From positions 1 to 58,741 of the forward strand of contig NZ_JACCPY010000028.1 of NCBI RefSeq assembly GCF_013426975.1: a stretch of 58,741 nucleotides of DNA, read 5' to 3'. Shown here in pieces: positions 1 to 58,741 of the stretch (position 1 is the stretch's first letter; each line of letters starts with the position of its first letter). The translations under genes were made by a program, and so were the position numbers. This stretch comes from Sphaerotilus sulfidivorans (lineage in GTDB: Bacteria > Pseudomonadota > Gammaproteobacteria > Burkholderiales > Burkholderiaceae_C). The notes below the pieces were generated by a model that worked only from the letters and a program-made list of their open reading frames with translations, was not told where the DNA came from and ran no database searches.

Positions 1-205
1 CGCTCACATCCTTCAGTTGGCTGCACCCGCTCAGGTTGAGCTGCTGCAAGCCCGTCAGGCTGCTCAGCCCGCTCACATCCTTCAGTTGGCTGCACACGCT
101 CAGGTCGAGCTGCTGCAAGCCCGTCAGACTGCTCAGCACGCTCACATCCTTCAGTTGGCTGCACACGCTCAGGTAGAGCTGCTGCAAACTCTTCAGACCG
201 GACAC
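1..205 (-). repeat. 69-bp tandem repeats coding for LRR units
   Basis: The motif CAGTTGGCTGCAC (plus strand) recurs at about 14, 83 and 152, exactly 69 bp apart, with almost identical sequence between copies. Each unit codes for one 23-residue leucine-rich repeat on the minus strand. The near-identity at DNA level points to recent expansion or ongoing copy-number change by slippage or recombination. The array continues past the left edge. Confidence 0.9.
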
Positions 206-481
206 CGGCTTTATGTCGGAGAGAGCAAATGACTGCCCCCACCAGATCTCTGCATTTGTGTCCACGCCGCAGAGCAACGCTTTCAACCCCATGAGGCACG
301 AGACAGCCCGGATATCCGCCAGCTTCTGGCATCCGCGCAGATCGAGTGTTTCCAGACGGGTCAATGTCCGCAGACTGTCCGGCAGCCGATCAATGTCCAG
401 CCCTCGCAGCGACAGCTCCCGCGCCCCGCTGGCCTTCGCCTCCGCAATCCGCCGCTCCGCTTCGTCGTAGTCGCCAGCCAT
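1..481 (-). CDS. Leucine-rich-repeat protein, N-terminal part (runs off window)
   Basis: The reading frame opens with ATG at 481, has GGGGGA about 5 nt upstream as ribosome binding site, and stays open to base 1, so the C-terminus lies outside the window. The first ~85 residues form a charged helix (MAGDYDEAERRIAEAK) followed by irregular LRRs (LSLRGLDIDRLPDSLRTL, LETLDLRGCQKLADI). From about residue 95 there are near-identical 23-residue repeats containing LQQLxLSxCSQLKDVS, encoded by 69-bp DNA repeats. LRR arrays are protein-binding scaffolds; in bacteria such Cys-containing LRRs occur in ROCO/STAND-type and other multidomain proteins, but no effector domain is visible here. No signal peptide is seen. 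The function is unknown; the LRR assignment itself is clear. Confidence 0.85.
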   Translation of the reverse strand, partial: MAGDYDEAERRIAEAKASGARELSLRGLDIDRLPDSLRTLTRLETLDLRGCQKLADIRAVSCLMGLKALLCGVDTNAEIWWGQSFALSDIKPVSGLKSLQQLYLSVCSQLKDVSVLSSLTGLQQLDLSVCSQLKDVSGLSSLTGLQQLNLSGCSQLKDVS

Positions 482-509
482 CGACTGTCCCCCGTGTTTT
501 TCGCGCATC

Positions 510-543
510 AAAACCAACAAGCCGCAGATGGTAAATCTGCGGC
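510..543 (-). terminator. Probable intrinsic terminator of the hipBA unit
   Basis: On the minus strand, downstream of hipA, a perfect 9-bp stem (GCCGCAGAT / ATCTGCGGC, 521-543) with a 5-nt loop is followed by TTGTTGGTTTT. The T-run is interrupted by G, so termination may be partial. It also separates hipA from the downstream LRR gene. Confidence 0.65.
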
Positions 544-639
544 TCGTGCGGCGGGAAGATGCGGAAGGTCAGGTCACGCGGTCAGGAACAGCCTCTCCGC
601 CGCCCCACCATCGGCCAGCCGCACGCGGCGCCAAGACGA

Positions 640-1983
640 TCACCACGCCGGCATCCGCTGCAGCCGCTCGACCGAGCGCCGCAGCCCTTGCGTGACCGTC
701 TCGAACACCAGCGCCGAGAACCCGGCGGGCAGCCGCGCCCCGACCTCATCCACCACGCGGTCGGTCGCCACCAGCACGCGCTCGATCAGCGACTCGGCAT
801 CCGGCCCATGCCCGCAGTGCGGCGCCATCGCGTTGAAATGCCGCCGCTGCACATCCTTGAAGTGGTAGTGCCGGTGCTTGCCCACCACCGCCATCGCGAG
901 CCGGGCCTTGTGCCATGACCATTGGCTGGGGCCGCTGCCGACCACCGGCCAGATCGACATCACGTCGTACAGCGGCGCCAGCCGGTAGCGCCCGCCGGGC
1001 AGCAGGTGCAGGCTGAAGTTCTTCGCATGACCGTCCGGTGCGGCGAGCAGCCAGAACAGGATCTGCGCCAGCAGCAGGGTCTCGATGTCGCGTGCTGCCT
1101 CGTCCGACTGCCGCAGGATCTGCGCCAGATCGCGCACGCCGGGACCGCCATCCGACTCGTATTTCAGATGCGGTGGCAGGCCCAGCGCCTGACAAAAATC
1201 CTCCTGCGGCAGCCGCAGCCACCACCGCCCCGACGAGTGCAGCCGCCGGTCGAACCGCTCGACGCTCAACACCTGCCGGGCGCCGAACGTCAGGATCTCG
1301 CACGAGGGCACCGCCAGACCGTACCCGCGCAGCAGGTTCAGGCACAGCCACTCGTTCTCGACCGACGACGACAAGTCCACCCGGCCATTGCCCACCAGCC
1401 CGAGCGGCAGCTTCAGGATGTGGGTGGTCGGCGTGGCGCGGTGCGGGCGCAGCCACTGGCCGCCGTGCCACAGCAGCGCCGTCTTCTCCTGTGCGCCGGC
1501 CAGCGACAGACGGAAGTCATCCTCGTCCGCATCCTGCGCACCCGGCGCGGCGGGCGAGGTGACGCGCATCAGGTGCTGCTCGACCGCCTCGTCGCTCAGC
1601 GCCGTGCCGTCGATCCGGTCGAAGCCGCTCGGCGTGTCGTCCTCGGGCAGGAGCTGCACCGCCCCGACACAATCGCGCCCGATCGCCTGCAGCAGATCAA
1701 ACGCCCCGGTGGACGCCGTCCTGAGCCGGCTGGCCAGACGCCTGCGGATGTCGTCGCTGTCGGGCAGCAGGTTCTCGAAGTAGTGCGCGACCTTCTCGCC
1801 GACGTGCGGTGCGTCGTCCGCCCGGAATGGCAGGGACAGCGAGAGCGGCCGGCCCTGCGGCGAGGCCATCCAGGCGGCGTCGTAGCGGAGTTCCATCGGG
1901 CCATTCACCGGCAGGCGCCAGGTGCCGACCCGCTCGCCGTTGGACCAGATCGACAGCACCCGGGTCGCGGATCGGCGGGCCAT
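640..1983 (-). CDS. hipA: HipA-family Ser/Thr kinase toxin
   Basis: The product is a 447-residue HipA-type kinase, the usual length for the family. In Escherichia coli HipA phosphorylates glutamyl-tRNA synthetase and induces growth arrest; here the target is inferred only. An N-terminal HipA barrel domain (about residues 8-110) is followed by the kinase core: the ATP/activation segment LSLAGAQEKTALL near residue 160, the catalytic motif DGHAKNFS and the metal-binding YDVMS near residue 340. All key motifs are intact, so the kinase should be active. ATG at 1983 is preferred because AGGTGAGG sits just upstream; a GTG at 1995 is in frame but lacks a spaced ribosome binding site. It follows hipB by about 22 bases, so the two are almost certainly cotranscribed, and HipB should bind and repress it. 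Confidence 0.9.
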   Translation of the reverse strand: MARRSATRVLSIWSNGERVGTWRLPVNGPMELRYDAAWMASPQGRPLSLSLPFRADDAPHVGEKVAHYFENLLPDSDDIRRRLASRLRTASTGAFDLLQAIGRDCVGAVQLLPEDDTPSGFDRIDGTALSDEAVEQHLMRVTSPAAPGAQDADEDDFRLSLAGAQEKTALLWHGGQWLRPHRATPTTHILKLPLGLVGNGRVDLSSSVENEWLCLNLLRGYGLAVPSCEILTFGARQVLSVERFDRRLHSSGRWWLRLPQEDFCQALGLPPHLKYESDGGPGVRDLAQILRQSDEAARDIETLLLAQILFWLLAAPDGHAKNFSLHLLPGGRYRLAPLYDVMSIWPVVGSGPSQWSWHKARLAMAVVGKHRHYHFKDVQRRHFNAMAPHCGHGPDAESLIERVLVATDRVVDEVGARLPAGFSALVFETVTQGLRRSVERLQRMPAW

Positions 1984-2005
1984 GCCTTGCCTCACCTCGG
2001 CCTGT

Positions 2006-2257
2006 TCACCACTCGGCCGGCGTCGCGGCCGGCTCGTCCGTCCCGCGCACCTGCAAGGTCAGGTCCAGCCCCAGGCTCCCGCACAGCGCCAGCAGTTGAT
2101 CGACCGTCATCGACCCCGGGTTCTGCTCCAGCTTCGACAGCCGCGACTGGCTCAGGTTGATCCGCACGGCCAGTTCGGTCTGCGACCAGCCGGCGCGCTT
2201 GCGGGCCGATTGCAGCAACTGGCCGAGTTGGTAAGTGGTGCGCAGGAGGTGCTTCAT
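2006..2257 (-). CDS. hipB: HipB-type antitoxin, XRE-family DNA-binding protein
   Basis: This 83-residue protein has a single Cro/C1-type helix-turn-helix at about residues 11-65 (LLQSARKRAGWSQTELAVRINLSQSRLSKLEQNPGSMTVDQL, written here as one domain in pieces: WSQTELAVRINLSQSRLSKL is the HTH core). The C-terminus ends in AEW, and a C-terminal Trp is known in E. coli HipB as a stability/toxin-contact determinant, so this feature may be conserved. The gene lies directly upstream of hipA in the standard antitoxin-first order. Two TATTC-N7-GAATA operators precede it, the first starting 10 bases upstream of the ATG, so autorepression is likely. No strong Shine-Dalgarno is seen because the operator occupies that region. 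Confidence 0.88.
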   Translation of the reverse strand: MKHLLRTTYQLGQLLQSARKRAGWSQTELAVRINLSQSRLSKLEQNPGSMTVDQLLALCGSLGLDLTLQVRGTDEPAATPAEW

Positions 2258-2266
2258 GGGGACATT

Positions 2267-2285
2267 TTATTCTTCCGGAGAATAA
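2267..2285. promoter_or_regulatory. hipB operator 1
   Basis: TTATTC-N7-GAATAA is an inverted repeat lying 10-28 bases upstream of the hipB ATG. It shares half-sites and 7-nt spacing with the site centred 26 bp further upstream. E. coli HipB binds TATCC-N8-GGATA, so a TATTC-N7-GAATA relative is expected for a divergent HipB. Occupancy would mask the ribosome binding region and block transcription. Confidence 0.8.
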
Positions 2286-2292
2286 GATGGGT

Positions 2293-2311
2293 TTATTCCC
2301 CAAAAGAATAT
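2293..2311. promoter_or_regulatory. hipB operator 2
   Basis: TTATTC-N7-GAATAT repeats the half-sites of operator 1 with a different 7-nt spacer, which shows that the half-sites rather than the spacer are conserved. The centre-to-centre distance of 26 bp would allow two HipB dimers to bind close together. Confidence 0.78.
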
Positions 2312-2399
2312 CGCCTCTGACCGAGCGCAGCCTCTGCTCTCGAAGGCGTGGCAGCGCGTGACCATGATTTGCCAACACCATGGCACCGGCAAGCTGCTG

Positions 2400-2810
2400 T
2401 CAACCGGCCAGCATCTCCATCGGCACCGAGAACCGCGCCGCCAGCGCCCGCACCTGCCGCAGGTTGAGCTGCCGCTTGCCAGCCAGCACCTCGGAGACCA
2501 CGCCCTGCGAGCCGATCTCGGGCAGGTCGGATTGCCGCAGCCCGTGCTCGTCCATCAGGCTGGCGAGCACGCTGGCCGGGGTGCTGGTGTCAGGCCACGG
2601 ATGGACGCGGCCTTCGTATTCGCGGATGCGGTCGGCCAGGATCTCCACCAGCCCGCCCAGCGGATGCGCCGGATCGGCGGCCACGGCGTCGAAAAGCTGG
2701 TCCACGACCGCCAGCATCCGTTCGTAGTGCGCGTCATCGGCGATCGGGGCGCCCAGGCCAAGCGCCTCGTGCAGCGCAACCCAGTGCGTCGAGATGTCGG
2801 AGAGGTTCAT
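2400..2810 (-). CDS. HigA-like antitoxin / XRE-family regulator without a visible toxin
   Basis: The 136-residue product matches the layout of HigA-type antitoxins: an N-terminal helical part (ADDAHYERMLAVVDQLFDA), a linker with IREYEGRVHPWPD, then an HTH at about residues 85-130 (LMDEHGLRQSDLPEIGSQ, VVSEVLAGKRQLNLRQVR). ATG at 2810 is chosen because AAAGGAG lies 9 nt upstream; the longer frame to 2858 has no such site. In higBA operons the toxin precedes the antitoxin, but upstream here is a carboxymuconolactone decarboxylase-like gene. Downstream in the same direction is hipB, not HigB. It may therefore be an orphan regulator, a remnant of a lost pair, or one that partners a toxin encoded elsewhere. 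Confidence 0.75.
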   Translation of the reverse strand: MNLSDISTHWVALHEALGLGAPIADDAHYERMLAVVDQLFDAVAADPAHPLGGLVEILADRIREYEGRVHPWPDTSTPASVLASLMDEHGLRQSDLPEIGSQGVVSEVLAGKRQLNLRQVRALAARFSVPMEMLAG

Positions 2811-2870
2811 TTCCAGGCTCCTTTGTCGTCCATGCTCTGTGCTGCGCGTGCTCGCCAAGGCTGATCTCCC

Positions 2871-3296
2871 TCAGCTCGGATCCAGCCCATCCACCGACAG
2901 CCCGCTGTCGGCCATCCATTCCTTCGCGGCGCGGAAGGCCTCGATCGCGGCCGGGGCGCCGGCGTAGGGGGCGACGTGCAGCAGCACCTCGCGGATCTCG
3001 GCCAGCGTGGCGCCATTGTTCATCGCGCCGCGCAGGTGGCCCTTGAGTTCCTGGCTGCGGCCCAGCGCGGCCAGCATCGCCACGGTGCACAGGCTGCGCT
3101 GCTTGAGCTCCAGCCCCTCGCGCAGCCAGGTCGAGCCCCAGGCGTGCTCGTTGACATAGGCCTGCAGCGGCTTCGAGAAGGCGTCCGCCGCGCCCAGCGC
3201 GCGGTCGACGAAGGCGTCGCCCATGACCTGGCGGCGGCGCTGCTCGCCGGCGGACGGCGCGGGGGAGGCGGCGGAATCGGGGCGATCGGTGCTCAT
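2871..3296 (-). CDS. Carboxymuconolactone decarboxylase family protein
   Basis: The 141-residue product belongs to the CMD/AhpD-like family (PcaC-like). Recognisable segments are AFVDRALGAADAFSKPLQAYVNEHAWGSTW, cut here to its parts AFVDRALGAAD and HAWGSTWLREGL, then LKQRSLCTVAMLAALGR, LKGHLRGAMNNGATLAEI and LLHVAPYAGAPAAIEAF. PcaC decarboxylates 4-carboxymuconolactone in protocatechuate degradation and PcaC homologues keep the His in GHL and HVAPYAG, both present. No other beta-ketoadipate genes are nearby, so the substrate is open. The first 15 residues are Ser/Ala/Pro-rich. ATG at 3296 is chosen over longer upstream frames because family homology begins just after it. The AraC gene upstream on the same strand could regulate it. 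Confidence 0.82.
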   Translation of the reverse strand: MSTDRPDSAASPAPSAGEQRRRQVMGDAFVDRALGAADAFSKPLQAYVNEHAWGSTWLREGLELKQRSLCTVAMLAALGRSQELKGHLRGAMNNGATLAEIREVLLHVAPYAGAPAAIEAFRAAKEWMADSGLSVDGLDPS

Positions 3297-3357
3297 GTCG
3301 GTCTCGTGTCGAAGGAAGAGAAAAAGGAACAGGAAGAAGGCGGCTGCCGGGGCGGCA

Positions 3358-4410
3358 TCAGGCGGCAGTATCGGGGCGGCCGTCGTCGGCCTCGTCGCCG
3401 GGCAGCCGTGCCCAGTGGCAGGGGCGCTCGCGCGTGGGCACGAAGGGGAGCGCCGGCACGGCGGCTTCGGTCGCGCCGGCGGGCCGGCTCGGCCGCGCCT
3501 GGCGCCAGACCGCCGGCGTCTGCCCGTGGCGGGCGCGGAAGGTGCGGATGAAATAGCCCGAGGACGCGAAGCCGCAGGCCCAGGCCACCTCCTTGACCGC
3601 CAGCGCCGCCTCGTCGGCCAGCAGCCGCTCGGCGCGGTCGAGGCGCAGGCGCACGATGTGCGCGGCCAGCGTCTCGCCGGCATGGCGGTGGAAGAGGTGC
3701 GAGAGATAGTCGGCGCTGCAGCCGCAGTGCGCGGCCAGATCGCGCACGCTCAGCGTGTGGTCGCCCAGGCGGTCGCGGATCAGCGAGCGCGCCCGCGCCA
3801 GCAGCGGTGGCTCGACGCTGACCTCGGTGGCCGCGCCGGCATCGAGCACCCGGCGCACCCCGGCCAGCGCCGCGGCCACCAGCGCACGGCGCTGCAGCGC
3901 CAGCGCCGCGTCGCCCTCCTCGCCCGGCAGCGCCGCATCGGCCAGCCAGTCCTGGATGCGCGCGACCTGCGCATGGCCGCGCACCTCCAGATGCAGGATG
4001 CCGGGCCGGCCGGGCTGCGCCTCGTGCGCCAGATGGCTGCACAGCGAGCCGGCATCGGCGTGGATCACCAGGTTCTGGAAGGCCTGCGCCGGCGCCGGTC
4101 CGGCCGCGCGCACATGCTCGTCATGCAGCAGCTTCGGCGGCACCAGCAGCATCTCGCCGGGCTGCAGCAGCCGCTCGGCATGCGGGAAGACGAAGCGGGT
4201 CGTGCCCGAGACCTGCAGGAACAGCTCGGCGGCCAGATGGAAATGGCCCTGGCCGCGACCGGGCCAGACCGCTGGATGCGGCGGCAGCCACAGCGGCGTA
4301 CGCCCCTCGGCCGCCGCACGCGCGAAGCGCTCGACCAGCTCGCGCAGGCGCTGCGCCGGCTCGGCCGGCAGGTCGGCCGTCATCGCCGCGGCATCCAGGT
4401 TTTCTGACAT
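3358..4410 (-). CDS. AraC-family transcriptional regulator
   Basis: The 350-residue protein has an N-terminal cupin-like ligand-binding region ([38 protein letters not shown]) and a C-terminal AraC DNA-binding domain at about 215-310. Both HTHs are visible: [20 protein letters not shown] and [20 protein letters not shown], followed by [12 protein letters not shown]. The start at 4410 (MSENLD) was chosen because the upstream extension lies in the divergent promoter region. It is divergent from the ThuA gene, 65 bases apart, which is the usual arrangement for a regulator of that sugar-utilisation operon. The C-terminal ~40 residues after the second HTH are Pro/Arg-rich and not part of the family domain. 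Confidence 0.88.
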
Positions 4411-4475
4411 GGTTTGAGGTTTTGTGCTGTCGGCAGCCGTTGCCGCCCACCCAGGGAAAAACCTATTCTGCCGAC

Positions 4476-5267
4476 ATGCAAAGTCCCGCTCCCTTGCCCG
4501 CGCCACCAGCGCGGATTTCTGTCATCGTCTGGAACGAGTTCCGCCACGAGCGCACCCGGCCGGAGGTCGCCGCGATCTATCCGGACGGCATTCACGCGAC
4601 GATCGCCGCCGCGCTGGCCGAGCTGCCCGGCCTGGGCCCGGGCGCACGCGCGCTCGACATCTGCACCGCCACGCTCGACGAGCCCGAGCAGGGCCTGTCG
4701 GAAGAGCGCCTGGCCGGCTGCGACGTGCTGGTCTGGTGGGGCCACCGGGCGCATGCCGAGATCGAGGATGCAGTCGTCGACCGGCTTCAGCGCCATGTGC
4801 TGGCCGGCATGGGCCTGATCGTGCTGCACTCGGGCCACTTCTCGCGCCTCTTCCGCCGGCTGATGGGCACGCACTGCTCGCTGCAGTGGCGCGTCGCCGG
4901 CGAGCGCGAGCGGCTGTGGGTGGTCGAGCCCGCGCACCCGATCGCCGCCGGCCTGGACGACTGCATCGAGCTTGCGCAGGAAGAGATGTACGGCGAGCGC
5001 TTCGACATTCCCGCGCCCGACAGCACCGTGTTCATCTCCTGGTTCGAGGGCGGCGAGGTCTTCCGCTCGGGCTGCTGCTGGCAGCGCGGCCACGGGCGCA
5101 TCTTCTATTTCAGGCCGGGCCACGAGACCTTTCCCACCTATCACCACCCGCAGATCCGGCGCGTGCTGACCAACGCGGTGCAGTGGGCCGCGCCGAACTC
5201 GGCGCGCCGGCCCGACCGCTGCCCGAAGGTCGAGCCGCGCGAACGCCTGCACACCCCGAAAGATTGA
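4476..5267 (+). CDS. ThuA-domain protein (trehalose-utilisation-like)
   Basis: The 263-residue product is a ThuA-like class I glutamine amidotransferase-fold protein. Visible family segments are [25 protein letters not shown] (start of the domain, VWNEFRHE and YPDGIH being the hallmarks), [22 protein letters not shown] and [14 protein letters not shown]. ThuA proteins act in trehalose and related disaccharide use and some are 3-keto-glycoside-related; the exact reaction is not settled. A start at 4476 lacks a Shine-Dalgarno; TATTCT at 4464-4469 with TTGCCG 18 bases upstream would put transcription at or very near the ATG, so a leaderless message is possible. The MFS gene starts 6 bases after its stop, so the pair probably forms an operon. 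Confidence 0.82.
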
Positions 5268-5272
5268 ACAAC

Positions 5273-6484
5273 ATGACGACGACCTTCCCTGCCTCGCTCG
5301 GCCAGACCGGGCCCGGCCCCTCGCCCTCGCGGCTGTCGCGGGCGCGCCGCTCCACCCGGGTGCTGTTCGCGGCGCTCGGGCTGGTCGGCGGCGCCTGGGG
5401 CGTGCACATCCCGTCGGTCAAGATGCACTACGGCCTGGACGAGGCCATGCTGTCGCTGGTGCTGCTGTCGGCGGCGGCCGGCGCGGTGGTGTCGCTGTTC
5501 ACCGCCGGGCGCATCGTCGCGTGGCTGGGCGCACGCGGCGCGGCGCGGGCCTGCGCGCTGGTGATGGGCCTGATGCTGGCGCTGGTGCTGCACTGGCCCT
5601 CGCTGGCGCTGCTGCTGCCGGCGATGCTGGTCTTCGGCGCGGCGATGAGCCTCTACGACGTGGCGATCAATGCCGAAGGCTCGGCGCTGGAGGTCATGGG
5701 CGGGAGCGCCATTCTCAGCGGCCTGCACGGCATGTTCAGCCTCGGCGCGATGGGCGGCGCGGCGCTGGCCGCGGGCCTGCTGCGGCTGCAGGTCACGCCG
5801 GAGCATCAGCTCGCCGGCTTCGGCCTGCTGATGGCGCTGGCGGTGCTGGCGGCCGCACGCGGCATGCTCGACACCCATCCGGCGCCCGAGCCGCACGAGG
5901 GTCCGCAGGCGCAGTTCGCCTGGCCGCGCGGCCAGCTGCTGGTCATCGGCCTGCTGATCTTCGCCGGCATGAGCGCCGAAGGCGTGATGTACGACTGGTG
6001 CGTGCTCTACCTGAAGCAGGAGCTCGGCATGCCGCAGGCCCAGGCCGGCCTGGGCTATGCCGCCTTCGCCGGCGCGATGGCGCTGGCGCGCTTCGCCGGC
6101 GACCGGCTGCGCGCGCGGTATCCCGAGGACCAGCTGCTGGCCTTCAGCGCCGGGCTGTCGGCCTTCGCGATGGCGGTGGTGCTGATCAGCGGCGATCCGT
6201 GGGTCTCGCTGATCGGCTACGCGCTGGTCGGCGCCGGCCTGGCGCCGGTGGTGCCGATCCTCTACAACGCCGCGACCCGGGTGCCGGGCACCAGCCGTGC
6301 CGCGGCGATCGCCTCGGTCTCGTCGATCGGCTACAGCGGCTTCCTGATCGGCCCGCCGCTGATCGGCGCAATCGCGCACGCGCTGACCCTGACTGCCGCG
6401 ATGGGCGTGGTGGTGGTGGCGGCCAGCCTGCTGTCGATCTTCTCGCACCGGGTGCCGATGGCGGACCGCGCATCCAGGCCTTGA
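5273..6484 (+). CDS. MFS transporter, YbjJ-like
   Basis: The 403-residue integral membrane protein has about 12 hydrophobic segments and resembles the YbjJ branch of the major facilitator superfamily, with GLVGGAWGVHIPSVK at the start of TM1-2 and YDVAINAEGSALE in the N-terminal half (a signature of this branch). The conserved FxGDRLRARY loop is in the second half, at the position of the MFS A-like motif. The first 25 residues are cytoplasmic, with ARRSTR before TM1. Substrate is unknown. Its position 6 bases behind the ThuA gene suggests uptake or efflux of a sugar-type compound handled by that operon. Confidence 0.82.
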   Translation: MTTTFPASLGQTGPGPSPSRLSRARRSTRVLFAALGLVGGAWGVHIPSVKMHYGLDEAMLSLVLLSAAAGAVVSLFTAGRIVAWLGARGAARACALVMGLMLALVLHWPSLALLLPAMLVFGAAMSLYDVAINAEGSALEVMGGSAILSGLHGMFSLGAMGGAALAAGLLRLQVTPEHQLAGFGLLMALAVLAAARGMLDTHPAPEPHEGPQAQFAWPRGQLLVIGLLIFAGMSAEGVMYDWCVLYLKQELGMPQAQAGLGYAAFAGAMALARFAGDRLRARYPEDQLLAFSAGLSAFAMAVVLISGDPWVSLIGYALVGAGLAPVVPILYNAATRVPGTSRAAAIASVSSIGYSGFLIGPPLIGAIAHALTLTAAMGVVVVAASLLSIFSHRVPMADRASRP

Positions 6485-6543
6485 AATCCCGGCCAGGCCC
6501 CCGCAGATCGGCAGATCAGGACACCCCGCCGCAGGAGCCGACC

Positions 6544-6876
6544 ATGCCGATCATGCCGACCCGTCCCGAACGACTTCACCACGATCTCGGTGCCGTGCTG
6601 GCGCTGGCGCGGCTGCTGGAGCGGCTCGACCCCGGCGCCTCGGAGCGCGCTGCAGCGCAGTACCGCCAGGTCGCCTCGACGCTGGGCGCGCTGCTCGACG
6701 CGGCCGAGCCCGGCCCGGCGCTGAATGCGCTGCTCGACGCGCATCCGGCCGCCGCCGAACTCTACGAGAACCTGCACTACGCGCAGGCCGGGCTGTGCCG
6801 GCATGCGCTGGGCGCCTCGCTCGGCAGCGAGATCGCCGCGGTCGACCTGATCCGCCGCGCCCGCACCCGGCGCTGA
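6544..6876 (+). CDS. Hypothetical small helical protein
   Basis: This 110-residue protein is not recognised. It is Ala/Leu-rich and predicted helical throughout (GAVLALARLLERLDPGASERA, SEIAAVDLIRRARTRR as separate parts), with no signal peptide, cysteine cluster or catalytic motif. CAGGAG lies 6 nt before the ATG at 6544; a second ATG at 6553 is possible. It sits between the MFS gene and the convergent alaC gene and might be translated from the upstream message. Codon use is the same as its neighbours, which supports it as a real gene. Confidence 0.6.
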   Translation: MPIMPTRPERLHHDLGAVLALARLLERLDPGASERAAAQYRQVASTLGALLDAAEPGPALNALLDAHPAAAELYENLHYAQAGLCRHALGASLGSEIAAVDLIRRARTRR

Positions 6877-6889
6877 AGCGCGGCCGCGC

Positions 6890-8101
6890 TCAGGCCGAGA
6901 CGCCGTCGGCCTTGAGCATCGCCTTGATGCCGCGCACCGCCTGGCGGATGCGGCTCTCGTTCTCGATCAGCGCGAAGCGCACATGGTCGTCGCCGTGGTC
7001 GCCGAAGCCGATGCCGGGCGAGACGCAGACCTTGGCGCGGGCCATCAGCTGCCTGGCGAACTCGAGCGAGCCCAGCGCCGCGTACTTCTCGGGGATCTTC
7101 GCCCAGATGTACATCGAGGCCTTCGGGCAGTCCACGTTCCAGCCGGCCTCGCGCAGGCCCTTGACGAGCACATCGCGGCGCTTCTGGTAGGTCGCGGCGA
7201 TGTCCTTCACGCAACTCTGATCGCCTTCCAGCGCGGCGATCGCGGCGACCTGCAGTGGCGTGAAGGTGCCGTAGTCGTGGTAGCTCTTGATGCGCGCCAG
7301 CGCGGCGACCAGATCGGGATTGCCGACCATGAAGCCGATGCGCCAGCCGGCCATGTTGTAGCTCTTGGAGAGCGTGAAGAACTCGACCGCGATGTCCTTG
7401 GCGCCGGGCACCTGCATGATCGACGGCGCCTTCCAGCCGTCGAAGCAGATGTCGGCGTAGGCCAGGTCGTGGACGACGAAGATGTCGTGCTTCTTGGCCA
7501 GCGCGATCACCCGCTCGAAGAAGTCGAGTTCCACGCACTGCGCGGTCGGGTTGCTGGGGAAGCCGAGGATCATCATCTTCGGTTTCGGGTAGCTGCCGCG
7601 GATGGTCTTCTCCAGCTCGGCGAAGAAGTCCACGCCGGGCACCAGCGGCACCGAGCGGATGTCCGCGCCCGCGATCACCGCGCCGTAGATGTGGATCGGG
7701 TAGCTCGGATCCGGCACCAGCACGGTGTCGCCGCGGTCGAGCGTGGCCAGCATCAGGTGCGCCAGGCCTTCCTTGGAGCCGATGGTGACGATGGCTTCGC
7801 TGTCCGGGTCGATGTCGACGGCGTAGCGGTCCTTGTACCAGTGCGAGATCGCGCGGCGCAGGCGCGGGATGCCCTTGCTGGCCGAGTAGCCGTGGGTGTC
7901 GGGGCGCTGGGCGACCTCGGTGAGCTTGGCGACGATGTGCGCGGGGGTGGCGCCATCGGGATTGCCCATGCTGAGGTCGATGATGTCCTCGCCACGGCGG
8001 CGCGCGGCGAGCTTCAGCTCGGCCGTGATGTTGAAGACGTAGGGGGGAAGGCGATCGATGCGCGCAAAGCGGCGCTTGCCCGAAGAGCTGGAAGACGACA
8101 T
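6890..8101 (-). CDS. alaC: Alanine-synthesising aminotransferase, AlaC-type
   Basis: The 403-residue product is a class I/II PLP aminotransferase closely resembling AlaC (glutamate-pyruvate transaminase, 412 residues in E. coli). Signature segments are [17 protein letters not shown] at the N-terminus, [51 protein letters not shown] and the Schiff-base lysine in [15 protein letters not shown] (about residue 235). It makes alanine from pyruvate in the cytoplasm. In many Burkholderiales this gene precedes homoserine dehydrogenase, which is not the case here. Start at 8101 excludes a poorly conserved 22-residue extension. A sigma-70-like promoter lies at 8168-8197. Confidence 0.88.
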
Positions 8102-8167
8102 TGGCAGAGATGAACGTGAGCGCCCGGAACCGTCCGAGCGACGCTGGCTGCTGGGCAGCCAGTGCAC

Positions 8168-8197
8168 ATCCTAGGGTCTGTTGACGCAGATTGACAA
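8168..8197 (-). promoter_or_regulatory. Sigma-70-like promoter of alaC
   Basis: On the minus strand TTGTCA (8197-8192) and TAGGAT (8173-8168) are separated by 18 bases. Transcription would start near 8161, giving a ~60-nt leader before the alaC ATG at 8101. The leader contains an 8-bp stem with a 3-nt loop (8144-8162). Confidence 0.5.
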
Positions 8198-8237
8198 GCC
8201 CTGAACCTGGCCGGCCGCACCTTCTGCGATTTGTCGA

Positions 8238-10535
8238 TCAGTCCCCCAGCATCGCCAAGTCGCGGCGCCACGCCTCGCGTGCAGCCCGATCACGCGCCTG
8301 CAGATCACCGGGCTTGCGCAGCACCAGCTTGTGCGGCGAGCCTTGCCGCAGCGTGGTCGCGGTGAGCGGTGCGCCCGCGGCCTCGAACTGTGACTGGACA
8401 TGCTGGCGGCGCGGCTCGGCCATCGCCAGCACGAGCGGCTCGGCGCTGGCGGACTCGGCCCAGGGGATCATGGCCATGCAGTCCTTGCAGCGGCACACCC
8501 ACTCCACGCCGCACAGGCGGTGGTCCGTCAGGTCGCGCAGCGGTTCGTTCAGGGCGTTGCGGAGTGCCTCGGTCACGCGGTCGTGCAGCAGGCGATCCTG
8601 CGGCCACTGGCGCGACAGCGCACCGACGGACTGCACGAAGGGCGCCAGTTGCGTGGCGGGGTACAGACCCGGGTGCGCGAGCACATGGTCGATCAGGACG
8701 CGCAGATCCTCGATCCCATCATCCGCCCGCAGAACGAGGGACTGCGCCAGCTCATCCACCGCCTGCAGCATTGCGGGCTGCAGTTGCATCCGGTTGGCCG
8801 GCTTCGCCTGCACGCGGGCCTGATCGAAGCGCTTCAGCGCAGCCAGGCAGGCGTCGAACCAGTCGTCCAGCAGCACCAGACTCCAGCCCGCGTCCAGGGC
8901 AGCCTGCGTGAATGCCGGCAGCGGTGTCGGCCACAGCGCCGACAGGGACAGGTGCGAACCCCATTGCACACGCCATCCTGTCACGGCGGCGAATCGCCGC
9001 GCCTGCGGATCGTTCCAGCGCTGCAGCACGGTGCGCAGCCAGAGGGTGCCGCGCGCGTGCTGCAACCGGGCCAGGGTGGCGGCATCCTCTGGCAGGAAAC
9101 CACTCGGATCGAAGTCCGCCAGCAGCGCCGTGGCGGCTTCGGGGTCGGGCAGCGCGGCGGCGATCTCGGCATACGCGTCGAGCAGCGTCCGACCGCGGAC
9201 GCTCACCTGGTAGGCCAGCGTGCGGGCCGCCACCTTCACGCGACTGGCCAGGGTGACCGATTCGGCGGGCAGTCCGGCCAGCCGCTGCAGCTCTGCCAGG
9301 GCCCCGTCGAAGTCGAGTGCGAACCGGTCCCGCTCGACCGCCAGCGGTGACTGGATCACCAGCGCTGCGCGGCGGTACCAGTAGTCCAGCGTATCGCCGT
9401 AGTTGCCCATGTAGCCTTCGTACTGCTCGTCCACAAGGTGGGCGCTGCCGGTCTCGGTGAAGCTGGCGGTGTCGTCGAGCCTCACGGACAGGCTGCTGCG
9501 CGGGCCGACCTGGTCGTGTTCATCGACCCAGAAATCCAGCGACAGCGACTCGTCGATCAGCTCCCCCCGCTGGGGGTCAGCCTCATCGCCATGGCGGCTC
9601 CAGCGCGATCGGGGCGCAGGCTCGGCGCTCCAGGTCTGGTGCAGCTCGGCCAGCGCCAGGTGCAGGCGCAGCCCGAGCGCCTCGGCCGCCGCCCGCAGCG
9701 CCGCCACGCGCCAGCGGTCATCGCCCTTGAGCAGCGGCCAGCGCAGGCCGTGTTCGGTGTATTCATGGTCCAGCAGCAGCACCCAGGGCGCCATGCCCGG
9801 CGTGTCGCCGTCCATCGCGAACTGCTGCCGCAGCGCGTGTTCCAGCGCCGTCTGCAGCCTCGCAGGGACAGCCGGCCGCGCCACCTGCGCCGGCAGCACG
9901 AGGTCGAACGTCAGCGCGACACGCCAGCCCTCCTGTACCGGCAGCACCTCGTGACGACAGTCGGCATAGAACGCGAACCAGCGGAGGTCCTGCGCCTGCA
10001 GGTGCTGTGACGACAGGGCAGCTTCCTGCTGCCCCAGTTGCACCCGCAGCGTGCCGCCGATGTGCGGCGACGGCCAGACCAGCACCAGCGTGGCGACCAT
10101 GCCGGGGTGCTTCTCGGTGTCCTGGTGCGGCTTGAAGAACTGGCCGGGGCCGTAGATCAGCAGGTTGTGCAGCCAGGCGTCGATCTGCTCCACGCCAAGT
10201 GCCTGCGCGACCGCCTGCTTCAGCGCGGCGAAGGCGCCTGGCTGCCAGTCGAGGCTGAGCAGGTCGGCGCTGATCTCGCCGGTGTGGCGCACGGTGGTGT
10301 CCAGCAGAGTCTGGTCGCGCAGGCCGAACTGGGCGGGCTCGCTGAGGTCGTGCAGCGCCTGGGCCTGGGCGGGCGGCAGCGGCTGGGGGAGCAGGCCGAG
10401 TCCTTCGACCTCGATCGCCAGGTGTCCGGCGGGCAAGCGGCCTTCCGCCCAGAAACAGTCCGGGGTGGTGGAGCCGTCTGGCGAGGCGGGTCGCGGCGTG
10501 GCCGGCTGGCGCAGGAGGTCGAGCAGGGTGTTCAT
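8238..10535 (-). CDS. Large 2OG-Fe(II) oxygenase-domain protein
   Basis: The 765-residue protein has a prolyl-4-hydroxylase-type 2OG-Fe(II) oxygenase domain at about residues 70-215: the iron ligands are in LIYGPGQFFKPHQDTEKH (HxD) and CRHEVLPVQEGWRVALTFDL (distal His and 2-oxoglutarate-binding Arg), with HIGGTLRV between. These are all intact. The remaining ~550 residues are helical and not recognised; one Cys pair (GVEWVCRCKDC) near residue 690 could bind metal. Such long proteins of this architecture are found in bacteria and fungi with no assigned substrate. ATG at 10535 fits; no partner genes are close. It may hydroxylate a protein or small molecule, but this is inference. Confidence 0.75.
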   Translation of the reverse strand: MNTLLDLLRQPATPRPASPDGSTTPDCFWAEGRLPAGHLAIEVEGLGLLPQPLPPAQAQALHDLSEPAQFGLRDQTLLDTTVRHTGEISADLLSLDWQPGAFAALKQAVAQALGVEQIDAWLHNLLIYGPGQFFKPHQDTEKHPGMVATLVLVWPSPHIGGTLRVQLGQQEAALSSQHLQAQDLRWFAFYADCRHEVLPVQEGWRVALTFDLVLPAQVARPAVPARLQTALEHALRQQFAMDGDTPGMAPWVLLLDHEYTEHGLRWPLLKGDDRWRVAALRAAAEALGLRLHLALAELHQTWSAEPAPRSRWSRHGDEADPQRGELIDESLSLDFWVDEHDQVGPRSSLSVRLDDTASFTETGSAHLVDEQYEGYMGNYGDTLDYWYRRAALVIQSPLAVERDRFALDFDGALAELQRLAGLPAESVTLASRVKVAARTLAYQVSVRGRTLLDAYAEIAAALPDPEAATALLADFDPSGFLPEDAATLARLQHARGTLWLRTVLQRWNDPQARRFAAVTGWRVQWGSHLSLSALWPTPLPAFTQAALDAGWSLVLLDDWFDACLAALKRFDQARVQAKPANRMQLQPAMLQAVDELAQSLVLRADDGIEDLRVLIDHVLAHPGLYPATQLAPFVQSVGALSRQWPQDRLLHDRVTEALRNALNEPLRDLTDHRLCGVEWVCRCKDCMAMIPWAESASAEPLVLAMAEPRRQHVQSQFEAAGAPLTATTLRQGSPHKLVLRKPGDLQARDRAAREAWRRDLAMLGD

Positions 10536-10635
10536 GGTCAGTCATTGTGGCAACACCGACCTGAGACCGTACACCGCACAGCCAGCCGTCCCCAGATTGA
10601 ACCGCACCGGCTTCGTGCAGGCCAGTGGGTGTGAG

Positions 10636-12450
10636 TCAGCGCCGGTGATGGCTCGGCGCCGGCTTGTGCACCGGCGTGGCCAGCCCTTCCATCCGCGCCT
10701 TGAGCTGCAGCGCCAGGTACTGCGAGTAGCAGCGCGACTGGTGCAGGTTGCCGCCGTGGATCCACAGGTTCTCGACCGGCGTGGGTTTCCACATGTTGCG
10801 CAGCTCGCCCTCCCACGGCCCGGGATCCTTGGTGGTGGCCGAGCCCAGGCCCCAGCACTTGCCGACCTGGTCGGCGACCTCCGGCGAGATCAGGTCGGCC
10901 AGCCAGCTGTTCATCGAGCCGTAGCCGGTCGCGTAGACCAGCAGGTCGCAGGGCAGCTCGGTGCCGTCGGTCAGCGTGACCGAACGCGGGTTGATGCGCT
11001 CGATGCCGACGCGGCTTTTCAGGTGGATGCGGCCGTCGGCCACCAGCTCGGAGGCGCCGACGTCGATGTAGTAGCCCGAGCCGCGGCGCAGGTACTTCAT
11101 GAACAGGCCCGAGCCGTCCTCGCCGAAGTCGAGCAGGAAGCCGGCCTTCTCCAGCCGCGCGTACAGGTCGGCGTCGCGGCGCTTCATCTCCTCGTACACC
11201 GGGATGTGGAAGGTGTGCATGATCCGGTACGGCACCGAGGCAAACAGCAGGTCGGCCTTCTCGGTGCCGACGCCGTTCTCCAGCGCCTGCTCCGAGTAGA
11301 GCCCGCCCAGCGCCAGCTCCATCAGCGAGTCCGACGGCGCGATGTGCGTCGAGCTGCGCTGGATCATCGTCACGTCGGCGCCGTGCTCCCAGAGGTCGGC
11401 GCAGATGTCGTGCGCGGAGTTGTTCGAGCCCAGCACCACCGCCTTGCGGCCCGCCCAGGCCGCGCCGCCGGGGTGGCGGCTGGAATGGTGCTGCGTGCCC
11501 TCGAAGCGCTCGGCACCGGGAATCTGCGGCACGTTGGCGTAGCCCGACACGCCCAGCGCGAACACCAGCTGGCGCGGCCGCAGCGTGACCGGCCGGCCCT
11601 CGCGCACCACCCGCACCTCCCAGCGGCCGCTGGCCTCGTCCCAGCGGCACTTCTCGGCAACGGTGGAGCTCCAGTAGTTCAGCTCCATCACCTTGACGTA
11701 CATCTCCAGCCAGTCGCCGACCTTGTCCTTCGGGCAGAACACCGGCCAGTCGTCCGGGAAGGGCAGATAGGGCATGTGGTCGTACCAGACCGGGTCGTGC
11801 AGGCACAGGCTCTTGTAGCGGTTGCGCCAGGAGTCGCCGGCACGCGCGTTCTTCTCGATGATGATCGTCGGCACGCCCAGCCGGCGCAGCCGCGCCCCGA
11901 GGCCGATGCCGCCCTGGCCGCCGCCGATGATGACCACCTCGGGCTGCTCGGTGTCGCCCAGCGCGGCCAGCTCCTGCTGGCGGCGCTCGAGCCAGCTGGC
12001 GCGCCCGCCGGCCTGCGCGCCGTGCTCGGCGCCCTTGATGCGGCGCCGGCCCTTCTTCTCCTCGAAGCCCTTGAGCTCGCTCATCGTCGTCAGCAGCGTC
12101 CAGGCGAGATCGCCCTTCAGGCGCAGATGGCCGGTGCCGCGCGCCTGCGCGGTCTCGAAGTCGAACCAGGCCTCGGTGACGCCGCCGGCCTCGCTGGCCT
12201 CGCCCTGCAGGCGAAAGCCGGACGGCGCCACGGTGCCGAGCTGCGCGTCGAGCATCTCGCGGATCGCGTCGCGGCCCTCCTCGGTGCGCAGGTTCCAGGT
12301 GAAGCTGACCAGGTCGCGCCAGTAGCACTCGTCGTCGAACAGCGCGGCGGCGGCCGCGCTGTCGCGCGCGGCCAGCGCGGCCTCGAGACGGGCCAGCCAG
12401 GCGGCGGCGCGGGCGGTCGGGGTGACCGGGACGGTCAGGGTCTCGCTCAT
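10636..12450 (-). CDS. Flavin-dependent NAD(P)-binding monooxygenase with NTF2-like N-terminus
   Basis: The 604-residue product joins an NTF2/SnoaL-like domain (about residues 10-130, LARLEAALAARDSAAAAALF and CYWRDLVSFTWNLRT) to a flavoprotein monooxygenase (about 170-600). The FAD site is VVIIGGGQGGIGLGARL; a second Rossmann motif is KAVVLGSNNSAHDICADL, and LLVYATGYGS matches the ATG motif of group B monooxygenases. These enzymes oxygenate small ketones, aldehydes, amines or sulfur compounds; the substrate cannot be read. ATG at 12450 is used because AAGGAG is 8 nt upstream; the ATG at 12456 would be too close. A sigma-54 promoter lies 72-87 bases upstream and the AcoR-type activator gene precedes it, so it is probably the target of that regulator. 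Confidence 0.85.
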   Translation of the reverse strand: MSETLTVPVTPTARAAAWLARLEAALAARDSAAAAALFDDECYWRDLVSFTWNLRTEEGRDAIREMLDAQLGTVAPSGFRLQGEASEAGGVTEAWFDFETAQARGTGHLRLKGDLAWTLLTTMSELKGFEEKKGRRRIKGAEHGAQAGGRASWLERRQQELAALGDTEQPEVVIIGGGQGGIGLGARLRRLGVPTIIIEKNARAGDSWRNRYKSLCLHDPVWYDHMPYLPFPDDWPVFCPKDKVGDWLEMYVKVMELNYWSSTVAEKCRWDEASGRWEVRVVREGRPVTLRPRQLVFALGVSGYANVPQIPGAERFEGTQHHSSRHPGGAAWAGRKAVVLGSNNSAHDICADLWEHGADVTMIQRSSTHIAPSDSLMELALGGLYSEQALENGVGTEKADLLFASVPYRIMHTFHIPVYEEMKRRDADLYARLEKAGFLLDFGEDGSGLFMKYLRRGSGYYIDVGASELVADGRIHLKSRVGIERINPRSVTLTDGTELPCDLLVYATGYGSMNSWLADLISPEVADQVGKCWGLGSATTKDPGPWEGELRNMWKPTPVENLWIHGGNLHQSRCYSQYLALQLKARMEGLATPVHKPAPSHHRR

Positions 12451-12521
12451 CGTCATGTCTCCTTCGTGGTGGATGCGGATGCGGCCGGCTTCTGCGTCGC
12501 CGTGCCGCCGCCTCCAGACAG

Positions 12522-12537
12522 CGCAAGCCGCGTGCCG
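12522..12537 (-). promoter_or_regulatory. Sigma-54 (-24/-12) promoter of the monooxygenase gene
   Basis: On the minus strand the sequence reads CGGCACG-CGGC-TTGCG. This matches the sigma-54 consensus YGGCACG-N4-TTGCW with the invariant GG and GC in correct spacing. Transcription would start near 12511, about 60 bases before the start codon. Confidence 0.82.
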
Positions 12538-12617
12538 CGCCTGCTCACCCCCTGGAACGATGACAAGCCCTTGATTTCATTGAAGCTTCCCTCTCCGCCC
12601 GGCGCCCGGCCGCCGCG

Positions 12618-12663
12618 GTGACAGCTGTCACACCGAGACAGCTGTCACCGGTCACCGCGTGAC
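12618..12663. promoter_or_regulatory. Cluster of palindromes, probable enhancer sites for the AcoR-type activator
   Basis: A perfect 14-bp palindrome GTGACAGCTGTCAC (12618-12631), a second GACAGCTGTC (12637-12646) 17 bp on, and GTCAC-CGC-GTGAC (12651-12663) lie together between the regulator stop codon and the sigma-54 promoter. They are about 105-150 bases upstream of the predicted transcription start, the normal position of enhancer-binding sites for sigma-54 activators. Confidence 0.72.
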
Positions 12664-12678
12664 AGGTGCCTCGCCCGG

Positions 12679-14679
12679 TCACTCGGCCGACGACTCGGCC
12701 GCATCCAGCGGCGAGACGATGCCGAAGCGGCGCATGCGCCGGTAGAGCGTCATGCGCGCGACGCCCATCTCGCGCGCGACCGCCGAGACATTCCAGCGTG
12801 CGGCCGCGAGGCGCTCGCGCAGCTGCCGGGCCGCGTCATGCTCGACCGCAGCAACCGGGGCCGCGGACGACAGTGCCGCCAGGGCAGCGCGGCGGCCCCC
12901 CAGGCCCTGCAGCCGCTCGGGCAGATCGGCCAGGCGGATCACGCCGCCGAGGCAGACGCTGCGGGCATAGTCGACGACATTGCGCAGCTCGCGCAGATTG
13001 CCGGGCCAGTCATGCGCCAGCAGCGCCGCGCGGGCATCGTCGGCCAGCACCGTGCCGGCGCCGTCGTCGGCCAGCAGCCGTGCGACCAGCGCTTCCAGAT
13101 CGCGGCGCTCGCGCAGCGGCGGCAGCGCGAAGTGCGCGCCGTTGAGCCGGTAGTACAGATCGTCGCGGAAACGCCCCTCGCGCACCATGGTCTCGAGCGG
13201 ACAGTGCGTCGCGGCGATCACCCGCAGGCGCACCGGCTGCGGCCGCGTCGCGCCGATCGGCAGCACCTCGCGCTCGGCCAGCACCCGCAGCAGCCGCGCC
13301 TGCAGCGCACGCGGCATGTCGCCGATCTCGTCGAGAAAGAGCGTGCCGCCGTCGGCCTCCTGGATCAGGCCGCGCTTGCCCTTCGGGCCTGCGCCGGAAA
13401 AGCTGCCCGGCAGATGGCCGAACAGCTCGCTCTCGATCAGCGACTCGGGAATGGCGGCGCAGTTGACCGCGACGAAGGGCCCGTCGCGGCGCGCGCTGCT
13501 GCGGTGCAGCGCCTTGGCGAGAAACTCCTTGCCGCTGCCGGTCTCGCCGGTGATCAGCAGGCTGACCGGGCTGTCGACCAGCCGCGCGGCGCGCTCGACC
13601 AGCCGGTCCAGCGCCGGATCGCCCCCCGAGAGCGCGGCCAGCGGTGCCGGCAGCGTGGCGCTGCGCGGCGTCTCGGCCGGACGGCGGGCCGGCGACACGG
13701 CCGGCGGCGCGCTCACCCGCAGGAACAGCAGGTCCGGCCGCCCGGTGCAGCGCACCGCGCCCGCCTCGCCGCCCTGCCCGGCCAGATGGCGCGGCAGCTC
13801 CGCCGGCGACAGCTCCAGCAGCGCCTGCAGCGGCCGGCCGATCAGCGTCGAGGGCGCCGTCGCCGCGGTGCCCGGCGGCGCGAAGAGCTGCTGTGCGCGA
13901 CGGTTGTGGCCGGTGATGCGACCGGCCGCGTCCAGCGCCAGCAGATAGTCGGCGCGCAGATCGAGAAAGGCCGGCGCGTCGCCCAGGCGCAGGATCCAGT
14001 CGCGCCGGTGGCGCTGCAGGAAGGCGGCGTCCTCGATGCGCGCGGCGGCGTCGCGCACCAGCTGCAGCGCCAGATGCTGGCTGGACTTGGGCTCGGCGCT
14101 GCTGAGCTGCGAGATGTCGAGCACCGCCTCCAGCCGCCCGCCGGGGCCGAACACCGGCGCCGAGGTGCAGGTCAGCGGGATGTGGGTCGCGTCGAAGTGG
14201 TCGTCCAGATGCACCGTCAGCGCCTGGCCGGTGCTGATGCAGGTGCCCACGCCGCAGGTGCCGGCCTGCGCCTCGCTCCAGTCGGCGCCCAGATAGAGGC
14301 CGGCGCGGCGCAGCCGGCCCTCGATCTGCAGGTCGCCGAGAAAGTCCACCGTCACGCCGCGCGCGTCGGTCAGCAGCACCACATAGCCCAGGCCGGCGAC
14401 CTGGCGATAGAGCTGCTCCAGCCCGTGGCGGGCGATCTGCAGGAAGTCCTCCATCTGGTCCTGATGCTCGCGCAGCCGGGCCTGCGGCAGGATGACCGCC
14501 TCCTGCATGCGGGTCGGGTCGAGCCGGTGATCGTGCACGCAGCGCTGCCAGCTCGCGCGGATGATCGCGTCGTGCGCGGCGGCGGCCGGCGCCGTCAGGC
14601 CCCGGTCGGCGACCTCGATGACGGTGGCGATGTGCGCACGCCGGGCGGCGGACAGCGGGGACGGCATGGCGGTCGGCAT
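12679..14679 (-). CDS. Sigma-54-dependent activator, AcoR type
   Basis: The 666-residue protein has the AcoR layout: an N-terminal GAF-type sensor region (about 60-230, AGLGYVVLLTDARGVTVDFL, GTCGVGTCISTGQALTVHLDD), a PAS-like segment (FLDLRADYLLALDAAGRITGHN), an AAA+ sigma-54 interaction domain at about 340-570 and a C-terminal Fis-type HTH (WNVSAVAREMGVARMTLYRR). Walker A is ITGETGSGKE and Walker B GGTLFLDEIGD. The sigma-54 contact loop reads GSFSGA rather than GAFTGA, a conservative variant seen in AcoR-like proteins. GGAG sits 8 nt before the ATG at 14679. It lies directly upstream of the monooxygenase gene in the same direction and probably activates it in response to a small ligand sensed by the GAF domain. 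Confidence 0.88.
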   Translation of the reverse strand: MPTAMPSPLSAARRAHIATVIEVADRGLTAPAAAAHDAIIRASWQRCVHDHRLDPTRMQEAVILPQARLREHQDQMEDFLQIARHGLEQLYRQVAGLGYVVLLTDARGVTVDFLGDLQIEGRLRRAGLYLGADWSEAQAGTCGVGTCISTGQALTVHLDDHFDATHIPLTCTSAPVFGPGGRLEAVLDISQLSSAEPKSSQHLALQLVRDAAARIEDAAFLQRHRRDWILRLGDAPAFLDLRADYLLALDAAGRITGHNRRAQQLFAPPGTAATAPSTLIGRPLQALLELSPAELPRHLAGQGGEAGAVRCTGRPDLLFLRVSAPPAVSPARRPAETPRSATLPAPLAALSGGDPALDRLVERAARLVDSPVSLLITGETGSGKEFLAKALHRSSARRDGPFVAVNCAAIPESLIESELFGHLPGSFSGAGPKGKRGLIQEADGGTLFLDEIGDMPRALQARLLRVLAEREVLPIGATRPQPVRLRVIAATHCPLETMVREGRFRDDLYYRLNGAHFALPPLRERRDLEALVARLLADDGAGTVLADDARAALLAHDWPGNLRELRNVVDYARSVCLGGVIRLADLPERLQGLGGRRAALAALSSAAPVAAVEHDAARQLRERLAAARWNVSAVAREMGVARMTLYRRMRRFGIVSPLDAAESSAE

Positions 14680-14806
14680 GGACGGATCTCCGGACGGCTG
14701 GCCGGCCACTGTGCCGCAGCCCGGCCGACACGCACAGGCGTGAACACCCGCACAGGGCACCCAGCCGGTCGCCCCGGCGCCGGCACGCTTCATGCACATT
14801 TCGACC

Positions 14807-15460
14807 ATGGCTTCCGATTCCGCTGTACCGACTCCCCCCGCCCCGCCCGCCGCCGAGACCGAGCGCGTGCGCCGCCACACCCTGTTCGAGGACGCGCAGG
14901 CGCTGTTCACCGGCACGCTGTTCGTGTCGCTGGCGCTGATCATGTTCCGCCAGGCCGGACTGATGACCGGCGGCACCGCAGGCGCGGCCTTCCTGCTGCA
15001 CTACGCCACCGGACTGAGCTTCGGACCGCTGTTCTTCGTGCTGAACCTGCCCTTCTACGGCTTCGCCTGGAAGCGCATGGGGCTGGAGTTCACGCTCAAG
15101 ACCTTCCTGTCGGTGGGCCTGCTGTCGCTGATGACGTCCTGGTCGCCGGCGCTGTTCGCGATCGAGCGGCTGCATCCGGCCTACGCGGCGGTGCTCGGCG
15201 GGCTGCTGCTGGGCTCGGGCTGCCTGTTCCTGGCGCGGCACCACGCCAGCCTGGGCGGCGCCACCATCGTCTCGCTCTACCTGCAGCGCGCGCGCCAGTG
15301 GCGAGCCGGCCATGTGCAGATGGCGATCGACGGCACGATCCTGGCGCTGTCGTTTGCGCTGATCGAGCAGCAGAAGGCGCTCTATTCGATTCTCGCCGCG
15401 GTGACGATGAACCTCTTCATCGCGATCAACCACCGACCGGGGCGCTACGCGGTGCTCTGA
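14807..15460 (+). CDS. YitT-family membrane protein
   Basis: The 217-residue product has a short polar N-terminus and five to six hydrophobic segments. It matches the YitT/YczE-like family through the conserved TM1-2 region ([22 protein letters not shown] in parts), [16 protein letters not shown], and [15 protein letters not shown]. No DUF2179 domain follows, so it is the short form. Function in the family is not established; transport is assumed. Start could be ATG 14792 or 14807; neither has a clear Shine-Dalgarno. It is divergent from the AcoR-type gene and 34 bases upstream of sdaA. Confidence 0.8.
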
Positions 15461-15494
15461 CACCGACGCCCCGGCATTCCAGGAGACAGACAAG

Positions 15495-16883
15495 ATGGCC
15501 GTCAGCGTATTCGACCTGTTCAAGATCGGCATCGGGCCGTCGAGCTCGCACACCGTGGGGCCGATGCGCGCCGCACGGCTCTTCGTCGAGCGCCTGATCG
15601 CCGAGGGCCGGCTCGAGGCGGTGGCGCGGGTGCGCGTCGAGCTGCACGGCTCGCTGGGCGCCACCGGGCGCGGCCACGGCTCGGACAAGGCGGTGCTGCT
15701 CGGCCTGGCCGGGCATGATCCGGAGACGGTCGACGTCGACGCGGTGCCGGCGCTGCTGGCGGCGATGCGCGCCGAGCGGCGCATCGTGCTGGCCGGCCGC
15801 CATCCGGTGACCTTCGTCGAGCGCGACGATCTGGCGATGCTGCGCCGCCCGCTGCCCTTTCACGCCAACGGCATGCGCGCCCTGGCCTTCGACGCCGACG
15901 GCCGCGAACTCGAGAGCCGCACCTACTACTCGGTCGGCGGCGGCTTCGTCGTCAGCGATCAGGTCGCCGCCGACGGCCAGCGCCAGCGCGTCATCGCGCC
16001 CGACGCCTCGGTGCTGCCGCACCCGTTCCGCAGCGGCGCCGAGCTGCTGGCGCTGACACGCTCGCTGAGCACCTCGATCGCCGGCGTGATGCGCCTGAAC
16101 GAGCGCCACTGGCGCGACGACGCCGAGATCGACGCCGGCCTGCTGCGCATCTGGCAGGTGATGCAGGACTGCGTGGCACGCGGCTGCCGCACCGAGGGCG
16201 TGCTGCCCGGCGGCTTCAAGGTGCGCCGGCGCGCCGCGGCGCTGCACGCGCAGCTGCTCGCGCACCCCGAGGCCGCGCTGCGCGACCCGCTGCAGACGCT
16301 GGACTGGATCAACCTCTACGCGCTGGCGGTCAACGAGGAGAACGCCGCCGGCGGCCGGGTCGTCACCGCCCCGACCAACGGCGCGGCCGGCATCGTGCCG
16401 GCGGTGCTGCACTACTACGCACGCTTCCACCCTGGCGCCAGCACCGCCGGCATCGTCGACTTCCTGCTCACCGCCGCCGCCATCGGCCTGCTCTACAAGG
16501 AGAACGCCAGCATCTCCGGCGCCGAGGTCGGCTGCCAGGGCGAGGTCGGCGTGGCCTGTTCCATGGCTGCAGGCGCCCTGTGCGCGGTCATGGGCGGCAC
16601 GCCCGAGCAGGTCGAGAACGCCGCCGAGATCGGCATGGAGCACCATCTGGGCCTGACCTGCGACCCGGTGGGTGGCCTGGTGCAGATCCCCTGCATCGAG
16701 CGCAACGCCATCGCCTCGGTCAAGGCGGTCAACGCCGCGCGCATGGCGCTGCGCGGCGACGGCTCGCACCATGTCAGCCTCGACAAGGTCATCAAGACCA
16801 TGCGCGAGACCGGCGCCGACATGCTGACCAAATACAAGGAGACCGCCCGCGGTGGGCTGGCGGTCAACATCGTCGAGTGCTGA
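15495..16883 (+). CDS. sdaA: L-serine ammonia-lyase (L-serine deaminase)
   Basis: The 462-residue protein is an iron-sulfur L-serine dehydratase of the single-chain type, the usual length. It converts L-serine to pyruvate and ammonia in the cytoplasm. The N-terminal beta domain starts with [21 protein letters not shown] and the alpha domain carries the 4Fe-4S cysteines in [35 protein letters not shown] ribosome binding site CAGGAGA lies 9 nt before ATG 15495. It follows the YitT gene by 34 bases and may be cotranscribed with it. All family motifs appear complete. Confidence 0.93.
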
Positions 16884-16906
16884 AGCGCCAGGGTGGCACC
16901 CACCAA

Positions 16907-16935
16907 TTGACGTTTACGTAAACGTCATCAACAAT
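16907..16935 (+). promoter_or_regulatory. 20-bp palindromic operator over the promoter of the can-aceK-thiolase cluster
   Basis: TGACGTTTACGTAAACGTCA (16908-16927) is a perfect 20-bp palindrome. It overlaps TTGACG (16907-16912), a good -35 element, with AACAAT at 16930-16935 in -10 position after 17 bases. A repressor dimer bound here would exclude RNA polymerase. The motif resembles sites of MerR-family LiuR-type regulators of branched-chain and short-chain acyl-CoA catabolism, which fits the thiolase and acyl-CoA dehydrogenase downstream; that link is inference. Confidence 0.7.
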
Positions 16936-17035
16936 CGCCGCGCTGTCGCATCCGGACCGCAGCCCGTCGAGCCGTACCCGCTTCGTGCCCGGATGTCAGC
17001 CACGGACAGGCCCCCTGACGCAACAATCGCTGTCC

Positions 17036-17722
17036 ATGAGCACAGAACTGAACGAACTCTTCGAACGCAATCGCCAGTGGGCAGCCGACACCGAGACCCG
17101 CGAGCCGGGTTTCTTCTCGCGCCTGTTGAAGCAGCAGACTCCGCAGTACCTGTGGATCGGCTGTGCCGACAGCCGCGTGCCGGCCAACGAGCTGGTCGAT
17201 CTGCTGCCGGGCGAACTCTTCGTGCACCGCAACATCGCCAATGTGATCGTGCCCAGCGACCTCAACGCGCTGTCGGTGATCCAGTACGCGGTCGATGCGC
17301 TGCGGGTCACGCATGTGATCGTCGTCGGCCACTCCAACTGCGGCGGCGTCAAGGCGGCGCTGAACAATCTGCGCGTCGGTCTGGTCGACATCTGGCTGCG
17401 CCATGTGCAGGACGTGCGCAACCAGCACCGGGCCTTTCTCGACAGGCTGACGCCGGAACGCCAGGTCGACGCGCTGGTCGAGCTGAACGTGCTGGAGCAG
17501 GCGCGCAACGTCTGCCGCACCACCATCGTCGAGGACGCCTGGCAGCGCGGCCAGGAGGTGGTGATTCACGGCTGGGTCTACGGCCTGCACAACGGCCTGC
17601 TGGAGGATCTGCGCATCACGGTGTCGAAGCCTCAGGACATCGAGCCGGCCTACGAACGCGCGCTGGAGGCGCTGAAGCAGCGCTTTGTCCCGGCCGAGAC
17701 GGCCGAGGCGGCCTCCGACTGA
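17036..17722 (+). CDS. can: Beta-class carbonic anhydrase
   Basis: The 228-residue product is a beta-carbonic anhydrase that interconverts CO2 and bicarbonate in the cytoplasm. The zinc ligands are Cys43, His99 and Cys102 with the Asp45-Arg47 dyad, in [10 protein letters not shown] and VGHSNCGGV. Length and sequence match the E. coli Can branch (220 residues). ATG 17036 places the family N-terminus ([13 protein letters not shown]) correctly; a longer frame from 16985 would run into the promoter. It is the first gene after the 20-bp palindrome and aceK starts 23 bases after its stop, so it probably heads that operon. Confidence 0.93.
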
Positions 17723-17745
17723 CCCGGACGCAGCGAAACGCGCCA

Positions 17746-19563
17746 ATGTTCCCGCAGCAGCTCGACGACACCCGCGCCTTCGACATCGCCTGCGCGATGC
17801 TGGAGGGATTCAACCGCCACTACCAGCTGTTCCGGGAGGCCAGCGCCAGCGCACGCGCACGCTTCGAGCGAGGCGACTGGCACGGCCAGCACGAGGCGCA
17901 GCGCGAACGCCTCGCGTTCTTCCCGCGCCGGGTCGAGGAAACGGTCGAGCGGCTGCGGCGCGACTTCCACGCCGGCGCGCTGCCGATGGCGGTCTGGCAG
18001 CAGGTCAAGCTGCACTACATCGGCCTGCTGACCGGCCACCGCCAGCCCGAGCTGGCCGAGACCTTCTTCAACTCGGTGACGACCAAGATCCTGCACCGGG
18101 ACTATTTCCACAACGACTTCATCTTCGTGCGGCCGGCCGTCTCGACCGAATACATCGAGAACGGCGAGCCGCAGCTGCGCCCGAGCTTCCGCGCCTGGTA
18201 CCCGAGCCGCGAGACGCTGCGCGAGGCGCTGGCGCAGCTGGTCGGCCATTTCGGGCTGGAGGGCGCATGGGCCGACCTGGAACGCGACCTCGACGAGGTG
18301 CTGGCCGAGACCGAGGCGGCCATCGGCCCGGGTCGGCTGCGCACCAATTTCCAGATCCAGGCGCTGAGCTCGCTGTTCTTCCGCAACAAGGGCGCCTATG
18401 TGGTCGGGCGCATCATCAACGGCTACAACGATCTGCCCTTCGCGCTGCCGATCCTCAAGGACGAACAGCAGCGGCTGTTCATCGACGCGGCGCTGTTCGG
18501 CGAGGACGATCTGCAGCGGCTGTTCAGCTTCGCGCGCGCCGACTTCATGGTCGACATGGAGGTGCCTTCGGCGTACGTGCAGTTCCTGCGCGCGCTGATG
18601 CCGCGCAAGCCGCGCAGCGAGCTCTACAGCCAGCTGGGCCTGCACAAGCAGGGCAAGACGCTGTTCTACCGCGACTTCCAGTCGCACCTGCGCCACTCGA
18701 GCGACCATTTCCGCATCGCGCCGGGCATCAAGGGCATGGTGATGCTGGTGTTCGACCTGCCCAGCTACCCCTACGTCTTCAAGGTCATCAAGGACCGCTT
18801 CCCGGCGCAGAAGGACACCACGCGCGAGCAGGTCAAGGGCAAGTACCTGCTGGTGAAGCAGCACGACCGGGTCGGGCGCATGGCCGACACGCTGGAGTTC
18901 AGCAATGTCGCCTTTCCGCGCGCGCGCTTTTCCGAAGCGCTGATCGAGGAGATCCGCCGCGAGGCGCCCAGCCAGCTCGAGATCTCCGACCGCGACGGCG
19001 ACGGCCAGGAAGAGGTCATCCTCAAGCATGTCTACATCGAGCGCCGCATGGTGCCGCTGAACATCTACCTGCAGGAGGCCACGCCCGAGCAGCTCGAGCA
19101 TGCGGTCGTCGAGTACGGCCAGGCGATCAAGGACCTGGTGGCGGCCAACATCTTTCCCGGCGACATGCTGTGGAAGAACTTCGGCGTGGTGCGCAACAAC
19201 AAGGTCGTCTTCTACGACTACGACGAGATCGAGTACATCACCGACTGCCACTTCCGTCGCGTGCCCGCGCCACGCCACGAGGAAGACGAGATGTCGGGCG
19301 AGATCTGGTATTCGGTCGGTCCGAAGGATGTCTTCCCGGAGACCTTCGGCCCCTTCCTGCTCGGCCACCGCGGCGTGCGCGAGGTGTTCATGCGCCATCA
19401 CGCCGACCTGCTCGACCCGGCCTTCTGGCAGGCGCACCAGGCGCGCATCCGCGCCGGCCATGTGCACGATGTCTTTCCCTACGATCCGGAGCGCCGCTTC
19501 CTGCACCGCCGGCGCCCGGTCGAACCCGCCGTTCCCCCTGCCCCCACCGTCCCCACCGACTGA
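17746..19563 (+). CDS. aceK: Isocitrate dehydrogenase kinase/phosphatase
   Basis: The 605-residue protein is AceK, which phosphorylates and dephosphorylates isocitrate dehydrogenase to divert carbon into the glyoxylate bypass. Visible motifs include the regulatory half ([39 protein letters not shown]), the ATP-binding [20 protein letters not shown] followed by the Lys of FKVIKDRF, and the catalytic [20 protein letters not shown] with DYDEIEYI. The length is typical. It lies 23 bases behind can and 19 bases before the thiolase gene. Linking it with acyl-CoA oxidation genes makes sense because the glyoxylate bypass is needed for growth on acetyl-CoA. Confidence 0.95.
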
Positions 19564-19582
19564 ATCCCGAAGGAGCGCCGCC

Positions 19583-20782
19583 ATGAGCGTCAGCATCAGC
19601 CGCAGTCACGACCCCGTCGTCATCGTCTCCGCCGCCCGCACGCCGATCGGCGGTCTGCTGGGCGACTTCGCCGCGCTGCCCGCCGCCGAGCTGGGCGGCG
19701 TGGCGATCCGCGCCGCCATCGAGCGCGCCGGCCTGCCCGGCGACGTGGTCGACGAGGTGCTGATGGGCAACTGCCTGATGGCAGGCCAGGGCCAGGCGCC
19801 GGCGCGCCAGGCCGCGCTGGCCGCCGGCCTGCCGATCTCGGCCGGCGCGGTGACGCTGTCGAAGATGTGCGGCTCCGGCATGCGCGCGATGATGTTCGCG
19901 CACGACATGCTCGCCGCCGGCTCGGCCGACGTGATGATCGCCGGCGGCATGGAGAGCATGACCAACGCGCCGCACCTGAGCTTCGTGCGCAAGGGCGTGA
20001 AGTACGGCGCCGCGCAGCTCTTCGACCACATGGCGATGGACGGCCTGGAGGACGCCTACGAGCGCGGCCGGGCGATGGGCGTCTTCGCCGAGGCCTGCGT
20101 CGAGAAGTACGGCTTCACCCGCGAGGCGCAGGACGCCTACGCCATCGCCTCCACCACCCGCGCCAAGACCGCCAACGAGGACGGCTCCTTCGACTGGGAG
20201 ATCGCGCCGGTGACGCTCAAGGGCCGCGGCGGCGACACGGTGGTCCGCCACGACGAGCAGCCCTTCAAGGCCCGTCTGGACAAGATCGCCGGGCTGAAGC
20301 CGGCCTTCAAGCGTGACGGCACGATCACGGCCGCCAACGCCAGCAGCATTTCCGACGGCGCCGCCGCGCTGGTGCTGATGCGCGAGTCGACCGCCGCCGC
20401 GCACGGCCTGCAGCCGGTCGCGCGCATCGTCGCGCATGCGGTGCATGCGCAGGAGCCGGCCTGGTTCTCGACCGCGCCGGCCGGCTCGATCCGCAAGGTG
20501 CTCGCACGCGCCGGCTGGCAGGTCGGCGACGTCGACCTGTGGGAGGTCAACGAGGCCTTCGCGGCGGTGACGATGGCGGCGATGCACGAGTTCTCGCTAC
20601 CGCACGAGATCGTCAACGTGCACGGCGGCGCCTGCGCGCTGGGCCACCCGATCGGCGCCTCGGGCGCGCGCATCGTCGTGACGCTGCTGGGCGCGCTCAG
20701 GAAGCGCGGCCTGAAGCGCGGCGTCGCCAGCCTGTGCATCGGCGGCGGCGAGGCCACCGCGCTGGCCGTCGAGATGGTCTGA
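19583..20782 (+). CDS. Acetyl-CoA C-acyltransferase (thiolase)
   Basis: The 399-residue product is a type II thiolase. Catalytic residues are all visible: the nucleophile Cys near residue 96 in LSKMCGSGMRAM, the His in NVHGGACALGHPIGASGARI (in parts: GGACALGHPIGASGARI) and the C-terminal Cys in LCIGGGEATAL. It cleaves or condenses acyl-CoA with acetyl-CoA. Ribosome binding site AAGGAG lies 8 nt before ATG 19583. The context (aceK before, acyl-CoA dehydrogenase after) favours a degradative role in branched-chain or short-chain acyl-CoA oxidation; a role in polyhydroxyalkanoate precursor supply is also possible. Confidence 0.92.
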   Translation: MSVSISRSHDPVVIVSAARTPIGGLLGDFAALPAAELGGVAIRAAIERAGLPGDVVDEVLMGNCLMAGQGQAPARQAALAAGLPISAGAVTLSKMCGSGMRAMMFAHDMLAAGSADVMIAGGMESMTNAPHLSFVRKGVKYGAAQLFDHMAMDGLEDAYERGRAMGVFAEACVEKYGFTREAQDAYAIASTTRAKTANEDGSFDWEIAPVTLKGRGGDTVVRHDEQPFKARLDKIAGLKPAFKRDGTITAANASSISDGAAALVLMRESTAAAHGLQPVARIVAHAVHAQEPAWFSTAPAGSIRKVLARAGWQVGDVDLWEVNEAFAAVTMAAMHEFSLPHEIVNVHGGACALGHPIGASGARIVVTLLGALRKRGLKRGVASLCIGGGEATALAVEMV

Positions 20783-20796
20783 CGCACGGCATCGGC

Positions 20797-21474
20797 ATGA
20801 CCCTGGGTCTGCACGATCCAGCGCTGTTCGCGCTGTCGGTGCTGGTGCTCAACGCCACGCCGGGCGTCGACCTGGTCTTCGTGGTCGGGCGCACGCTGCA
20901 GTGCGGACCGCGCACCGGGCTGGCCGGCGCGGCCGGCATCAGCCTGGGCTGCGTGGTGCACGCGCTGGCGGCGGCCTCCGGGCTGGCGGCGCTGCTGGCG
21001 ATGTCGGCCGCCGCCTTCTCGGCGCTGAAGTGGCTGGGCGCGGCCTATCTGGTCTGGCTGGCCGCGGGCATGCTGCGCGCGGCATGGGCTGATCCGGCAC
21101 AGGCTCCCGCGGCCGCGGTGTCGCCCGGCGCTGCCGACGAGGCCCCGCCGCTGGGCCGCACCTTTCGCCAGGGCCTGCTGACGAATGTGCTCAACCCGAA
21201 GGTCGCGCTGTTCTTCCTCGCCTTCCTGCCGCAGTTCATCGATGCCGCCGCGCCTGACAAGGCCTTCAGCTTCCTGGTGCTGGGCGCGTGGTTCGCGGCG
21301 CAGAGCGCGCTGTTCCTCGCCGTGCTCGTGGGCATCACCGGCCTGCTCCGGCAGCGTGCACGCTCTTCCATCTTCGGCTCCGCCTCGGCCGGCCGCTGGC
21401 TGCAGGGCCTGGGCGGCCTGCTCTTCCTGGGCCTGGCCGCACGGCTGGCCCGCACCGAGGCGCCCGTGCCCTGA
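20797..21474 (+). CDS. LysE-family exporter
   Basis: The 225-residue membrane protein belongs to the LysE/RhtB family of amino-acid exporters. It has the family N-terminus LNATPGVDLVFVVGRTLQCG, the second segment GAAGISLGCVVHALAAASGL, LKWLGAAYLVWLA, and the mid-protein FRQGLLTNVLNPKVALFFLAFLPQF, here split as FRQGLLTNVLNPK and FFLAFLPQF. About six membrane segments are expected. Substrate is unknown. It starts 14 bases after the thiolase stop and is followed after 39 bases by the acyl-CoA dehydrogenase gene, so it is inside the operon; it may export an amino acid whose catabolism the operon serves. Confidence 0.87.
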   Translation: MTLGLHDPALFALSVLVLNATPGVDLVFVVGRTLQCGPRTGLAGAAGISLGCVVHALAAASGLAALLAMSAAAFSALKWLGAAYLVWLAAGMLRAAWADPAQAPAAAVSPGAADEAPPLGRTFRQGLLTNVLNPKVALFFLAFLPQFIDAAAPDKAFSFLVLGAWFAAQSALFLAVLVGITGLLRQRARSSIFGSASAGRWLQGLGGLLFLGLAARLARTEAPVP

Positions 21475-21513
21475 GGGCGCAGCGCCGTTCAACACGCCGA
21501 AAGAGGCCCACCC

Positions 21514-22647
21514 ATGCTGCTCTCCGACGACCACCGCGCCATCCAGGACGCCATCCGCACCTATGTCCAGGACCAGATCGCCCCGCACGCGGCGCGCTGG
21601 GACAAGGAGCACCACTTTCCCGCCGAGCAGCTCAAGGGCCTGGCCTCGCTGGGCTGCTACGGGGTGGCGGTGCCGACCGAGCACGACGGCGCCGGCCTCG
21701 ACTACCTGGCGCTGGCCCTCATCCTCGAGGAGATCGCCGCGGGCGACGGCGGCACCTCCACCGTCATCAGCGTCAACAACTGCCCGGTCTGCTCGATCCT
21801 GATGGGCTTCGCCAGCGAGGCGCAGAAGCAGCAGTTCCTGAAGCCGCTGGCGCGCGGCGACATGCTCGGCGCCTTCTGTCTGACCGAGCCGCACGTCGGC
21901 TCGGAGGCCGGCGGCCTGAAGACCACCGCTGTGCGTGACGGCGATCACTACGTGCTCAACGGCGTCAAGCAGTTCATCACCAGCGGCAGGAACGGCGACG
22001 TCGCCATCGTCATGGCGGTGACCGACCGGAACGCCGGCAAGAAGGGCATCAGCGCCTTCATCGTGCCGACCGCCACGCCCGGCTACACGGTGGCGCGCAT
22101 CGAGGACAAGATGGGCCAGCACAGCTCCGACACCGCGCAGATCCTGTTCGAGAACTGCCGCGTGCCGGCGGCCAACCGCATCGGCGACGAGGGCCAGGGC
22201 CTGAAGATCGCGCTGGCCGGGCTGGAGGGCGGGCGCATCGGCATCGCCTCGCAGTGCGTCGGCATGGCGCGCGCGGCCTTCGAGGCGGCGCTGCGCTACA
22301 GCAAGGAGCGCGTGGCCTTCGGCGTGCCGATCTTCGAGCACCAGGCGGTGCAGTTCCGCCTGGCCGAGATGGCGACGCAGATCGAGGCGGCGCGCCAGCT
22401 GATCTGGCACGCCGCCTCGATGAAGGACGCCGGCATCCCCTGCCTGAAGGAGGCCGCGATGGCCAAGCTCTTCGCCAGCGAGATGGCCGAGCGGGTCTGC
22501 TCGATGGCGATCCAGACCTTCGGCGGCTACGGCTATGTCAGCGACTTTCCCGTCGAGCGCATCTACCGCGACGTGCGCGTCTGCCAGATCTACGAGGGCA
22601 CGAGCGACGTGCAGAAGATCCTGATCGGGCGCGCGCTGGCGGGCTGA
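21514..22647 (+). CDS. Acyl-CoA dehydrogenase, short/branched-chain type
   Basis: The 377-residue flavoenzyme has the standard acyl-CoA dehydrogenase layout: N-terminal helical domain ([20 protein letters not shown]), middle beta domain ([37 protein letters not shown]) and C-terminal helical domain. The catalytic Glu is in [20 protein letters not shown] (about residue 362), and [20 protein letters not shown] matches the short-chain/isobutyryl branch. It oxidises acyl-CoA to enoyl-CoA with electron transfer flavoprotein as acceptor. It is the last gene of the can-aceK-thiolase-LysE run; the following gene has its own promoter region. Confidence 0.92.
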
Positions 22648-22654
22648 CGCAGCC

Positions 22655-22694
22655 CGGTCACGCCACGATCACGTCCCGATCACGCCGGCGTCAT
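22655..22694 (+). promoter_or_regulatory. Probable Pho box array upstream of lplT-agt
   Basis: Four direct repeats TCAC, TCAC, TCAC, TCAT start at 22658, 22669, 22680 and 22691, exactly 11 bp apart. Each unit resembles TCACGYCNCGA. PhoB boxes are 11-bp direct repeats with a TCA(C/T) core, so this is a strong candidate. After the last TCAT comes N6 and TGCCGACACT, and the GTG start of lplT is 23 bases further, implying a very short or absent leader. Confidence 0.75.
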
Positions 22695-22717
22695 GCCCGC
22701 TGCCGACACTCGGCCGG

Positions 22718-23935
22718 GTGACGACGTCGCTGCCCCTGCCCGCCGCCCTGCGCGGCTTCCGACTGCTGATGTCGGCCCAGTTCGTGTCCGGACTGGCCGA
22801 CAACGCGCTGCTGCTGGTGGCGATCGGCCGCCTCGCGGCCGAGGGCGGGCCGGTCTGGCTGCCGCCGCTGCTCAAGCTGGCGTTCACGCTGGCCTATGTG
22901 CTGCTGGCGCCCTTCGTCGGGCCGCTGGCCGACCGCGCGCCGAAGGCCGCGGTGATGAGCGCGGCCAATGCGCTCAAGGCCGGCGCCTGCGCCGCGATGG
23001 CGCTGGGCGCGCCGGTGGGCCCGTGCTTCGCGCTGGCCGGGGCCGGCGCGGCACTGTATTCGCCCGCCAAGTACGGTCTGGTCACCGAGCTGATGCCGCC
23101 GCACCGGCTGGTCGCCGCCAACGGCTGGATCGAGGTGGCCACCGTGCTGGCCGTGCTGTTGGGCACGATGCTGGGCGGCGCGCTGCTGGCCTGGCTGGCG
23201 CCGGCCACCGCACTGGCCGGCCTGCTGGCGCTCTACGGTCTGGCGGCGCTGCTGAACCTGGGCATTCCCGACAGCGGCGCGCGCTATCCGGCCGCGCCGC
23301 CGCTGGCCTGCCAGCTCGGCGACTTCGCGCGCGCCAACGCGCGGCTGTGGCGTGATCCGCTCGGGCGCGTCTCGCTGGCCACCACCACGCTGTTCTGGGG
23401 CGTCGGCGCCACGCTGCAGTTCCTGGTGCTGCGCTGGGCCGAGGAAGACCTCGGCCTGACGCTGGCGCAGGCCGCCTGGCTGCAGGGCCTGTCGGCCACT
23501 GGCGTGGTGGTCGGCGCGCTGCTGGCCGGGCGGCTGGTGCCGCTGGAGCGTGCGCCGCAGGTGCTGTGGCTGGGCGTGCCGATGGGCCTGCTGCTGCTGC
23601 CGATGCCGCACATCGACCACTGGCTGCCGGCGCTGCCGCTGCTGGCCTGCGCCGGCCTGGTCGCCGGGCTGTTCGTCGTGCCGATGAACGCGCTGCTGCA
23701 GCACCGCGGCGCCACGCTGCTCAGCGCCGGGCGCTCGATCGCGGTGCAGAACTTCAACGAGAACGCCAGCGTGCTGCTGATGCTGGCCGGCTACGCCTGG
23801 TTCAGTCGCCAGGACCTGCCGCTCGAGCTGCTGATCCGCGGCTTCGGTCTGGGCATCGCGCTGCTGATGGCGCTGATCGCGCTGCATCACCGGCACCACC
23901 ACCGGCAACCCCATCGCCACAAGGAGATCGCCTGA
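22718..23935 (+). CDS. lplT: Lysophospholipid transporter LplT
   Basis: The 405-residue membrane protein matches LplT of the major facilitator superfamily, which flips lysophospholipids such as lyso-PE across the inner membrane for reacylation. Family landmarks are MSAQFVSGLADNALLLVAIG in TM1, LLAPFVGPLADRAPKAAVM (TM2-3 loop), GAALYSPAKYGLVTELMPP, ANGWIEVATVLAVLLGTMLG, TLFWGVGATLQFLVLRW, FVVPMNALLQHRGA and SIAVQNFNENASVLLML. In E. coli lplT is fused in an operon with the acyltransferase gene aas; here no acyltransferase follows. The GTG start at 22718 is the only early one; the next in-frame ATG (22769) would cut into TM1. Its stop overlaps the glycosyltransferase start (TGATG), so the two are translationally coupled. 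Confidence 0.88.
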   Translation: MTTSLPLPAALRGFRLLMSAQFVSGLADNALLLVAIGRLAAEGGPVWLPPLLKLAFTLAYVLLAPFVGPLADRAPKAAVMSAANALKAGACAAMALGAPVGPCFALAGAGAALYSPAKYGLVTELMPPHRLVAANGWIEVATVLAVLLGTMLGGALLAWLAPATALAGLLALYGLAALLNLGIPDSGARYPAAPPLACQLGDFARANARLWRDPLGRVSLATTTLFWGVGATLQFLVLRWAEEDLGLTLAQAAWLQGLSATGVVVGALLAGRLVPLERAPQVLWLGVPMGLLLLPMPHIDHWLPALPLLACAGLVAGLFVVPMNALLQHRGATLLSAGRSIAVQNFNENASVLLMLAGYAWFSRQDLPLELLIRGFGLGIALLMALIALHHRHHHRQPHRHKEIA

Positions 23936-24972
23936 TGAGGATCGTCATCGTCACCGACGCCTGGGAGCCGCAGGTCAACGGCGTGGTGCGCACGCTGAAG
24001 ATGACCACGCACGAGCTCGGCCTGCTCGGCCACGAGGTGCACATCGTCTCGCCGCAGGGCTGGCCGAGCGTGCCCTGCCCGACCTATCCGGACATCCGCC
24101 TCGCCGCGGTGACGCCGCGCGGCATGGCGCGCCGGCTCGACGCGCTGCAGCCCGACTGCCTGCACATCGCCACCGAGGGCCCGCTGGGCTGGGCCGCACG
24201 TTCGGTGGCGCGCCGGCGCGGCTGGCCCTTCACCACCGCCTATCACAGCCGCTTCCCCGAATACCTACAGCTGCGCACCGGCCTGCCGGTGAACTGGAGC
24301 CACGCGCTGCTGCGCCGCTTCCACAACAGCGGCGTGGCCACGCTGGTGCCCACGCCGCACATGGGCGAGGAGCTGCGCCGCCACGGCTACCGGCACCCGG
24401 TGCACTGGAGCCGCGGCGTCAACCTGGAGATGTTCAGCCCGGACGGGCCGGTGCTGACGCGCCCGGCCGGCGGCAGCCCGGTCTTCCTGTACGTGGGCCG
24501 GCTGGCGGTCGAGAAGAACATCGACGCCTTCCTGCGGCTGGCGCTGCCCGGCGAGAAATGGGTCGCCGGCGCCGGCCCCGAGGCCGCGCGGCTGCGCCGC
24601 ACCTACGGCGACGGGGTGCGCTGGTTCGACGTGCTCTCCGGCCCGGACCTGGCGCAGCTCTACCGCAGCGCCGACGTGATGGTCTTCCCGAGCGAGACCG
24701 ACACCTTCGGCCTGGTGCTGATCGAGTCGATGGCCTGCGGCACGCCGGTGGCGGCGCTGCCGGCGACCGGTCCGATCGACGTGGTCGGCACCAGCGGCGA
24801 GGGCGGCGTGATCGACACCGACCTGAAGGCGGCCTGCCTGGCCGCGCTGCGCTGCGACCGCACGCGCGTGCGCGCCTTCGCCGAGCGCTACACCTGGGCG
24901 GCGGCGACGCGCCAGTTCGAGCAGGCGCTCCGACCGATCCCGCGGCCGGCCGCGCTGATCGCGGCGACCTGA
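23935..24972 (+). CDS. GT4-family glycosyltransferase, Agt/MgtA-like (probable diacylglycerol glycosyltransferase)
   Basis: The 345-residue protein is a GT-B, family 4 glycosyltransferase. The acceptor half begins MRIVIVTDAWEPQVNGVVRT and contains HIATEGPLGWAARSVARRRG and TAYHSRFPEYLQLR; the donor half has FLYVGRLAVEKNIDAFL, FPSETDTFGLVLIESMACG and PVAALPATGPIDVVG. This branch includes SQDG synthase, mycobacterial mannosyltransferases and the Agt enzymes that glycosylate diacylglycerol during phosphate starvation. Usual annotation would be GDP-mannose-dependent alpha-mannosyltransferase, but sugar donor cannot be read from sequence. Its start overlaps the lplT stop by one base, and it converges on the PlcP-like gene 31 bases away. 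Pairing with plcP is why a lipid acceptor is favoured. Confidence 0.8.
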   Translation: MRIVIVTDAWEPQVNGVVRTLKMTTHELGLLGHEVHIVSPQGWPSVPCPTYPDIRLAAVTPRGMARRLDALQPDCLHIATEGPLGWAARSVARRRGWPFTTAYHSRFPEYLQLRTGLPVNWSHALLRRFHNSGVATLVPTPHMGEELRRHGYRHPVHWSRGVNLEMFSPDGPVLTRPAGGSPVFLYVGRLAVEKNIDAFLRLALPGEKWVAGAGPEAARLRRTYGDGVRWFDVLSGPDLAQLYRSADVMVFPSETDTFGLVLIESMACGTPVAALPATGPIDVVGTSGEGGVIDTDLKAACLAALRCDRTRVRAFAERYTWAAATRQFEQALRPIPRPAALIAAT

Positions 24973-24978
24973 GCCCGG

Positions 24979-25016
24979 GGCCGGAGCCTGGGCCGGATCG
25001 GGCTCAGGCTCCGGCC
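24979..25016. terminator. Stem-loop between convergent agt and plcP genes
   Basis: GGCCGGAGCCTG (24979-24990) and CAGGCTCCGGCC (25005-25016) form a perfect 12-bp stem with a 14-nt loop. It spans the gap and the last codons of the plcP-like gene. No T-run follows on either strand, so it may be a bidirectional pause or RNA-end stabiliser rather than a classical intrinsic terminator. Confidence 0.6.
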
Positions 25017-25852
25017 GGCTGCGGCAGCGCCGCCATCGGCGAGCGGCGCGTGCGCCGGCGCATCGCCTCGGCCCAGTCGATGATCTCGAGCCGGCCGTCG
25101 GCATGCTCGACCAGCGCGGTCAGGCTCTCGACCCAGTCGCCGTCGTTGGCATAGGTCAGGCCGTCGACCACCCGCAGCTCGGCATGGTGGATGTGGCCGC
25201 AGACCACGCCGTCGACGCCGCGCCGGCGCGCCTCGCGGATCACCGCCAGCTCGAAGTCGTTGATGAAGCTGACCGCACGCTTGACCTTGAGCTTCAGGTA
25301 GCGCGAGAGCGACCAGTAGGGCAGCCCCAGGCGCGCGCGGGCCGAGTTCAGCATCCGGTTGAGCCGCAGCGCCAGCTGGTAGAGGCCGTCGCCGACATGG
25401 GCCAGCCAGCGCGCGCACTGGATCACGCCGTCGAACAGGTCGCCGTGCATCACCCAGAGCCGGCGGCCGTCGGCGGTCTGGTGGATGCAGTCCTCCACCA
25501 CCTCGATGCCGCCGAAGGCATGGCCGGCGTAGCGGCGCGCGAACTCGTCATGGTTGCCGGGCACGAAGATCACCCGCGTGCCCTTGCGCGCCTTGCGCAG
25601 CACCTTCTGCACCACGTCGTTGTGCGCCTGCGGCCAGAACCAGCGCCGCTGCAGCTGCCAGCCGTCGACGATGTCCCCGACCAGGTAGAGCGTCTCGCAC
25701 TCGACCGAGCGCAGGAAGTCGAGCAGCGCCTCGGCCTGGCAGCCGGACGTGCCCAGGTGCACGTCGGAAATGAACACGGTGCGGACCGACAGCGTCTCCT
25801 GCGGGAAGGCACTGTCCGGCGCCGCGGCGGCGGGGGCGGTGATGGCGTCCAT
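25004..25852 (-). CDS. plcP: PlcP-like metallophosphoesterase (probable phospholipase C of lipid remodelling)
   Basis: The 282-residue protein is a calcineurin-like phosphoesterase of the LpxH-related COG2908 group. Metal ligands are Asp30/His32 in FISDVHLG, Asp60 in LYLVGDIVDGWQ, Asn100-His101 in FVPGNHDE, a His in WVMHGDLFDG and GHIHH near residue 224. The segments RRWFWPQAHNDVVQKVLRKA, FGGIEVVEDCIHQTADGRR and YANDGDWVESLTALVEH match PlcP of rhizobia and marine bacteria more than true LpxH (about 240 residues). PlcP cleaves phospholipids to diacylglycerol and phosphoalcohol under phosphate limitation. It lies tail-to-tail with the Agt-like gene and has its own Pho-box-like repeats. An LpxH-type role in lipid A synthesis is the main alternative. 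Confidence 0.8.
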   Translation of the reverse strand: MDAITAPAAAAPDSAFPQETLSVRTVFISDVHLGTSGCQAEALLDFLRSVECETLYLVGDIVDGWQLQRRWFWPQAHNDVVQKVLRKARKGTRVIFVPGNHDEFARRYAGHAFGGIEVVEDCIHQTADGRRLWVMHGDLFDGVIQCARWLAHVGDGLYQLALRLNRMLNSARARLGLPYWSLSRYLKLKVKRAVSFINDFELAVIREARRRGVDGVVCGHIHHAELRVVDGLTYANDGDWVESLTALVEHADGRLEIIDWAEAMRRRTRRSPMAALPQPAGA

Positions 25853-25874
25853 GGCACCATCGTCGGCACCCGGG

Positions 25875-25911
25875 ATGACCCCCCGGTGAAGCGCGGGTGA
25901 CAGCGGCACGA
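25875..25911 (-). promoter_or_regulatory. Probable Pho box upstream of plcP
   Basis: Reading the minus strand, TCGT, TCAC, TCAC and TCAT begin at 25911, 25900, 25889 and 25878, each 11 bases apart; the second is within CTGTCAC, a near-perfect Pho half-site. After TCAT comes N6 and TGCCGACGAT, the same layout as upstream of lplT (TCAT-N6-TGCCGACACT), then the ATG 22 bases after the last repeat. Confidence 0.72.
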
Positions 25912-26000
25912 CGCGGTATCGGCACGACAAGCCCCTGTCATCGAGCCCCCGGACACTGACAGGCAGGACGCACGACGCCCACCCGAAGGAGCCCTCCGCG

Positions 26001-26537
26001 ATGATGCCGAACCCCGCCGACACCCCTGACGCCGACGATCTGCGCGCCGCACGCCTGCTGCAGCAGGCCCTGGCCCGTCCAGGCGAGATTCTCGAGATCG
26101 AGCCGTCCAGCCCGCCGCAGCCCGCCCGGCCCTTCGTGCGCCAGGGCACCGGCCGGCTGTCGCCGGCGATGAAGACGGTGCTGCAGGCCCTGTCCGGTCA
26201 TGCCGCGCCGCTGCGGCTGGCGCTGACCACCGCCGCCGAGGTCGACCCGGCGGTGTGGCAGACGCCGGCCGGCACGCCGGCGATGCTGCTGATCGAGGTG
26301 CCGGCGCTGCGCGACGGCCGCAGCGCCGAGCGCACCCGCGACGACGAGGATCCGGACCTCACGCCCTGCCTGTGCATCGACGGCACCCGTCACCTGAGCG
26401 TAGCCGGCATCGCGCGTCATTTCTGGCGGCGCCGGCCCGAGGCCGATCCGGCCGACCCGGGGGTCGATCTGGTGCTGTGCAGCGATCGCCGGCTGGTGGC
26501 GATCGGCCGGCAGTCGCGGGTCTGGCTCTGCAGCTGA
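26001..26537 (+). CDS. PhnH-like protein (phosphonate C-P lyase subunit family)
   Basis: The 178-residue protein looks like a divergent, slightly short PhnH (E. coli PhnH has 194 residues). Matching positions: LLQQALARPGEILEI with the family N-terminal RRLLKAMSEPG, LSPAMKTVLQALSGHAAPLRL with the TLADNDTPVWL region, VWQTPAGTPAMLLIEVPALRDG with FHTNAPL and LILQVASL, and GVDLVLCSDRRLVAIGRQSRVW with the C-terminal GIDLIL..RLLAIPRTT. PhnH is a structural subunit of the C-P lyase core complex. No other phn genes are in the window, so its role is unclear. AAGGAG lies 9 nt before ATG 26001. It diverges from plcP across 148 bases containing the Pho-box-like repeats, so phosphate control is plausible. 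Confidence 0.55.
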   Translation: MMPNPADTPDADDLRAARLLQQALARPGEILEIEPSSPPQPARPFVRQGTGRLSPAMKTVLQALSGHAAPLRLALTTAAEVDPAVWQTPAGTPAMLLIEVPALRDGRSAERTRDDEDPDLTPCLCIDGTRHLSVAGIARHFWRRRPEADPADPGVDLVLCSDRRLVAIGRQSRVWLCS

Positions 26538-26574
26538 GGCCGCGGCGCGCAGCCGCCAGATGAAACCGCGTGAA

Positions 26575-26603
26575 ACAAGGGCAGGCAAACACAAGGGCAG
26601 GCA
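26575..26603 (+). repeat. Short tandem direct repeat, 13-mer twice
   Basis: ACAAGGGCAGGCA occurs at 26575-26587 and 26591-26603, a 16-bp period, in the gap between the PhnH-like gene and the next small gene. Downstream, CCCGGT-GACA-ACCGGG forms a 6-bp hairpin at about 26627. These could be a regulator site and a transcript end, but no T-run follows. Confidence 0.4.
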
Positions 26604-26686
26604 CTGCGGCTACCATCGCGCCCCCCGGTGACAACCGGGCGACATCCGTCTAAAACAACGAATTCCTTAACGCTCGAGGAATGCCC

Positions 26687-26968
26687 ATGACCCACAGGAT
26701 CTTCCAGCGCACCGACCGGGGCCGTGCCGCCCTGCTCGAGGAGCAGGAACTGCCCGCCGAGGCCCTGCGCCTGCTGATGCGCCTCAACGGCTACACCCCC
26801 CTGGACCAGCTGCGCGGCCCGGACGAGGACCGGGCACAGGCACTGGCCGCCCTGACGCCGCTGCTGGAGGCGGGCCTGGCCGAGCCGGTCACGCCGAGCG
26901 CCCAGGCACCACGCCCCTCGGCCTGGAGCGACTGGTTCTCCGGCCAGCCGGTGGCGCTGCCGGCCTGA
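26687..26968 (+). CDS. Hypothetical small protein
   Basis: This 93-residue protein is not assigned to a function. It begins MTHRIFQRTDRGRAALLEEQ, which resembles the winged-helix-like N-termini of small Burkholderiales proteins (phrase: relapse of TDRGRAAL and LPAEALRLLMRLNGYTPLDQL), and ends in a Pro/Ser/Trp-rich tail. ATG 26687 is chosen over 26681 because GAGGA lies 6 nt upstream of it and directly abuts the earlier ATG. There are no cysteines and no membrane segment. It precedes trkA by 75 bases; a regulatory link is possible but unsupported. Confidence 0.55.
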   Translation: MTHRIFQRTDRGRAALLEEQELPAEALRLLMRLNGYTPLDQLRGPDEDRAQALAALTPLLEAGLAEPVTPSAQAPRPSAWSDWFSGQPVALPA

Positions 26969-27043
26969 TCACGGCCTGATCCCGGACAAGCCCGACGCGG
27001 CAGCGCGCGCCCCGGCGTCAGCGCCGCTGCCGATAATCGCGCC

Positions 27044-28423
27044 ATGAACATCCTGATCATCGGCGCCGGCCGGGTCGGCACCAGCGTGGCAGAGCACCTG
27101 GTGTCGGAGCGCAACGACATCACCGTCATCGACACCGACCCGCAGCGGCTGCGCGATCTGCAGGAGCGCCTGGACCTGCGCGGCGTCTGCGGCAACGCGA
27201 TCCAGCCCTCGGTGCTGCGCGAGGCCGGCGCCGAGGACTGCGACCTGCTGGTGGCCTGCGCGCCGCAGGACGAGACCAACCTGACGGTCTGCAAGGTCGC
27301 GCACGACCTGTTCAACGTCACCACCTCCATCGCGCGGCTGCGCTCGCCCGAGTTCGTCGAGGGCGCGCCGCTGCTGGCGCGCGAGGGCGGCTTCGCGGTC
27401 GACCATGTGATCTGCCCGGAGCAGTCGGTCACCACCTACATCCGCAAGCTCGTCGAGTATCCGGAGGCGCTGCGTGTCATCGAGTTCGCGGGCGGACGGG
27501 TCACGCTGGCGGGCGTGCGCGCCGGCGCCGGCAGCCGGCTGGTCGGCCACCGGCTCGACGAGATCCCGACGCTGGTGCCGAACCTGGACATGCGCGTCGT
27601 CGGCCTGTTCCGGCGCGAGCAGCCGCTGAAGGCCGACGGCAGCACCCGCATCGAGGCCGGCGACGAGGCCTTCGTGCTGACCCGCACCGCCGCGGTCACC
27701 GAGGTGCTGTGCGCGCTGCGCGAGCGCGACCGGCCGGTGCGCCGCGTCATGATCGCCGGCGGCGGCAAGGTCGGCCTGCGCCTGGCGCGCGAGCTGCGCG
27801 GCCGCTGCGAGATCCGCCTGATCGAGCTCGACCGCCAGCGCTGCGAGTACCTTGCCGCCGAGCTGGGCTCGGAGGTGCTGGTGCTGCACGGCGACGCCAC
27901 CGACGAGGAGCTGATGACCGACGCCAATGTCGGCGAGACCGATGTCTTCATCGCGCTGTCGAGCGACGACGAGGACAACATCCTGTCGGGCCTGCTGTCC
28001 AAGCGCCTGGGCGCGCGCCGCGCCATCGTGCTGATCAACCGCCGCGCCTACACCGAGCTGGTGCAGGGCACGCAGATCGACGTGGCGATCTCGCCGCAGC
28101 ATGCGGTCATCGGCGAGCTGCTGGCCTATGTGCGCCGCGGCGATGTCGAGGCGGTGCACAGCATGCGCCAGGGCGCGGCCGAATCGCTGGAGATCATCGC
28201 GCGCGGCGACCGGCGCAGCTCCAAGGTGGTGAGCCGGCGCATCGAGCAGATCGACCTGCCCGAGGGCGTGCAGATCGGCGCGATCGTGCGCGGCGACGAG
28301 GTCATCATGGCCCACCACGACACCGTCATCCAGACCGACGACCATGTCATCGTCTTCCTGCCGAGCAAGCGCCAGGTGCGTGCGGTCGAGAAGCTGTTCC
28401 AGGTCGGCGCGACCTTCTTCTGA
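27044..28423 (+). CDS. trkA: Trk system potassium transporter, NAD-binding peripheral subunit
   Basis: The 459-residue protein has the duplicated TrkA layout: two RCK N-domains each with a Rossmann motif (MNILIIGAGRVGTSVAEHL at the N-terminus and VMIAGGGKVGLRLARELRG near residue 235) and two RCK C-domains. The acidic ends of the beta strands that bind NAD ribose are visible (TVIDTD, LIELDR). It gates the TrkH channel at the inner face of the membrane. Length equals that of E. coli TrkA (458). It is followed after 18 bases by trkH, forming a trkAH operon. Confidence 0.95.
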   Translation: MNILIIGAGRVGTSVAEHLVSERNDITVIDTDPQRLRDLQERLDLRGVCGNAIQPSVLREAGAEDCDLLVACAPQDETNLTVCKVAHDLFNVTTSIARLRSPEFVEGAPLLAREGGFAVDHVICPEQSVTTYIRKLVEYPEALRVIEFAGGRVTLAGVRAGAGSRLVGHRLDEIPTLVPNLDMRVVGLFRREQPLKADGSTRIEAGDEAFVLTRTAAVTEVLCALRERDRPVRRVMIAGGGKVGLRLARELRGRCEIRLIELDRQRCEYLAAELGSEVLVLHGDATDEELMTDANVGETDVFIALSSDDEDNILSGLLSKRLGARRAIVLINRRAYTELVQGTQIDVAISPQHAVIGELLAYVRRGDVEAVHSMRQGAAESLEIIARGDRRSSKVVSRRIEQIDLPEGVQIGAIVRGDEVIMAHHDTVIQTDDHVIVFLPSKRQVRAVEKLFQVGATFF

Positions 28424-28441
28424 CACCGGCCGGCCGATCCG

Positions 28442-29899
28442 ATGCGCTACTACTACCCGGTCTTCAAGGTGCTCGGCGGCGTGCTGATGCTGTTCGGGCT
28501 GACGATGGCGGTGCCGCTGGGCTTCTCGCACTTCTGCCACGACGGCATCGAGGAGGGCTTCGCGCTGTCGATGGCGATCACCATCGCGATCGGCGCCGGC
28601 CTGTTCCTGCACTGCCGCCATCTCGACCGCGAGCTGCAGCCGCATGACGGCTTCCTGCTGGCGACGCTGGTCTGGACGGTGCTGCCGGTCTTCGGCGCCA
28701 TTCCGCTGCTGCTGCACATTCCCGGCCTGAGCCTCACCGATGCCTACTTCGAGGCCGTCTCCGGGCTGACGACAACCGGCGCCACCGTGCTGACCGGGCT
28801 GGAGAAGCTGCCGGTGTCGCTCAACATCTGGCGCTGCTTCATGGTGCTGATCGGTGGCATGGGCATCATCGTGCTGGCGGTGGCGATCCTGCCGCTGCTG
28901 GGCGTGGGCGGCAGCCAGGTCTTCAAGGCCGAGACACCCGGCCCCATGAAGGACGACAAGCTCACCCCGCGCATCGCCGAGACCGCACGCGGGCTGTGGG
29001 CGGTCTATTTCGCCATCGCCACCGCCTGCCTGCTGGGCTATCGCTGGGCCGGCATGAGCTGGCCGGACGCCTTCATGCACATGTGCTCGACGATGGGCCT
29101 GGGCGGGCTGGCGGGCTATGACGCCAGCTTCGCCGCCTTCGACTCGCTGAAGGTGGAACTGGTGGCCATCGTGTTCATGCTGCTGGCCGGCGTGAACTTC
29201 GCGCTCTATTTCCGCATCTGGCAGCGCCGCTCGATGCGACCGCTGTGGCGCGATCTGGAAGCGCGGCTGTTCTTCGTGCTGATGGCCGCCAGCGTCGCGG
29301 TGGTCACCGTCTTCCTGGTCGCGCACGGCGTCTATCCGGAGTGGACGACCGCGCTGCGCCACGCCGCATTCAACGTCATCTCGGTGGCGACGACCACCGG
29401 CTTCGCGACGGTCGACTACGCGCAGTGGCCGATCTTCGCGCCGATCCTGATGCTGTTCCTGTGCGGCTTCGCGACCTGCGCGGGCTCGACCGGCGGCGGC
29501 ATCAAGCTCAGCCGCTCGCTCTTGCTGATGAAGCAGGTGCAGCGCGAGTTCACCCGGCTGCTGCACCCGCGCGCGGTGCGGCCGGTGACGCTGGGCGGCG
29601 CGGTGGTGGAGCCGCAGGTGCTGTTCTCGGTGCAGGCCTTCATGCTGGTCTACGGCGCGGTGCTGACCGCCGGCACGATGGCGCTGCTGCTGACCGGGCT
29701 GGACATCGTCAGCGCGTTCACGGCGGTGGTGGCCTGCGTCAACAACACCGGCCCCGGCCTGGGCCAGGTCGGCCCGGCCAACAACTACCAGGGGCTCACC
29801 GACGCGCAGACCTGGATCTGCACCGTGGTGATGCTGCTCGGGCGGTTGGAGCTGTTCGCGGTGCTGATCCTGTTCACGCCGCAGTTCTGGCGGCGATGA
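28442..29899 (+). CDS. trkH: Trk system potassium uptake channel subunit
   Basis: The 485-residue inner-membrane protein is TrkH. The four selectivity-filter P-loops are recognisable: SGLTTTGATVL, CSTMGLGGLAGYD, SVATTTGFATVDY and CVNNTGPGLGQVGP. It also has the CAGSTGGGIKLSR segment between repeats C and D. It carries out K+ uptake with TrkA. The length is typical. The chrA gene begins in the ATGA overlap at its stop codon, so the three genes are probably one transcript. Confidence 0.95.
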   Translation: MRYYYPVFKVLGGVLMLFGLTMAVPLGFSHFCHDGIEEGFALSMAITIAIGAGLFLHCRHLDRELQPHDGFLLATLVWTVLPVFGAIPLLLHIPGLSLTDAYFEAVSGLTTTGATVLTGLEKLPVSLNIWRCFMVLIGGMGIIVLAVAILPLLGVGGSQVFKAETPGPMKDDKLTPRIAETARGLWAVYFAIATACLLGYRWAGMSWPDAFMHMCSTMGLGGLAGYDASFAAFDSLKVELVAIVFMLLAGVNFALYFRIWQRRSMRPLWRDLEARLFFVLMAASVAVVTVFLVAHGVYPEWTTALRHAAFNVISVATTTGFATVDYAQWPIFAPILMLFLCGFATCAGSTGGGIKLSRSLLLMKQVQREFTRLLHPRAVRPVTLGGAVVEPQVLFSVQAFMLVYGAVLTAGTMALLLTGLDIVSAFTAVVACVNNTGPGLGQVGPANNYQGLTDAQTWICTVVMLLGRLELFAVLILFTPQFWRR

Positions 29900-31230
29900 C
29901 GATGACCGCCCCGCGCCACCCCAGCTTCGGCGAAGCCTTCCTCTACTGGCTGCGGCTCGGCTTCATCAGCTTCGGCGGCCCGGCCGGCCAGATCGCGCTG
30001 ATGCATGCCGAGCTGGTCGAGCGCCGGCGCTGGATCAGCGAGGGCCGCTTCCTGCATGCACTGAACTACTGCATGGTGCTGCCCGGCCCGGAGGCGCAGC
30101 AGCTCGCCATCTACCTGGGCTGGCTGCTGCACCGGACCTGGGGCGGCATCGTCGCCGGCACGCTGTTCGTGCTGCCCTCGCTGGTCATCCTGGCGGGGCT
30201 GACCTGGGTCTATCTGGCGTTCGGCGATGTGCCCGTCGTGAAGGGTCTCTTCGACGGGATCAAGCCGGCCGTGGTCGCCATCGTGGTCTTCGCGGCGTGG
30301 CGGATCGGCACGCGGGCGCTGAAGAACCGGGTGCTGCAGGCGATGGCGGCGCTGTCCTTCGTCGCGCTGTTCGGCTTCGATGTGCCGTTCCCGGCGATCG
30401 TGCTGGCGGCCGGACTGATCGGCGCGGTCGGCGGGCGGATCGCGCCGCAGCATTTCCAGACCGGCGGCAGCCACGGCGCGGCCCAGGCCGGCCACGGCCC
30501 CGCGCTGATCGACGACGACACGCCCGCACCGCCGCACGCCCGTTTCCGCTGGGGCTACCTGCTCGTGCTGGTGGGCGTGGCGCTCGGGCTGTGGTTCGGG
30601 ACGATGGCGCTGCTGCTCGGCCAGCCGGTGCTGCGCGACATGGGCAGCTTCTTCACGAAGGCGGCGCTGCTGACCTTCGGCGGCGCCTACGCGGTGCTGC
30701 CCTATGTCTACCAGGGCGGTGTCGAGACCTTCGGCTGGCTGAGCGGCCCGCAGATGATGGACGGCCTGGCGCTGGGCGAGACCACGCCGGGGCCGCTGAT
30801 CATGGTGGTGGCCTTCGTCGGCTTCGTCGGCGCGTGGACGAAGGAAATCTTCGGGCCGGACGCGCTGGCACTGGCCGGTCTGGCCGGGGCCACGGTGGCG
30901 ACCTTCTTCACCTTCCTGCCGAGCTTCGTCTTCATCCTGGCCGGTGCGCCGCTGGTCGAGTCCACCCGCGGCAAGCTGCAGTTCACCGCGCCGCTGACCG
31001 GCATCACCGCCGCGGTGGTCGGCGTGATCCTGAACCTCGCGGTGTTCTTCGGCTGGCATGTCGTCTGGCCGCGGGCGACGGCCGCCGCGCCCTTCTCGGG
31101 CGGGGTCGAGGTGTTCTCGGCAGCGGTGGCGGTGGTGGCCTTCGTGGCGCTGTGGCGCTACCAGCAGGACATCGTCAAGGTGCTGGCGGTCTGCGCCGGG
31201 ATGGGGCTGCTCAGGAGCCTGATGGGCTGA
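29896..31230 (+). CDS. chrA: Chromate efflux transporter, long-chain ChrA type
   Basis: The 444-residue protein is a long-chain (two-domain) CHR family transporter. Each half starts with the family motif: FISFGGPAGQIALMHAELVE in the first (with FLHALNYCMVLPGPEAQQLA) and LTFGGAYAVLPYVYQGGVE in the second (with GLALGETTPGPLIMVVAFVG). ChrA exports chromate from the cytoplasm, driven by membrane potential. The start overlaps the trkH stop (ATGA), implying coupled translation with a K+ transporter, an unusual pairing. It is a housekeeping-type location rather than a chr resistance operon, so sulfate or another oxyanion may be its natural substrate. Confidence 0.9.
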   Translation: MTMTAPRHPSFGEAFLYWLRLGFISFGGPAGQIALMHAELVERRRWISEGRFLHALNYCMVLPGPEAQQLAIYLGWLLHRTWGGIVAGTLFVLPSLVILAGLTWVYLAFGDVPVVKGLFDGIKPAVVAIVVFAAWRIGTRALKNRVLQAMAALSFVALFGFDVPFPAIVLAAGLIGAVGGRIAPQHFQTGGSHGAAQAGHGPALIDDDTPAPPHARFRWGYLLVLVGVALGLWFGTMALLLGQPVLRDMGSFFTKAALLTFGGAYAVLPYVYQGGVETFGWLSGPQMMDGLALGETTPGPLIMVVAFVGFVGAWTKEIFGPDALALAGLAGATVATFFTFLPSFVFILAGAPLVESTRGKLQFTAPLTGITAAVVGVILNLAVFFGWHVVWPRATAAAPFSGGVEVFSAAVAVVAFVALWRYQQDIVKVLAVCAGMGLLRSLMG

Positions 31231-31231
31231 G

Positions 31232-32275
31232 TCAGTGCGCGTGGGTGTGATGCGCGTCCGGCGCATGCGCATGGGCGTGGCGCATCGGCGCATGGGCGTG
31301 CCAGTGGCTGTGCGTGCCGACGGGCATCGGGTCGTGCAAGTGGTCGTGGTGGCCGTCGTCGTGGCGGTGGGCATGTTCGTGCTCCAGCGCCTCGTGCTCA
31401 TGCTCGTGCGCGTGCGACTCGGCCAGGTGCAGCAGCACGCCGGCCAGCATCGCCCCGCTGCCCGCCACCATGCCGACGCCCCACTGCCGATCGCCCAGCG
31501 CGACCGCCGCCACCGCACCCAGGAACGGCGCCAGCGCGAACACCGAGCCGGTGCGCGCCGCGCCGAAGGTGCGCTGCGCCAGCAGGTAGAAGCGCAGGCT
31601 CAGCCCGTAGCCGGACGCGCCAACCGCCAGCAGCGCGGCCACCGCCGTCCATGAGGGCACGGACTCTCCGGCCAGCACCGCGAGCAGCCCCGACGCTGAC
31701 GCCCCGAGCGTCGCCTTGACCATCACGACCTGCCCCGGATCGCGCTCGGCCAGTGCCCGCGAGACGGTGTTGTCCGCGCCCCAGGCCATGGTGGCGACCA
31801 GCACCGCCAGCAGCCCGGCCAGGCCGGCGCGCCCGCTCAGGCCCTGGTCGATCACCAGCAGCACGCCACCGCACAGGATCAGCGCCATCGCGGCGCGCAC
31901 CCGCGCGTCGAGCGCCTCGCGGTAGAGCACCCGCGCCAGCGCGGCCGTGAACAGCGCCTCCAGCGTCAGCATCAGCGAGGCGCTCGCCCCGCTGGTGTGC
32001 TGCAGCCCCCAGGCCAGCGCCACCGGCCCGAGCACCGCGCCGAACGCCGCCATCAGCAGCAGGCGCGGGACGTCGCCGCGCTGCAGCTGCGCCTCTCGAC
32101 CGACCGGCTGGCGCAGCAGCGCGCCCAGCAGCGCCGCACCCGCATACAGCAGCCCGGCGGTGGCGAACGGCCCGAGCCCGGCCCCGAAGCGCTGCACCAG
32201 CGGCGTGCTCAGACCGAACAGCGCCGAGGCGAGCAGCGCCAGCATCGCGCCATGCCAGACCGGGCTCACGGTCAC
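31232..32275 (-). CDS. EamA/DMT-family transporter with histidine-rich tail
   Basis: The 347-residue protein has ten hydrophobic segments in two EamA repeats (GAMLALLASALFGLSTPLVQ; LLAVLVATMAWGADNTVSRAL), placing it in the drug/metabolite transporter superfamily. After about residue 285 comes a cytoplasmic tail of roughly 60 residues, nearly half His, with strings such as HAHEHEHEALEHEHAHRH and HDDGHHDHLHD. Such tails bind Ni, Co or Zn. The GTG at 32275 overlaps the stop of the DUF6488 gene (GTGA), and hupE/ureJ and a secreted His-rich protein lie upstream, so a role in metal export or trafficking is likely. The exact metal is unknown. Confidence 0.82.
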   Translation of the reverse strand: MTVSPVWHGAMLALLASALFGLSTPLVQRFGAGLGPFATAGLLYAGAALLGALLRQPVGREAQLQRGDVPRLLLMAAFGAVLGPVALAWGLQHTSGASASLMLTLEALFTAALARVLYREALDARVRAAMALILCGGVLLVIDQGLSGRAGLAGLLAVLVATMAWGADNTVSRALAERDPGQVVMVKATLGASASGLLAVLAGESVPSWTAVAALLAVGASGYGLSLRFYLLAQRTFGAARTGSVFALAPFLGAVAAVALGDRQWGVGMVAGSGAMLAGVLLHLAESHAHEHEHEALEHEHAHRHDDGHHDHLHDPMPVGTHSHWHAHAPMRHAHAHAPDAHHTHAH

Positions 32276-32634
32276 TGCCCGGTGTGGTTCGCGGCGATGA
32301 AGTTGCCCGGCAGCGTGTAGAACAGGTAGAGCGATTCCTTCGCCTTGTCGGTCGCGGCCGGGTTGCGGAAGGTCAGGCGCCATTCCTTGCCCTTCTTGCC
32401 GTCGATCTGCTCGACCTTCTCGGGCCTGGAGACGGCCTGCCAGGACTTCTCGACCTTGTTGCCTGCGACGAGCTTGTCCTTGTACTGCGTCGCGCAGCCG
32501 ACGACGGTGGCCTCGGCGGCGGGCTTGCTGCCGTGGAAATGGCAGCCCGCGCCGGGATCGGCCAGGGCGGCGGGCGCGGCCAGCAGTGCGGCAGCGGACA
32601 GAACGGCGGTGCGTGCGAGGGTGACGAGGTTCAT
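32272..32634 (-). CDS. DUF6488 family periplasmic protein
   Basis: The 120-residue product begins with a Sec signal peptide (MNLVTLARTAVLSAAALLAA, cleavage probably after ALA-DPG). The mature part contains a HFHG segment, KVEKSWQAV, GKEWRLTFRNPAATDKAKES and ends LPGNFIAANHTGQ, features that match the DUF6488 family as I remember it. The function of the family is unknown; it tends to sit beside HupE/UreJ and metal-efflux genes. AGGAG lies 7 nt before ATG 32634. It overlaps the His-tailed transporter by 4 bases. The longer frame to 32730 lacks a ribosome binding site and would displace the signal peptide. Confidence 0.72.
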   Translation of the reverse strand: MNLVTLARTAVLSAAALLAAPAALADPGAGCHFHGSKPAAEATVVGCATQYKDKLVAGNKVEKSWQAVSRPEKVEQIDGKKGKEWRLTFRNPAATDKAKESLYLFYTLPGNFIAANHTGQ

Positions 32635-32689
32635 GGACGGACTCCTGGATGAAAGGCAAAGGCCTGGGGCAAAGGTCAAGGGTCTAGGG

Positions 32690-33496
32690 TCAAAGGGTGT
32701 TGCGGCTCGGATCCACCGTCTTCTCGACATCCATGTCCTCGTGGATGTGGCGGTGTTCCTGCTCGGGGAAGCGGAAGCTGTCGGGGTCGCTGTCGTGCAG
32801 GTAGCCGTGCAGCTGCATCAGCAGCAGCAGTGCGCCCAGAACCATCAGCAACTGGTTCGCCGCGAAGCTGAGCCGCTCGAACGATGGCCGCCTCCGCCAG
32901 ATGGCCAGCAGCGCCACCATCACGGTCAGCGCCGCGATCTGGCCGATCTCCACCCCGAGGTTGAAGCTCAGGATGCGCAGCAGCATCGCGGTGCTGTCAT
33001 CACCCAGCGGCAGTTGCTGCAGGCGCGTGGACAGCCCGAACCCGTGCAGCAGCCCGAAGCCGAAGACCATGCCGAGCAGGTTCGGCGAGGCCATGCCGAG
33101 GTGCTTCTGGAAGCCGCCGTTGTTGTCGAAGGCCTTGTACATCACGCTCAGCGCGATCACCGCGTCGATCAGGAAGTAGTTCCAGGTGATGCCCCAGAAG
33201 GTGGCGAAGACCAGCGTGATGCAGTGCCCGAGCGTGAAGACGGTGACGAACTTCGCCACATCGCGGAAGGTGTTCAGGAAGAACACCACGCCGAACAGGA
33301 ACAGCAGGTGGTCGTAGCCGCTGAGCATGTGCGTGGCGCCCAGGCCGACATACTGCAGATAGCCGCCGGAGAGCATGCGCTCGCGGTCCTCGGCGGAAAT
33401 GCCATGGGCGAAGGCCAGCACAGGCAGCGCCGCCGCGGCAGCGGTGAACAGGACGCGCGCCAGCCGGCGTCGCATACGCAAGAAGAAAGCGATCAA
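32690..33496 (-). CDS. HupE/UreJ-family membrane protein
   Basis: The 268-residue protein has a signal-like first segment followed by FAHGISAEDRERM, then about seven membrane segments. Family motifs are YVGLGATHMLSGYDHLLFLFG (in parts: GATHMLSGYDHLLF) and FGFGLLHGFGLS, with conserved His in each. HupE/UreJ proteins are nickel/cobalt permeases linked to hydrogenase or urease; neither enzyme is present here. A TTG at 33496 with GAGG 6 nt upstream is taken as start; ATG 33475 is an alternative. The C-terminal tail (EQEHRHIHEDMDVEK) is also His/acidic-rich. Neighbouring His-rich genes support a role in transition-metal movement. Confidence 0.82.
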   Translation of the reverse strand: MIAFFLRMRRRLARVLFTAAAAALPVLAFAHGISAEDRERMLSGGYLQYVGLGATHMLSGYDHLLFLFGVVFFLNTFRDVAKFVTVFTLGHCITLVFATFWGITWNYFLIDAVIALSVMYKAFDNNGGFQKHLGMASPNLLGMVFGFGLLHGFGLSTRLQQLPLGDDSTAMLLRILSFNLGVEIGQIAALTVMVALLAIWRRRPSFERLSFAANQLLMVLGALLLLMQLHGYLHDSDPDSFRFPEQEHRHIHEDMDVEKTVDPSRNTL

Positions 33497-33577
33497 GGGA
33501 AACCTCGTGGAAGGGCGTGCAGGACAGGCCCGGCGCAGTGCGCAAGTCAGCGGACAGCCTCGCCGGGCGCGACAGTC

Positions 33578-33943
33578 TCAGCCGACGAGGTGGCGGGGGG
33601 GTCTCAACAACCCTTCCGGGTTCAGATCGGGGTGAAAGGGCGGTGCATAGCCGGGCTGGAGATTCACTCCCGGCAGGTCGGGCAGCTCGATGGCCGGCAT
33701 CAGCACCGCCATCTGTGAGGGCCCGCCGGCATCGGCATGGACATGTGCGGCCGGAGCATCACGCGGGTCAGGATCGGCGTGCATGTCGCCGTCGTGATGA
33801 TGATGGTGGGCCACACCCTCGGCATGGATCCACGCATGGGCCAGCATGTGCGCCTGCTGCTCGATGCGCCCTGGCAGCAGCGGCAACACCAGCTGCTGCA
33901 GCAGCAGAGCCAGAAGCAGCAGGACAGGCAGGACACGGCGCAT
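33578..33943 (-). CDS. Small secreted histidine-rich protein
   Basis: The 121-residue product has a strongly hydrophobic N-terminus (MRRVLPVLLLLALLLQQLVL), a likely signal peptide or anchor. The mature part has clusters AHMLAHAWIHAEGVAHHHHH and DGDMHADPDPRD, then HVHADAG, and a Pro-rich C-terminus. No family is firmly recognised; small His-rich exported proteins of this type accompany CzcI-like and HupE metal systems. It is 11 bases downstream of the GNAT gene and 81 bases upstream of hupE/ureJ on the same strand. It probably buffers a divalent metal in the periplasm. Confidence 0.65.
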   Translation of the reverse strand: MRRVLPVLLLLALLLQQLVLPLLPGRIEQQAHMLAHAWIHAEGVAHHHHHDGDMHADPDPRDAPAAHVHADAGGPSQMAVLMPAIELPDLPGVNLQPGYAPPFHPDLNPEGLLRPPRHLVG

Positions 33944-33954
33944 GGCGGACGATT

Positions 33955-34542
33955 CTATCCAGACAGGCGCTGCGCGGAGCGCAGCTCGCCCAGCGTGCCG
34001 CGCCCCATGCCACGCAGCCGGTACCGCAGCCGCCGCAGCCGCCCCGCCCAGATCGACGGCGCCGCGCCGAAGGCCGCGGCCACGGTGCCGGGCGGCACCG
34101 CGCGCACATGGCGCACGAAATCCTGCCCGATCTCCGGATCGTGATGCTGCTCGCCGCGCAGGAAACCGGCGCGCGCGTAGAACGCCAGCCCCTGCGGATT
34201 GCCGACATGGCACTGCAGCGCCAGCCGCGTCAGGCCCTGGCCGGCGGCCAGCGCCTCGCAGTGCGCCAGCAGCCGCGCGGCCACCCCGCCGCGGCGCGCC
34301 TCGGCCTGCACCGCGATCAGGTTCAGCCACAGCTCGCCGGCCGCCGGCCGGGGCTGCACATGAATGAAGCCGACCGGCCGCCCGCCCAGCTCGGCGACAA
34401 AGACACGGTGCGACTCGTGGCAGAGCCAGTGGCACAGCGCCGATTCGGCCACCAGGCCGGTGAAATGCTGCGCGACCAGCGCATGAATGAAGGCCCAGTC
34501 CTGCGGACCGGCCCCGCGGATCGACACCGGAGATGGATTCAT
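33955..34542 (-). CDS. GNAT-family N-acetyltransferase
   Basis: The 195-residue protein has a GNAT fold at about residues 8-145. The acetyl-CoA pyrophosphate loop is in LIAVQAEARRGGVAARLLAH (Q-x-x-x-R-G-G-V-A) and NPQGLAFYARAGFLRGEQH is the typical motif B. The remaining ~45 residues are basic. Substrate is unknown. ATG 34542 (MNPSPVSIRG) was chosen because the GNAT fold starts immediately after. The gene is the first of the minus-strand run leading into the metal-related genes, with an 11-base gap to the His-rich gene. Confidence 0.82.
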   Translation of the reverse strand: MNPSPVSIRGAGPQDWAFIHALVAQHFTGLVAESALCHWLCHESHRVFVAELGGRPVGFIHVQPRPAAGELWLNLIAVQAEARRGGVAARLLAHCEALAAGQGLTRLALQCHVGNPQGLAFYARAGFLRGEQHHDPEIGQDFVRHVRAVPPGTVAAAFGAAPSIWAGRLRRLRYRLRGMGRGTLGELRSAQRLSG

Positions 34543-34643
34543 GTCGGCTCTGTTGAGGCTCTGTGTTGCGGCGATGTGCCGCTGCTCTGCAGGAAACCGG
34601 CGGGAGTCCGGCACCCTTGAAACATCTGGCAACAATACGCCAC

Positions 34644-36374
34644 TCAGGCTGAGCGCGGGCTGATCGAGGCCCCCAGCGCCTCGATCACCCCCTGACCCAG
34701 GCCCCGGGCCAGCTCCCTTTCGCAGGTCAGCACCGTGCCCAGGCCCTCGCCGCGCAGCAGCTCGGCCTCGTCCTCGCTGGCGGCGCGCAGCAGCACGCGG
34801 ATGGCGGGATTGAGGGTGCGGGCAGTCTCGACCATGCGGCGCAGCGCCAGCGCGTCGCCCGCGGTGACCACCAGCATCGCCGCCTGGGCGACATGGGCCT
34901 GCACCAGCACCTCCGGCTCGGCCGCGTCGCCGCAGACCGCCGCCAGACCCTCGGCACGCAGGCGGTCGACCCGCTCGCGGCCGAGGTCCACCACCACCAG
35001 CGGCACCTGGCGCTCCTGCAGCGCCTGAACCAGCGGCCGGCCGACCCGGCCGTGGCCGACGACGATGACCTGATCGCGCAGCAGCTTCTCGTCGGTCGAG
35101 GTCGGCAGCGCCGACAGCGGCTCGATGCGCGCCTCGAGACGGCGGGCCAGGGCGGAGCGCGCCAGCAGCCAGCGCTCGAAGGGCGCGATCAGGGAGAACA
35201 GCGCCGGATTGACCGCGATCGACAGGATCGCGCCGGCCAGCACCAGGCTCTGCGCCTCGGCCGGCATCAGGCCGAGCGTCACGCCCAGTCCGGCCAGGAT
35301 GAAGGAGAACTCGCCGATCTGCGCCAGGCTGGCGCCGACGGTCAGCGCGGTGCCCAGCGAGTAGCGCAGCATCAGCACCAGCGCCACCGCCGCGACCGTC
35401 TTGCCCACCAGGATGACCAGCACCACCGACAGCACCCGCAGCGGCTCGGTCCACAGCACCGCCGGATCGAACAGCATGCCCACCGAGACGAAGAACAGCA
35501 CCGCGAAGGCATCGCGCAGCGGCAGCGTCTCGTCGGCGGCGCGGTGGCTGAACTCCGACTCGCGCATCATCATCCCGGCGAAGAAGGCGCCGAGCGCGAA
35601 GGACACATCGAAGAGCTTGGCCGCGCCGAAGGCCACCCCGATCGCGGTAGCGACCACGCCGAGCGTGAACAGCTCCTGCGAGCCGGTGCGCGCCACCCAC
35701 CACAGCAGCCGCGGCAGCAGCCGCCGCCCGACCACCAGCATCAGCACGACAAAGGCCGCCACCTTGGCCAGCGTCAGGCCGATGGCGCTCCACAGCGCGG
35801 CGGATCCGCCGGCCGCGGCCGCCTCGGTCGTGCCGGAGGCCGGCGCGCCCAGCAGGCCCGAGAGCGCCGGCAGCAGCACCAGCACCAGCACCATCACCAG
35901 GTCCTCGACCACCAGCCAGCCCACCGCGATGCGGCCCTGCTCCGACTTCAGCAGCCCGCGCGCCTCCAGCGCACGCAGCAGCACCACGGTGCTGGCCACC
36001 GACAGGCACAGCCCGAAGACGATGGCCGCGCCACCGCTCCAGCCCCAGAGCATCGCCGCGCCAGCGCCCAGCAGCGTGGCCACGACGATCTGCACGATCG
36101 CGCCAGGCACCGCGATGCGGCGCACCGCCATCAGGTCATCGAGCGAGAAATGCAGCCCGACGCCGAACATCAGCAGCATCACGCCGATCTCGGCGAGCTG
36201 GCCGGCCAGGCCCACGTCGGCCACATAGCCCGGCGTGGCCGGACTGACCACCACACCCGCCAGCAGATAGCCCACCAGCGGCGGCAGCCTGAGCTTCATC
36301 GCCAGCAGGCCGAGAATCAGGGCCAGCCCGAAGGCGGCGGCGATGGTGGCGATCAGGCTGACGTCATGGGGCAT
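34644..36374 (-). CDS. Monovalent cation:proton antiporter-2 family protein, YbaL/Kef-like
   Basis: The 576-residue protein has a CPA2 membrane domain of about 12 segments (residues 5-390) and a cytoplasmic TrkA-N/RCK domain starting near 415 (QVIVVGHGRVGRPLVQALQE). Membrane landmarks are LPPLVGYLLAGVVVSP, LLMFGVGLHFSLDDL, VGWLVVEDLVMVLVLVLLP and FALGAFFAGMMMRESEFSHR. The family performs K+/H+ or Na+/H+ exchange; YbaL is the closest by layout. No TrkA-C domain is evident after the RCK-N. It stands alone, but with trkAH in the same window K+ homeostasis genes are locally enriched. Confidence 0.88.
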   Translation of the reverse strand: MPHDVSLIATIAAAFGLALILGLLAMKLRLPPLVGYLLAGVVVSPATPGYVADVGLAGQLAEIGVMLLMFGVGLHFSLDDLMAVRRIAVPGAIVQIVVATLLGAGAAMLWGWSGGAAIVFGLCLSVASTVVLLRALEARGLLKSEQGRIAVGWLVVEDLVMVLVLVLLPALSGLLGAPASGTTEAAAAGGSAALWSAIGLTLAKVAAFVVLMLVVGRRLLPRLLWWVARTGSQELFTLGVVATAIGVAFGAAKLFDVSFALGAFFAGMMMRESEFSHRAADETLPLRDAFAVLFFVSVGMLFDPAVLWTEPLRVLSVVLVILVGKTVAAVALVLMLRYSLGTALTVGASLAQIGEFSFILAGLGVTLGLMPAEAQSLVLAGAILSIAVNPALFSLIAPFERWLLARSALARRLEARIEPLSALPTSTDEKLLRDQVIVVGHGRVGRPLVQALQERQVPLVVVDLGRERVDRLRAEGLAAVCGDAAEPEVLVQAHVAQAAMLVVTAGDALALRRMVETARTLNPAIRVLLRAASEDEAELLRGEGLGTVLTCERELARGLGQGVIEALGASISPRSA

Positions 36375-36490
36375 GGACGGCGCAACTCCCTCGGGTGATG
36401 TGTGATGGAACCGGGCGATGGATCCCGATTCTTCCCGACAGTTCAGCCCCAGCGTTCAGCCATCGGCGGGAGACCCCAGACGGCGGGCGC

Positions 36491-37624
36491 TCAACGGCCG
36501 GCCACCTGCGCCGCGATCGCCTCGCCCACCGCCACCGTGTCGGCCGTGCCGCCCAGATCGGGCGTGCGCGGCCCGTCGCGCAGCACGGCCTCGATCGCAC
36601 CGACGATGGCGTCGTGCGCGGCGCGGCCGGCGCCAGTGCCCTCGGTCAGGAAGTCCAGCAGCATCGCCGCCGACCAGATCATCGCGATCGGGTTGGCGAT
36701 GCCCCGGCCATAGATGTCCGGCGCCGAGCCGTGCACCGGCTCGAACAGGCTGGGGAAGCGCCGCTCCGGATTCAGGTTGGCCGAGGGCGCGATGCCGATC
36801 GTGCCGGTGCAGGCCGGGCCCAGGTCGCTGAGGATGTCGCCGAACAGGTTGGTCGCCACCACCACGTCGAAGCGCTGCGGCTGCAGCACGAAGCGCGCGG
36901 TGAGGATGTCGATGTGCTGCTTGTCCACGGCCACCTGGGGATAACTTGCGTGCATCGCGTCGGCGCGGCCGTCCCACCACGGCATGCTCAGCGCGATGCC
37001 GTTGCTCTTGGTCGCCACCGTCAGGTGCCGGCGTGGGCGGCTGGCGGCCAGCTCGAAGGCGTATTGCAGCACCCGGTCGGCGCCGAAGCGGCTGAAGACC
37101 GATTCCTGGATGACGATCTCGCGCTCGGTGCCGGCGAACATCGTGCCGCCGAGGTTGGTGTACTCGCCCTCGGTGTTCTCGCGCACGATCAGCATGTCGA
37201 TGTCGCCGGGCTTCCTGCCGGCCAGCGGGCAGGGCACGCCCTCGAACAGCCGTGCCGGGCGCAGATTGATGTACTGGTCGAACTCGCGGCGGAACTTCAG
37301 CAGCGAGCCCCACAGCGAGACGTGGTCGGGCACCGTCGCCGGCCAGCCGACCGCGCCGAACAGGATCGCGTCCATGCCGCTCAGCTGCGCCTTCCAGTCG
37401 GCCGGCATCATCTCGCCATGCTCGACAAACCAGTCGCAGCTCGCCCACGGGAATTCGGTCGTCTCGATCGCCAGGCCGAAGCGCTCGGCGGCGGCGCGCA
37501 GCACGCGCAGGCCCTCGGGCATCACCTCCTTGCCGATGCCGTCGCCGGCGATGACGGCGACGCGGAACGGGCGGGAAGACTCGGTGGGCGTGGTCAACGC
37601 GGTGGACGGCAGGGTCGGGGACAT
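36491..37624 (-). CDS. Tartrate / D-malate dehydrogenase (decarboxylating)
   Basis: The 377-residue protein belongs to the beta-decarboxylating dehydrogenases, branch TtuC/DmlA. Characteristic sequences: VAVIAGDGIGKEVMPEGL, LFGAVGWPATVPDHVSLWG, FDQYINLRPARLFEGV, DMLIVRENTEGEYTNLGG, DVVVATNLFGDILSDLGPA and GTIGIAPSANLNPERRFPSL. It would oxidise D-malate or tartrate to pyruvate or oxaloglycolate with NAD and Mn/Mg. The N-terminal ~17 residues are an extra Ser/Thr-rich stretch. It is divergent from a LysR gene of the DmlR type across a 125-base region with a 14-bp palindrome, as in E. coli dmlA-dmlR; here that regulator gene is interrupted. Confidence 0.87.
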   Translation of the reverse strand: MSPTLPSTALTTPTESSRPFRVAVIAGDGIGKEVMPEGLRVLRAAAERFGLAIETTEFPWASCDWFVEHGEMMPADWKAQLSGMDAILFGAVGWPATVPDHVSLWGSLLKFRREFDQYINLRPARLFEGVPCPLAGRKPGDIDMLIVRENTEGEYTNLGGTMFAGTEREIVIQESVFSRFGADRVLQYAFELAASRPRRHLTVATKSNGIALSMPWWDGRADAMHASYPQVAVDKQHIDILTARFVLQPQRFDVVVATNLFGDILSDLGPACTGTIGIAPSANLNPERRFPSLFEPVHGSAPDIYGRGIANPIAMIWSAAMLLDFLTEGTGAGRAAHDAIVGAIEAVLRDGPRTPDLGGTADTVAVGEAIAAQVAGR

Positions 37625-37718
37625 CGGGACTCCAGGAACGGGAAGAAAACGGGCAGGAGAAGGAATGCCGCGATGCTAGGCCCGCACGGCCGGTTTCCAA
37701 TGCCCCGGATCGTTGATC

Positions 37719-37732
37719 CATCGTGCACGATG
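37719..37732. promoter_or_regulatory. Palindrome in the dehydrogenase/LysR divergent region
   Basis: CATCGTGCACGATG is a perfect 14-bp palindrome 18 bases before the LysR start and 95 bases upstream of the dehydrogenase start. Divergent LysR regulators usually bind such a dyad near their own start. It is a candidate DmlR-type site. Confidence 0.55.
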
Positions 37733-37749
37733 CGTTGACAATCCGCTGG

Positions 37750-38679
37750 ATGACGACCTCGCCCGCCACGCCCCATCCCGACGATCTGCGCCTGTTCCTG
37801 ACCGTGGTGCGCCGCGGCGGCTTCTCGGCGGCTGCGGCCGAGCTGGGGCTGTCGACCGCCGGCGTGAGCAAGCGGGTGAGGCTGCTGGAGGCGCAGCTGG
37901 GCGCGACGCTGCTGCACCGCACCACCCGGCGCATCGGCCTGACGCCGCAGGGCGAGCAGCTCTGCCTGCGCGCGCAGCCGCTGCTCGACGCGATGGACGA
38001 TCTGGTCGGCTAGGTCTCGGCGGTGCGCGCCGAGCCGCGCGGCGCGCTCAGGGTGTGCAGCAGCTTCGGCTTCGGGCGGCGCCATGTGGCGCCGGCGCTG
38101 GCGGCGCTGGCGCGGGCCTGTCCGCGGCTGACGGTGCGCTTCGAGGTGCTCGACCGGCTGGTCGACATCGCTGCCGAGGGCTACGACCTCGACATCCGCG
38201 TCGGCGACGAGATCGCGCCGCAGTGGGTGGCGCACCGGCTGGCGGCCAATCACCGGGTGCTGTGCGCCGCGCCCGACTACCTCGCGCGGCGCGAGCCCCC
38301 GCGCAGCCCGGCCGAGCTGGCCGGCCACGACTGCCTGGTGGTGCGCGAGCGCGACCATCCCTTCGGCGTCTGGCGGCTGCAGCACGCGCAGCAGGGCGAG
38401 CGCGAGCAGACGGTGCGCGTCACCGGCCCGCTGTCGACCAACCACGGCGAGATCGCGGTCGACTGGGCGCTGCAGGGCCACGGCATCGTGCTGCGCTCGC
38501 TGTGGGATGTGGCCGCACCGCTGGCCGAGGGCCGGCTGGTGCAGCTGCTGCCCGACTGGCGCCAGAACGCCAGCATCTGGGCGGTGCATGCGGGCCGGGC
38601 CGACGGATCGGCTCGGCTGCGGGTGGCGCTCGACTTCCTGGCGGACTGGTTCGCGCGATCGGCTCAGCTGCGGATGTAG
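37750..38679 (+). pseudogene. LysR-family regulator (DmlR-like) interrupted by an in-frame amber codon
   Basis: Frame 1 gives an intact LysR HTH (PDDLRLFLTVVRRGGFSAAA, STAGVSKRVRLLEAQLG, LLHRTTRRIGLTPQG) up to LLDAMDDLVG, then TAG at 38011-38013. In the same frame the sequence resumes as VSAVRAEPRGALRVCSSFGF and the complete effector-binding domain follows to 38679. Homologues read GEVSA at this point, so a single GAG-to-TAG change explains it. The upstream part could make a 87-residue HTH-only peptide; a restart at GTG/ATG near 38023 would make only the sensor domain. It is either a recent nonsense mutation or a sequencing error. It overlaps the convergent CBS gene by 16 bases. Confidence 0.85.
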
Positions 38680-39098
38680 CTCTCGAGCTGGGCGATCATG
38701 AACTGCTGCTCGGAAATGATCTCCTTGACCAGGTCACCGATCGAGACCATGCCGACGACCTGACCGCCGTCGAGCACCGGCAGGTGGCGCAGGCGCTTGT
38801 CGGTCATCAGCGCCATGCACTCCTGCGTCGTGGTGGCCGGCCCGACATGCAGCACGTCGGGCGTCATCACCTCGGCCAGCCGGGTGTCGGCCGAGGAACG
38901 GCCGCGCACCTCGATCTTCCGGGCGTAGTCGCGCTCGGTGAAGATGCCGACGATGCGATCGTCCTCGGCGACCAGCAGCGCACCGATGCGGTGCTCGGCC
39001 ATCAGCTCGATGGCCTCGCGCACGGTAGCCTGCGGCGGCAGCGTGCGCACCGGCTGGTTGACGGGCTTGGACTTCAGGATCTGGGCAACGGTGCTCAT
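38664..39098 (-). CDS. CBS-domain protein
   Basis: The 144-residue protein is a tandem pair of CBS motifs (about 12-70 and 78-135): TVREAIELMAEHRIGALLV with VGIFTERDYARKI, and TTTQECMALMTDKRLRHLPV with VVGMVSIGDLVKEI. Such stand-alone CBS pairs bind adenine nucleotides (AMP, ATP, SAM) and act as cytoplasmic energy sensors. CAAGGAG lies 5-6 nt before ATG 39098. Its 3' end overlaps that of the convergent LysR pseudogene by 16 bases. No enzymatic partner is adjacent. Confidence 0.9.
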   Translation of the reverse strand: MSTVAQILKSKPVNQPVRTLPPQATVREAIELMAEHRIGALLVAEDDRIVGIFTERDYARKIEVRGRSSADTRLAEVMTPDVLHVGPATTTQECMALMTDKRLRHLPVLDGGQVVGMVSIGDLVKEIISEQQFMIAQLESYIRS

Positions 39099-39279
39099 GG
39101 CGACTCCTTGGCGGCGATCAGCGGATCGATGGCCCATCTTCGCGTAATCGCGGCGCCGGCGGGCTGATGGTCTTTCCGGATTCGAGCCCGGAAATGAAAC
39201 TTCAGCCTCGGGCTGCCTTCGGAATTCAGGAAACGCGACACGGGCGCCGATCTCATGCAAGGATCGCGCCCCGCGGCCG

Positions 39280-39315
39280 TCCGAACCGCTCTTCGCTCCG
39301 ACCTCCGAACCGCTC
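39280..39315 (+). repeat. 12-mer direct repeat upstream of the NERD-helicase gene
   Basis: TCCGAACCGCTC occurs at 39280-39291 and 39304-39315, 24 bp apart, just before the helicase start. The rest of the 236-base gap 39099-39334 shows no gene or clear promoter. The repeat may be a regulator site or chance. Confidence 0.35.
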
Positions 39316-39334
39316 CTCCACCTGATTGCCCCCG

Positions 39335-41227
39335 ATGGCCCAGTTTCCCCAGGGCTTGCGCCAGATCGAATCCCGCTGCAACGCCGGCGAGCGCCGTGTG
39401 CTCGACCAGCTGCGCCAGTGCCTCGACGACCAGCACATCGTCTGGCATGACCTGCCGGTCGGCGAGGCCGCGCGCCAGCCCGACTTCATCGTGCTCGGCC
39501 CCGGGCTGGGGCTGCTGCTGCTCGAGGTGAAGGACTGGAAGCTCGCGACGATCCGCCAGGCCACGCCCGACCGGGTCGAGCTGGCCACCGCCAGCGGCCC
39601 GGTGATGACGGCGCATCCGCTGCGCCAGGTGCGCGACCACGCGATGGCGCTGGCCGACCTGCTGCAGCGCGATCCGGCGCTGGTGCATGACGACGGCCCG
39701 CACCGCGGCCGGCTGGCGCTGCGCTACGGCTGGGGCGCGGTGATGTCGAACCTGCGCCGGGCCGAGGTCGCCGCCCTGCCCGGCTTCGACGCGGTCTTCC
39801 CACCGTCGCGCACGCTGCTGCGCGACGACCTCGACGACAGCGTCGATCCGGAAACCTTCGTGCAGCGCCTCTCCGGCCTGTTCACCGTCGACCTGCCGCA
39901 GCGGCTGACGCCGGCGCAGCGCGAACGCATCCGCTGGCACCTGTTTCCCGAGCTGCGGCTGGGTGCGCCGGCCCCGGCACCCACCCCCGCCGAGGCGCCG
40001 CCCGAGGTGCCCGACCTGCTGCAGGTGATGGACCTGCAGCAGGAGCAGGTCGCGCGCACGCTGGGCGACGGCCACCGGGTCATTCACGGCGTGGCCGGCT
40101 CGGGCAAGACGATGATCCTGGTGCACCGCGCTCGGCTGCTGGCGAGCGAGGCCGAGCCGGCACGCCCGGTGCTGGTGCTCTGCTACAACCGCGCGCTGGC
40201 CGACCGCATCGAGGCGCTGATCGCCCCCGACGAGCCCTTGCGCGCACGGCTGCAGGTGCGCACCTTCCACGGCTGGTGCGCCGAGCTGGCGCGGCGTCAC
40301 CGCATCGCGGTGCCCGCCGCACCCGAGGGCCAGGACGACACCGACGCGCCGGCGCGGCTGGCGCAGGCGGTGATCGCCGCGGCCGATGCCGGCCGGGTGC
40401 CGCTGGGCGGCCACCATGCGGTGCTGATCGACGAAGCCCACGACTTCGAGGACGGCTGGCTGCGCCTGGCCGCGGCGATGACCGATCCGGCCGCGCGCCG
40501 GCTGCTGGTGCTCTACGACGATGCGCAGTCGATCTACCAACGTCTGCGCCGACGCTTCAGCTTCACCAGCGTCGGCATCCAGGCGCGCGGCCGCACCAGC
40601 GTGCTGCGGCTGAACTACCGCAACACCGCCGAGGTGCTCGGACTGGCGCTGCGTTTCGCGCGCGGCCTGCTGCCCGAGCGCGGCCGCGACCGCGAGGCCG
40701 GCCGCGACGACGAGGACGACCGCGTCACCGGCGTGGCGCCGAGCAGCTCCGGCCGGCGCGGCCCGCGCCCGGTGCTGATCCGCGCCCGCAGCGAGCATGA
40801 GGAGGCCGAGCTGCTGGCCGCGCGCATCGCCGACGCGGTGGTCGCAGGCACGCCGCTCGGCGAGATCGCGGTGCTGTGCCGCACCCGGGCGCAGATGGCG
40901 CCGATCGCCGAGGCGCTGGCGCGGCGCGGCCTGCCGCTGCAGTCGATGGGCAGCACCGGCTTCCAGCATTTCGACTGGAGCCAGGCCGGCATCCGGCTGG
41001 TCACGCTGCACAGCGCCAAAGGGCTGGAATTCGCCCATGTGCATGTTGCCGGCCTGCAGCGCCTGCCCTGGCGCGACGAGACGCTGGAAGACGCGGTGCG
41101 GCTGGTCTATGTCGCGATGACCCGCGCGACGCAGTCGCTGGTGCTGTCGTGCTGCGGCAGCTCGCCGGTGGTGGAGCGGCTGCAGGCGGCGCTGCTGGAG
41201 CAGGGACTAGAGCCTGCGCTCCAATGA
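39335..41227 (+). CDS. NERD-domain UvrD/Rep-type helicase
   Basis: The 630-residue protein has an N-terminal NERD nuclease-related domain (about 15-125: [43 protein letters not shown], with the D...ExK triad) and a superfamily 1 helicase domain. Helicase motifs are [10 protein letters not shown] (I), [11 protein letters not shown] (Ia), [13 protein letters not shown] (II), [12 protein letters not shown] (III), [10 protein letters not shown] (IV), [13 protein letters not shown] (V) and [17 protein letters not shown] (VI), all intact. It may process DNA in repair or defence; no partner genes are next to it. The segment [14 protein letters not shown] is a charged insert. ATG 39335 is chosen over a TTG at 39326. 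Confidence 0.87.
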
Positions 41228-41228
41228 T

Positions 41229-41243
41229 TGCTGCAGTGCAGCA
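41229..41243. promoter_or_regulatory. PhaR-like operator 1
   Basis: TGCTGCA-G-TGCAGCA is a perfect 15-bp inverted repeat directly upstream of the -35 element of the phasin promoter. The same 19 bases (with AAAAC following) recur 58 bp downstream. PhaR repressors of phasin genes bind TGC/GCA-rich dyads of this type. Confidence 0.75.
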
Positions 41244-41249
41244 AAACCC

Positions 41250-41279
41250 TTGCACCCCGGACCGGGAGGTCTCTATACT
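41250..41279 (+). promoter_or_regulatory. Sigma-70 promoter of the phasin gene
   Basis: TTGCAC (41250-41255) and TATACT (41274-41279) are 18 bases apart. Transcription would start near 41286, exactly at operator 2. The promoter is bracketed by two identical operators. Confidence 0.75.
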
Positions 41280-41286
41280 GAAGCCA

Positions 41287-41301
41287 TGCTGCAGTGCAGC
41301 A
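41287..41301. promoter_or_regulatory. PhaR-like operator 2
   Basis: This is an identical copy of the 15-bp dyad at 41229-41243, again followed by AAAAC, and located at the predicted transcription start. Binding here would block initiation, as expected for a PhaR-type repressor that dissociates when polyhydroxybutyrate granules are present. Confidence 0.77.
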
Positions 41302-41337
41302 AAACTTCTTCAGTTCTTATCCTCGCGGAGCCCGACC

Positions 41338-41871
41338 ATGTCCCTGACGCCCGAACAAATCGCCGCTGCCAACAAGGCCAACCTCGAAGCGCTGGTGTCG
41401 CTGACCCACAAGGCCTTCGAGAGCATCGAGAAGCTGGTCGAGCTGAACATGCAGGCCGCGCGCAACACGCTGGAAGAGAACGCCGCGCACGCCAAGGCGG
41501 TGCTGTCGGCCAAGGGCCCGCAGGAGCTGGCCGCGCTGCAGACCGAATACGTCAAGCCGGCCCAGGAAAAGGCGCTGGCCTATGGCCGCCAGGTCTATGA
41601 CATCGCCGCCTCGACCCAGGCCGAAGTGAGCAAGCTGGCCGAAGCCCAGCTGGCCACCGCCAAGGAAAAGTTCACCGAGCTGGTCGACCAGGCCGCCGAG
41701 AAGGCCCCGAAGGGCAGCGAGAGCGCCGTCGCCGCCGTCAAGACCGCGATGGCCAATGCCGACGCCGCCTTCGAGAGCGTGCAGAAGGCCGCCCGCCAGG
41801 CCGTCTCGCTGGCCGAGACCAACCTCAAGACTCTGAGCGAGACCGCGGCCAAGGCCACCGGCCGCCGCTGA
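41338..41871 (+). CDS. phaP: Phasin
   Basis: The 177-residue protein is a phasin (phasin_2 type), an amphipathic helical protein coating polyhydroxyalkanoate granules. The N-terminus [20 protein letters not shown] and the segments [20 protein letters not shown] and [20 protein letters not shown] are typical of Cupriavidus-like PhaP. It is Ala/Lys/Glu-rich, with no cysteine and no Trp, and predicted helical throughout. Ribosome binding region GCGGAG lies 8 nt before ATG 41338. A strong promoter, two PhaR-like operators and an intrinsic terminator surround it, so it is a single-gene, highly expressed unit. It shows that the organism stores polyhydroxyalkanoate. Confidence 0.93.
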
Positions 41872-41921
41872 TCGCGCTCCGTACCGCTTGTCTCCTCGGT
41901 ACCTCCTCGGTACCGTTCAAG

Positions 41922-41952
41922 GCCCGACCCGACAACGGTCGGGCTTTTTTTC
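41922..41952 (+). terminator. Intrinsic terminator of phaP
   Basis: GCCCGACC (41922-41929) and GGTCGGGC (41937-41944) form an 8-bp perfect stem with a 7-nt loop, followed by eight T residues (41945-41952). This is a textbook Rho-independent terminator and closes the phaP unit before the aldo-keto reductase gene. Confidence 0.95.
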
Positions 41953-41966
41953 AAGGAGACACGCCG

Positions 41967-43013
41967 ATGACCCCCACCTGGCAGGCCGCCCCCGGCCGCT
42001 ACGAGACCATGCCCTACCGCCGCTGCGGCACCAGCGGCCTGAAGCTGCCGGCCCTGTCGCTCGGCCTGTGGCACAACTTCGGCGACACCACGCCGCTGAG
42101 CGTGCAGCGCGAGATGGCGACCACCGCCTTCGACCTCGGCATCACGCACTTCGATCTGGCCAACAACTACGGCCCGCCCTACGGCAGCGCCGAGATCAAC
42201 TTCGGCCGCCTGCTGCGCGAGGACTTCAGGCCCTACCGCGACGAGCTGATCATCTCGACCAAGGCCGGCTGGGACATGTGGCCCGGCCCCTACGGCCAGG
42301 GCGGCGGCTCGCGCAAGTACGTGCTGGCCAGCCTGGACCAGAGCCTGAAGCGCCTGGGCCTCGACTACGTCGACATCTTCTACTCGCACCGCTTCGACAA
42401 GGACACGCCGCTGGCCGAGACCGCCGGCGCGCTGGCACAGGCGGTGCGCGCGGGCAAGGCGCTGTACGTCGGCATCTCGTCGTACTCGCCGGGCAAGACG
42501 GCCGAGATGGCGGCGCTGCTCAAGGCCGAGGGCGTGCCGCTGCTGATCCACCAGCCCAGCTACAACCTGCTGAACCGCTGGATCGAGCGCGGCCTGCTCG
42601 ACACGCTGGCAGCCGAGGGCGCCGGCTGCATCGCCTTCACCGCGCTGGCGCAGGGGCTGCTGTCGGACAAGTACCTGAACGGCATTCCTGCGGACGCGCG
42701 CGTCAACCGCCCCGGCGGCGGCTCGCTGATGCGCGAGCACCTGAGCGAGGCCAATCTGGCGCGGGTGCGCGCGCTGGACACGATCGCGCAGCGGCGCGGC
42801 CAGTCGCTGGCGCAGATGGCGCTGGCCTGGGTGCTGCGCGACCCGCGGGTGACGACCACGCTGATCGGCGCCAGCAGCGCCGCGCAGATCCGCGAGAACG
42901 TCGCCGCGCTGCAGAACCTGCACTTCAGCGCCGAGGAGCTGGCCGAGATCGACGCGCATGCCCAGGACGGCGGCGTCGACCTGTGGCGGGCGCCGAACAC
43001 CGACTGGGCCTGA
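41967..43013 (+). CDS. mgrA: L-glyceraldehyde 3-phosphate reductase-like aldo-keto reductase
   Basis: The 348-residue protein is an aldo-keto reductase of the YghZ/MgrA (AKR14) branch. Matching segments are YETMPYRRCGTSGLKLPALS, LGLWHNFGD, FDLANNYGPPYGSAEINFG (catalytic Tyr in NNYG), STKAGWDMWPGPYG, YVDIFYSHRFD and GCIAFTALAQGLLSDKYLNG. It reduces L-glyceraldehyde 3-phosphate and methylglyoxal with NADPH, a detoxification role. CAAGGAG lies 8 nt before ATG 41967. It sits after the phaP terminator, so it needs its own promoter, and converges with the Lrp-type gene 7 bases downstream. Confidence 0.9.
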   Translation: MTPTWQAAPGRYETMPYRRCGTSGLKLPALSLGLWHNFGDTTPLSVQREMATTAFDLGITHFDLANNYGPPYGSAEINFGRLLREDFRPYRDELIISTKAGWDMWPGPYGQGGGSRKYVLASLDQSLKRLGLDYVDIFYSHRFDKDTPLAETAGALAQAVRAGKALYVGISSYSPGKTAEMAALLKAEGVPLLIHQPSYNLLNRWIERGLLDTLAAEGAGCIAFTALAQGLLSDKYLNGIPADARVNRPGGGSLMREHLSEANLARVRALDTIAQRRGQSLAQMALAWVLRDPRVTTTLIGASSAAQIRENVAALQNLHFSAEELAEIDAHAQDGGVDLWRAPNTDWA

Positions 43014-43020
43014 GCCCGCC

Positions 43021-43533
43021 TCAGTCCCCGCCCGGCACCGGCAGCGCCAGCCCGACCTTCAGCGGCTCGATGACCACCTGCGTGGTGATGCGGCCGATCT
43101 GCGGCACCTGCGCCATCCAGCGCGCGCAGAGCCGGTCGTAGGCGGGCATGTCGGCCACGCGCAGGATCACCACCAGATCGTCGTCGCCGGTGGTGCTGTA
43201 GGCCTGCTGCACCGCGGGCTCGGGCGCCAGGAGCGCGCGCAGCCGCGCCAGCGCCGCGTAGTGCTCGCGCTCGAAGCCGATGCCGGCGATCAGCGTCAGG
43301 CCCACGCCCAGCGCGGCCGCATCGAGCAGCGCGACCTCGGCGCGGATCACACCGCGCTCGCGCAGCCGCCGCAGCCGGCGCTGCACCGCCGAGGCCGACA
43401 GGCCGATCTCGGCGGCGATCGACTCGGCCGGACGGTGGCAGTCGGACTGCACCCGCGCGAGGATGCGGCGGTCGAAGGCATCGAGCGCGTAGCCGGGCTC
43501 GGCGGCGGTGCTCAGGTCATCGGAATCGGACAT
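43021..43533 (-). CDS. Lrp/AsnC-family regulator
   Basis: The 170-residue protein has an N-terminal HTH (about 20-65: LDAFDRRILARVQSDCHRPA, ESIAAEIGLSASAVQRRLRR) and a RAM ligand-binding domain (GVIRAEVALLDAAALG, STTGDDDLVVILRVADMPAYDRL). Lrp-type proteins respond to amino acids. It is divergent from a trans-sulfuration-type PLP enzyme gene across 75 bases, so it probably controls that gene and the homocysteine methyltransferase following it. The N-terminal ~15 residues are acidic and Ser-rich. Start at 43533 agrees with family N-termini. Confidence 0.9.
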   Translation of the reverse strand: MSDSDDLSTAAEPGYALDAFDRRILARVQSDCHRPAESIAAEIGLSASAVQRRLRRLRERGVIRAEVALLDAAALGVGLTLIAGIGFEREHYAALARLRALLAPEPAVQQAYSTTGDDDLVVILRVADMPAYDRLCARWMAQVPQIGRITTQVVIEPLKVGLALPVPGGD

Positions 43534-43608
43534 GGAAACGCAGTCTAGCGGCGCCACAGCCCCGGCGGATGCGGCCGGCCGGCGCCCGAGCGCGGCGAGA
43601 CTGGCAGG

Positions 43609-44856
43609 ATGAACCCGCCCGTGCCCGCCGCCCCCGCCCTGCCCTCCGATGCGCTGCCGACGCTGGCGCTGCACGCCGGCCTGCAGATCGACGCCGCCAC
43701 CGGCGCGATCGCGCCCGGCCTGTGCGCCTCGGTCAACCACCTGGTGAAGCCGGGCGAGGCCGCCTTCTCGGCCGAGGGCGTCGAGGACCTGGCGCAGCTG
43801 CCCTACATGTACGCGCGCTGGACCAACCCGACGGTGCGCCAGCTCGAGCAGCGCCTGGCCGCGCTGGAAGGCGGCGAGGACGCGCTGGCCACCGCCTCCG
43901 GCGTGGCCGCGATCGCCGCGATGTGGCTGTCGCTGCTGCGCGCGGGCGACCACCTGATCGTCAGCGATGTCTGCTACGCCGGTGCCCGCGAGCTGGCCTC
44001 GCGCATGCTGCCGGACTTCGGCATCGAGGTGAGCGCGGTCAACCTCGCCGACCCGGCGGCGCTGGAGGCCGCGCTGCGCCCGAACACCCGCTGGGTCCAT
44101 GCCGAGACGCCCTGCAACCCGCTGCTGCGCCTGACCGACCTGCCCGCGCTGGCCGCTCGGGTGCATGCGCACGGCGCGCGGCTGTCGGTGGACTCGACGC
44201 TGGCCACGCCGGTGGTGAGCCAGCCGCTGGCGCTGGGTGCCGATCTGGTCGTCCACTCGCTGACCAAGTTCATCAACGGTCACGGCGACGCGCTCGGCGG
44301 CGCGGTGATCGGGCCGCGTGCGCTGATCTCGACACTGAGAGCGCGTGCCGGCGTGCACCTGGGCGCGGCGCTGTCGGCGCAGGCCGCCTGGCTGATCCTG
44401 CGCGGCATCGACACGCTGGATGTGCGGCTGCGCCGCGCCTGCGACAGCGCCGGGCGCCTCGCGCGCTGGCTGCAGACGCAGCCTGCAGTGGAGGCGGTCG
44501 TCTGGCCGGGGCTGGAGAGCCACCCGCAGCACGCGCTGGCGCAGCGGCAGATGCCGTTGGGCGGCGCGGTGCTGACCTTCCGCACCGCGCGGCCGCAGGC
44601 GATGGCGCGTCAGCTCGCCGCGCGGCTGCGGCTGGTGCACTACGCCTTCTCGCTCGGCCACCAGCGCAGCCTGGTCGTGCTGCTCGACACCGCCGCGATG
44701 ATGGAAAGCTCCTACGATCTGCACGGCGAGGCGCTGGCCGAGTACCGGCGCTGGGCCGGCGAGGGCAGCTTCCGCCTGAGCGTCGGCCTGGAGCATCCGG
44801 ACGACCTGATCGCCGACCTCGACCAGGCGCTGAACACGCCCCTCGACACCGAATGA
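43609..44856 (+). CDS. Cys/Met-metabolism PLP enzyme (trans-sulfuration family)
   Basis: The 415-residue protein belongs to the cystathionine gamma-synthase / methionine gamma-lyase fold. The PLP lysine is in VVHSLTKFINGHGDALGG; YMYARWTNPTVRQLEQRLAA, LATASGVAAIAAMW, HAETPCNPLLRLTDL and SVDSTLATPVVSQPLALGAD are family segments. The specific reaction (gamma-lyase, gamma-synthase or O-acylhomoserine sulfhydrylase) cannot be fixed; the Cys typical of methionine gamma-lyase active sites is not clear. It is divergent from an Lrp gene and overlaps the start of the homocysteine methyltransferase gene by 4 bases (ATGA), so a role in methionine/homocysteine turnover is likely. Confidence 0.85.
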   Translation: MNPPVPAAPALPSDALPTLALHAGLQIDAATGAIAPGLCASVNHLVKPGEAAFSAEGVEDLAQLPYMYARWTNPTVRQLEQRLAALEGGEDALATASGVAAIAAMWLSLLRAGDHLIVSDVCYAGARELASRMLPDFGIEVSAVNLADPAALEAALRPNTRWVHAETPCNPLLRLTDLPALAARVHAHGARLSVDSTLATPVVSQPLALGADLVVHSLTKFINGHGDALGGAVIGPRALISTLRARAGVHLGAALSAQAAWLILRGIDTLDVRLRRACDSAGRLARWLQTQPAVEAVVWPGLESHPQHALAQRQMPLGGAVLTFRTARPQAMARQLAARLRLVHYAFSLGHQRSLVVLLDTAAMMESSYDLHGEALAEYRRWAGEGSFRLSVGLEHPDDLIADLDQALNTPLDTE

Positions 44857-45839
44857 AGCCCACCATGACCCCGCCCCTCGACCCCATCGACCTCATCGAT
44901 CCGATCGCCCAGTGGCTGGCCCGGCGCCCTCACCTGATCCTCGACGGCGCGCTCGCCACCGAGCTGGAGCGCCGCGGCGCCGACCTGCGCGACGCGCTGT
45001 GGTCGGCGCGGCTGCTGATCGAGCAGCCCGAGCTGATCCGCGCGGTCCACCTCGACTACTTCCGCGCCGGCGCCGACGTCGCCACCAGCGCCAGCTACCA
45101 GGCCACCTTCGAGGGCTTCGCCCGGCGCGGCCTGGACACGGACGCCGCCGCGGCGCTGATGCGCCGCTCGGTCGAGCTGGCGCAGGAGGCGCGCGCGCAG
45201 TGGCTGCAGGAGCGCCCGGCCAGCGATGCGCGCCCGGCGCCGCTGGTGGCCGCCTCGGTCGGCCCCTACGGCGCGATGAAGGCCGACGGCTCGGAATACC
45301 GCGGCGACTACGGCCTGGACGAGGAGGCGCTGATGGCCTTCCACCGCCCGCGCCTGGAGGTGCTGAAGGCGGCCGGCGCCGACCTGATGGCCTGCGAGAC
45401 CCTGCCCTGCCTGGCCGAGGCGCGTGCGCTGGCGCGGCTGATGGACGAGCTGGGCCTGCGCGGCTGGATCAGCTTCTCCTGCCGCGACGGCGAGCACACC
45501 AGCCAGGGCGAGCCGATCGGCGACTGCGCGGCGGCGCTGGCGCCCTTCGCCTCGGTGGTGGCGATCGGCGTCAACTGCACCGCGCCGCAGCACATCGCGT
45601 CGCTGGTGCGCGCGATCCGCGCCCGCAGCGACCGGCCGGTGCTGGTCTACCCGAACGCGGGCGAGGTCTGGGACGCGCAGGCCAAGGTCTGGCGCGCCGG
45701 CCCCGAGTGCGCGCACCGCGCCTTCGACGCACAGGCGATGGACTGGGCCGGCGCGGGTGCGCGGCTGATCGGCGGGTGCTGCCGCACCTCGCCGGCCGAC
45801 ATCGCCGCGCTGTGGCGGCGCTGGGAGCAGCAGGGCTGA
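44853..45839 (+). CDS. mmuM: Homocysteine S-methyltransferase
   Basis: The 328-residue protein matches MmuM, which transfers a methyl group from S-methylmethionine or SAM to homocysteine, producing methionine. Zinc-binding cysteines are in IGVNCTAPQHI and the C-terminal LIGGCCRTSPADI. Other marks are LILDGALATELERRGADL, TSASYQATFEGFARRG and VAASVGPYGAMKADGSEYRG. It starts in the ATGA overlap with the preceding PLP-enzyme gene (ATG at 44853; ATG 44865 is an alternative), so the two are coupled. No mmuP permease is nearby. The gene ends 18 bases before the convergent DUF1501 gene. Confidence 0.9.
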   Translation: MKPTMTPPLDPIDLIDPIAQWLARRPHLILDGALATELERRGADLRDALWSARLLIEQPELIRAVHLDYFRAGADVATSASYQATFEGFARRGLDTDAAAALMRRSVELAQEARAQWLQERPASDARPAPLVAASVGPYGAMKADGSEYRGDYGLDEEALMAFHRPRLEVLKAAGADLMACETLPCLAEARALARLMDELGLRGWISFSCRDGEHTSQGEPIGDCAAALAPFASVVAIGVNCTAPQHIASLVRAIRARSDRPVLVYPNAGEVWDAQAKVWRAGPECAHRAFDAQAMDWAGAGARLIGGCCRTSPADIAALWRRWEQQG

Positions 45840-45857
45840 GCGGCTCCGTCCGGCCGC

Positions 45858-47249
45858 TCAGCTGACCGGCAGGAAGCCCATCGGTGCATTCGCCGCGGTG
45901 ACGAAGCGCGACAGGTTGGGCAGCACCGTCGTCAGGTCGGAGGCCGAGGCGCCGAACCAGCGCGCCAGGGTCGCCGCATAGCGGTCGACCGGCGTGGTCG
46001 GCAGCAGCCGGCCCTGGCCGATGTCCTCCGGCCCGCCCAGCGCCACCGTCGGCCACTGGCCGTAGAGCCGGTTGCCGTTGACCGCGCCGCCCATGACGAA
46101 ATGGTGCCCGCCCCAGCCGTGGTCGGAGCCGCGACCGTTGGACTGCAGGCCGCGACCGAAGTCCGAGGCGGTGAAGGTGGTCACGTTCGAGGCCACGCCC
46201 AGCTCGACGGTGGCGTCATGGAAGGCGGCCATCGCGCTGGCCAGCTCGCCCAGGCGCAGCGCCTGGTTGTCCAGCAGGTTGTCGTGGAAGTCGTAGCCGC
46301 CCTGCGCGACGAAGAAGATCTGGCGCCGGTGGCCCAGGCCGCTGCGCGCGGCGATCAGCTGCGCGACCATGCGCAGCTGCGCAGCCAGGCCATTGGCCGG
46401 GAACACGGTCGACAGCGCCGGCACCGACGCCAGCGCCTCCTTGGCGCGCTGGCCGGTGGCGATCGAGCGCGCACCGATGGTGGTGTAGGCCTGCTCGAGC
46501 ATGTGGCTGCGCTGCTCGGTCAGCAGCTTGTTCATCGCCGCGGCCATGGCCGGGTCATGGCGCCAGTGGCCGGGCGTCATCGTCTCGATCACCACCGGGC
46601 CCTGGGTGGTGACCTGGTACTGCACCACCGAGGCACCGGCCTGCATGATGTTGTTGCCGGCCAGGGACATGCACATCGACACGCCTGCGCCAGCGTTGTA
46701 GGCGCTGGTGGTCATGTCGGCGACCCGGCCGAGCCAGCCGGTCGTCGAGGCCCGGGTCGGCAGGCCGGTCTGCCAGGACGACTGCTGGTCGGAATGGGAG
46801 AACAGGCCCAGCGGCGTCTGGACCGTGCGGTTCTTGTACTGGGTCAGCGTCGTCGGCCAGGCCAGCGTGCCGACATTGGCGACAATGGCGCAGCGGCCCG
46901 CATCGAACAGCGGCCGGATCGGCGCCAGCGCCGGATTGAGGCCGAGCTGCGGCCCGGTGAAGCCGCTCAGCGACAGCGGCAGCAGCGTGGCCTGAGGCAG
47001 CGCGATCGCCGGCCGGGCGCTCAGGTAGCGCGAGTAGGCGCTCGACTCGACCGGCACGATGGTGTTGCTGTTGTCGTTGCCGCCGTGCAGGAAGATGCAC
47101 ACCAGCGCCTTGTGGTCGCCGGCGGTCTGCGCTGCGGCCGCGCCGATCGCGGCGAGGTTGGCGGCGAAGGGCGTGCCGGCCCAGGCCGTCGCCAGGGCCG
47201 TGCGGCGCAGGAAGTCGCGGCGGGCCAGATGCTTGTGGATGTAGCTCAT
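45858..47249 (-). CDS. DUF1501 family exported protein
   Basis: The 463-residue protein has a twin-arginine-like signal (LARRDFLRRTALATAWAG) and the DUF1501 core: KALVCIFLHGGNDNSNTIVP at residue ~45, LGLFSHSDQQSSWQTG, FFVAQGGYDFHDN, NVTTFTASDFGRGLQSNG, GSDHGWGGHHFVMGGAVNG and LYGQWP. The fold is alkaline-phosphatase/sulfatase-like, with the metal-site style DFGR and DHGWGG motifs. Function is unknown; the gene is nearly always paired with DUF1800, as here, where the DUF1800 gene lies 26 bases upstream. ATG 47249 is chosen; the same frame is open far into the upstream gene, but that is a high-GC shadow. Confidence 0.88.
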   Translation of the reverse strand: MSYIHKHLARRDFLRRTALATAWAGTPFAANLAAIGAAAAQTAGDHKALVCIFLHGGNDNSNTIVPVESSAYSRYLSARPAIALPQATLLPLSLSGFTGPQLGLNPALAPIRPLFDAGRCAIVANVGTLAWPTTLTQYKNRTVQTPLGLFSHSDQQSSWQTGLPTRASTTGWLGRVADMTTSAYNAGAGVSMCMSLAGNNIMQAGASVVQYQVTTQGPVVIETMTPGHWRHDPAMAAAMNKLLTEQRSHMLEQAYTTIGARSIATGQRAKEALASVPALSTVFPANGLAAQLRMVAQLIAARSGLGHRRQIFFVAQGGYDFHDNLLDNQALRLGELASAMAAFHDATVELGVASNVTTFTASDFGRGLQSNGRGSDHGWGGHHFVMGGAVNGNRLYGQWPTVALGGPEDIGQGRLLPTTPVDRYAATLARWFGASASDLTTVLPNLSRFVTAANAPMGFLPVS

Positions 47250-47275
47250 GGGGAAGGGTCCTGTCCGTCGCGCGC

Positions 47276-49156
47276 TCAGCGCTGCACCACATACTCGGGC
47301 GAGGTCATCACCAGATAGACCGCCTTCCAGACCCGCAGCCGGCGGGCGTTGGGCAGCGTCACCGGCAGGGTGTTCATCACCTCGGTGATGGCCGCCTTGG
47401 TCGAGGCGCTCATCTGCCCGGCGGTCAGCTCCAGGTCGAGCAGGCTCAGCAGCGTCTCGGCGTTGTCGGCCACCGCCTCGTAGCGGCTGTAGCTCGGCAG
47501 GATCTTGCCGCCGAAGCCGCGCTCGGCCAGGTAGGACATGAAGTTGCTGTAGCCGGTCAGCGTCGTCTCGTGGGTGATCTGGAACTCCGGCGCCGTCAGG
47601 CCGGCGCCCAGGATCGGCCCCGGCGGCGCATAGTCGGGCCGGAAGAAGTTGAAGACGCTGGGCGAGCGCTGCGGGTTCTGGCCCAGGCTGGTCACCGGGT
47701 CTTCCAGATTCCAGATCGTCCAGACGCCGTCGTTCGGCCGGGCATTGAAGGCGCGCAGCCAGTGGCCGAAGCGCATCATCGGCTCGCGCAGCTTGCCGTA
47801 GCGGGCATCGGCCAGCATCGTGTCGCTGCGGGCCTCGGTGTCGAGCAGGATGGCGCGCAGCACCGCCGCCAGATCGCCGCGCACGCCGCGGCCGTTGTTG
47901 GCCCAGACCGCCGCGACCCGGGCCACATAGGCGCGGCTCGGATTGCTGGTGACGAAGCGCTTGATGAGCTGCTCGCTCATGAAGGGCGCGACGTTCGGAT
48001 GGTTGGCCAGGGTGTCGAGCGCGATCTTCAGCGAGGTCGGCCCGTCGGTGCCGGCCGGGATCACCACCCCGTTGACGATCGCCTTGGCCGAGGTCGAGGT
48101 GATCGCCGGGTTGTTCATCATCGGCGCGTTCCAGGCCCGCACGCCGTTGAAGGTCCAGCCGGTGAAGACCTTGGCCATGCCCATGACCTCGGGAATGCCG
48201 TAGGTCGGGATCGGGTTGCCGCTGGCGTCGAGCTGGCGCGAACCGTCCTGGTTGAGCTTCCACAGGCCGATGCTGAAGAGCTGCATCACCTCGCGCGCAT
48301 AGTTCTCGTCGGGCAGCCGGCCGGTGGCGGCGTCCTCCTTCTGATTGTTCATGTGCGACAGGTAGATGCCCATCGCCGGACTGAGCGACACCGCCTCGAG
48401 CAGCTGGCGGTAGTTGCCGAAGGCATGCCGGGCCAGCAGGTCGATGTAGGCGGCATGCGCGGCCGGCTGGGTGTCGATGCCGCTGTTGACCGCGCTGGTG
48501 ACGAAGATCTCGGCCAGCGCGATGGTCATGCGCTGGCGCAGCTGGTCCTGGCCGGTGACCGCCTGCGACCAGAAGCTCTCCATGAAGGCGTTGATGTGCT
48601 CCGAGGTGCCCAGCGGGCCCTTCATCGCCACATAGTCGAAATGGCTGGGCGTGCTCAGCGGCCGGGCCAGCTGGTCGTCGATCCAGGCCGCCGGCGTCAT
48701 CGTCGCGGCCCGGGCGATCTCGCTGGCGGTCGCGCCCCAGGTCGCCTGGTTCAGCAGCCGGGCCGCCTGCTTCTGCGCCGGCGTCAGCGGCGCCGGGTAC
48801 GGCGTGGTCGGCGGAATCAGCACCGTCGAGGCGGTGGCGTAGCAGAACTTCTTCTTGCCGAAGGCCGGATCCTTGCCGAAGACCGGGCTGGAGCAGGCCT
48901 GGCTGCCGGTGGCATAGCGGTAGAGCCACTTGCCCGGAATGCCGTAGGCGATGCGGCGGGTGCCCTCGAAATAGCAGGTGCCCCACTCGGCAGCGCAGGC
49001 GGCGCTGGTGTAGGGCACGCCGTCGATCAGGAAGGTGGCCCCGGTCTGGGCGACGGCGGGGGCGCCCGCCAGCAGCAGCCCCCCCAGTGCAGTCGCCGCG
49101 CGGGCCGCGAGGCGGATCGGCAGACGCCCGGAGCGCCGCTGTCGTCGTTCTTCCAC
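47276..49156 (-). CDS. DUF1800 family exported protein
   Basis: The 626-residue protein has a basic N-terminus and a signal peptide (AATALGGLLLAGAPAVAQTG), then a Cys-containing N-terminal region (CAAEWGTCYFEGTRRI, FCYATAS) and the DUF1800 domain from about 125 to the end. Domain marks: AARLLNQATWGATASEI, AWIDDQLARP, LRQRMTIALAEIFVTS, GRLPDENYAREVMQLFSIGL, KVFTGWTFNG, EQLIKRFVTSNPSRAYVARV and QRSPSVFNFFRPDYAPPG. Function is unknown. GTG 49156 is preferred because GGAG lies 6 nt upstream; a TTG at 49168 is also in frame. The 239 bases upstream (49157-49395) contain no further gene. Confidence 0.87.
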   Translation of the reverse strand: MEERRQRRSGRLPIRLAARAATALGGLLLAGAPAVAQTGATFLIDGVPYTSAACAAEWGTCYFEGTRRIAYGIPGKWLYRYATGSQACSSPVFGKDPAFGKKKFCYATASTVLIPPTTPYPAPLTPAQKQAARLLNQATWGATASEIARAATMTPAAWIDDQLARPLSTPSHFDYVAMKGPLGTSEHINAFMESFWSQAVTGQDQLRQRMTIALAEIFVTSAVNSGIDTQPAAHAAYIDLLARHAFGNYRQLLEAVSLSPAMGIYLSHMNNQKEDAATGRLPDENYAREVMQLFSIGLWKLNQDGSRQLDASGNPIPTYGIPEVMGMAKVFTGWTFNGVRAWNAPMMNNPAITSTSAKAIVNGVVIPAGTDGPTSLKIALDTLANHPNVAPFMSEQLIKRFVTSNPSRAYVARVAAVWANNGRGVRGDLAAVLRAILLDTEARSDTMLADARYGKLREPMMRFGHWLRAFNARPNDGVWTIWNLEDPVTSLGQNPQRSPSVFNFFRPDYAPPGPILGAGLTAPEFQITHETTLTGYSNFMSYLAERGFGGKILPSYSRYEAVADNAETLLSLLDLELTAGQMSASTKAAITEVMNTLPVTLPNARRLRVWKAVYLVMTSPEYVVQR

Positions 49157-49395
49157 GATCTTCTCCAAATCCTGTTGCCGCGCGAACCCCCGTTCACGCC
49201 CGATGCTTTTGCATTTTCGGCAACAGTCCGTGACATATCAGTAACCGAGCGTCAGGCGGCTGGCGAGATGCCCCCCGCAAATCAGGTGCCGCACGGGAAT
49301 TCGTGCGATGCATCACGCCCGGACACCGGGGCCGGTGTTGTCCGGGCGGCACACCCGGTCGGGCAGAGCCGGCGGGATGCGCCTATCGTGGCGGC

Positions 49396-50271
49396 ATGCT
49401 GATGCGCATCGTCTCGATCCTGTTCCCGCTCTTCGCGATCACCGCGCTGGGCTATCTCGTCGGCCGGCGCTACCGGCCCGATCTGGCCGAAGCCAACCGT
49501 CTCAACATGGAGGTCTTCACCCCGGCGCTGGTCTTCGCCGCGCTGGCCGGGCGCGAGGTCCGGCCGGCCGACGATCTGCCGCTGCTGGGCGCGACGCTGG
49601 CGGTGCTGGCCGGCAGCGGACTGGCGGGCTGGGCGGTGGCGCGCTGGCGCGGCATCGACCCGCGCACGCTGGTGCCGCCGATGATGTTCTGCAACAGCGG
49701 CAACCTCGGTCTGCCGCTGGCGGTGCTGGCCTTCGGCCCGGAGGCGCTGGCCCCGGCGGTGGTGATGTTCGCGGTGACCAATCTGGTGCACTTCTCCTTC
49801 GGCGTCTGGCTGCTGGACCACCACGCGCGGCTGGTCGACGCCTGGCGTTCGCCCTCGGTGCTGGCGGCCTTCGCGGGCGTGGCGGTCAGCCTGTCGGGCC
49901 TGGGCGTGTGGCCGCCGCTGATGACCGCGATCCGCATGGTCGGCGACATCGCGGTGCCGCTGATGCTGCTGGCGCTGGGCGTGCGGCTGGCGGACTCGCG
50001 CATCGCCGCGGTCGGCTTCGGTCTGGCCGGCGCGCTGCTGCGACCGCTGGCGGGCGCGGGCACGGCCTGGCTGGCCGCGCTGGCCTTCGGCCTGCCCGAG
50101 CGCGAGCAGGCGATGCTGCTGATCTACGGCGCGCTGCCGCCGGCGGTGCTGAACTACATGTTCGCCGAGCGCTACGCTCAGGAGCCCGACCGGGTGGCGT
50201 CGATCGTGCTGATCGGCAACGCCATCGCGCCGCTGGTGCTGTCGGCCGCGCTGGCGGTGGCGCTGCGCTGA
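49396..50271 (+). CDS. AEC-family transporter
   Basis: The 291-residue protein has about ten hydrophobic segments in two halves and belongs to the auxin efflux carrier family. Visible marks are FPLFAITALGYLVGRRYRPD, VFTPALVFAAL, PPMMFCNSGNLGLPLAVLAF (the conserved NxGNxGxP region), IAVPLMLLALGVRLAD and LIYGALPPAVLNYMFAERY. Bacterial members transport dicarboxylates such as malate or malonate, but many are unassigned. Start may be ATG 49396 or 49402. Its 3' end overlaps the convergent PAP2 gene by 94 bases, so the pair is antisense over about 31 codons. Confidence 0.87.
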   Translation: MLMRIVSILFPLFAITALGYLVGRRYRPDLAEANRLNMEVFTPALVFAALAGREVRPADDLPLLGATLAVLAGSGLAGWAVARWRGIDPRTLVPPMMFCNSGNLGLPLAVLAFGPEALAPAVVMFAVTNLVHFSFGVWLLDHHARLVDAWRSPSVLAAFAGVAVSLSGLGVWPPLMTAIRMVGDIAVPLMLLALGVRLADSRIAAVGFGLAGALLRPLAGAGTAWLAALAFGLPEREQAMLLIYGALPPAVLNYMFAERYAQEPDRVASIVLIGNAIAPLVLSAALAVALR

Positions 50272-50936
50272 GCCGCCACGCACAGCGCGGCGCACAGCCA
50301 GGCGCTCCACAGCGTGTGGCTGGGGTAGTGCGCGCCGCGCAGCGTCTGCGCCAGCCCGAACAGCACTCCGGCCAGCAGCGTGCCGGCCAGCCAGACCCGC
50401 GCCAGCCGCGGCCGGTGCGCGCGCAGCAGGAAATAGCCGCTCAGGAAGCAGAAGGCGCCGGCCGCATGGCCGGACGGAAAGCAGTGGCCGGCGCCGCCAT
50501 CGAACACGCCCCAGGCCCAGTGCGAGACATGCAGCACCGGCGTGGCGGCCTGAGCGCCGAACTCGGCCAGATCCCAGGGACAGCTGGTGCGGCTGATGCG
50601 CTTGAGGCCCGGCACCAGCAGCGCCGCGGCCAGCGTGACCGCCAGCCAGCGGCAGCGCTCGGCGCGCGACGGGCCGGCCAGCAGCGGCCGCCAGGCATCG
50701 AAGGCCAGCAGCGCCAGCAGCATCCAGCCGAGCCAGCGGCCGCCGTCATGCAGCAGCGAGCGGGTCCACCAGGCCTGGCGCAGCGGAAAGCCGCCGGCAT
50801 CGCCCAGCAGGCGCATCACCGCCAGGTCCAGCCCGGAGGCATCCCAGGCCAGCACCGCCAGCAGCGTCGCCAGCAGCACAGGCAGGTCGTGCCGGTGCAC
50901 GGCCGGGGATGCGGGCAGCGTCACGAGCGGCGGCAT
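50178..50936 (-). CDS. PAP2-family phosphatase (membrane, lipid-type)
   Basis: The 252-residue membrane protein has five to six hydrophobic segments and the three PAP2 motifs: KRISRTSCPWDL (C1), CFPSGHAAGAFCFLSG (C2) and RGAHYPSHTLWSAWL (C3), with catalytic His in C2 and C3. It belongs with lipid phosphatases such as LpxE, PgpB or LpxT relatives. The start at 50936 lies 16 bases inside the end of eptA, so the two are translationally coupled, which suggests a role in lipid A or undecaprenyl/diacylglycerol phosphate turnover linked to phosphoethanolamine transfer. The C-terminal ~31 residues are encoded opposite the AEC gene end. Confidence 0.87.
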   Translation of the reverse strand: MPPLVTLPASPAVHRHDLPVLLATLLAVLAWDASGLDLAVMRLLGDAGGFPLRQAWWTRSLLHDGGRWLGWMLLALLAFDAWRPLLAGPSRAERCRWLAVTLAAALLVPGLKRISRTSCPWDLAEFGAQAATPVLHVSHWAWGVFDGGAGHCFPSGHAAGAFCFLSGYFLLRAHRPRLARVWLAGTLLAGVLFGLAQTLRGAHYPSHTLWSAWLCAALCVAAQRSATASAADSTSGAMALPISTIDATRSGS

Positions 50937-52600
50937 CCGGCCAGCAGGTCCAGCGCCGGCTCGTGCAGCGCGGTGCGCACGTCGAGCAGGCCCAGCAGCG
51001 TGTGGAACAGATGGTCATGCGCGGCCGGCTGCGCGGCGCGCCGGCGCAGGCAGTCGAGGTCGAGCCGCTCCTGGCGCGCCAGGCCGTCGGAGAACCACAT
51101 CACCATCGGCACGCGCTTCTGCACCTCCGGCGCGATCGCCCAGGGCAGGCCGTGCAAAAAGAGATTCGACTCGCCCAGCGACTCGCCGTGGTCGGAGAGA
51201 TAGATCATCGCGGTGTCGACCTGGGACGACTGTGCCTGCGCCTGCAGCCGCGCGATCAGCGTGGCCAGCACATGGTCGGTGTAGAGCAGCGCGTTGTCGT
51301 AGGCATTGGCGATGGCGGCGCTGTCGCACTGGCGCAGGTCATCGCTCTGGCAGGCCGGCTGGAAGCGGGCGAAGCGCTCGGGATAGCGGCGGAAATAGGA
51401 CGGGCCGTGGTTGCCCAGCATGTGCAGCACGATGAGGCCGCTGCCCCTGGCGCTGGCCAGCCGCTCGTCCAGGCCGACCAGCAGCGCCTCGTCGAGGCAG
51501 CGGCCCTCGGCGCACAGCCCTGGCGGGTCGAGACGCACCATCTCCTCGCTGGGCAGGCCCTCGCAGACGCCCTTGCAGCCGGACTGGTTGTCGCGCCAGA
51601 GCACGTCGACGCCGGCCCGCGCGAGCACATGCAGCAGCGACTCGCTGCCGCGGATGCGGTCCTCGTCGTAGTCGCGCCGGCCCACCGGCGCGAACATGCA
51701 CGGCACCGAGACCTCGGTGTTGGTGCCGCAGCTGGAAGTCTGCGGGAAGTTGATCAGGCCGGGCACGGCCGCCAGCTCCGGCGTGGTCTGGCGCGCATGG
51801 CCGTTCAGGCCCCAGTTGGCCGCCCGCGCGGTCTCGCCCACCACCAGCACCACCCGCAGGGGCCGGGTGCGCGCCGCCATCGCCGGGCCCGGGCGGGCAT
51901 CCAGCCCGATCGGCTGGCGCGGCCGGGCGGCCCCCCGCAGGTCGGCCGCCAGCACGCTGCCGGTCGACCAGACCAGATTGGCCGGCGTGACCAGATAGCG
52001 CAGATCGCGGTGGTTGCGCATCATCGACGACAGCGGCCGGAACTCGATCAGGATCGCCGCCAGCAGCAGCAGCAGCGCGCCCAGCAGCCACAGCGCACGC
52101 CGGCCCAGCGCGCGCCAGAACGGCAGCCGGCGCAGCGGCACCCGCCACATCAGCGCCGCCGGCAGCGCGCCCTTGAACAGCAGGCTGGCCAGCAGCGCCG
52201 GGCCGATCAGCTCGCCGGCCTCGGCCGGATCGGTGCGCAGCGCGTTGCGCAGCATCGAGGCATCCAGGCAGACGCCGAAGGCATCGATGAAATGCGCACC
52301 GCCGGCCGCGACCAGCATCAGCAGCGCCAGCAGCGGCCGCAGCGCGCGGCCATGGCACAGCAGGCCCAGCAGCAGGAAATGCAGCGCCACCTGCGCCAGC
52401 GCCAGCGTCGAGCCGAACAGCCAGCTCTCCGGCTGCGTCGGCAGCCGACCCTCGAGCGCGCGGTGCAGGAAGGTGTCATTGGCGCTGAGCAGCCAGAACA
52501 CGCTGACGGCCAGCAGCAGCCCTTCCGACGACCACGATCGGCGCCAGGACGGCGGCAGCCGCATCGGGGCGGGAAGAGCGAAGAAGGCGAAAAGATTCAT
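50921..52600 (-). CDS. eptA: Lipid A phosphoethanolamine transferase
   Basis: The 559-residue protein has an N-terminal membrane part of five segments (to about residue 190) and a periplasmic sulfatase-fold domain. Catalytic marks: VVLVVGETARAANWGLNGH (Glu ligand), SSCGTNTEVSVPCMFAP with nucleophilic Thr, DNQSGCKGVCEGLP, LHMLGNHGPSYFRRYP, and YLSDHGESLGESNLFLHGLP with Asp/His zinc ligands. Disulfide cysteines typical of EptA/MCR are present. It transfers phosphoethanolamine from PE to lipid A, releasing diacylglycerol and giving polymyxin resistance. ATG 52600 is used; a longer frame runs into the divergent promoter region. Followed by PAP2 (overlap) and divergent from a response regulator/sensor pair that probably controls it. 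Confidence 0.92.
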   Translation of the reverse strand: MNLFAFFALPAPMRLPPSWRRSWSSEGLLLAVSVFWLLSANDTFLHRALEGRLPTQPESWLFGSTLALAQVALHFLLLGLLCHGRALRPLLALLMLVAAGGAHFIDAFGVCLDASMLRNALRTDPAEAGELIGPALLASLLFKGALPAALMWRVPLRRLPFWRALGRRALWLLGALLLLLAAILIEFRPLSSMMRNHRDLRYLVTPANLVWSTGSVLAADLRGAARPRQPIGLDARPGPAMAARTRPLRVVLVVGETARAANWGLNGHARQTTPELAAVPGLINFPQTSSCGTNTEVSVPCMFAPVGRRDYDEDRIRGSESLLHVLARAGVDVLWRDNQSGCKGVCEGLPSEEMVRLDPPGLCAEGRCLDEALLVGLDERLASARGSGLIVLHMLGNHGPSYFRRYPERFARFQPACQSDDLRQCDSAAIANAYDNALLYTDHVLATLIARLQAQAQSSQVDTAMIYLSDHGESLGESNLFLHGLPWAIAPEVQKRVPMVMWFSDGLARQERLDLDCLRRRAAQPAAHDHLFHTLLGLLDVRTALHEPALDLLAGCRRS

Positions 52601-52642
52601 GCGGTCGACCCATCCAGGGCGCCCGATTGCGCCGAGCACCGA

Positions 52643-52667
52643 TGAAGCCAGGCTGAACCTGCGTGAA
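52643..52667 (-). promoter_or_regulatory. TTCA direct repeats, candidate response-regulator site
   Basis: On the minus strand CTTCA, GTTCA and CTTCA begin the TTCA cores at 52667, 52657 and 52646, i.e. 10 and 11 bases apart. OmpR-family regulators such as PmrA/QseB bind direct repeats with about one-helical-turn spacing. The site is 43 bases upstream of the eptA start and 62 upstream of the response regulator start. Confidence 0.5.
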
Positions 52668-52729
52668 GGTGCAGCCGCCCGCCGGGACATCGCCCCGCAG
52701 CGGGGGCGGAAATGCTAGCGTCGCGCGTC

Positions 52730-53386
52730 ATGAGACTGCTCCTTCTTGAAGACGACCCCATCCTCGGCGAAGGCCTGCGCGACTTCCTGCGGGTGGAAGG
52801 CCACGGCGTCGACTGGTTCCAGCGCCTCGGCGACGCGATGCTGATGGCCGGCGAGCCCTATGACGCGCTGCTGGTGGACTGGCAGCTGCCCGACGGCTCC
52901 GGCATCGACTGGGTGCGCACGCTGCGCCGGCGCGGCCTGAGCACGCCGATCCTGATGCTGACCGCACGCGACCGGCTCGGCGACCGCATCAACGGCCTGG
53001 ACGCCGGCGCCGACGACTACCTGGTCAAGCCCTTCGAGCCGGAGGAAATGGCGGCCCGGCTGCGCGCGGTCTGCCGCCGCTCGGCCGGCAGCGCCAGCGA
53101 CCTGCGGCGCATCGGCGCGGTCGAGATCGAGCTGAGCGGGCGCACCGCCCGGCTCGAGGGCCGGCGCGTCGAGCTGACCGCACGCGAATGGGCGGTGCTG
53201 GAGGCGCTGGTGCTGCGCGCCGGGCGCATCGTCTCGAAGACCGATCTGGACGCGCTGGTGCTGGGCAACGATGCCGAGGTGGTGAGCAATGCGCTGGAGG
53301 TGCACATCTCGGCGCTGCGGCGCAAGCTCGGCCGCGAGCTGATCGAGACGGTGCGCGGCATGGGCTACCGGCTCGCGACGACATGA
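52730..53386 (+). CDS. OmpR-family response regulator, PmrA/QseB-like
   Basis: The 218-residue protein has a receiver domain (1-115) with the acidic pair in LLLLEDDPILGEGL, phospho-acceptor Asp51 in ALLVDWQLPDGSG, and Lys in YLVKPFEPEEM. The C-terminal winged helix (about 125-218) ends with VEVHISALRRKLG-type sequence (ALEVHISALRRKLGRE) and TVRGMGYRL. It is 4 bases overlapped with the sensor kinase gene and divergent from eptA, which is the standard PmrAB-EptA arrangement. ATG 52730 begins with the conserved MRLLLLEDD; the longer frame from 52712 is not needed. Confidence 0.92.
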   Translation: MRLLLLEDDPILGEGLRDFLRVEGHGVDWFQRLGDAMLMAGEPYDALLVDWQLPDGSGIDWVRTLRRRGLSTPILMLTARDRLGDRINGLDAGADDYLVKPFEPEEMAARLRAVCRRSAGSASDLRRIGAVEIELSGRTARLEGRRVELTAREWAVLEALVLRAGRIVSKTDLDALVLGNDAEVVSNALEVHISALRRKLGRELIETVRGMGYRLATT

Positions 53387-54774
53387 GCCGCACCGCCGTC
53401 GCGGTGCAGTCGATCGGCGCCCGGCTGTCGTCGGCGCTGCTGTGGATCGCCGTCACCTGGGGCCTGCTGGCCGCGCTGGCGGTATGGCTGGTGGTCGAGC
53501 ACGAGGTCGACGAGCTGCTCGATGACGCGCTGATCGCCTCGGCCGGGCTGATCTCCGGCCTGCTGCCGGATGCGGCCACCCAGGACGCGGTGCTGCAGCA
53601 GGCCGCGGCCACCGTCTCGCTGGCGCCGGGCAGCAGCCGCTTCTCCTGGCAGGTGGTCGACCGGGGCGAGCATGTGGTGATCCGCTCCTCGCGGGCGCCG
53701 GCCGAGCCGCTGCTGCCGCGCCACCGCGAAGGCCTGAGCCATTCGCCCGAGGGCTGGCGGGTCTATGGCCTGGCGCTCGGCCGCGAGGGGCGCATTCTCT
53801 ATGTCGCCCAGTCGCGCGAGGAGCGGCTGGAGGCGCTGGGCGATGTCACGCTGGGCACGCTGGTGGCGGCGCTGCTGGTCGGCGTCGGCGGTGCGACCGC
53901 GCTGCGCCGGCGCGCCCGGCGCGAGCTGCTGCCGCTCGACCAGCTCTCGGCCCAGGTGCAGCACCATGATCCGATGGACAGCGGCACCGCGCTGCCTCCG
54001 GCCGAGCGGGTGGAGCTGCAGCCGATCCGCGACGCGATCGACGAGCTGGGCCGGCGCCTGGCGCAGCGCATCCGCCAGGAGCGCGCGGTGGTCGCGCATG
54101 CGGCCCATGCGCTGCGCACCCCGCTGGCCGGCATGGACGCGCAGCTGGCGGTGGCCCTGCGCGAATGCCCGCCGGAGGCGACCGGCACCCACCAGCGCCT
54201 GCAGCGCACCCGGGAGGCCGCCGCGCGGCTGTCGCGGGTGGTGACCGCGCTGCTGACGCTGTTCCGCTCCGGCGTGGACATCGAGCGCCGGCCGGTGGAT
54301 GCGGCCGAGCTGCTGGCCGACATCCCGATGCCGGGCCTGCGGCTGGACTTTGCCGCGGCCTTCACGGCAGAGGGCCCGGCACGGGCCACGCCGCTGCCCG
54401 CCGATGCGGATCTGCTCACCGCCGCGCTGGCCAATCTGCTCGACAACGCGGTGCGCCACGGCGCGCGGCAGGTCAGCGTCGAGCCGGTCGACGGCGGCCT
54501 GCGCCTGGTCGACGACGGCCCCGGCATCGATCCGATGCGGCTGCAGGCGCTGCAGCAGGCGCTCGACACCCAGGCCTACGAGGGCCGCACCGGCCTGGGC
54601 CTGATGCTGGCCGACCTGGTGGCGCGTGCGCACGGCGGTCGGCTGCGCCTGGGCCCCTCGCCCTACGGCAGCGGCCTGGCGGTGACGCTGACGCTCAGCG
54701 AGCCGGCGGATCAGCGCGACGACGGCGCCGTCGCGGCCGGCAGCGGGCCGAACTCGGCCGGCACCCAGCGGTAG
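53383..54774 (+). CDS. Sensor histidine kinase, PmrB/QseC-like
   Basis: The 463-residue membrane kinase has TM1 (about 15-40), a periplasmic sensor of roughly 125 residues, TM2 (about 165-185), then dimerisation/phospho-acceptor helix (RAVVAHAAHALRTPLAGMDA, His in HALRTPL) and an ATPase domain with N box ALANLLDNAVRHGA, G1 LVDDGPGID and G2 RTGLGLMLADLVARAHGG. The periplasmic part is weakly conserved and its signal is unknown; PmrB proteins sense Fe3+, Al3+ or low pH. The last ~21 codons overlap the convergent metallo-beta-lactamase-fold gene by 64 bases. It forms an operon with the response regulator (ATGA overlap). Confidence 0.9.
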   Translation: MSRTAVAVQSIGARLSSALLWIAVTWGLLAALAVWLVVEHEVDELLDDALIASAGLISGLLPDAATQDAVLQQAAATVSLAPGSSRFSWQVVDRGEHVVIRSSRAPAEPLLPRHREGLSHSPEGWRVYGLALGREGRILYVAQSREERLEALGDVTLGTLVAALLVGVGGATALRRRARRELLPLDQLSAQVQHHDPMDSGTALPPAERVELQPIRDAIDELGRRLAQRIRQERAVVAHAAHALRTPLAGMDAQLAVALRECPPEATGTHQRLQRTREAAARLSRVVTALLTLFRSGVDIERRPVDAAELLADIPMPGLRLDFAAAFTAEGPARATPLPADADLLTAALANLLDNAVRHGARQVSVEPVDGGLRLVDDGPGIDPMRLQALQQALDTQAYEGRTGLGLMLADLVARAHGGRLRLGPSPYGSGLAVTLTLSEPADQRDDGAVAAGSGPNSAGTQR

Positions 54775-55754
54775 GTCGCGCCCTCGCGGCCGACCCGGCC
54801 CAGGCCGGGAAAGGGCAGGTGCGCACCGGCGATCGACCAGCCCTGGCTGGCGGCCTGCTCGAACACCTGGCGGCGGGTGGCGATCGCCTGCGCCGGATCG
54901 GTGTCGAACTCGATGCTGACCGCCGGCCGCGCGAACTGCACCGCATGCGAATGCACCAGATCGCCCCAGACCAGCAGCCGGCGGCCCTGCGACTCGAACA
55001 GGAAGGCGCTGTGGCCGGGCGTGTGGCCGTTCGTCGCCATCGCGGTGACGCCGGGCAGCAGCACCTCGCCCGGCTCGAAGGTCGACAGCCGGCCGGCCTC
55101 GCGATAGGGCGCCACCGCCTCGCTCGCCATCCTGAAGAAGCCCTGCATCTCCTTCGGTGCGCTGGCGGCGGTCTTCTCGTCGAGCCAGAAGCCGGCGTCG
55201 CGTGCGGCGACACGCACGGTGGCGTTCGGGAAGGCCGCGCGGCCCTGCGCATCACGCAGGCCGCAGAGGTGGTCGGCATGCATGTGGGTCAGCAGCACCG
55301 TGTCGACCTGCTCGGGCCGGTAGCCGGCGGCCTTCAGGTTGTCCTGGATGCGGCCCAGCGTCGGACCGAAGCAGGCGGCGGCACCGGCATCGACCAGCAC
55401 CAGCTTCTGCCCGGTATGGATCAGGAAGGCATTGACCGCGGTCTGCACGCCCGGCGTGGTCTCCAGGAACATGCGTGCCAGCAGCGTCTGGATCTCGTCG
55501 GCGGCCAGCCCCTTGAGCAGCCCCGGCGCCAGCGGCACGACGCCATCGAACAGCGCGGTGACCTCGAAGTCGCCGACGGCGGCGCGGTAGTAGCCCGGGA
55601 CCTGGCTGCGCTGCTGCGCGGGCGCCGCCGCCTGCGCCTCGGCCAGCGGAGCCAGCGTCGCGCCCAGCGCGGCCAGCGGCAGCAGCGCGGCGGCCAGGGC
55701 GCGGCGCAGCGGGAATCTCGTCGTCTTCGTCGTCGTCTTCGGCATGATCGTCAT
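54711..55754 (-). CDS. Secreted MBL-fold metallo-hydrolase
   Basis: The 347-residue protein has a signal peptide (RRALAAALLPLAALGATLAP, cleavage near AEAQAAA) and a metallo-beta-lactamase domain from about residue 55. Zinc ligands: LLTHMHADHLCG (HxHxDH), NGHTPGHSAFLF and GDLVHSHAV. The order of motifs fits the lactonase/glyoxalase-II-like branch, and the protein resembles exported AHL-lactonase-type hydrolases, but the substrate is unknown. GGAGAG lies 6 nt before ATG 55754 and supports that start. Its 3' end is antisense to the sensor kinase end (64 bases). Confidence 0.85.
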   Translation of the reverse strand: MTIMPKTTTKTTRFPLRRALAAALLPLAALGATLAPLAEAQAAAPAQQRSQVPGYYRAAVGDFEVTALFDGVVPLAPGLLKGLAADEIQTLLARMFLETTPGVQTAVNAFLIHTGQKLVLVDAGAAACFGPTLGRIQDNLKAAGYRPEQVDTVLLTHMHADHLCGLRDAQGRAAFPNATVRVAARDAGFWLDEKTAASAPKEMQGFFRMASEAVAPYREAGRLSTFEPGEVLLPGVTAMATNGHTPGHSAFLFESQGRRLLVWGDLVHSHAVQFARPAVSIEFDTDPAQAIATRRQVFEQAASQGWSIAGAHLPFPGLGRVGREGATYRWVPAEFGPLPAATAPSSR

Positions 55755-55860
55755 CGGGATCTCTCCAGGGTTGGGCGCAACATCGATGTCGACAGCGTAG
55801 GCGGGCCGGCATGCGCGCGGCGCTCAGAGTCGTGCGCGAAACGCTCAGCAGGCCCCGTGC

Positions 55861-56698
55861 TCAGGCCGCCAGCGGCTCGGGCAGCGGCGCGCCCAGACCG
55901 ATGCGCGAGGGCTCGACGCCGTAGCGCTCGCCGAAGCGGCGCACGAAGCTCGACACCGAGCGGTAGCCGACCCGCTGCGCCACCGTCTTGACCGGCAGCC
56001 GGGTGGTGTAGAGCAGCTGCAGCGCGCAGGCTGGTGCCCTCGTCGGCCAGGCGCCGGCGCAGCGTCGCGCCGCTCAGGCCGGTGGCGCGCTCGATGTCGT
56101 CGGAGCTCCAGTCCCGCGCCGGTCGCTCGGCCACCATCGCGTGAATGCGTGCAGCCAGCCGCAGCTCCACCGGCGCAAGCAGGCCGGCGTGGCCCAGCTC
56201 GCACAGCCGCAGCACCAGCCCGAGCAGCGCATGGTCGGCCTGCAGCGCGCGCCCCTGCTCGACCGCCAGCGCCCACTGCCGCCAGCCCTCGGTCAGCTCG
56301 GGATGCGCCGTCAGCGCCAGCACCGCCACCTCGCCGGCCAGTCCGGGCACCGGCCGGTCCCAGAGCCGGCGGGCAGCCGCGCGCACCGACTCCGGCACGA
56401 ACAGCCCGACCGCGACATATTCGCCCGTCAGCCTGTCCGGCCGGTGTTCCATGTCGACCCGCCGGGCCCCCGGCACCACCATCAGCTGGCCGGGACCGAC
56501 GTCCTGCCACGGCGTCTCGTCGCGCAGGCGCTTGCTGCCGAGCAGCGGCAGCACCAGCACCGGCTGGCTCAGCTCGGCAGACTTGATCGCGTGCCCCTGC
56601 ACCGCACGCAGGCAGCCACAGGGCGGACGCGTCTCGTCACGGCTCAGCGCCAGCAGTCGCGACAGCAGCAGATCGATCGGAGCGGCGGGAGCATTCAT
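55861..56698 (-). pseudogene. AraC-family regulator with a frameshift in the DNA-binding domain
   Basis: The frame from ATG 56698 encodes an AraC_N-type sensor (ALSRDETRPPCGCLRAVQGH, VLPLLGSKRLRDETPWQDV) and the first HTH (DDIERATGLSGATLRRRLAD EGTSLR), then runs into nonsense. Shifting frame at about 56021-56027 restores LQLLYTTRLPVKTVAQRVGY, RSVSSFVRRFGERYGVEPSR and the stop at 55861. Homologues read SLRALQLL, so two bases are missing from a CGCGCG run. The protein as read would keep the sensor but lose the second HTH and should not bind DNA properly. It could be a real inactivation or a sequencing error in a GC run. It lies next to the convergent-side genes ocd and the MBL hydrolase. Confidence 0.85.
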
Positions 56699-56752
56699 CG
56701 GCGGACCTCGGCAGATCCGCGCATGATGCCGCGAGCGGGACCGGCACGCCGC

Positions 56753-57805
56753 TCAGGCCGCGCGGCGCAGCGCCCGGCGGGCGCGGCCGCGGCGGGTGTG
56801 GCGGAACAGGTCCTTCGGATCATCGGCAGAGGGCACCAGCTCGATCGTCTCGCCCAGGCCGAGCGCCTCGGCGCGCGCAGCCACCAGCCGCAGCGTCGAG
56901 AAGTCCTCCAGCGCGAAGCCGACCGAATCGAAGACCGTCACCTGGTCCGCCCGCTGGCGGCCCTCGGCCTGTCCGGCCAGCACCCGCCAGAGATCCACGA
57001 CGGGAAAGTCGGCCGGCAGCTGCTGGATGTCGCCCTCGATGCGGGTCTGCGGCTCGTATTCGACGAAGACGCGGGCGGCGCGCAGCACGTCGGCATGCAG
57101 CTCGGTCTTGCCGGGGCAGTCGCCGCCGACGGCGTTCAGGTGCATGCCGGGCTCGATCAGGTCCGGCGTCAGGATGGTGGCGCGGGTCTTGTCGGCGGTG
57201 ATCGTCGTGACGATGTCGGCGCCGCGCACCGCCTCGCGGGTGCCTGCGGCGCGGCGCACCCGCAGGCCCGGCGCCGCCTGCGCGAGGTTGCGCATCAGCT
57301 TGTCGGTCGCGGCCGGGTCGACGTCGAAGGCGACGATCTCCTCGATGCCCAGATGGGCGTGAAAGGCCAGCGCCTGGAACTCGGCCTGCGCGCCGTTGCC
57401 GATCAGCGCCATGCGGCGCGCGTCGGGCCGGGCCAGCGCACGCGCCGCCATCAGCGAGGTCGCGGCGGTGCGCAGCGCGGTGGCCAGCGTCAGCTCCGAC
57501 AGCAGCACCGGCCAGCCGGTGTCGACATCGGCCAGCACGCCGAAGGCCATCACGGTGTAGAGGCCGCGCCGGGTGTTGGCCGGGTGGCCGTTGACGTACT
57601 TGAAGGCGTAGCGCTGGCGGTCGGCCGCCGGCATCAGCTCGATCACGCCGACCTCGGAATGGCTGGCCACGCGGGCCGACTTGTCGAACTCGGGCCAACG
57701 CACGAAGTCGGCGGCGATGGCGTCGGCCAGATCGCCCAGAAAGGTCTCGAGGCCGCATTCGGCCACCAGGTCGGCCATCGTGGCCACGTCGATGAAGCGG
57801 GTCAT
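56753..57805 (-). CDS. ocd: Ornithine cyclodeaminase family protein
   Basis: The 350-residue protein is a mu-crystallin/ornithine cyclodeaminase-type enzyme, the usual length. It converts L-ornithine to proline and ammonia using bound NAD. Marks: FKYVNGHPANTRRGLYTVMA, LTLATALRTAATSLMAARAL, MALIGNGAQAEFQALAFHAH (Rossmann), GADIVTTITADKTRATIL, NAVGGDCPGKTELHADVL and VFDSVGFALEDFSTLRL. Related activities are lysine cyclodeaminase and ketimine reductase. The extra C-terminus is Arg-rich (HTRRGRARRALRRAA). It diverges from an Lrp gene over 128 bases with an inverted repeat, so Lrp-type control by ornithine or arginine is likely. Confidence 0.9.
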   Translation of the reverse strand: MTRFIDVATMADLVAECGLETFLGDLADAIAADFVRWPEFDKSARVASHSEVGVIELMPAADRQRYAFKYVNGHPANTRRGLYTVMAFGVLADVDTGWPVLLSELTLATALRTAATSLMAARALARPDARRMALIGNGAQAEFQALAFHAHLGIEEIVAFDVDPAATDKLMRNLAQAAPGLRVRRAAGTREAVRGADIVTTITADKTRATILTPDLIEPGMHLNAVGGDCPGKTELHADVLRAARVFVEYEPQTRIEGDIQQLPADFPVVDLWRVLAGQAEGRQRADQVTVFDSVGFALEDFSTLRLVAARAEALGLGETIELVPSADDPKDLFRHTRRGRARRALRRAA

Positions 57806-57901
57806 GGGGGGCTCCCCTGCCGGAAAGGTTGCGGGATGCAGGGCATTCTTCCGGCGCCTGCAGCCAGAAAGAAGCGCACAGACCGATCGAAGCGATCGCA
57901 A

Positions 57902-57926
57902 AATCGAGCGTTTCGCTCACTCGATT
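57902..57926. promoter_or_regulatory. Inverted repeat between ocd and lrp genes
   Basis: AATCGAG (57902-57908) and CTCGATT (57920-57926) form a perfect 7-bp inverted repeat separated by 11 bases, ending 7 bases before the lrp ATG; GAGCG-TTT-CGCTC is nested inside. Its place between an Lrp-type gene and its divergent target makes it a candidate autoregulatory operator. Confidence 0.65.
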
Positions 57927-57933
57927 GCGCAAC

Positions 57934-58368
57934 ATGAGCACACCCAGCCTGGACGAAACCGACCTGAAGCTGATCGCGCTGCTGCGCCGCGACGCCCGCA
58001 CGCCGGTCGCGGCGCTGGCGCGTGCGCTGGGCGTGACCCGCGCGACGGTGCAGAACCGCATCGCGCGGCTGGAGCGCGAGGGCACGATCGTCGGCTACAC
58101 CGTGCAGCTGCGCCCGGATGTCGAGCGCCATGCGATCCGCGCGGTGATGAGCATCGCGGTGGAGGGCAACCGCGCCGCCGAGGTGCGCCACGCGCTGACC
58201 GGCCACCCCAGCGTGGTGGCGCTGCACACCACCAACGGCCGCTGGGACCTGATCGCCGAGCTGCGCACCGACAGCCTGCAGGCCTTCGACCAGGTGCTCA
58301 ACACGGTCCGGCTGCTCGACGGCATCTCGACGACCGAGACCAGCCTGCTGCTGGGGACCTACAAGTAG
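57934..58368 (+). CDS. Lrp/AsnC-family regulator
   Basis: The 144-residue protein has the Lrp fold: HTH at about 8-60 (LDETDLKLIALLRRDARTPV, VAALARALGVTRATVQNRIA) and a RAM domain (GTIVGYTVQLRPDVERHAIR, VVALHTTNGRWDLIAELRTD). ATG 57934 gives the standard N-terminus; the longer frame overlaps the operator region. It is divergent from ocd, typical of PutR/ArgR-like local Lrp regulators that sense the substrate amino acid of the adjacent catabolic gene. The C-terminus TSLLLGTYK is conserved in this subgroup. Confidence 0.92.
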   Translation: MSTPSLDETDLKLIALLRRDARTPVAALARALGVTRATVQNRIARLEREGTIVGYTVQLRPDVERHAIRAVMSIAVEGNRAAEVRHALTGHPSVVALHTTNGRWDLIAELRTDSLQAFDQVLNTVRLLDGISTTETSLLLGTYK

Positions 58369-58396
58369 GCGGCAAGCGCCCCCAGCCAGACCGCGT

Positions 58397-58645
58397 TTAC
58401 TTCTTCACCGTCTCGATCGGCTTGCGGAAAATCTGTCGATACCGCTGCGCAATCCGCAGGGCTTCAGGCAGCCCGAGGCGCTTGGCCGCCGCGTAGGCCC
58501 GCTTGAGCAGCACTTGGATTTCGGGCCGGTCTTTCAGGAAGCCACGCTGGTGCAAGACCATGGCCAGGTTGTTGCGCCCCACCAGCAAATCCAGCTCCAG
58601 TCCCAGCTTCTCATACTGACCTTGCCCCTGTATTCCGTATCCCAT
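58397..58645 (-). pseudogene. C-terminal remnant of a TPR-type protein, cut by an IS element
   Basis: The 82-residue frame reads YEKLGLELDLLVGRNNLAMV, LHQRGFLKDRPEIQVLLKRA and YAAAKRLGLPEALRIAQRYR, which resembles the last TPR-like helices of bacterial TPR/STAND proteins. The first nine residues (MGYGIQGQG) come from sequence just after the transposase stop codon and probably belong to the IS end, so the frame is a fusion and not a natural start. The rest of the gene should lie beyond the insertion, outside the window. Codon use is slightly less GC-rich than neighbours. Function of the parent gene is unknown. Confidence 0.65.
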
Positions 58646-58741
58646 AGCCAGACTACGCGCTGGCTTGCCGAGCTTGGCCGGCGAGCCAGTTTTCTTCGAA
58701 CTGCATCGGGCTGACGTAGGCCAGCGTCGAGTGCAGTCGGG
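58617..58741 (-). mobile_element. End of an IS3-family insertion sequence (continues past the window)
   Basis: The transposase end reads RLHSTLAYVSPMQFEENWLA, the typical C-terminus of IS3-family OrfB (rve domain), with TAG at 58655-58653. A likely element tip begins TGACCTTGCCCC at 58617, 36 bases beyond the stop; IS3 elements start with TG and end with CA. The other end is outside the window, so the inverted repeat cannot be confirmed. It marks the right edge as a mobile region. Confidence 0.75.
58653..58741 (-). CDS. IS3-family transposase, C-terminal fragment (runs off window)
   Basis: The last 29 codons of the frame are present on the minus strand, ending with WLAGQARQASA then TAG. The segment RLHSTLAYVSPMQFEENW matches the extreme C-terminus of the integrase-core OrfB of IS3-type elements (HSxLxYxSPxxFE). 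The catalytic DDE residues lie upstream, outside the window. It is read toward the TPR-type remnant. Confidence 0.82.
   Translation of the reverse strand, partial: RLHSTLAYVSPMQFEENWLAGQARQASA

Follow-up and report, generated by a model that had tools for sequence, protein, structure and literature searches.

The available parts of the published reports describe PlcP-Agt lipid remodelling in Pseudomonas aeruginosa (PA3219/PA3218 and PA0842), SAR11, roseobacters and Methylosinus trichosporium, and Pho boxes in front of the Pseudomonas and marine plcP clusters (PMC8528852, PMC4796936, PMC9239053). An LplT-type transporter is not mentioned in those parts of the three reports, and the accessible text of PMC9239053 contains no word starting with 'flipp'. 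From what is accessible of two further reports, E. coli LplT moves lysophospholipids and loses transport in a D30N variant (PMC11416262), and LtaA of S. aureus is an MFS transporter of gentiobiosyl-DAG (PMC8866510). Searches of the open-licence literature returned no published link of LplT to the PlcP-Agt pathway, phosphate starvation, PhoB or glycosyltransferase gene clusters, and LplT did not appear in the titles and abstract starts of literature on glycolipid flippases under phosphate limitation. To my knowledge, no described PlcP-Agt system accounts for the passage of glycolipids from the cytoplasmic face, where they are made, to the opposite leaflet, or for the access of PlcP to phospholipids of the outer leaflet.

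The window, by which I mean the whole analysed stretch of 58,741 nucleotides from the freshwater bacterium Sphaerotilus sulfidivorans, holds an lplT-like gene, agt and a plcP-like gene together, as originally predicted for positions 22655-26537, which span all genes named. The features are as follows:

22658-22694, forward strand: Pho-box-like array before lplT2, four TCAY units with 11-bp spacing
22718-23935, forward strand: lplT2, putative MFS lipid transporter, LplT-family paralogue (NF008397, clade tree, Asp28)
23935-24972, forward strand: agt, GT4 glycosyltransferase similar to DAG-glycosylating enzymes of the GTcp/Agt group (Pfam GT4 domains, His104/Asp256)
24979-25016, no strand: inverted repeat with two 19-nt arms (89%)
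25004-25852, reverse strand: plcP-like gene for a calcineurin-type phosphoesterase, candidate phospholipase C (PF00149, motifs, tree)
25875-25911, reverse strand: Pho-box-like array before plcP, three exact TCAY units (25875-25900) and a fourth with one mismatch
26001-26537, forward strand: divergent PhnH-like gene (weak C-terminal PhnH match)

With its PlcP-like phosphoesterase, GT4 Agt and Pho-box-like arrays the locus resembles the described PlcP-Agt systems, but here plcP is convergent with lplT2 and agt instead of forming one operon with agt. In addition, agt is overlapped by the gene of an LplT paralogue, whose stop codon shares one base with the agt start in TGATG. The cassette is not specific to this strain, as its gene order is the same in S. 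natans (locus L148), the closest named relative, and lplT2-agt-plcP recurs in a further genome of the genus (G058, locus L108).

The plcP product matched PF00149 with 52.6 bits and carries the metal-binding motifs D30xH32, GD59xxD63, GNHD (99-102) and GHIH (219-222). The calcineurin-type motif set is DxH, GDxxD, GNHD and GHxH. Among solved structures the protein matched chains of LpxH, in 8 sequences at E 1.7e-5 and weaker, which would fit a second LpxH of lipid A synthesis, with the GT4 enzyme acting on lipopolysaccharide or other glycans and not on DAG. This alternative is highly improbable: the protein scored 44.7 and 41.7 bits against LpxH models with cut-offs of 134 and 190.35, a separate LpxH-like gene lies elsewhere in the genome (contig C79, 169 vs 41.8 bits), Agt carries the GTcp-type Asp256, and the tree (matches of at least 650 bases, at most 25 titled PlcP) split 55 PlcP rows from four LpxH rows on long branches with a support of 100/100. 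A position inside true LpxH, which the original prediction had named among its refutations, was thus not observed. Given in addition its linkage to a DAG-type glycosyltransferase and the array before it, the protein is a candidate phospholipase C of lipid remodelling.

The His104/Asp256 dyad of Agt is that of the characterised DAG-glycosylating GTcp, in which Asp replaces the Glu of MshA, and across Agt rows His was found in 92/92 and Asp in 88/92. The motifs GRLAVEKN (with Leu for the Val of GRVAXEKN) and FPSETDTFG (fitting FPSXTDTFG) are also present. By these residues Agt resembles the DAG-glycosylating GTcp/Agt group, and MGDG or GADG formation would be its predicted activity.

Judged from its sequence, the transporter is the new element, a member of a second LplT clade and not the housekeeping copy, which is encoded elsewhere (LplT1, G000:C60:35589-36824). 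It scored 456.7 bits against the NCBIfam LplT model NF008397 (cut-off 297), and shares 39% identity with E. coli LplT and 45% with LplT1 of its own genome. In a quick, midpoint-drawn tree that took titled LplT sequences of at least 900 bases, it fell into a 48-row clade (LplT2) apart from classical LplT (SH-aLRT 98). The 120 family genomes contained 27 second LplT copies, a count that leaves aside an LplT2-like fragment below the cut-off (G104:C416, 277 bits), and the clade contains 26 of these 27 because one copy (L091) falls outside it in the tree. The predicted structure is a helical MFS fold (mean pLDDT 90.3); a fold search returned general MFS matches, with LtaA absent among the best 50 of 718, and a sequence search of solved structures returned only NorA (E 5e-4) and no LtaA.

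A GT4 glycosyltransferase gene lay directly beside 24 of the 27 second copies and within 7.4 kb of one more, vs none of 21 LplT1 loci, mostly the best scoring among the 107 family genomes with an LplT over the cut-off (Fisher on 25/27, 1e-11, with relatedness ignored). A 4-nt overlap of the lplT2 stop and the agt start occurred in 19 of 30 pairs. Agt and GT4B are widely separated branches of the GT4 tree (matches of at least 750 bases), yet both accompany the same LplT clade. What stands steadily beside LplT2 is a GT4 enzyme of either branch; PlcP is not always a neighbour and an acyltransferase is not. The proposed search for lplT-agt-plcP synteny and upstream repeats, as far as the family genomes go, bore out the lplT2-GT4 part and many of the arrays (see below), but plcP was not a constant neighbour. 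The LplT added in the original prediction proved to be a real, conserved member, and one whose paralogue clade is separate and linked to glycosyltransferases.

It is reasonably likely that LplT2 is the lipid-translocating partner of the cassette. As to what it would move, LplT2 might simply retain the ancestral activity and flip lysophospholipids inward during phosphate starvation, its link to agt being one of shared timing and not of substrate; the lysophospholipids would come from outer-membrane phospholipase A or from scavenging outside and, once inside, would be re-used or degraded as a phosphate source. The score far over the LplT cut-off fits this, as does the Asp that E. coli LplT requires (PMC11416262, accessible part): Asp30 of E. 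coli LplT aligns with Asp28 of LplT2, and the residue is kept in 47/47 LplT2 rows and 61/61 others. Yet this alternative appears rather unlikely, as the genome also has a housekeeping LplT, the steady neighbour is a glycosyltransferase of two branches and not an acyltransferase, and a comparison with E. coli Aas at 1e-8 gave no hit in any of the 27 second-copy and 21 LplT1 loci, whereas in other families Aas lies in the 1.5-kb flanks of 8 of 14 second LplT copies of the E. coli type. The LplT loci drawn from other families were 40 from 39 genomes, chosen among the higher-ranking of 204 matching genomes out of 250 and not as a strict top 40; that listing showed 35 other-family genomes with two LplT matches, and 15 of them were examined.

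I prefer, tentatively, a glycolipid made by the neighbouring glycosyltransferase as the substrate. A step more speculative still is that LplT2 could be a dedicated phosphate-regulated glycolipid flippase, a Gram-negative counterpart of LtaA that arose from LplT in Burkholderiales by swapping the acyltransferase for two GT4 branches. Counting against a glycolipid-translocating LplT2, the E. coli protein transports lysophospholipids, I am aware of no LplT demonstrated to move a glycolipid, and LplT1 and LplT2 differ in just six columns fixed at >80% in each, these differences being conservative.

The Pho-box consensus (PMC8528852, available part) has CTGTCAT-type direct repeats spaced 11 bp, and repeats of this kind stand before both converging units, as originally predicted. 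The lplT2 array has four exact TCAYN7 units and ends 23 nt before the GTG start (score 13.5, z 4.8), and the plcP array ends 22 nt before the ATG (score 14.0, z 5.6), where the score and its weights are of my own design and were chosen with the window in view. Three successive TCAY units occurred three times in the window vs 0.01 expected, and none of 100 shuffles reached three. In the whole genome, this pattern gave nine overlapping matches at five places, two of which are the lplT2 and plcP promoters, while the reversed pattern gave none. The other three did not look Pho-promoter-like by eye, and by the same inspection the exact search of the whole genome revealed no wider Pho regulon. One of these places lies in the gap between what look like rpsL and rpsG, another is a six-unit tandem array, and there is one more.

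The same type of array recurred across the family. At p<0.05, 16 of the 27 second lplT copies were preceded by an array (14/16 forward), and so were 14 of 22 second copies in titled loci (14/14 forward), whose genomes are partly the same. Before plcP, arrays were found for 22 of the best 30 of 87 family matches (22/22 forward) and for 32/43 in titled loci. The test was passed by no housekeeping LplT upstream region (0/21) and, for agt as second gene of the unit, by 0/8 and 7/82. The baseline of other ORFs was 8/80; these were 80 of 83 chosen via codon-position gene picks, which also guided the choice of reference proteins that were then verified by hmmscan. Several results count against PhoB control: 11/27 family and 8/22 titled lplT upstream regions failed, only 2/7 plcP genes inside LplT2 loci passed, and an array before plcP was not found in G058 of the same genus (L059, p 0.90). 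In favour of it, the genome's own pstS upstream region narrowly passed (p 0.049), and of two matches above the cut-off of the PhoB model in the genome, one lies 3.6 kb from pstS.

A rival reading is that chance or a shared past brought the genes together, that the LplT paralogue has some other envelope role and that such repeats are general in GC-rich promoters; this would agree with the baseline of passing ORFs and with the frequency of Agt without LplT2. It is nonetheless improbable in view of the contrast between second and housekeeping copies in both GT4 adjacency and arrays, of the recurring gene overlap, and of loci in Methylibium, Ottowia, Pseudacidovorax and Aquariibacter that show the same pairing. 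A point against the coupled scheme is that many agt loci lack lplT2, which makes LplT2 no strict requirement: of 80 titled agt loci, 57 have something else or no reference gene directly upstream.

Taken together, the locus is very probably a lipid-remodelling cassette under PhoB control, with PhoB binding itself predicted from the arrays. How it might work is somewhat less certain, and the probable mechanism is a replacement of phospholipids by glycolipids in which the glycosyltransferase is coupled to a lipid flippase. When phosphate is scarce, PhoB would bind the 11-bp arrays and switch on plcP and the coupled lplT2-agt unit. On the cytoplasmic side, PlcP would remove phospholipid head groups and so release phosphate esters; to the DAG left behind, Agt would add glucose or glucuronic acid. 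LplT2, co-produced with Agt, would translocate lipid over the inner membrane so that both leaflets join the exchange; almost always beside a GT4 gene, often overlapping its frame and under Pho-box-like control, this clade is a candidate for the lipid crossing step. Literature searches found no expression or lipid data on phosphate starvation for Sphaerotilus, which counts against this scheme. Compared with E. coli LplT-Aas repair (PMC11416262, accessible part), an LplT-family MFS protein with the critical Asp is likewise coupled to a lipid-modifying enzyme, but LplT2 belongs to a separate clade, its partner is a glycosyltransferase and not Aas, and its promoter is Pho-box-like. In its proposed working, LplT2 would be like S. 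aureus LtaA as an MFS transporter of glycosyl-DAG (PMC8866510, accessible part); LtaA, however, is from a Gram-positive bacterium, serves lipoteichoic acid and not phosphate saving, and did not match LplT2 in the sequence search of solved structures. If the mechanism is true, a repair flippase has been re-used through a change of partner.

PlcP matched in 87/120 family genomes (E <= 1e-20) and Agt in 50/120 (E <= 1e-40), and in 37 of 80 loci from titled records plcP was the gene directly before the Agt that matched. Methylotenera is itself a betaproteobacterium. Transcripts of its plcP are reported in the available part of PMC9239053. Pairs of plcP and agt are already described and occur widely in Burkholderiales, so this part of the cassette is not new, and of the original prediction the cassette type, the Pho-box-like promoters and the extra LplT hold, but not the novelty of plcP-agt in a betaproteobacterium.

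The gene diverging from plcP had been predicted as PhnH-like, and its position is as described, but the match is weak and confined to the C-terminus: 31.3 bits in Pfam (cut-off 25, residues 126-174) and 29.5 bits against TIGR03292, far below the cut-off of 91.5 of this curated model. At E <= 1e-8 it occurred in only two of 80 loci, the near-identical Sphaerotilus-type loci L148 and L149, and it was absent from the same-genus locus L108. With the sub-cut-off score and PhnJ not found in the genome, a PhnH role in C-P lyase was rejected; because of its weak match, its lack of conservation and the PhnJ result, the gene is probably incidental, sharing the intergenic region and probably not a functional member of the cassette. 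At the other end of plcP, the inverted repeat at 24979-25016 lies where the convergent units meet, overlaps the plcP 3' end and is a possible bidirectional terminator.

The cassette lies on one of the 126 contigs (C66) of the 4.39 Mb Sphaerotilus sulfidivorans genome, and its four genes were found at the originally predicted positions:

22718-23935, forward strand: lplT2, a second LplT paralogue
23935-24972, forward strand: agt, a GT4 glycosyltransferase
25004-25852, reverse strand: plcP-like phosphoesterase gene
26001-26537, forward strand: PhnH-like gene

The lplT2 stop and the agt start share TGATG, so the two genes are probably translated together; plcP is convergent to them, with an inverted repeat where both units meet. 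The closest match to agt from a record with a named source ('titled' below) was Sphaerotilus natans ATCC 13338 (97% identity; own-genome records were possibly absent from this search), and in the S. natans locus L148 the gene order of the window, from acyl-CoA dehydrogenase through lplT2, agt and plcP to the PhnH-like gene, is repeated at 96-98%. Sphaerotilaceae was the family given for the Sphaerotilus locus in the LplT tree. A 95 aa ORF (26681-26968) between the PhnH-like gene and trkA matched no family over cut-off.

The core idea of the original prediction, a lipid-remodelling cassette, held, while the part assigned to PhnH was not upheld. The window GT4 carries the His104 and Asp256 dyad and both UDP-sugar motifs reported for GTcp, the DAG-glycosylating GT4 of Pelagibacter (PMC8231724, in excerpt), whereas MshA has Glu in place of Asp256. 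His was present in 92/92 related Agt rows and Asp in 88/92, with Glu in the remaining four; in rows of a second GT4 branch, GT4B, the respective columns held Arg (19/20) and Glu (18/20). The phosphoesterase fell outside LpxH, placement in which had been named as one refuting outcome: a tree separated 55 PlcP rows from four long-branched LpxH rows (100/100). LpxH identity was rejected on this tree, on scores far under the LpxH model cut-offs and on a much better candidate elsewhere in the genome (169.2 bits against 41.8, itself under the curated 190.35). In a sister species of the same genus (L108:1966-3072, G058), a PAP2-family phosphatase lies ~1 kb from plcP.

The combined module had been thought new in a betaproteobacterium; for the plcP-agt pair itself, this did not survive wider comparison. 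Matches to the window PlcP (1e-20) and Agt (1e-40) occurred in 87/120 and 50/120 family genomes, and among 80 titled loci, retrieved by searching with seven aligned LplT2-linked Agt sequences, the gene directly before the matched Agt (same strand, ≤500 nt) was PlcP in 37, LplT2 in 23, another Agt in one and no reference gene in 19 (L149 and L163 beginning at the locus end; inspection by eye covered 12 of these 19 plus other loci). Given these counts, plcP-agt by itself does not count as new in Burkholderiales and is ordinary for the group.

The transporter proved more interesting than could have been known from the original prediction. LplT passed its cut-off in 107/120 family genomes, 27 of which had a copy above 520 bits plus a second at 395-515 bits. 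I inspected the neighbourhoods of all 27 second copies, window included, using tblastn with reference proteins: 7 adjoined Agt and 17 GT4B, and the others had GT4B 7.4 kb off (L118), an adjoining Ugd-type (UDP-glucose) dehydrogenase (L093) or an adjoining OlsB-like acyltransferase. Across 21 loci of housekeeping LplT, each 8.5-10.4 kb long, no remodelling reference gene was matched at 1e-8, giving GT4 linkage of 25/27 against 0/21 (Fisher 1e-11, with kinship between genomes ignored). An LplT tree (quick method, 111 rows) set 48 rows apart from the rest across a branch of SH-aLRT 98: 29 Agt-linked, 18 GT4B-linked and one Ugd-linked copy. Since Agt and GT4B are parted by long branches in the GT4 tree and differ in their dyad columns, one LplT2 clade pairs with two different GT4 branches. 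The copy beside the OlsB-like N-acyltransferase (L091:4128-6278, G109) lies outside this clade, grouping with non-LplT2 rows on a long branch. Among 30 lplT2-agt pairs, which include same or near-same genomes (L110/L152, L112/L167, L109/L153, window/L148), 19 share exactly 4 nt (ATGA); in the window and in S. natans the overlap is 1 nt, and the spacing of the other nine runs between -23 and +281, with uncertain starts probably behind the two lowest values.

Excerpts of PMC11416262 describe E. coli LplT as flipping lysophospholipids in physical coupling to the acyltransferase Aas, and D30N as abolishing transport. The equivalent Asp was present in 47/47 LplT2 rows tested, and lysophospholipid salvage is the main rival explanation for LplT2. 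Aas was not matched near LplT2 in the loci searched; where E. coli LplT has Aas as partner, LplT2 has a glycosyltransferase in that place. Gene position and coupling suggest instead that LplT2 would move the product or substrate of its partner glycosyltransferase; LtaA is the known MFS transporter of a glycosyl-DAG (PMC8866510, in excerpt). The predicted LplT2 model (mean pLDDT 90.3) confirms an MFS fold without separating the two readings. A search of open-licence literature found no relevant paper on LplT with PlcP, PhoB or a glycosyltransferase gene cluster, or on a lysophospholipid transporter with phosphate starvation. Burkholderia LplT is reported as essential for unknown reasons (Tn-seq, PMC5729917, in excerpt).

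Outside the family, 40 LplT loci from the upper part of an order-wide list matched no remodelling reference gene. Lower-scoring copies from 15 other-family genomes belonged mostly to the E. coli type (14 rows, of which 8 had Aas within the flanking 1.5 kb); the sole case of GT4B adjoining LplT in those genomes was L284 (G194, family f32, around G194:C1:812187-813455). A class-wide draw of 274 genomes yielded only three 'same class' genomes passing 1e-100, at 361-373 bits against 553 for the window copy. Because these searches, with strict thresholds and partial draws, gave few matches, LplT2 appears to have arisen within Burkholderiales. L286 (G133) holds an island-type aminotransferase (64% over the portion inside the locus) close to an E. 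coli-type LplT.

Pho-box-like arrays (TCAYN7, 11-bp spacing) precede lplT2 and plcP, as predicted. The three-unit pattern had 3 matches in the window against 0.01 expected; genome-wide it occurred at five places, two being the cassette promoters, and the reversed pattern at none. The arrays end 23 and 22 nt before the lplT2 and plcP start codons, which would imply very short transcript leaders. The genome's own pstS upstream region gave p 0.049 in the array test, and the PhoB model had two matches over cut-off, one 3.6 kb from pstS. Six TCAC units in 11-bp tandem (G000:C101:83569-83627), lying 3' of the end of a SET-domain-like gene and followed by a convergent AMP-ligase-like gene (both read by eye), resemble a small tandem repeat more than they do a promoter.

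Arrays were scored as three CTGTCAY units at 11-bp spacing within 300 nt upstream, each against 60 dinucleotide shuffles. At p<0.05 in family loci, 16/27 second lplT copies passed (mean z 2.70) against 0/21 housekeeping copies (mean z -0.04), as did GT4B in 13/18, a divergent membrane protein gene (M203) in 13/17, Ugd in 5/8, the island aminotransferase (AT3) in 3/14, OlsB in 1/2 and Agt as second gene in 0/8. Titled loci gave 14/22 for lplT2, 32/43 for PlcP, 7/82 for Agt, 10/16 for Ugd, 8/8 for AT3, 6/20 for OlsB, 1/4 for M203 and 1/2 for GT4B. The best 30 family PlcP matches (strand-corrected) passed in 22 cases (mean z 3.50, forward direction in 22/22), with a baseline of 8/80 for other ORFs (mean z -0.06). 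PlcP within family LplT2 loci passed in only 2/7. A point against Pho-type control is the same-genus plcP of L059, which showed no array, though in a stretch that was shifted because its match begins at residue 18.

GT4B and lplT2 also share islands with other genes, as in L117:1589-12663 (G091), with a class III aminotransferase and a 203 aa membrane protein; similar sets occur in L088, L115, L116, L118 and L123-L127. The aminotransferase is ~550 aa, GSA-like and under its model cut-offs, and the membrane protein is Mpo1-like, just under the Pfam cut-off; some islands add UDP-glucose dehydrogenase, and L117 and L118 GT28. These islands possibly encode an undescribed phosphorus-free lipid pathway. 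A further island, L193:5736-12264, joins glycolipid- and ornithine-lipid-type genes: lplT2-agt, Ugd, OlsB-like, plcP and a second agt.
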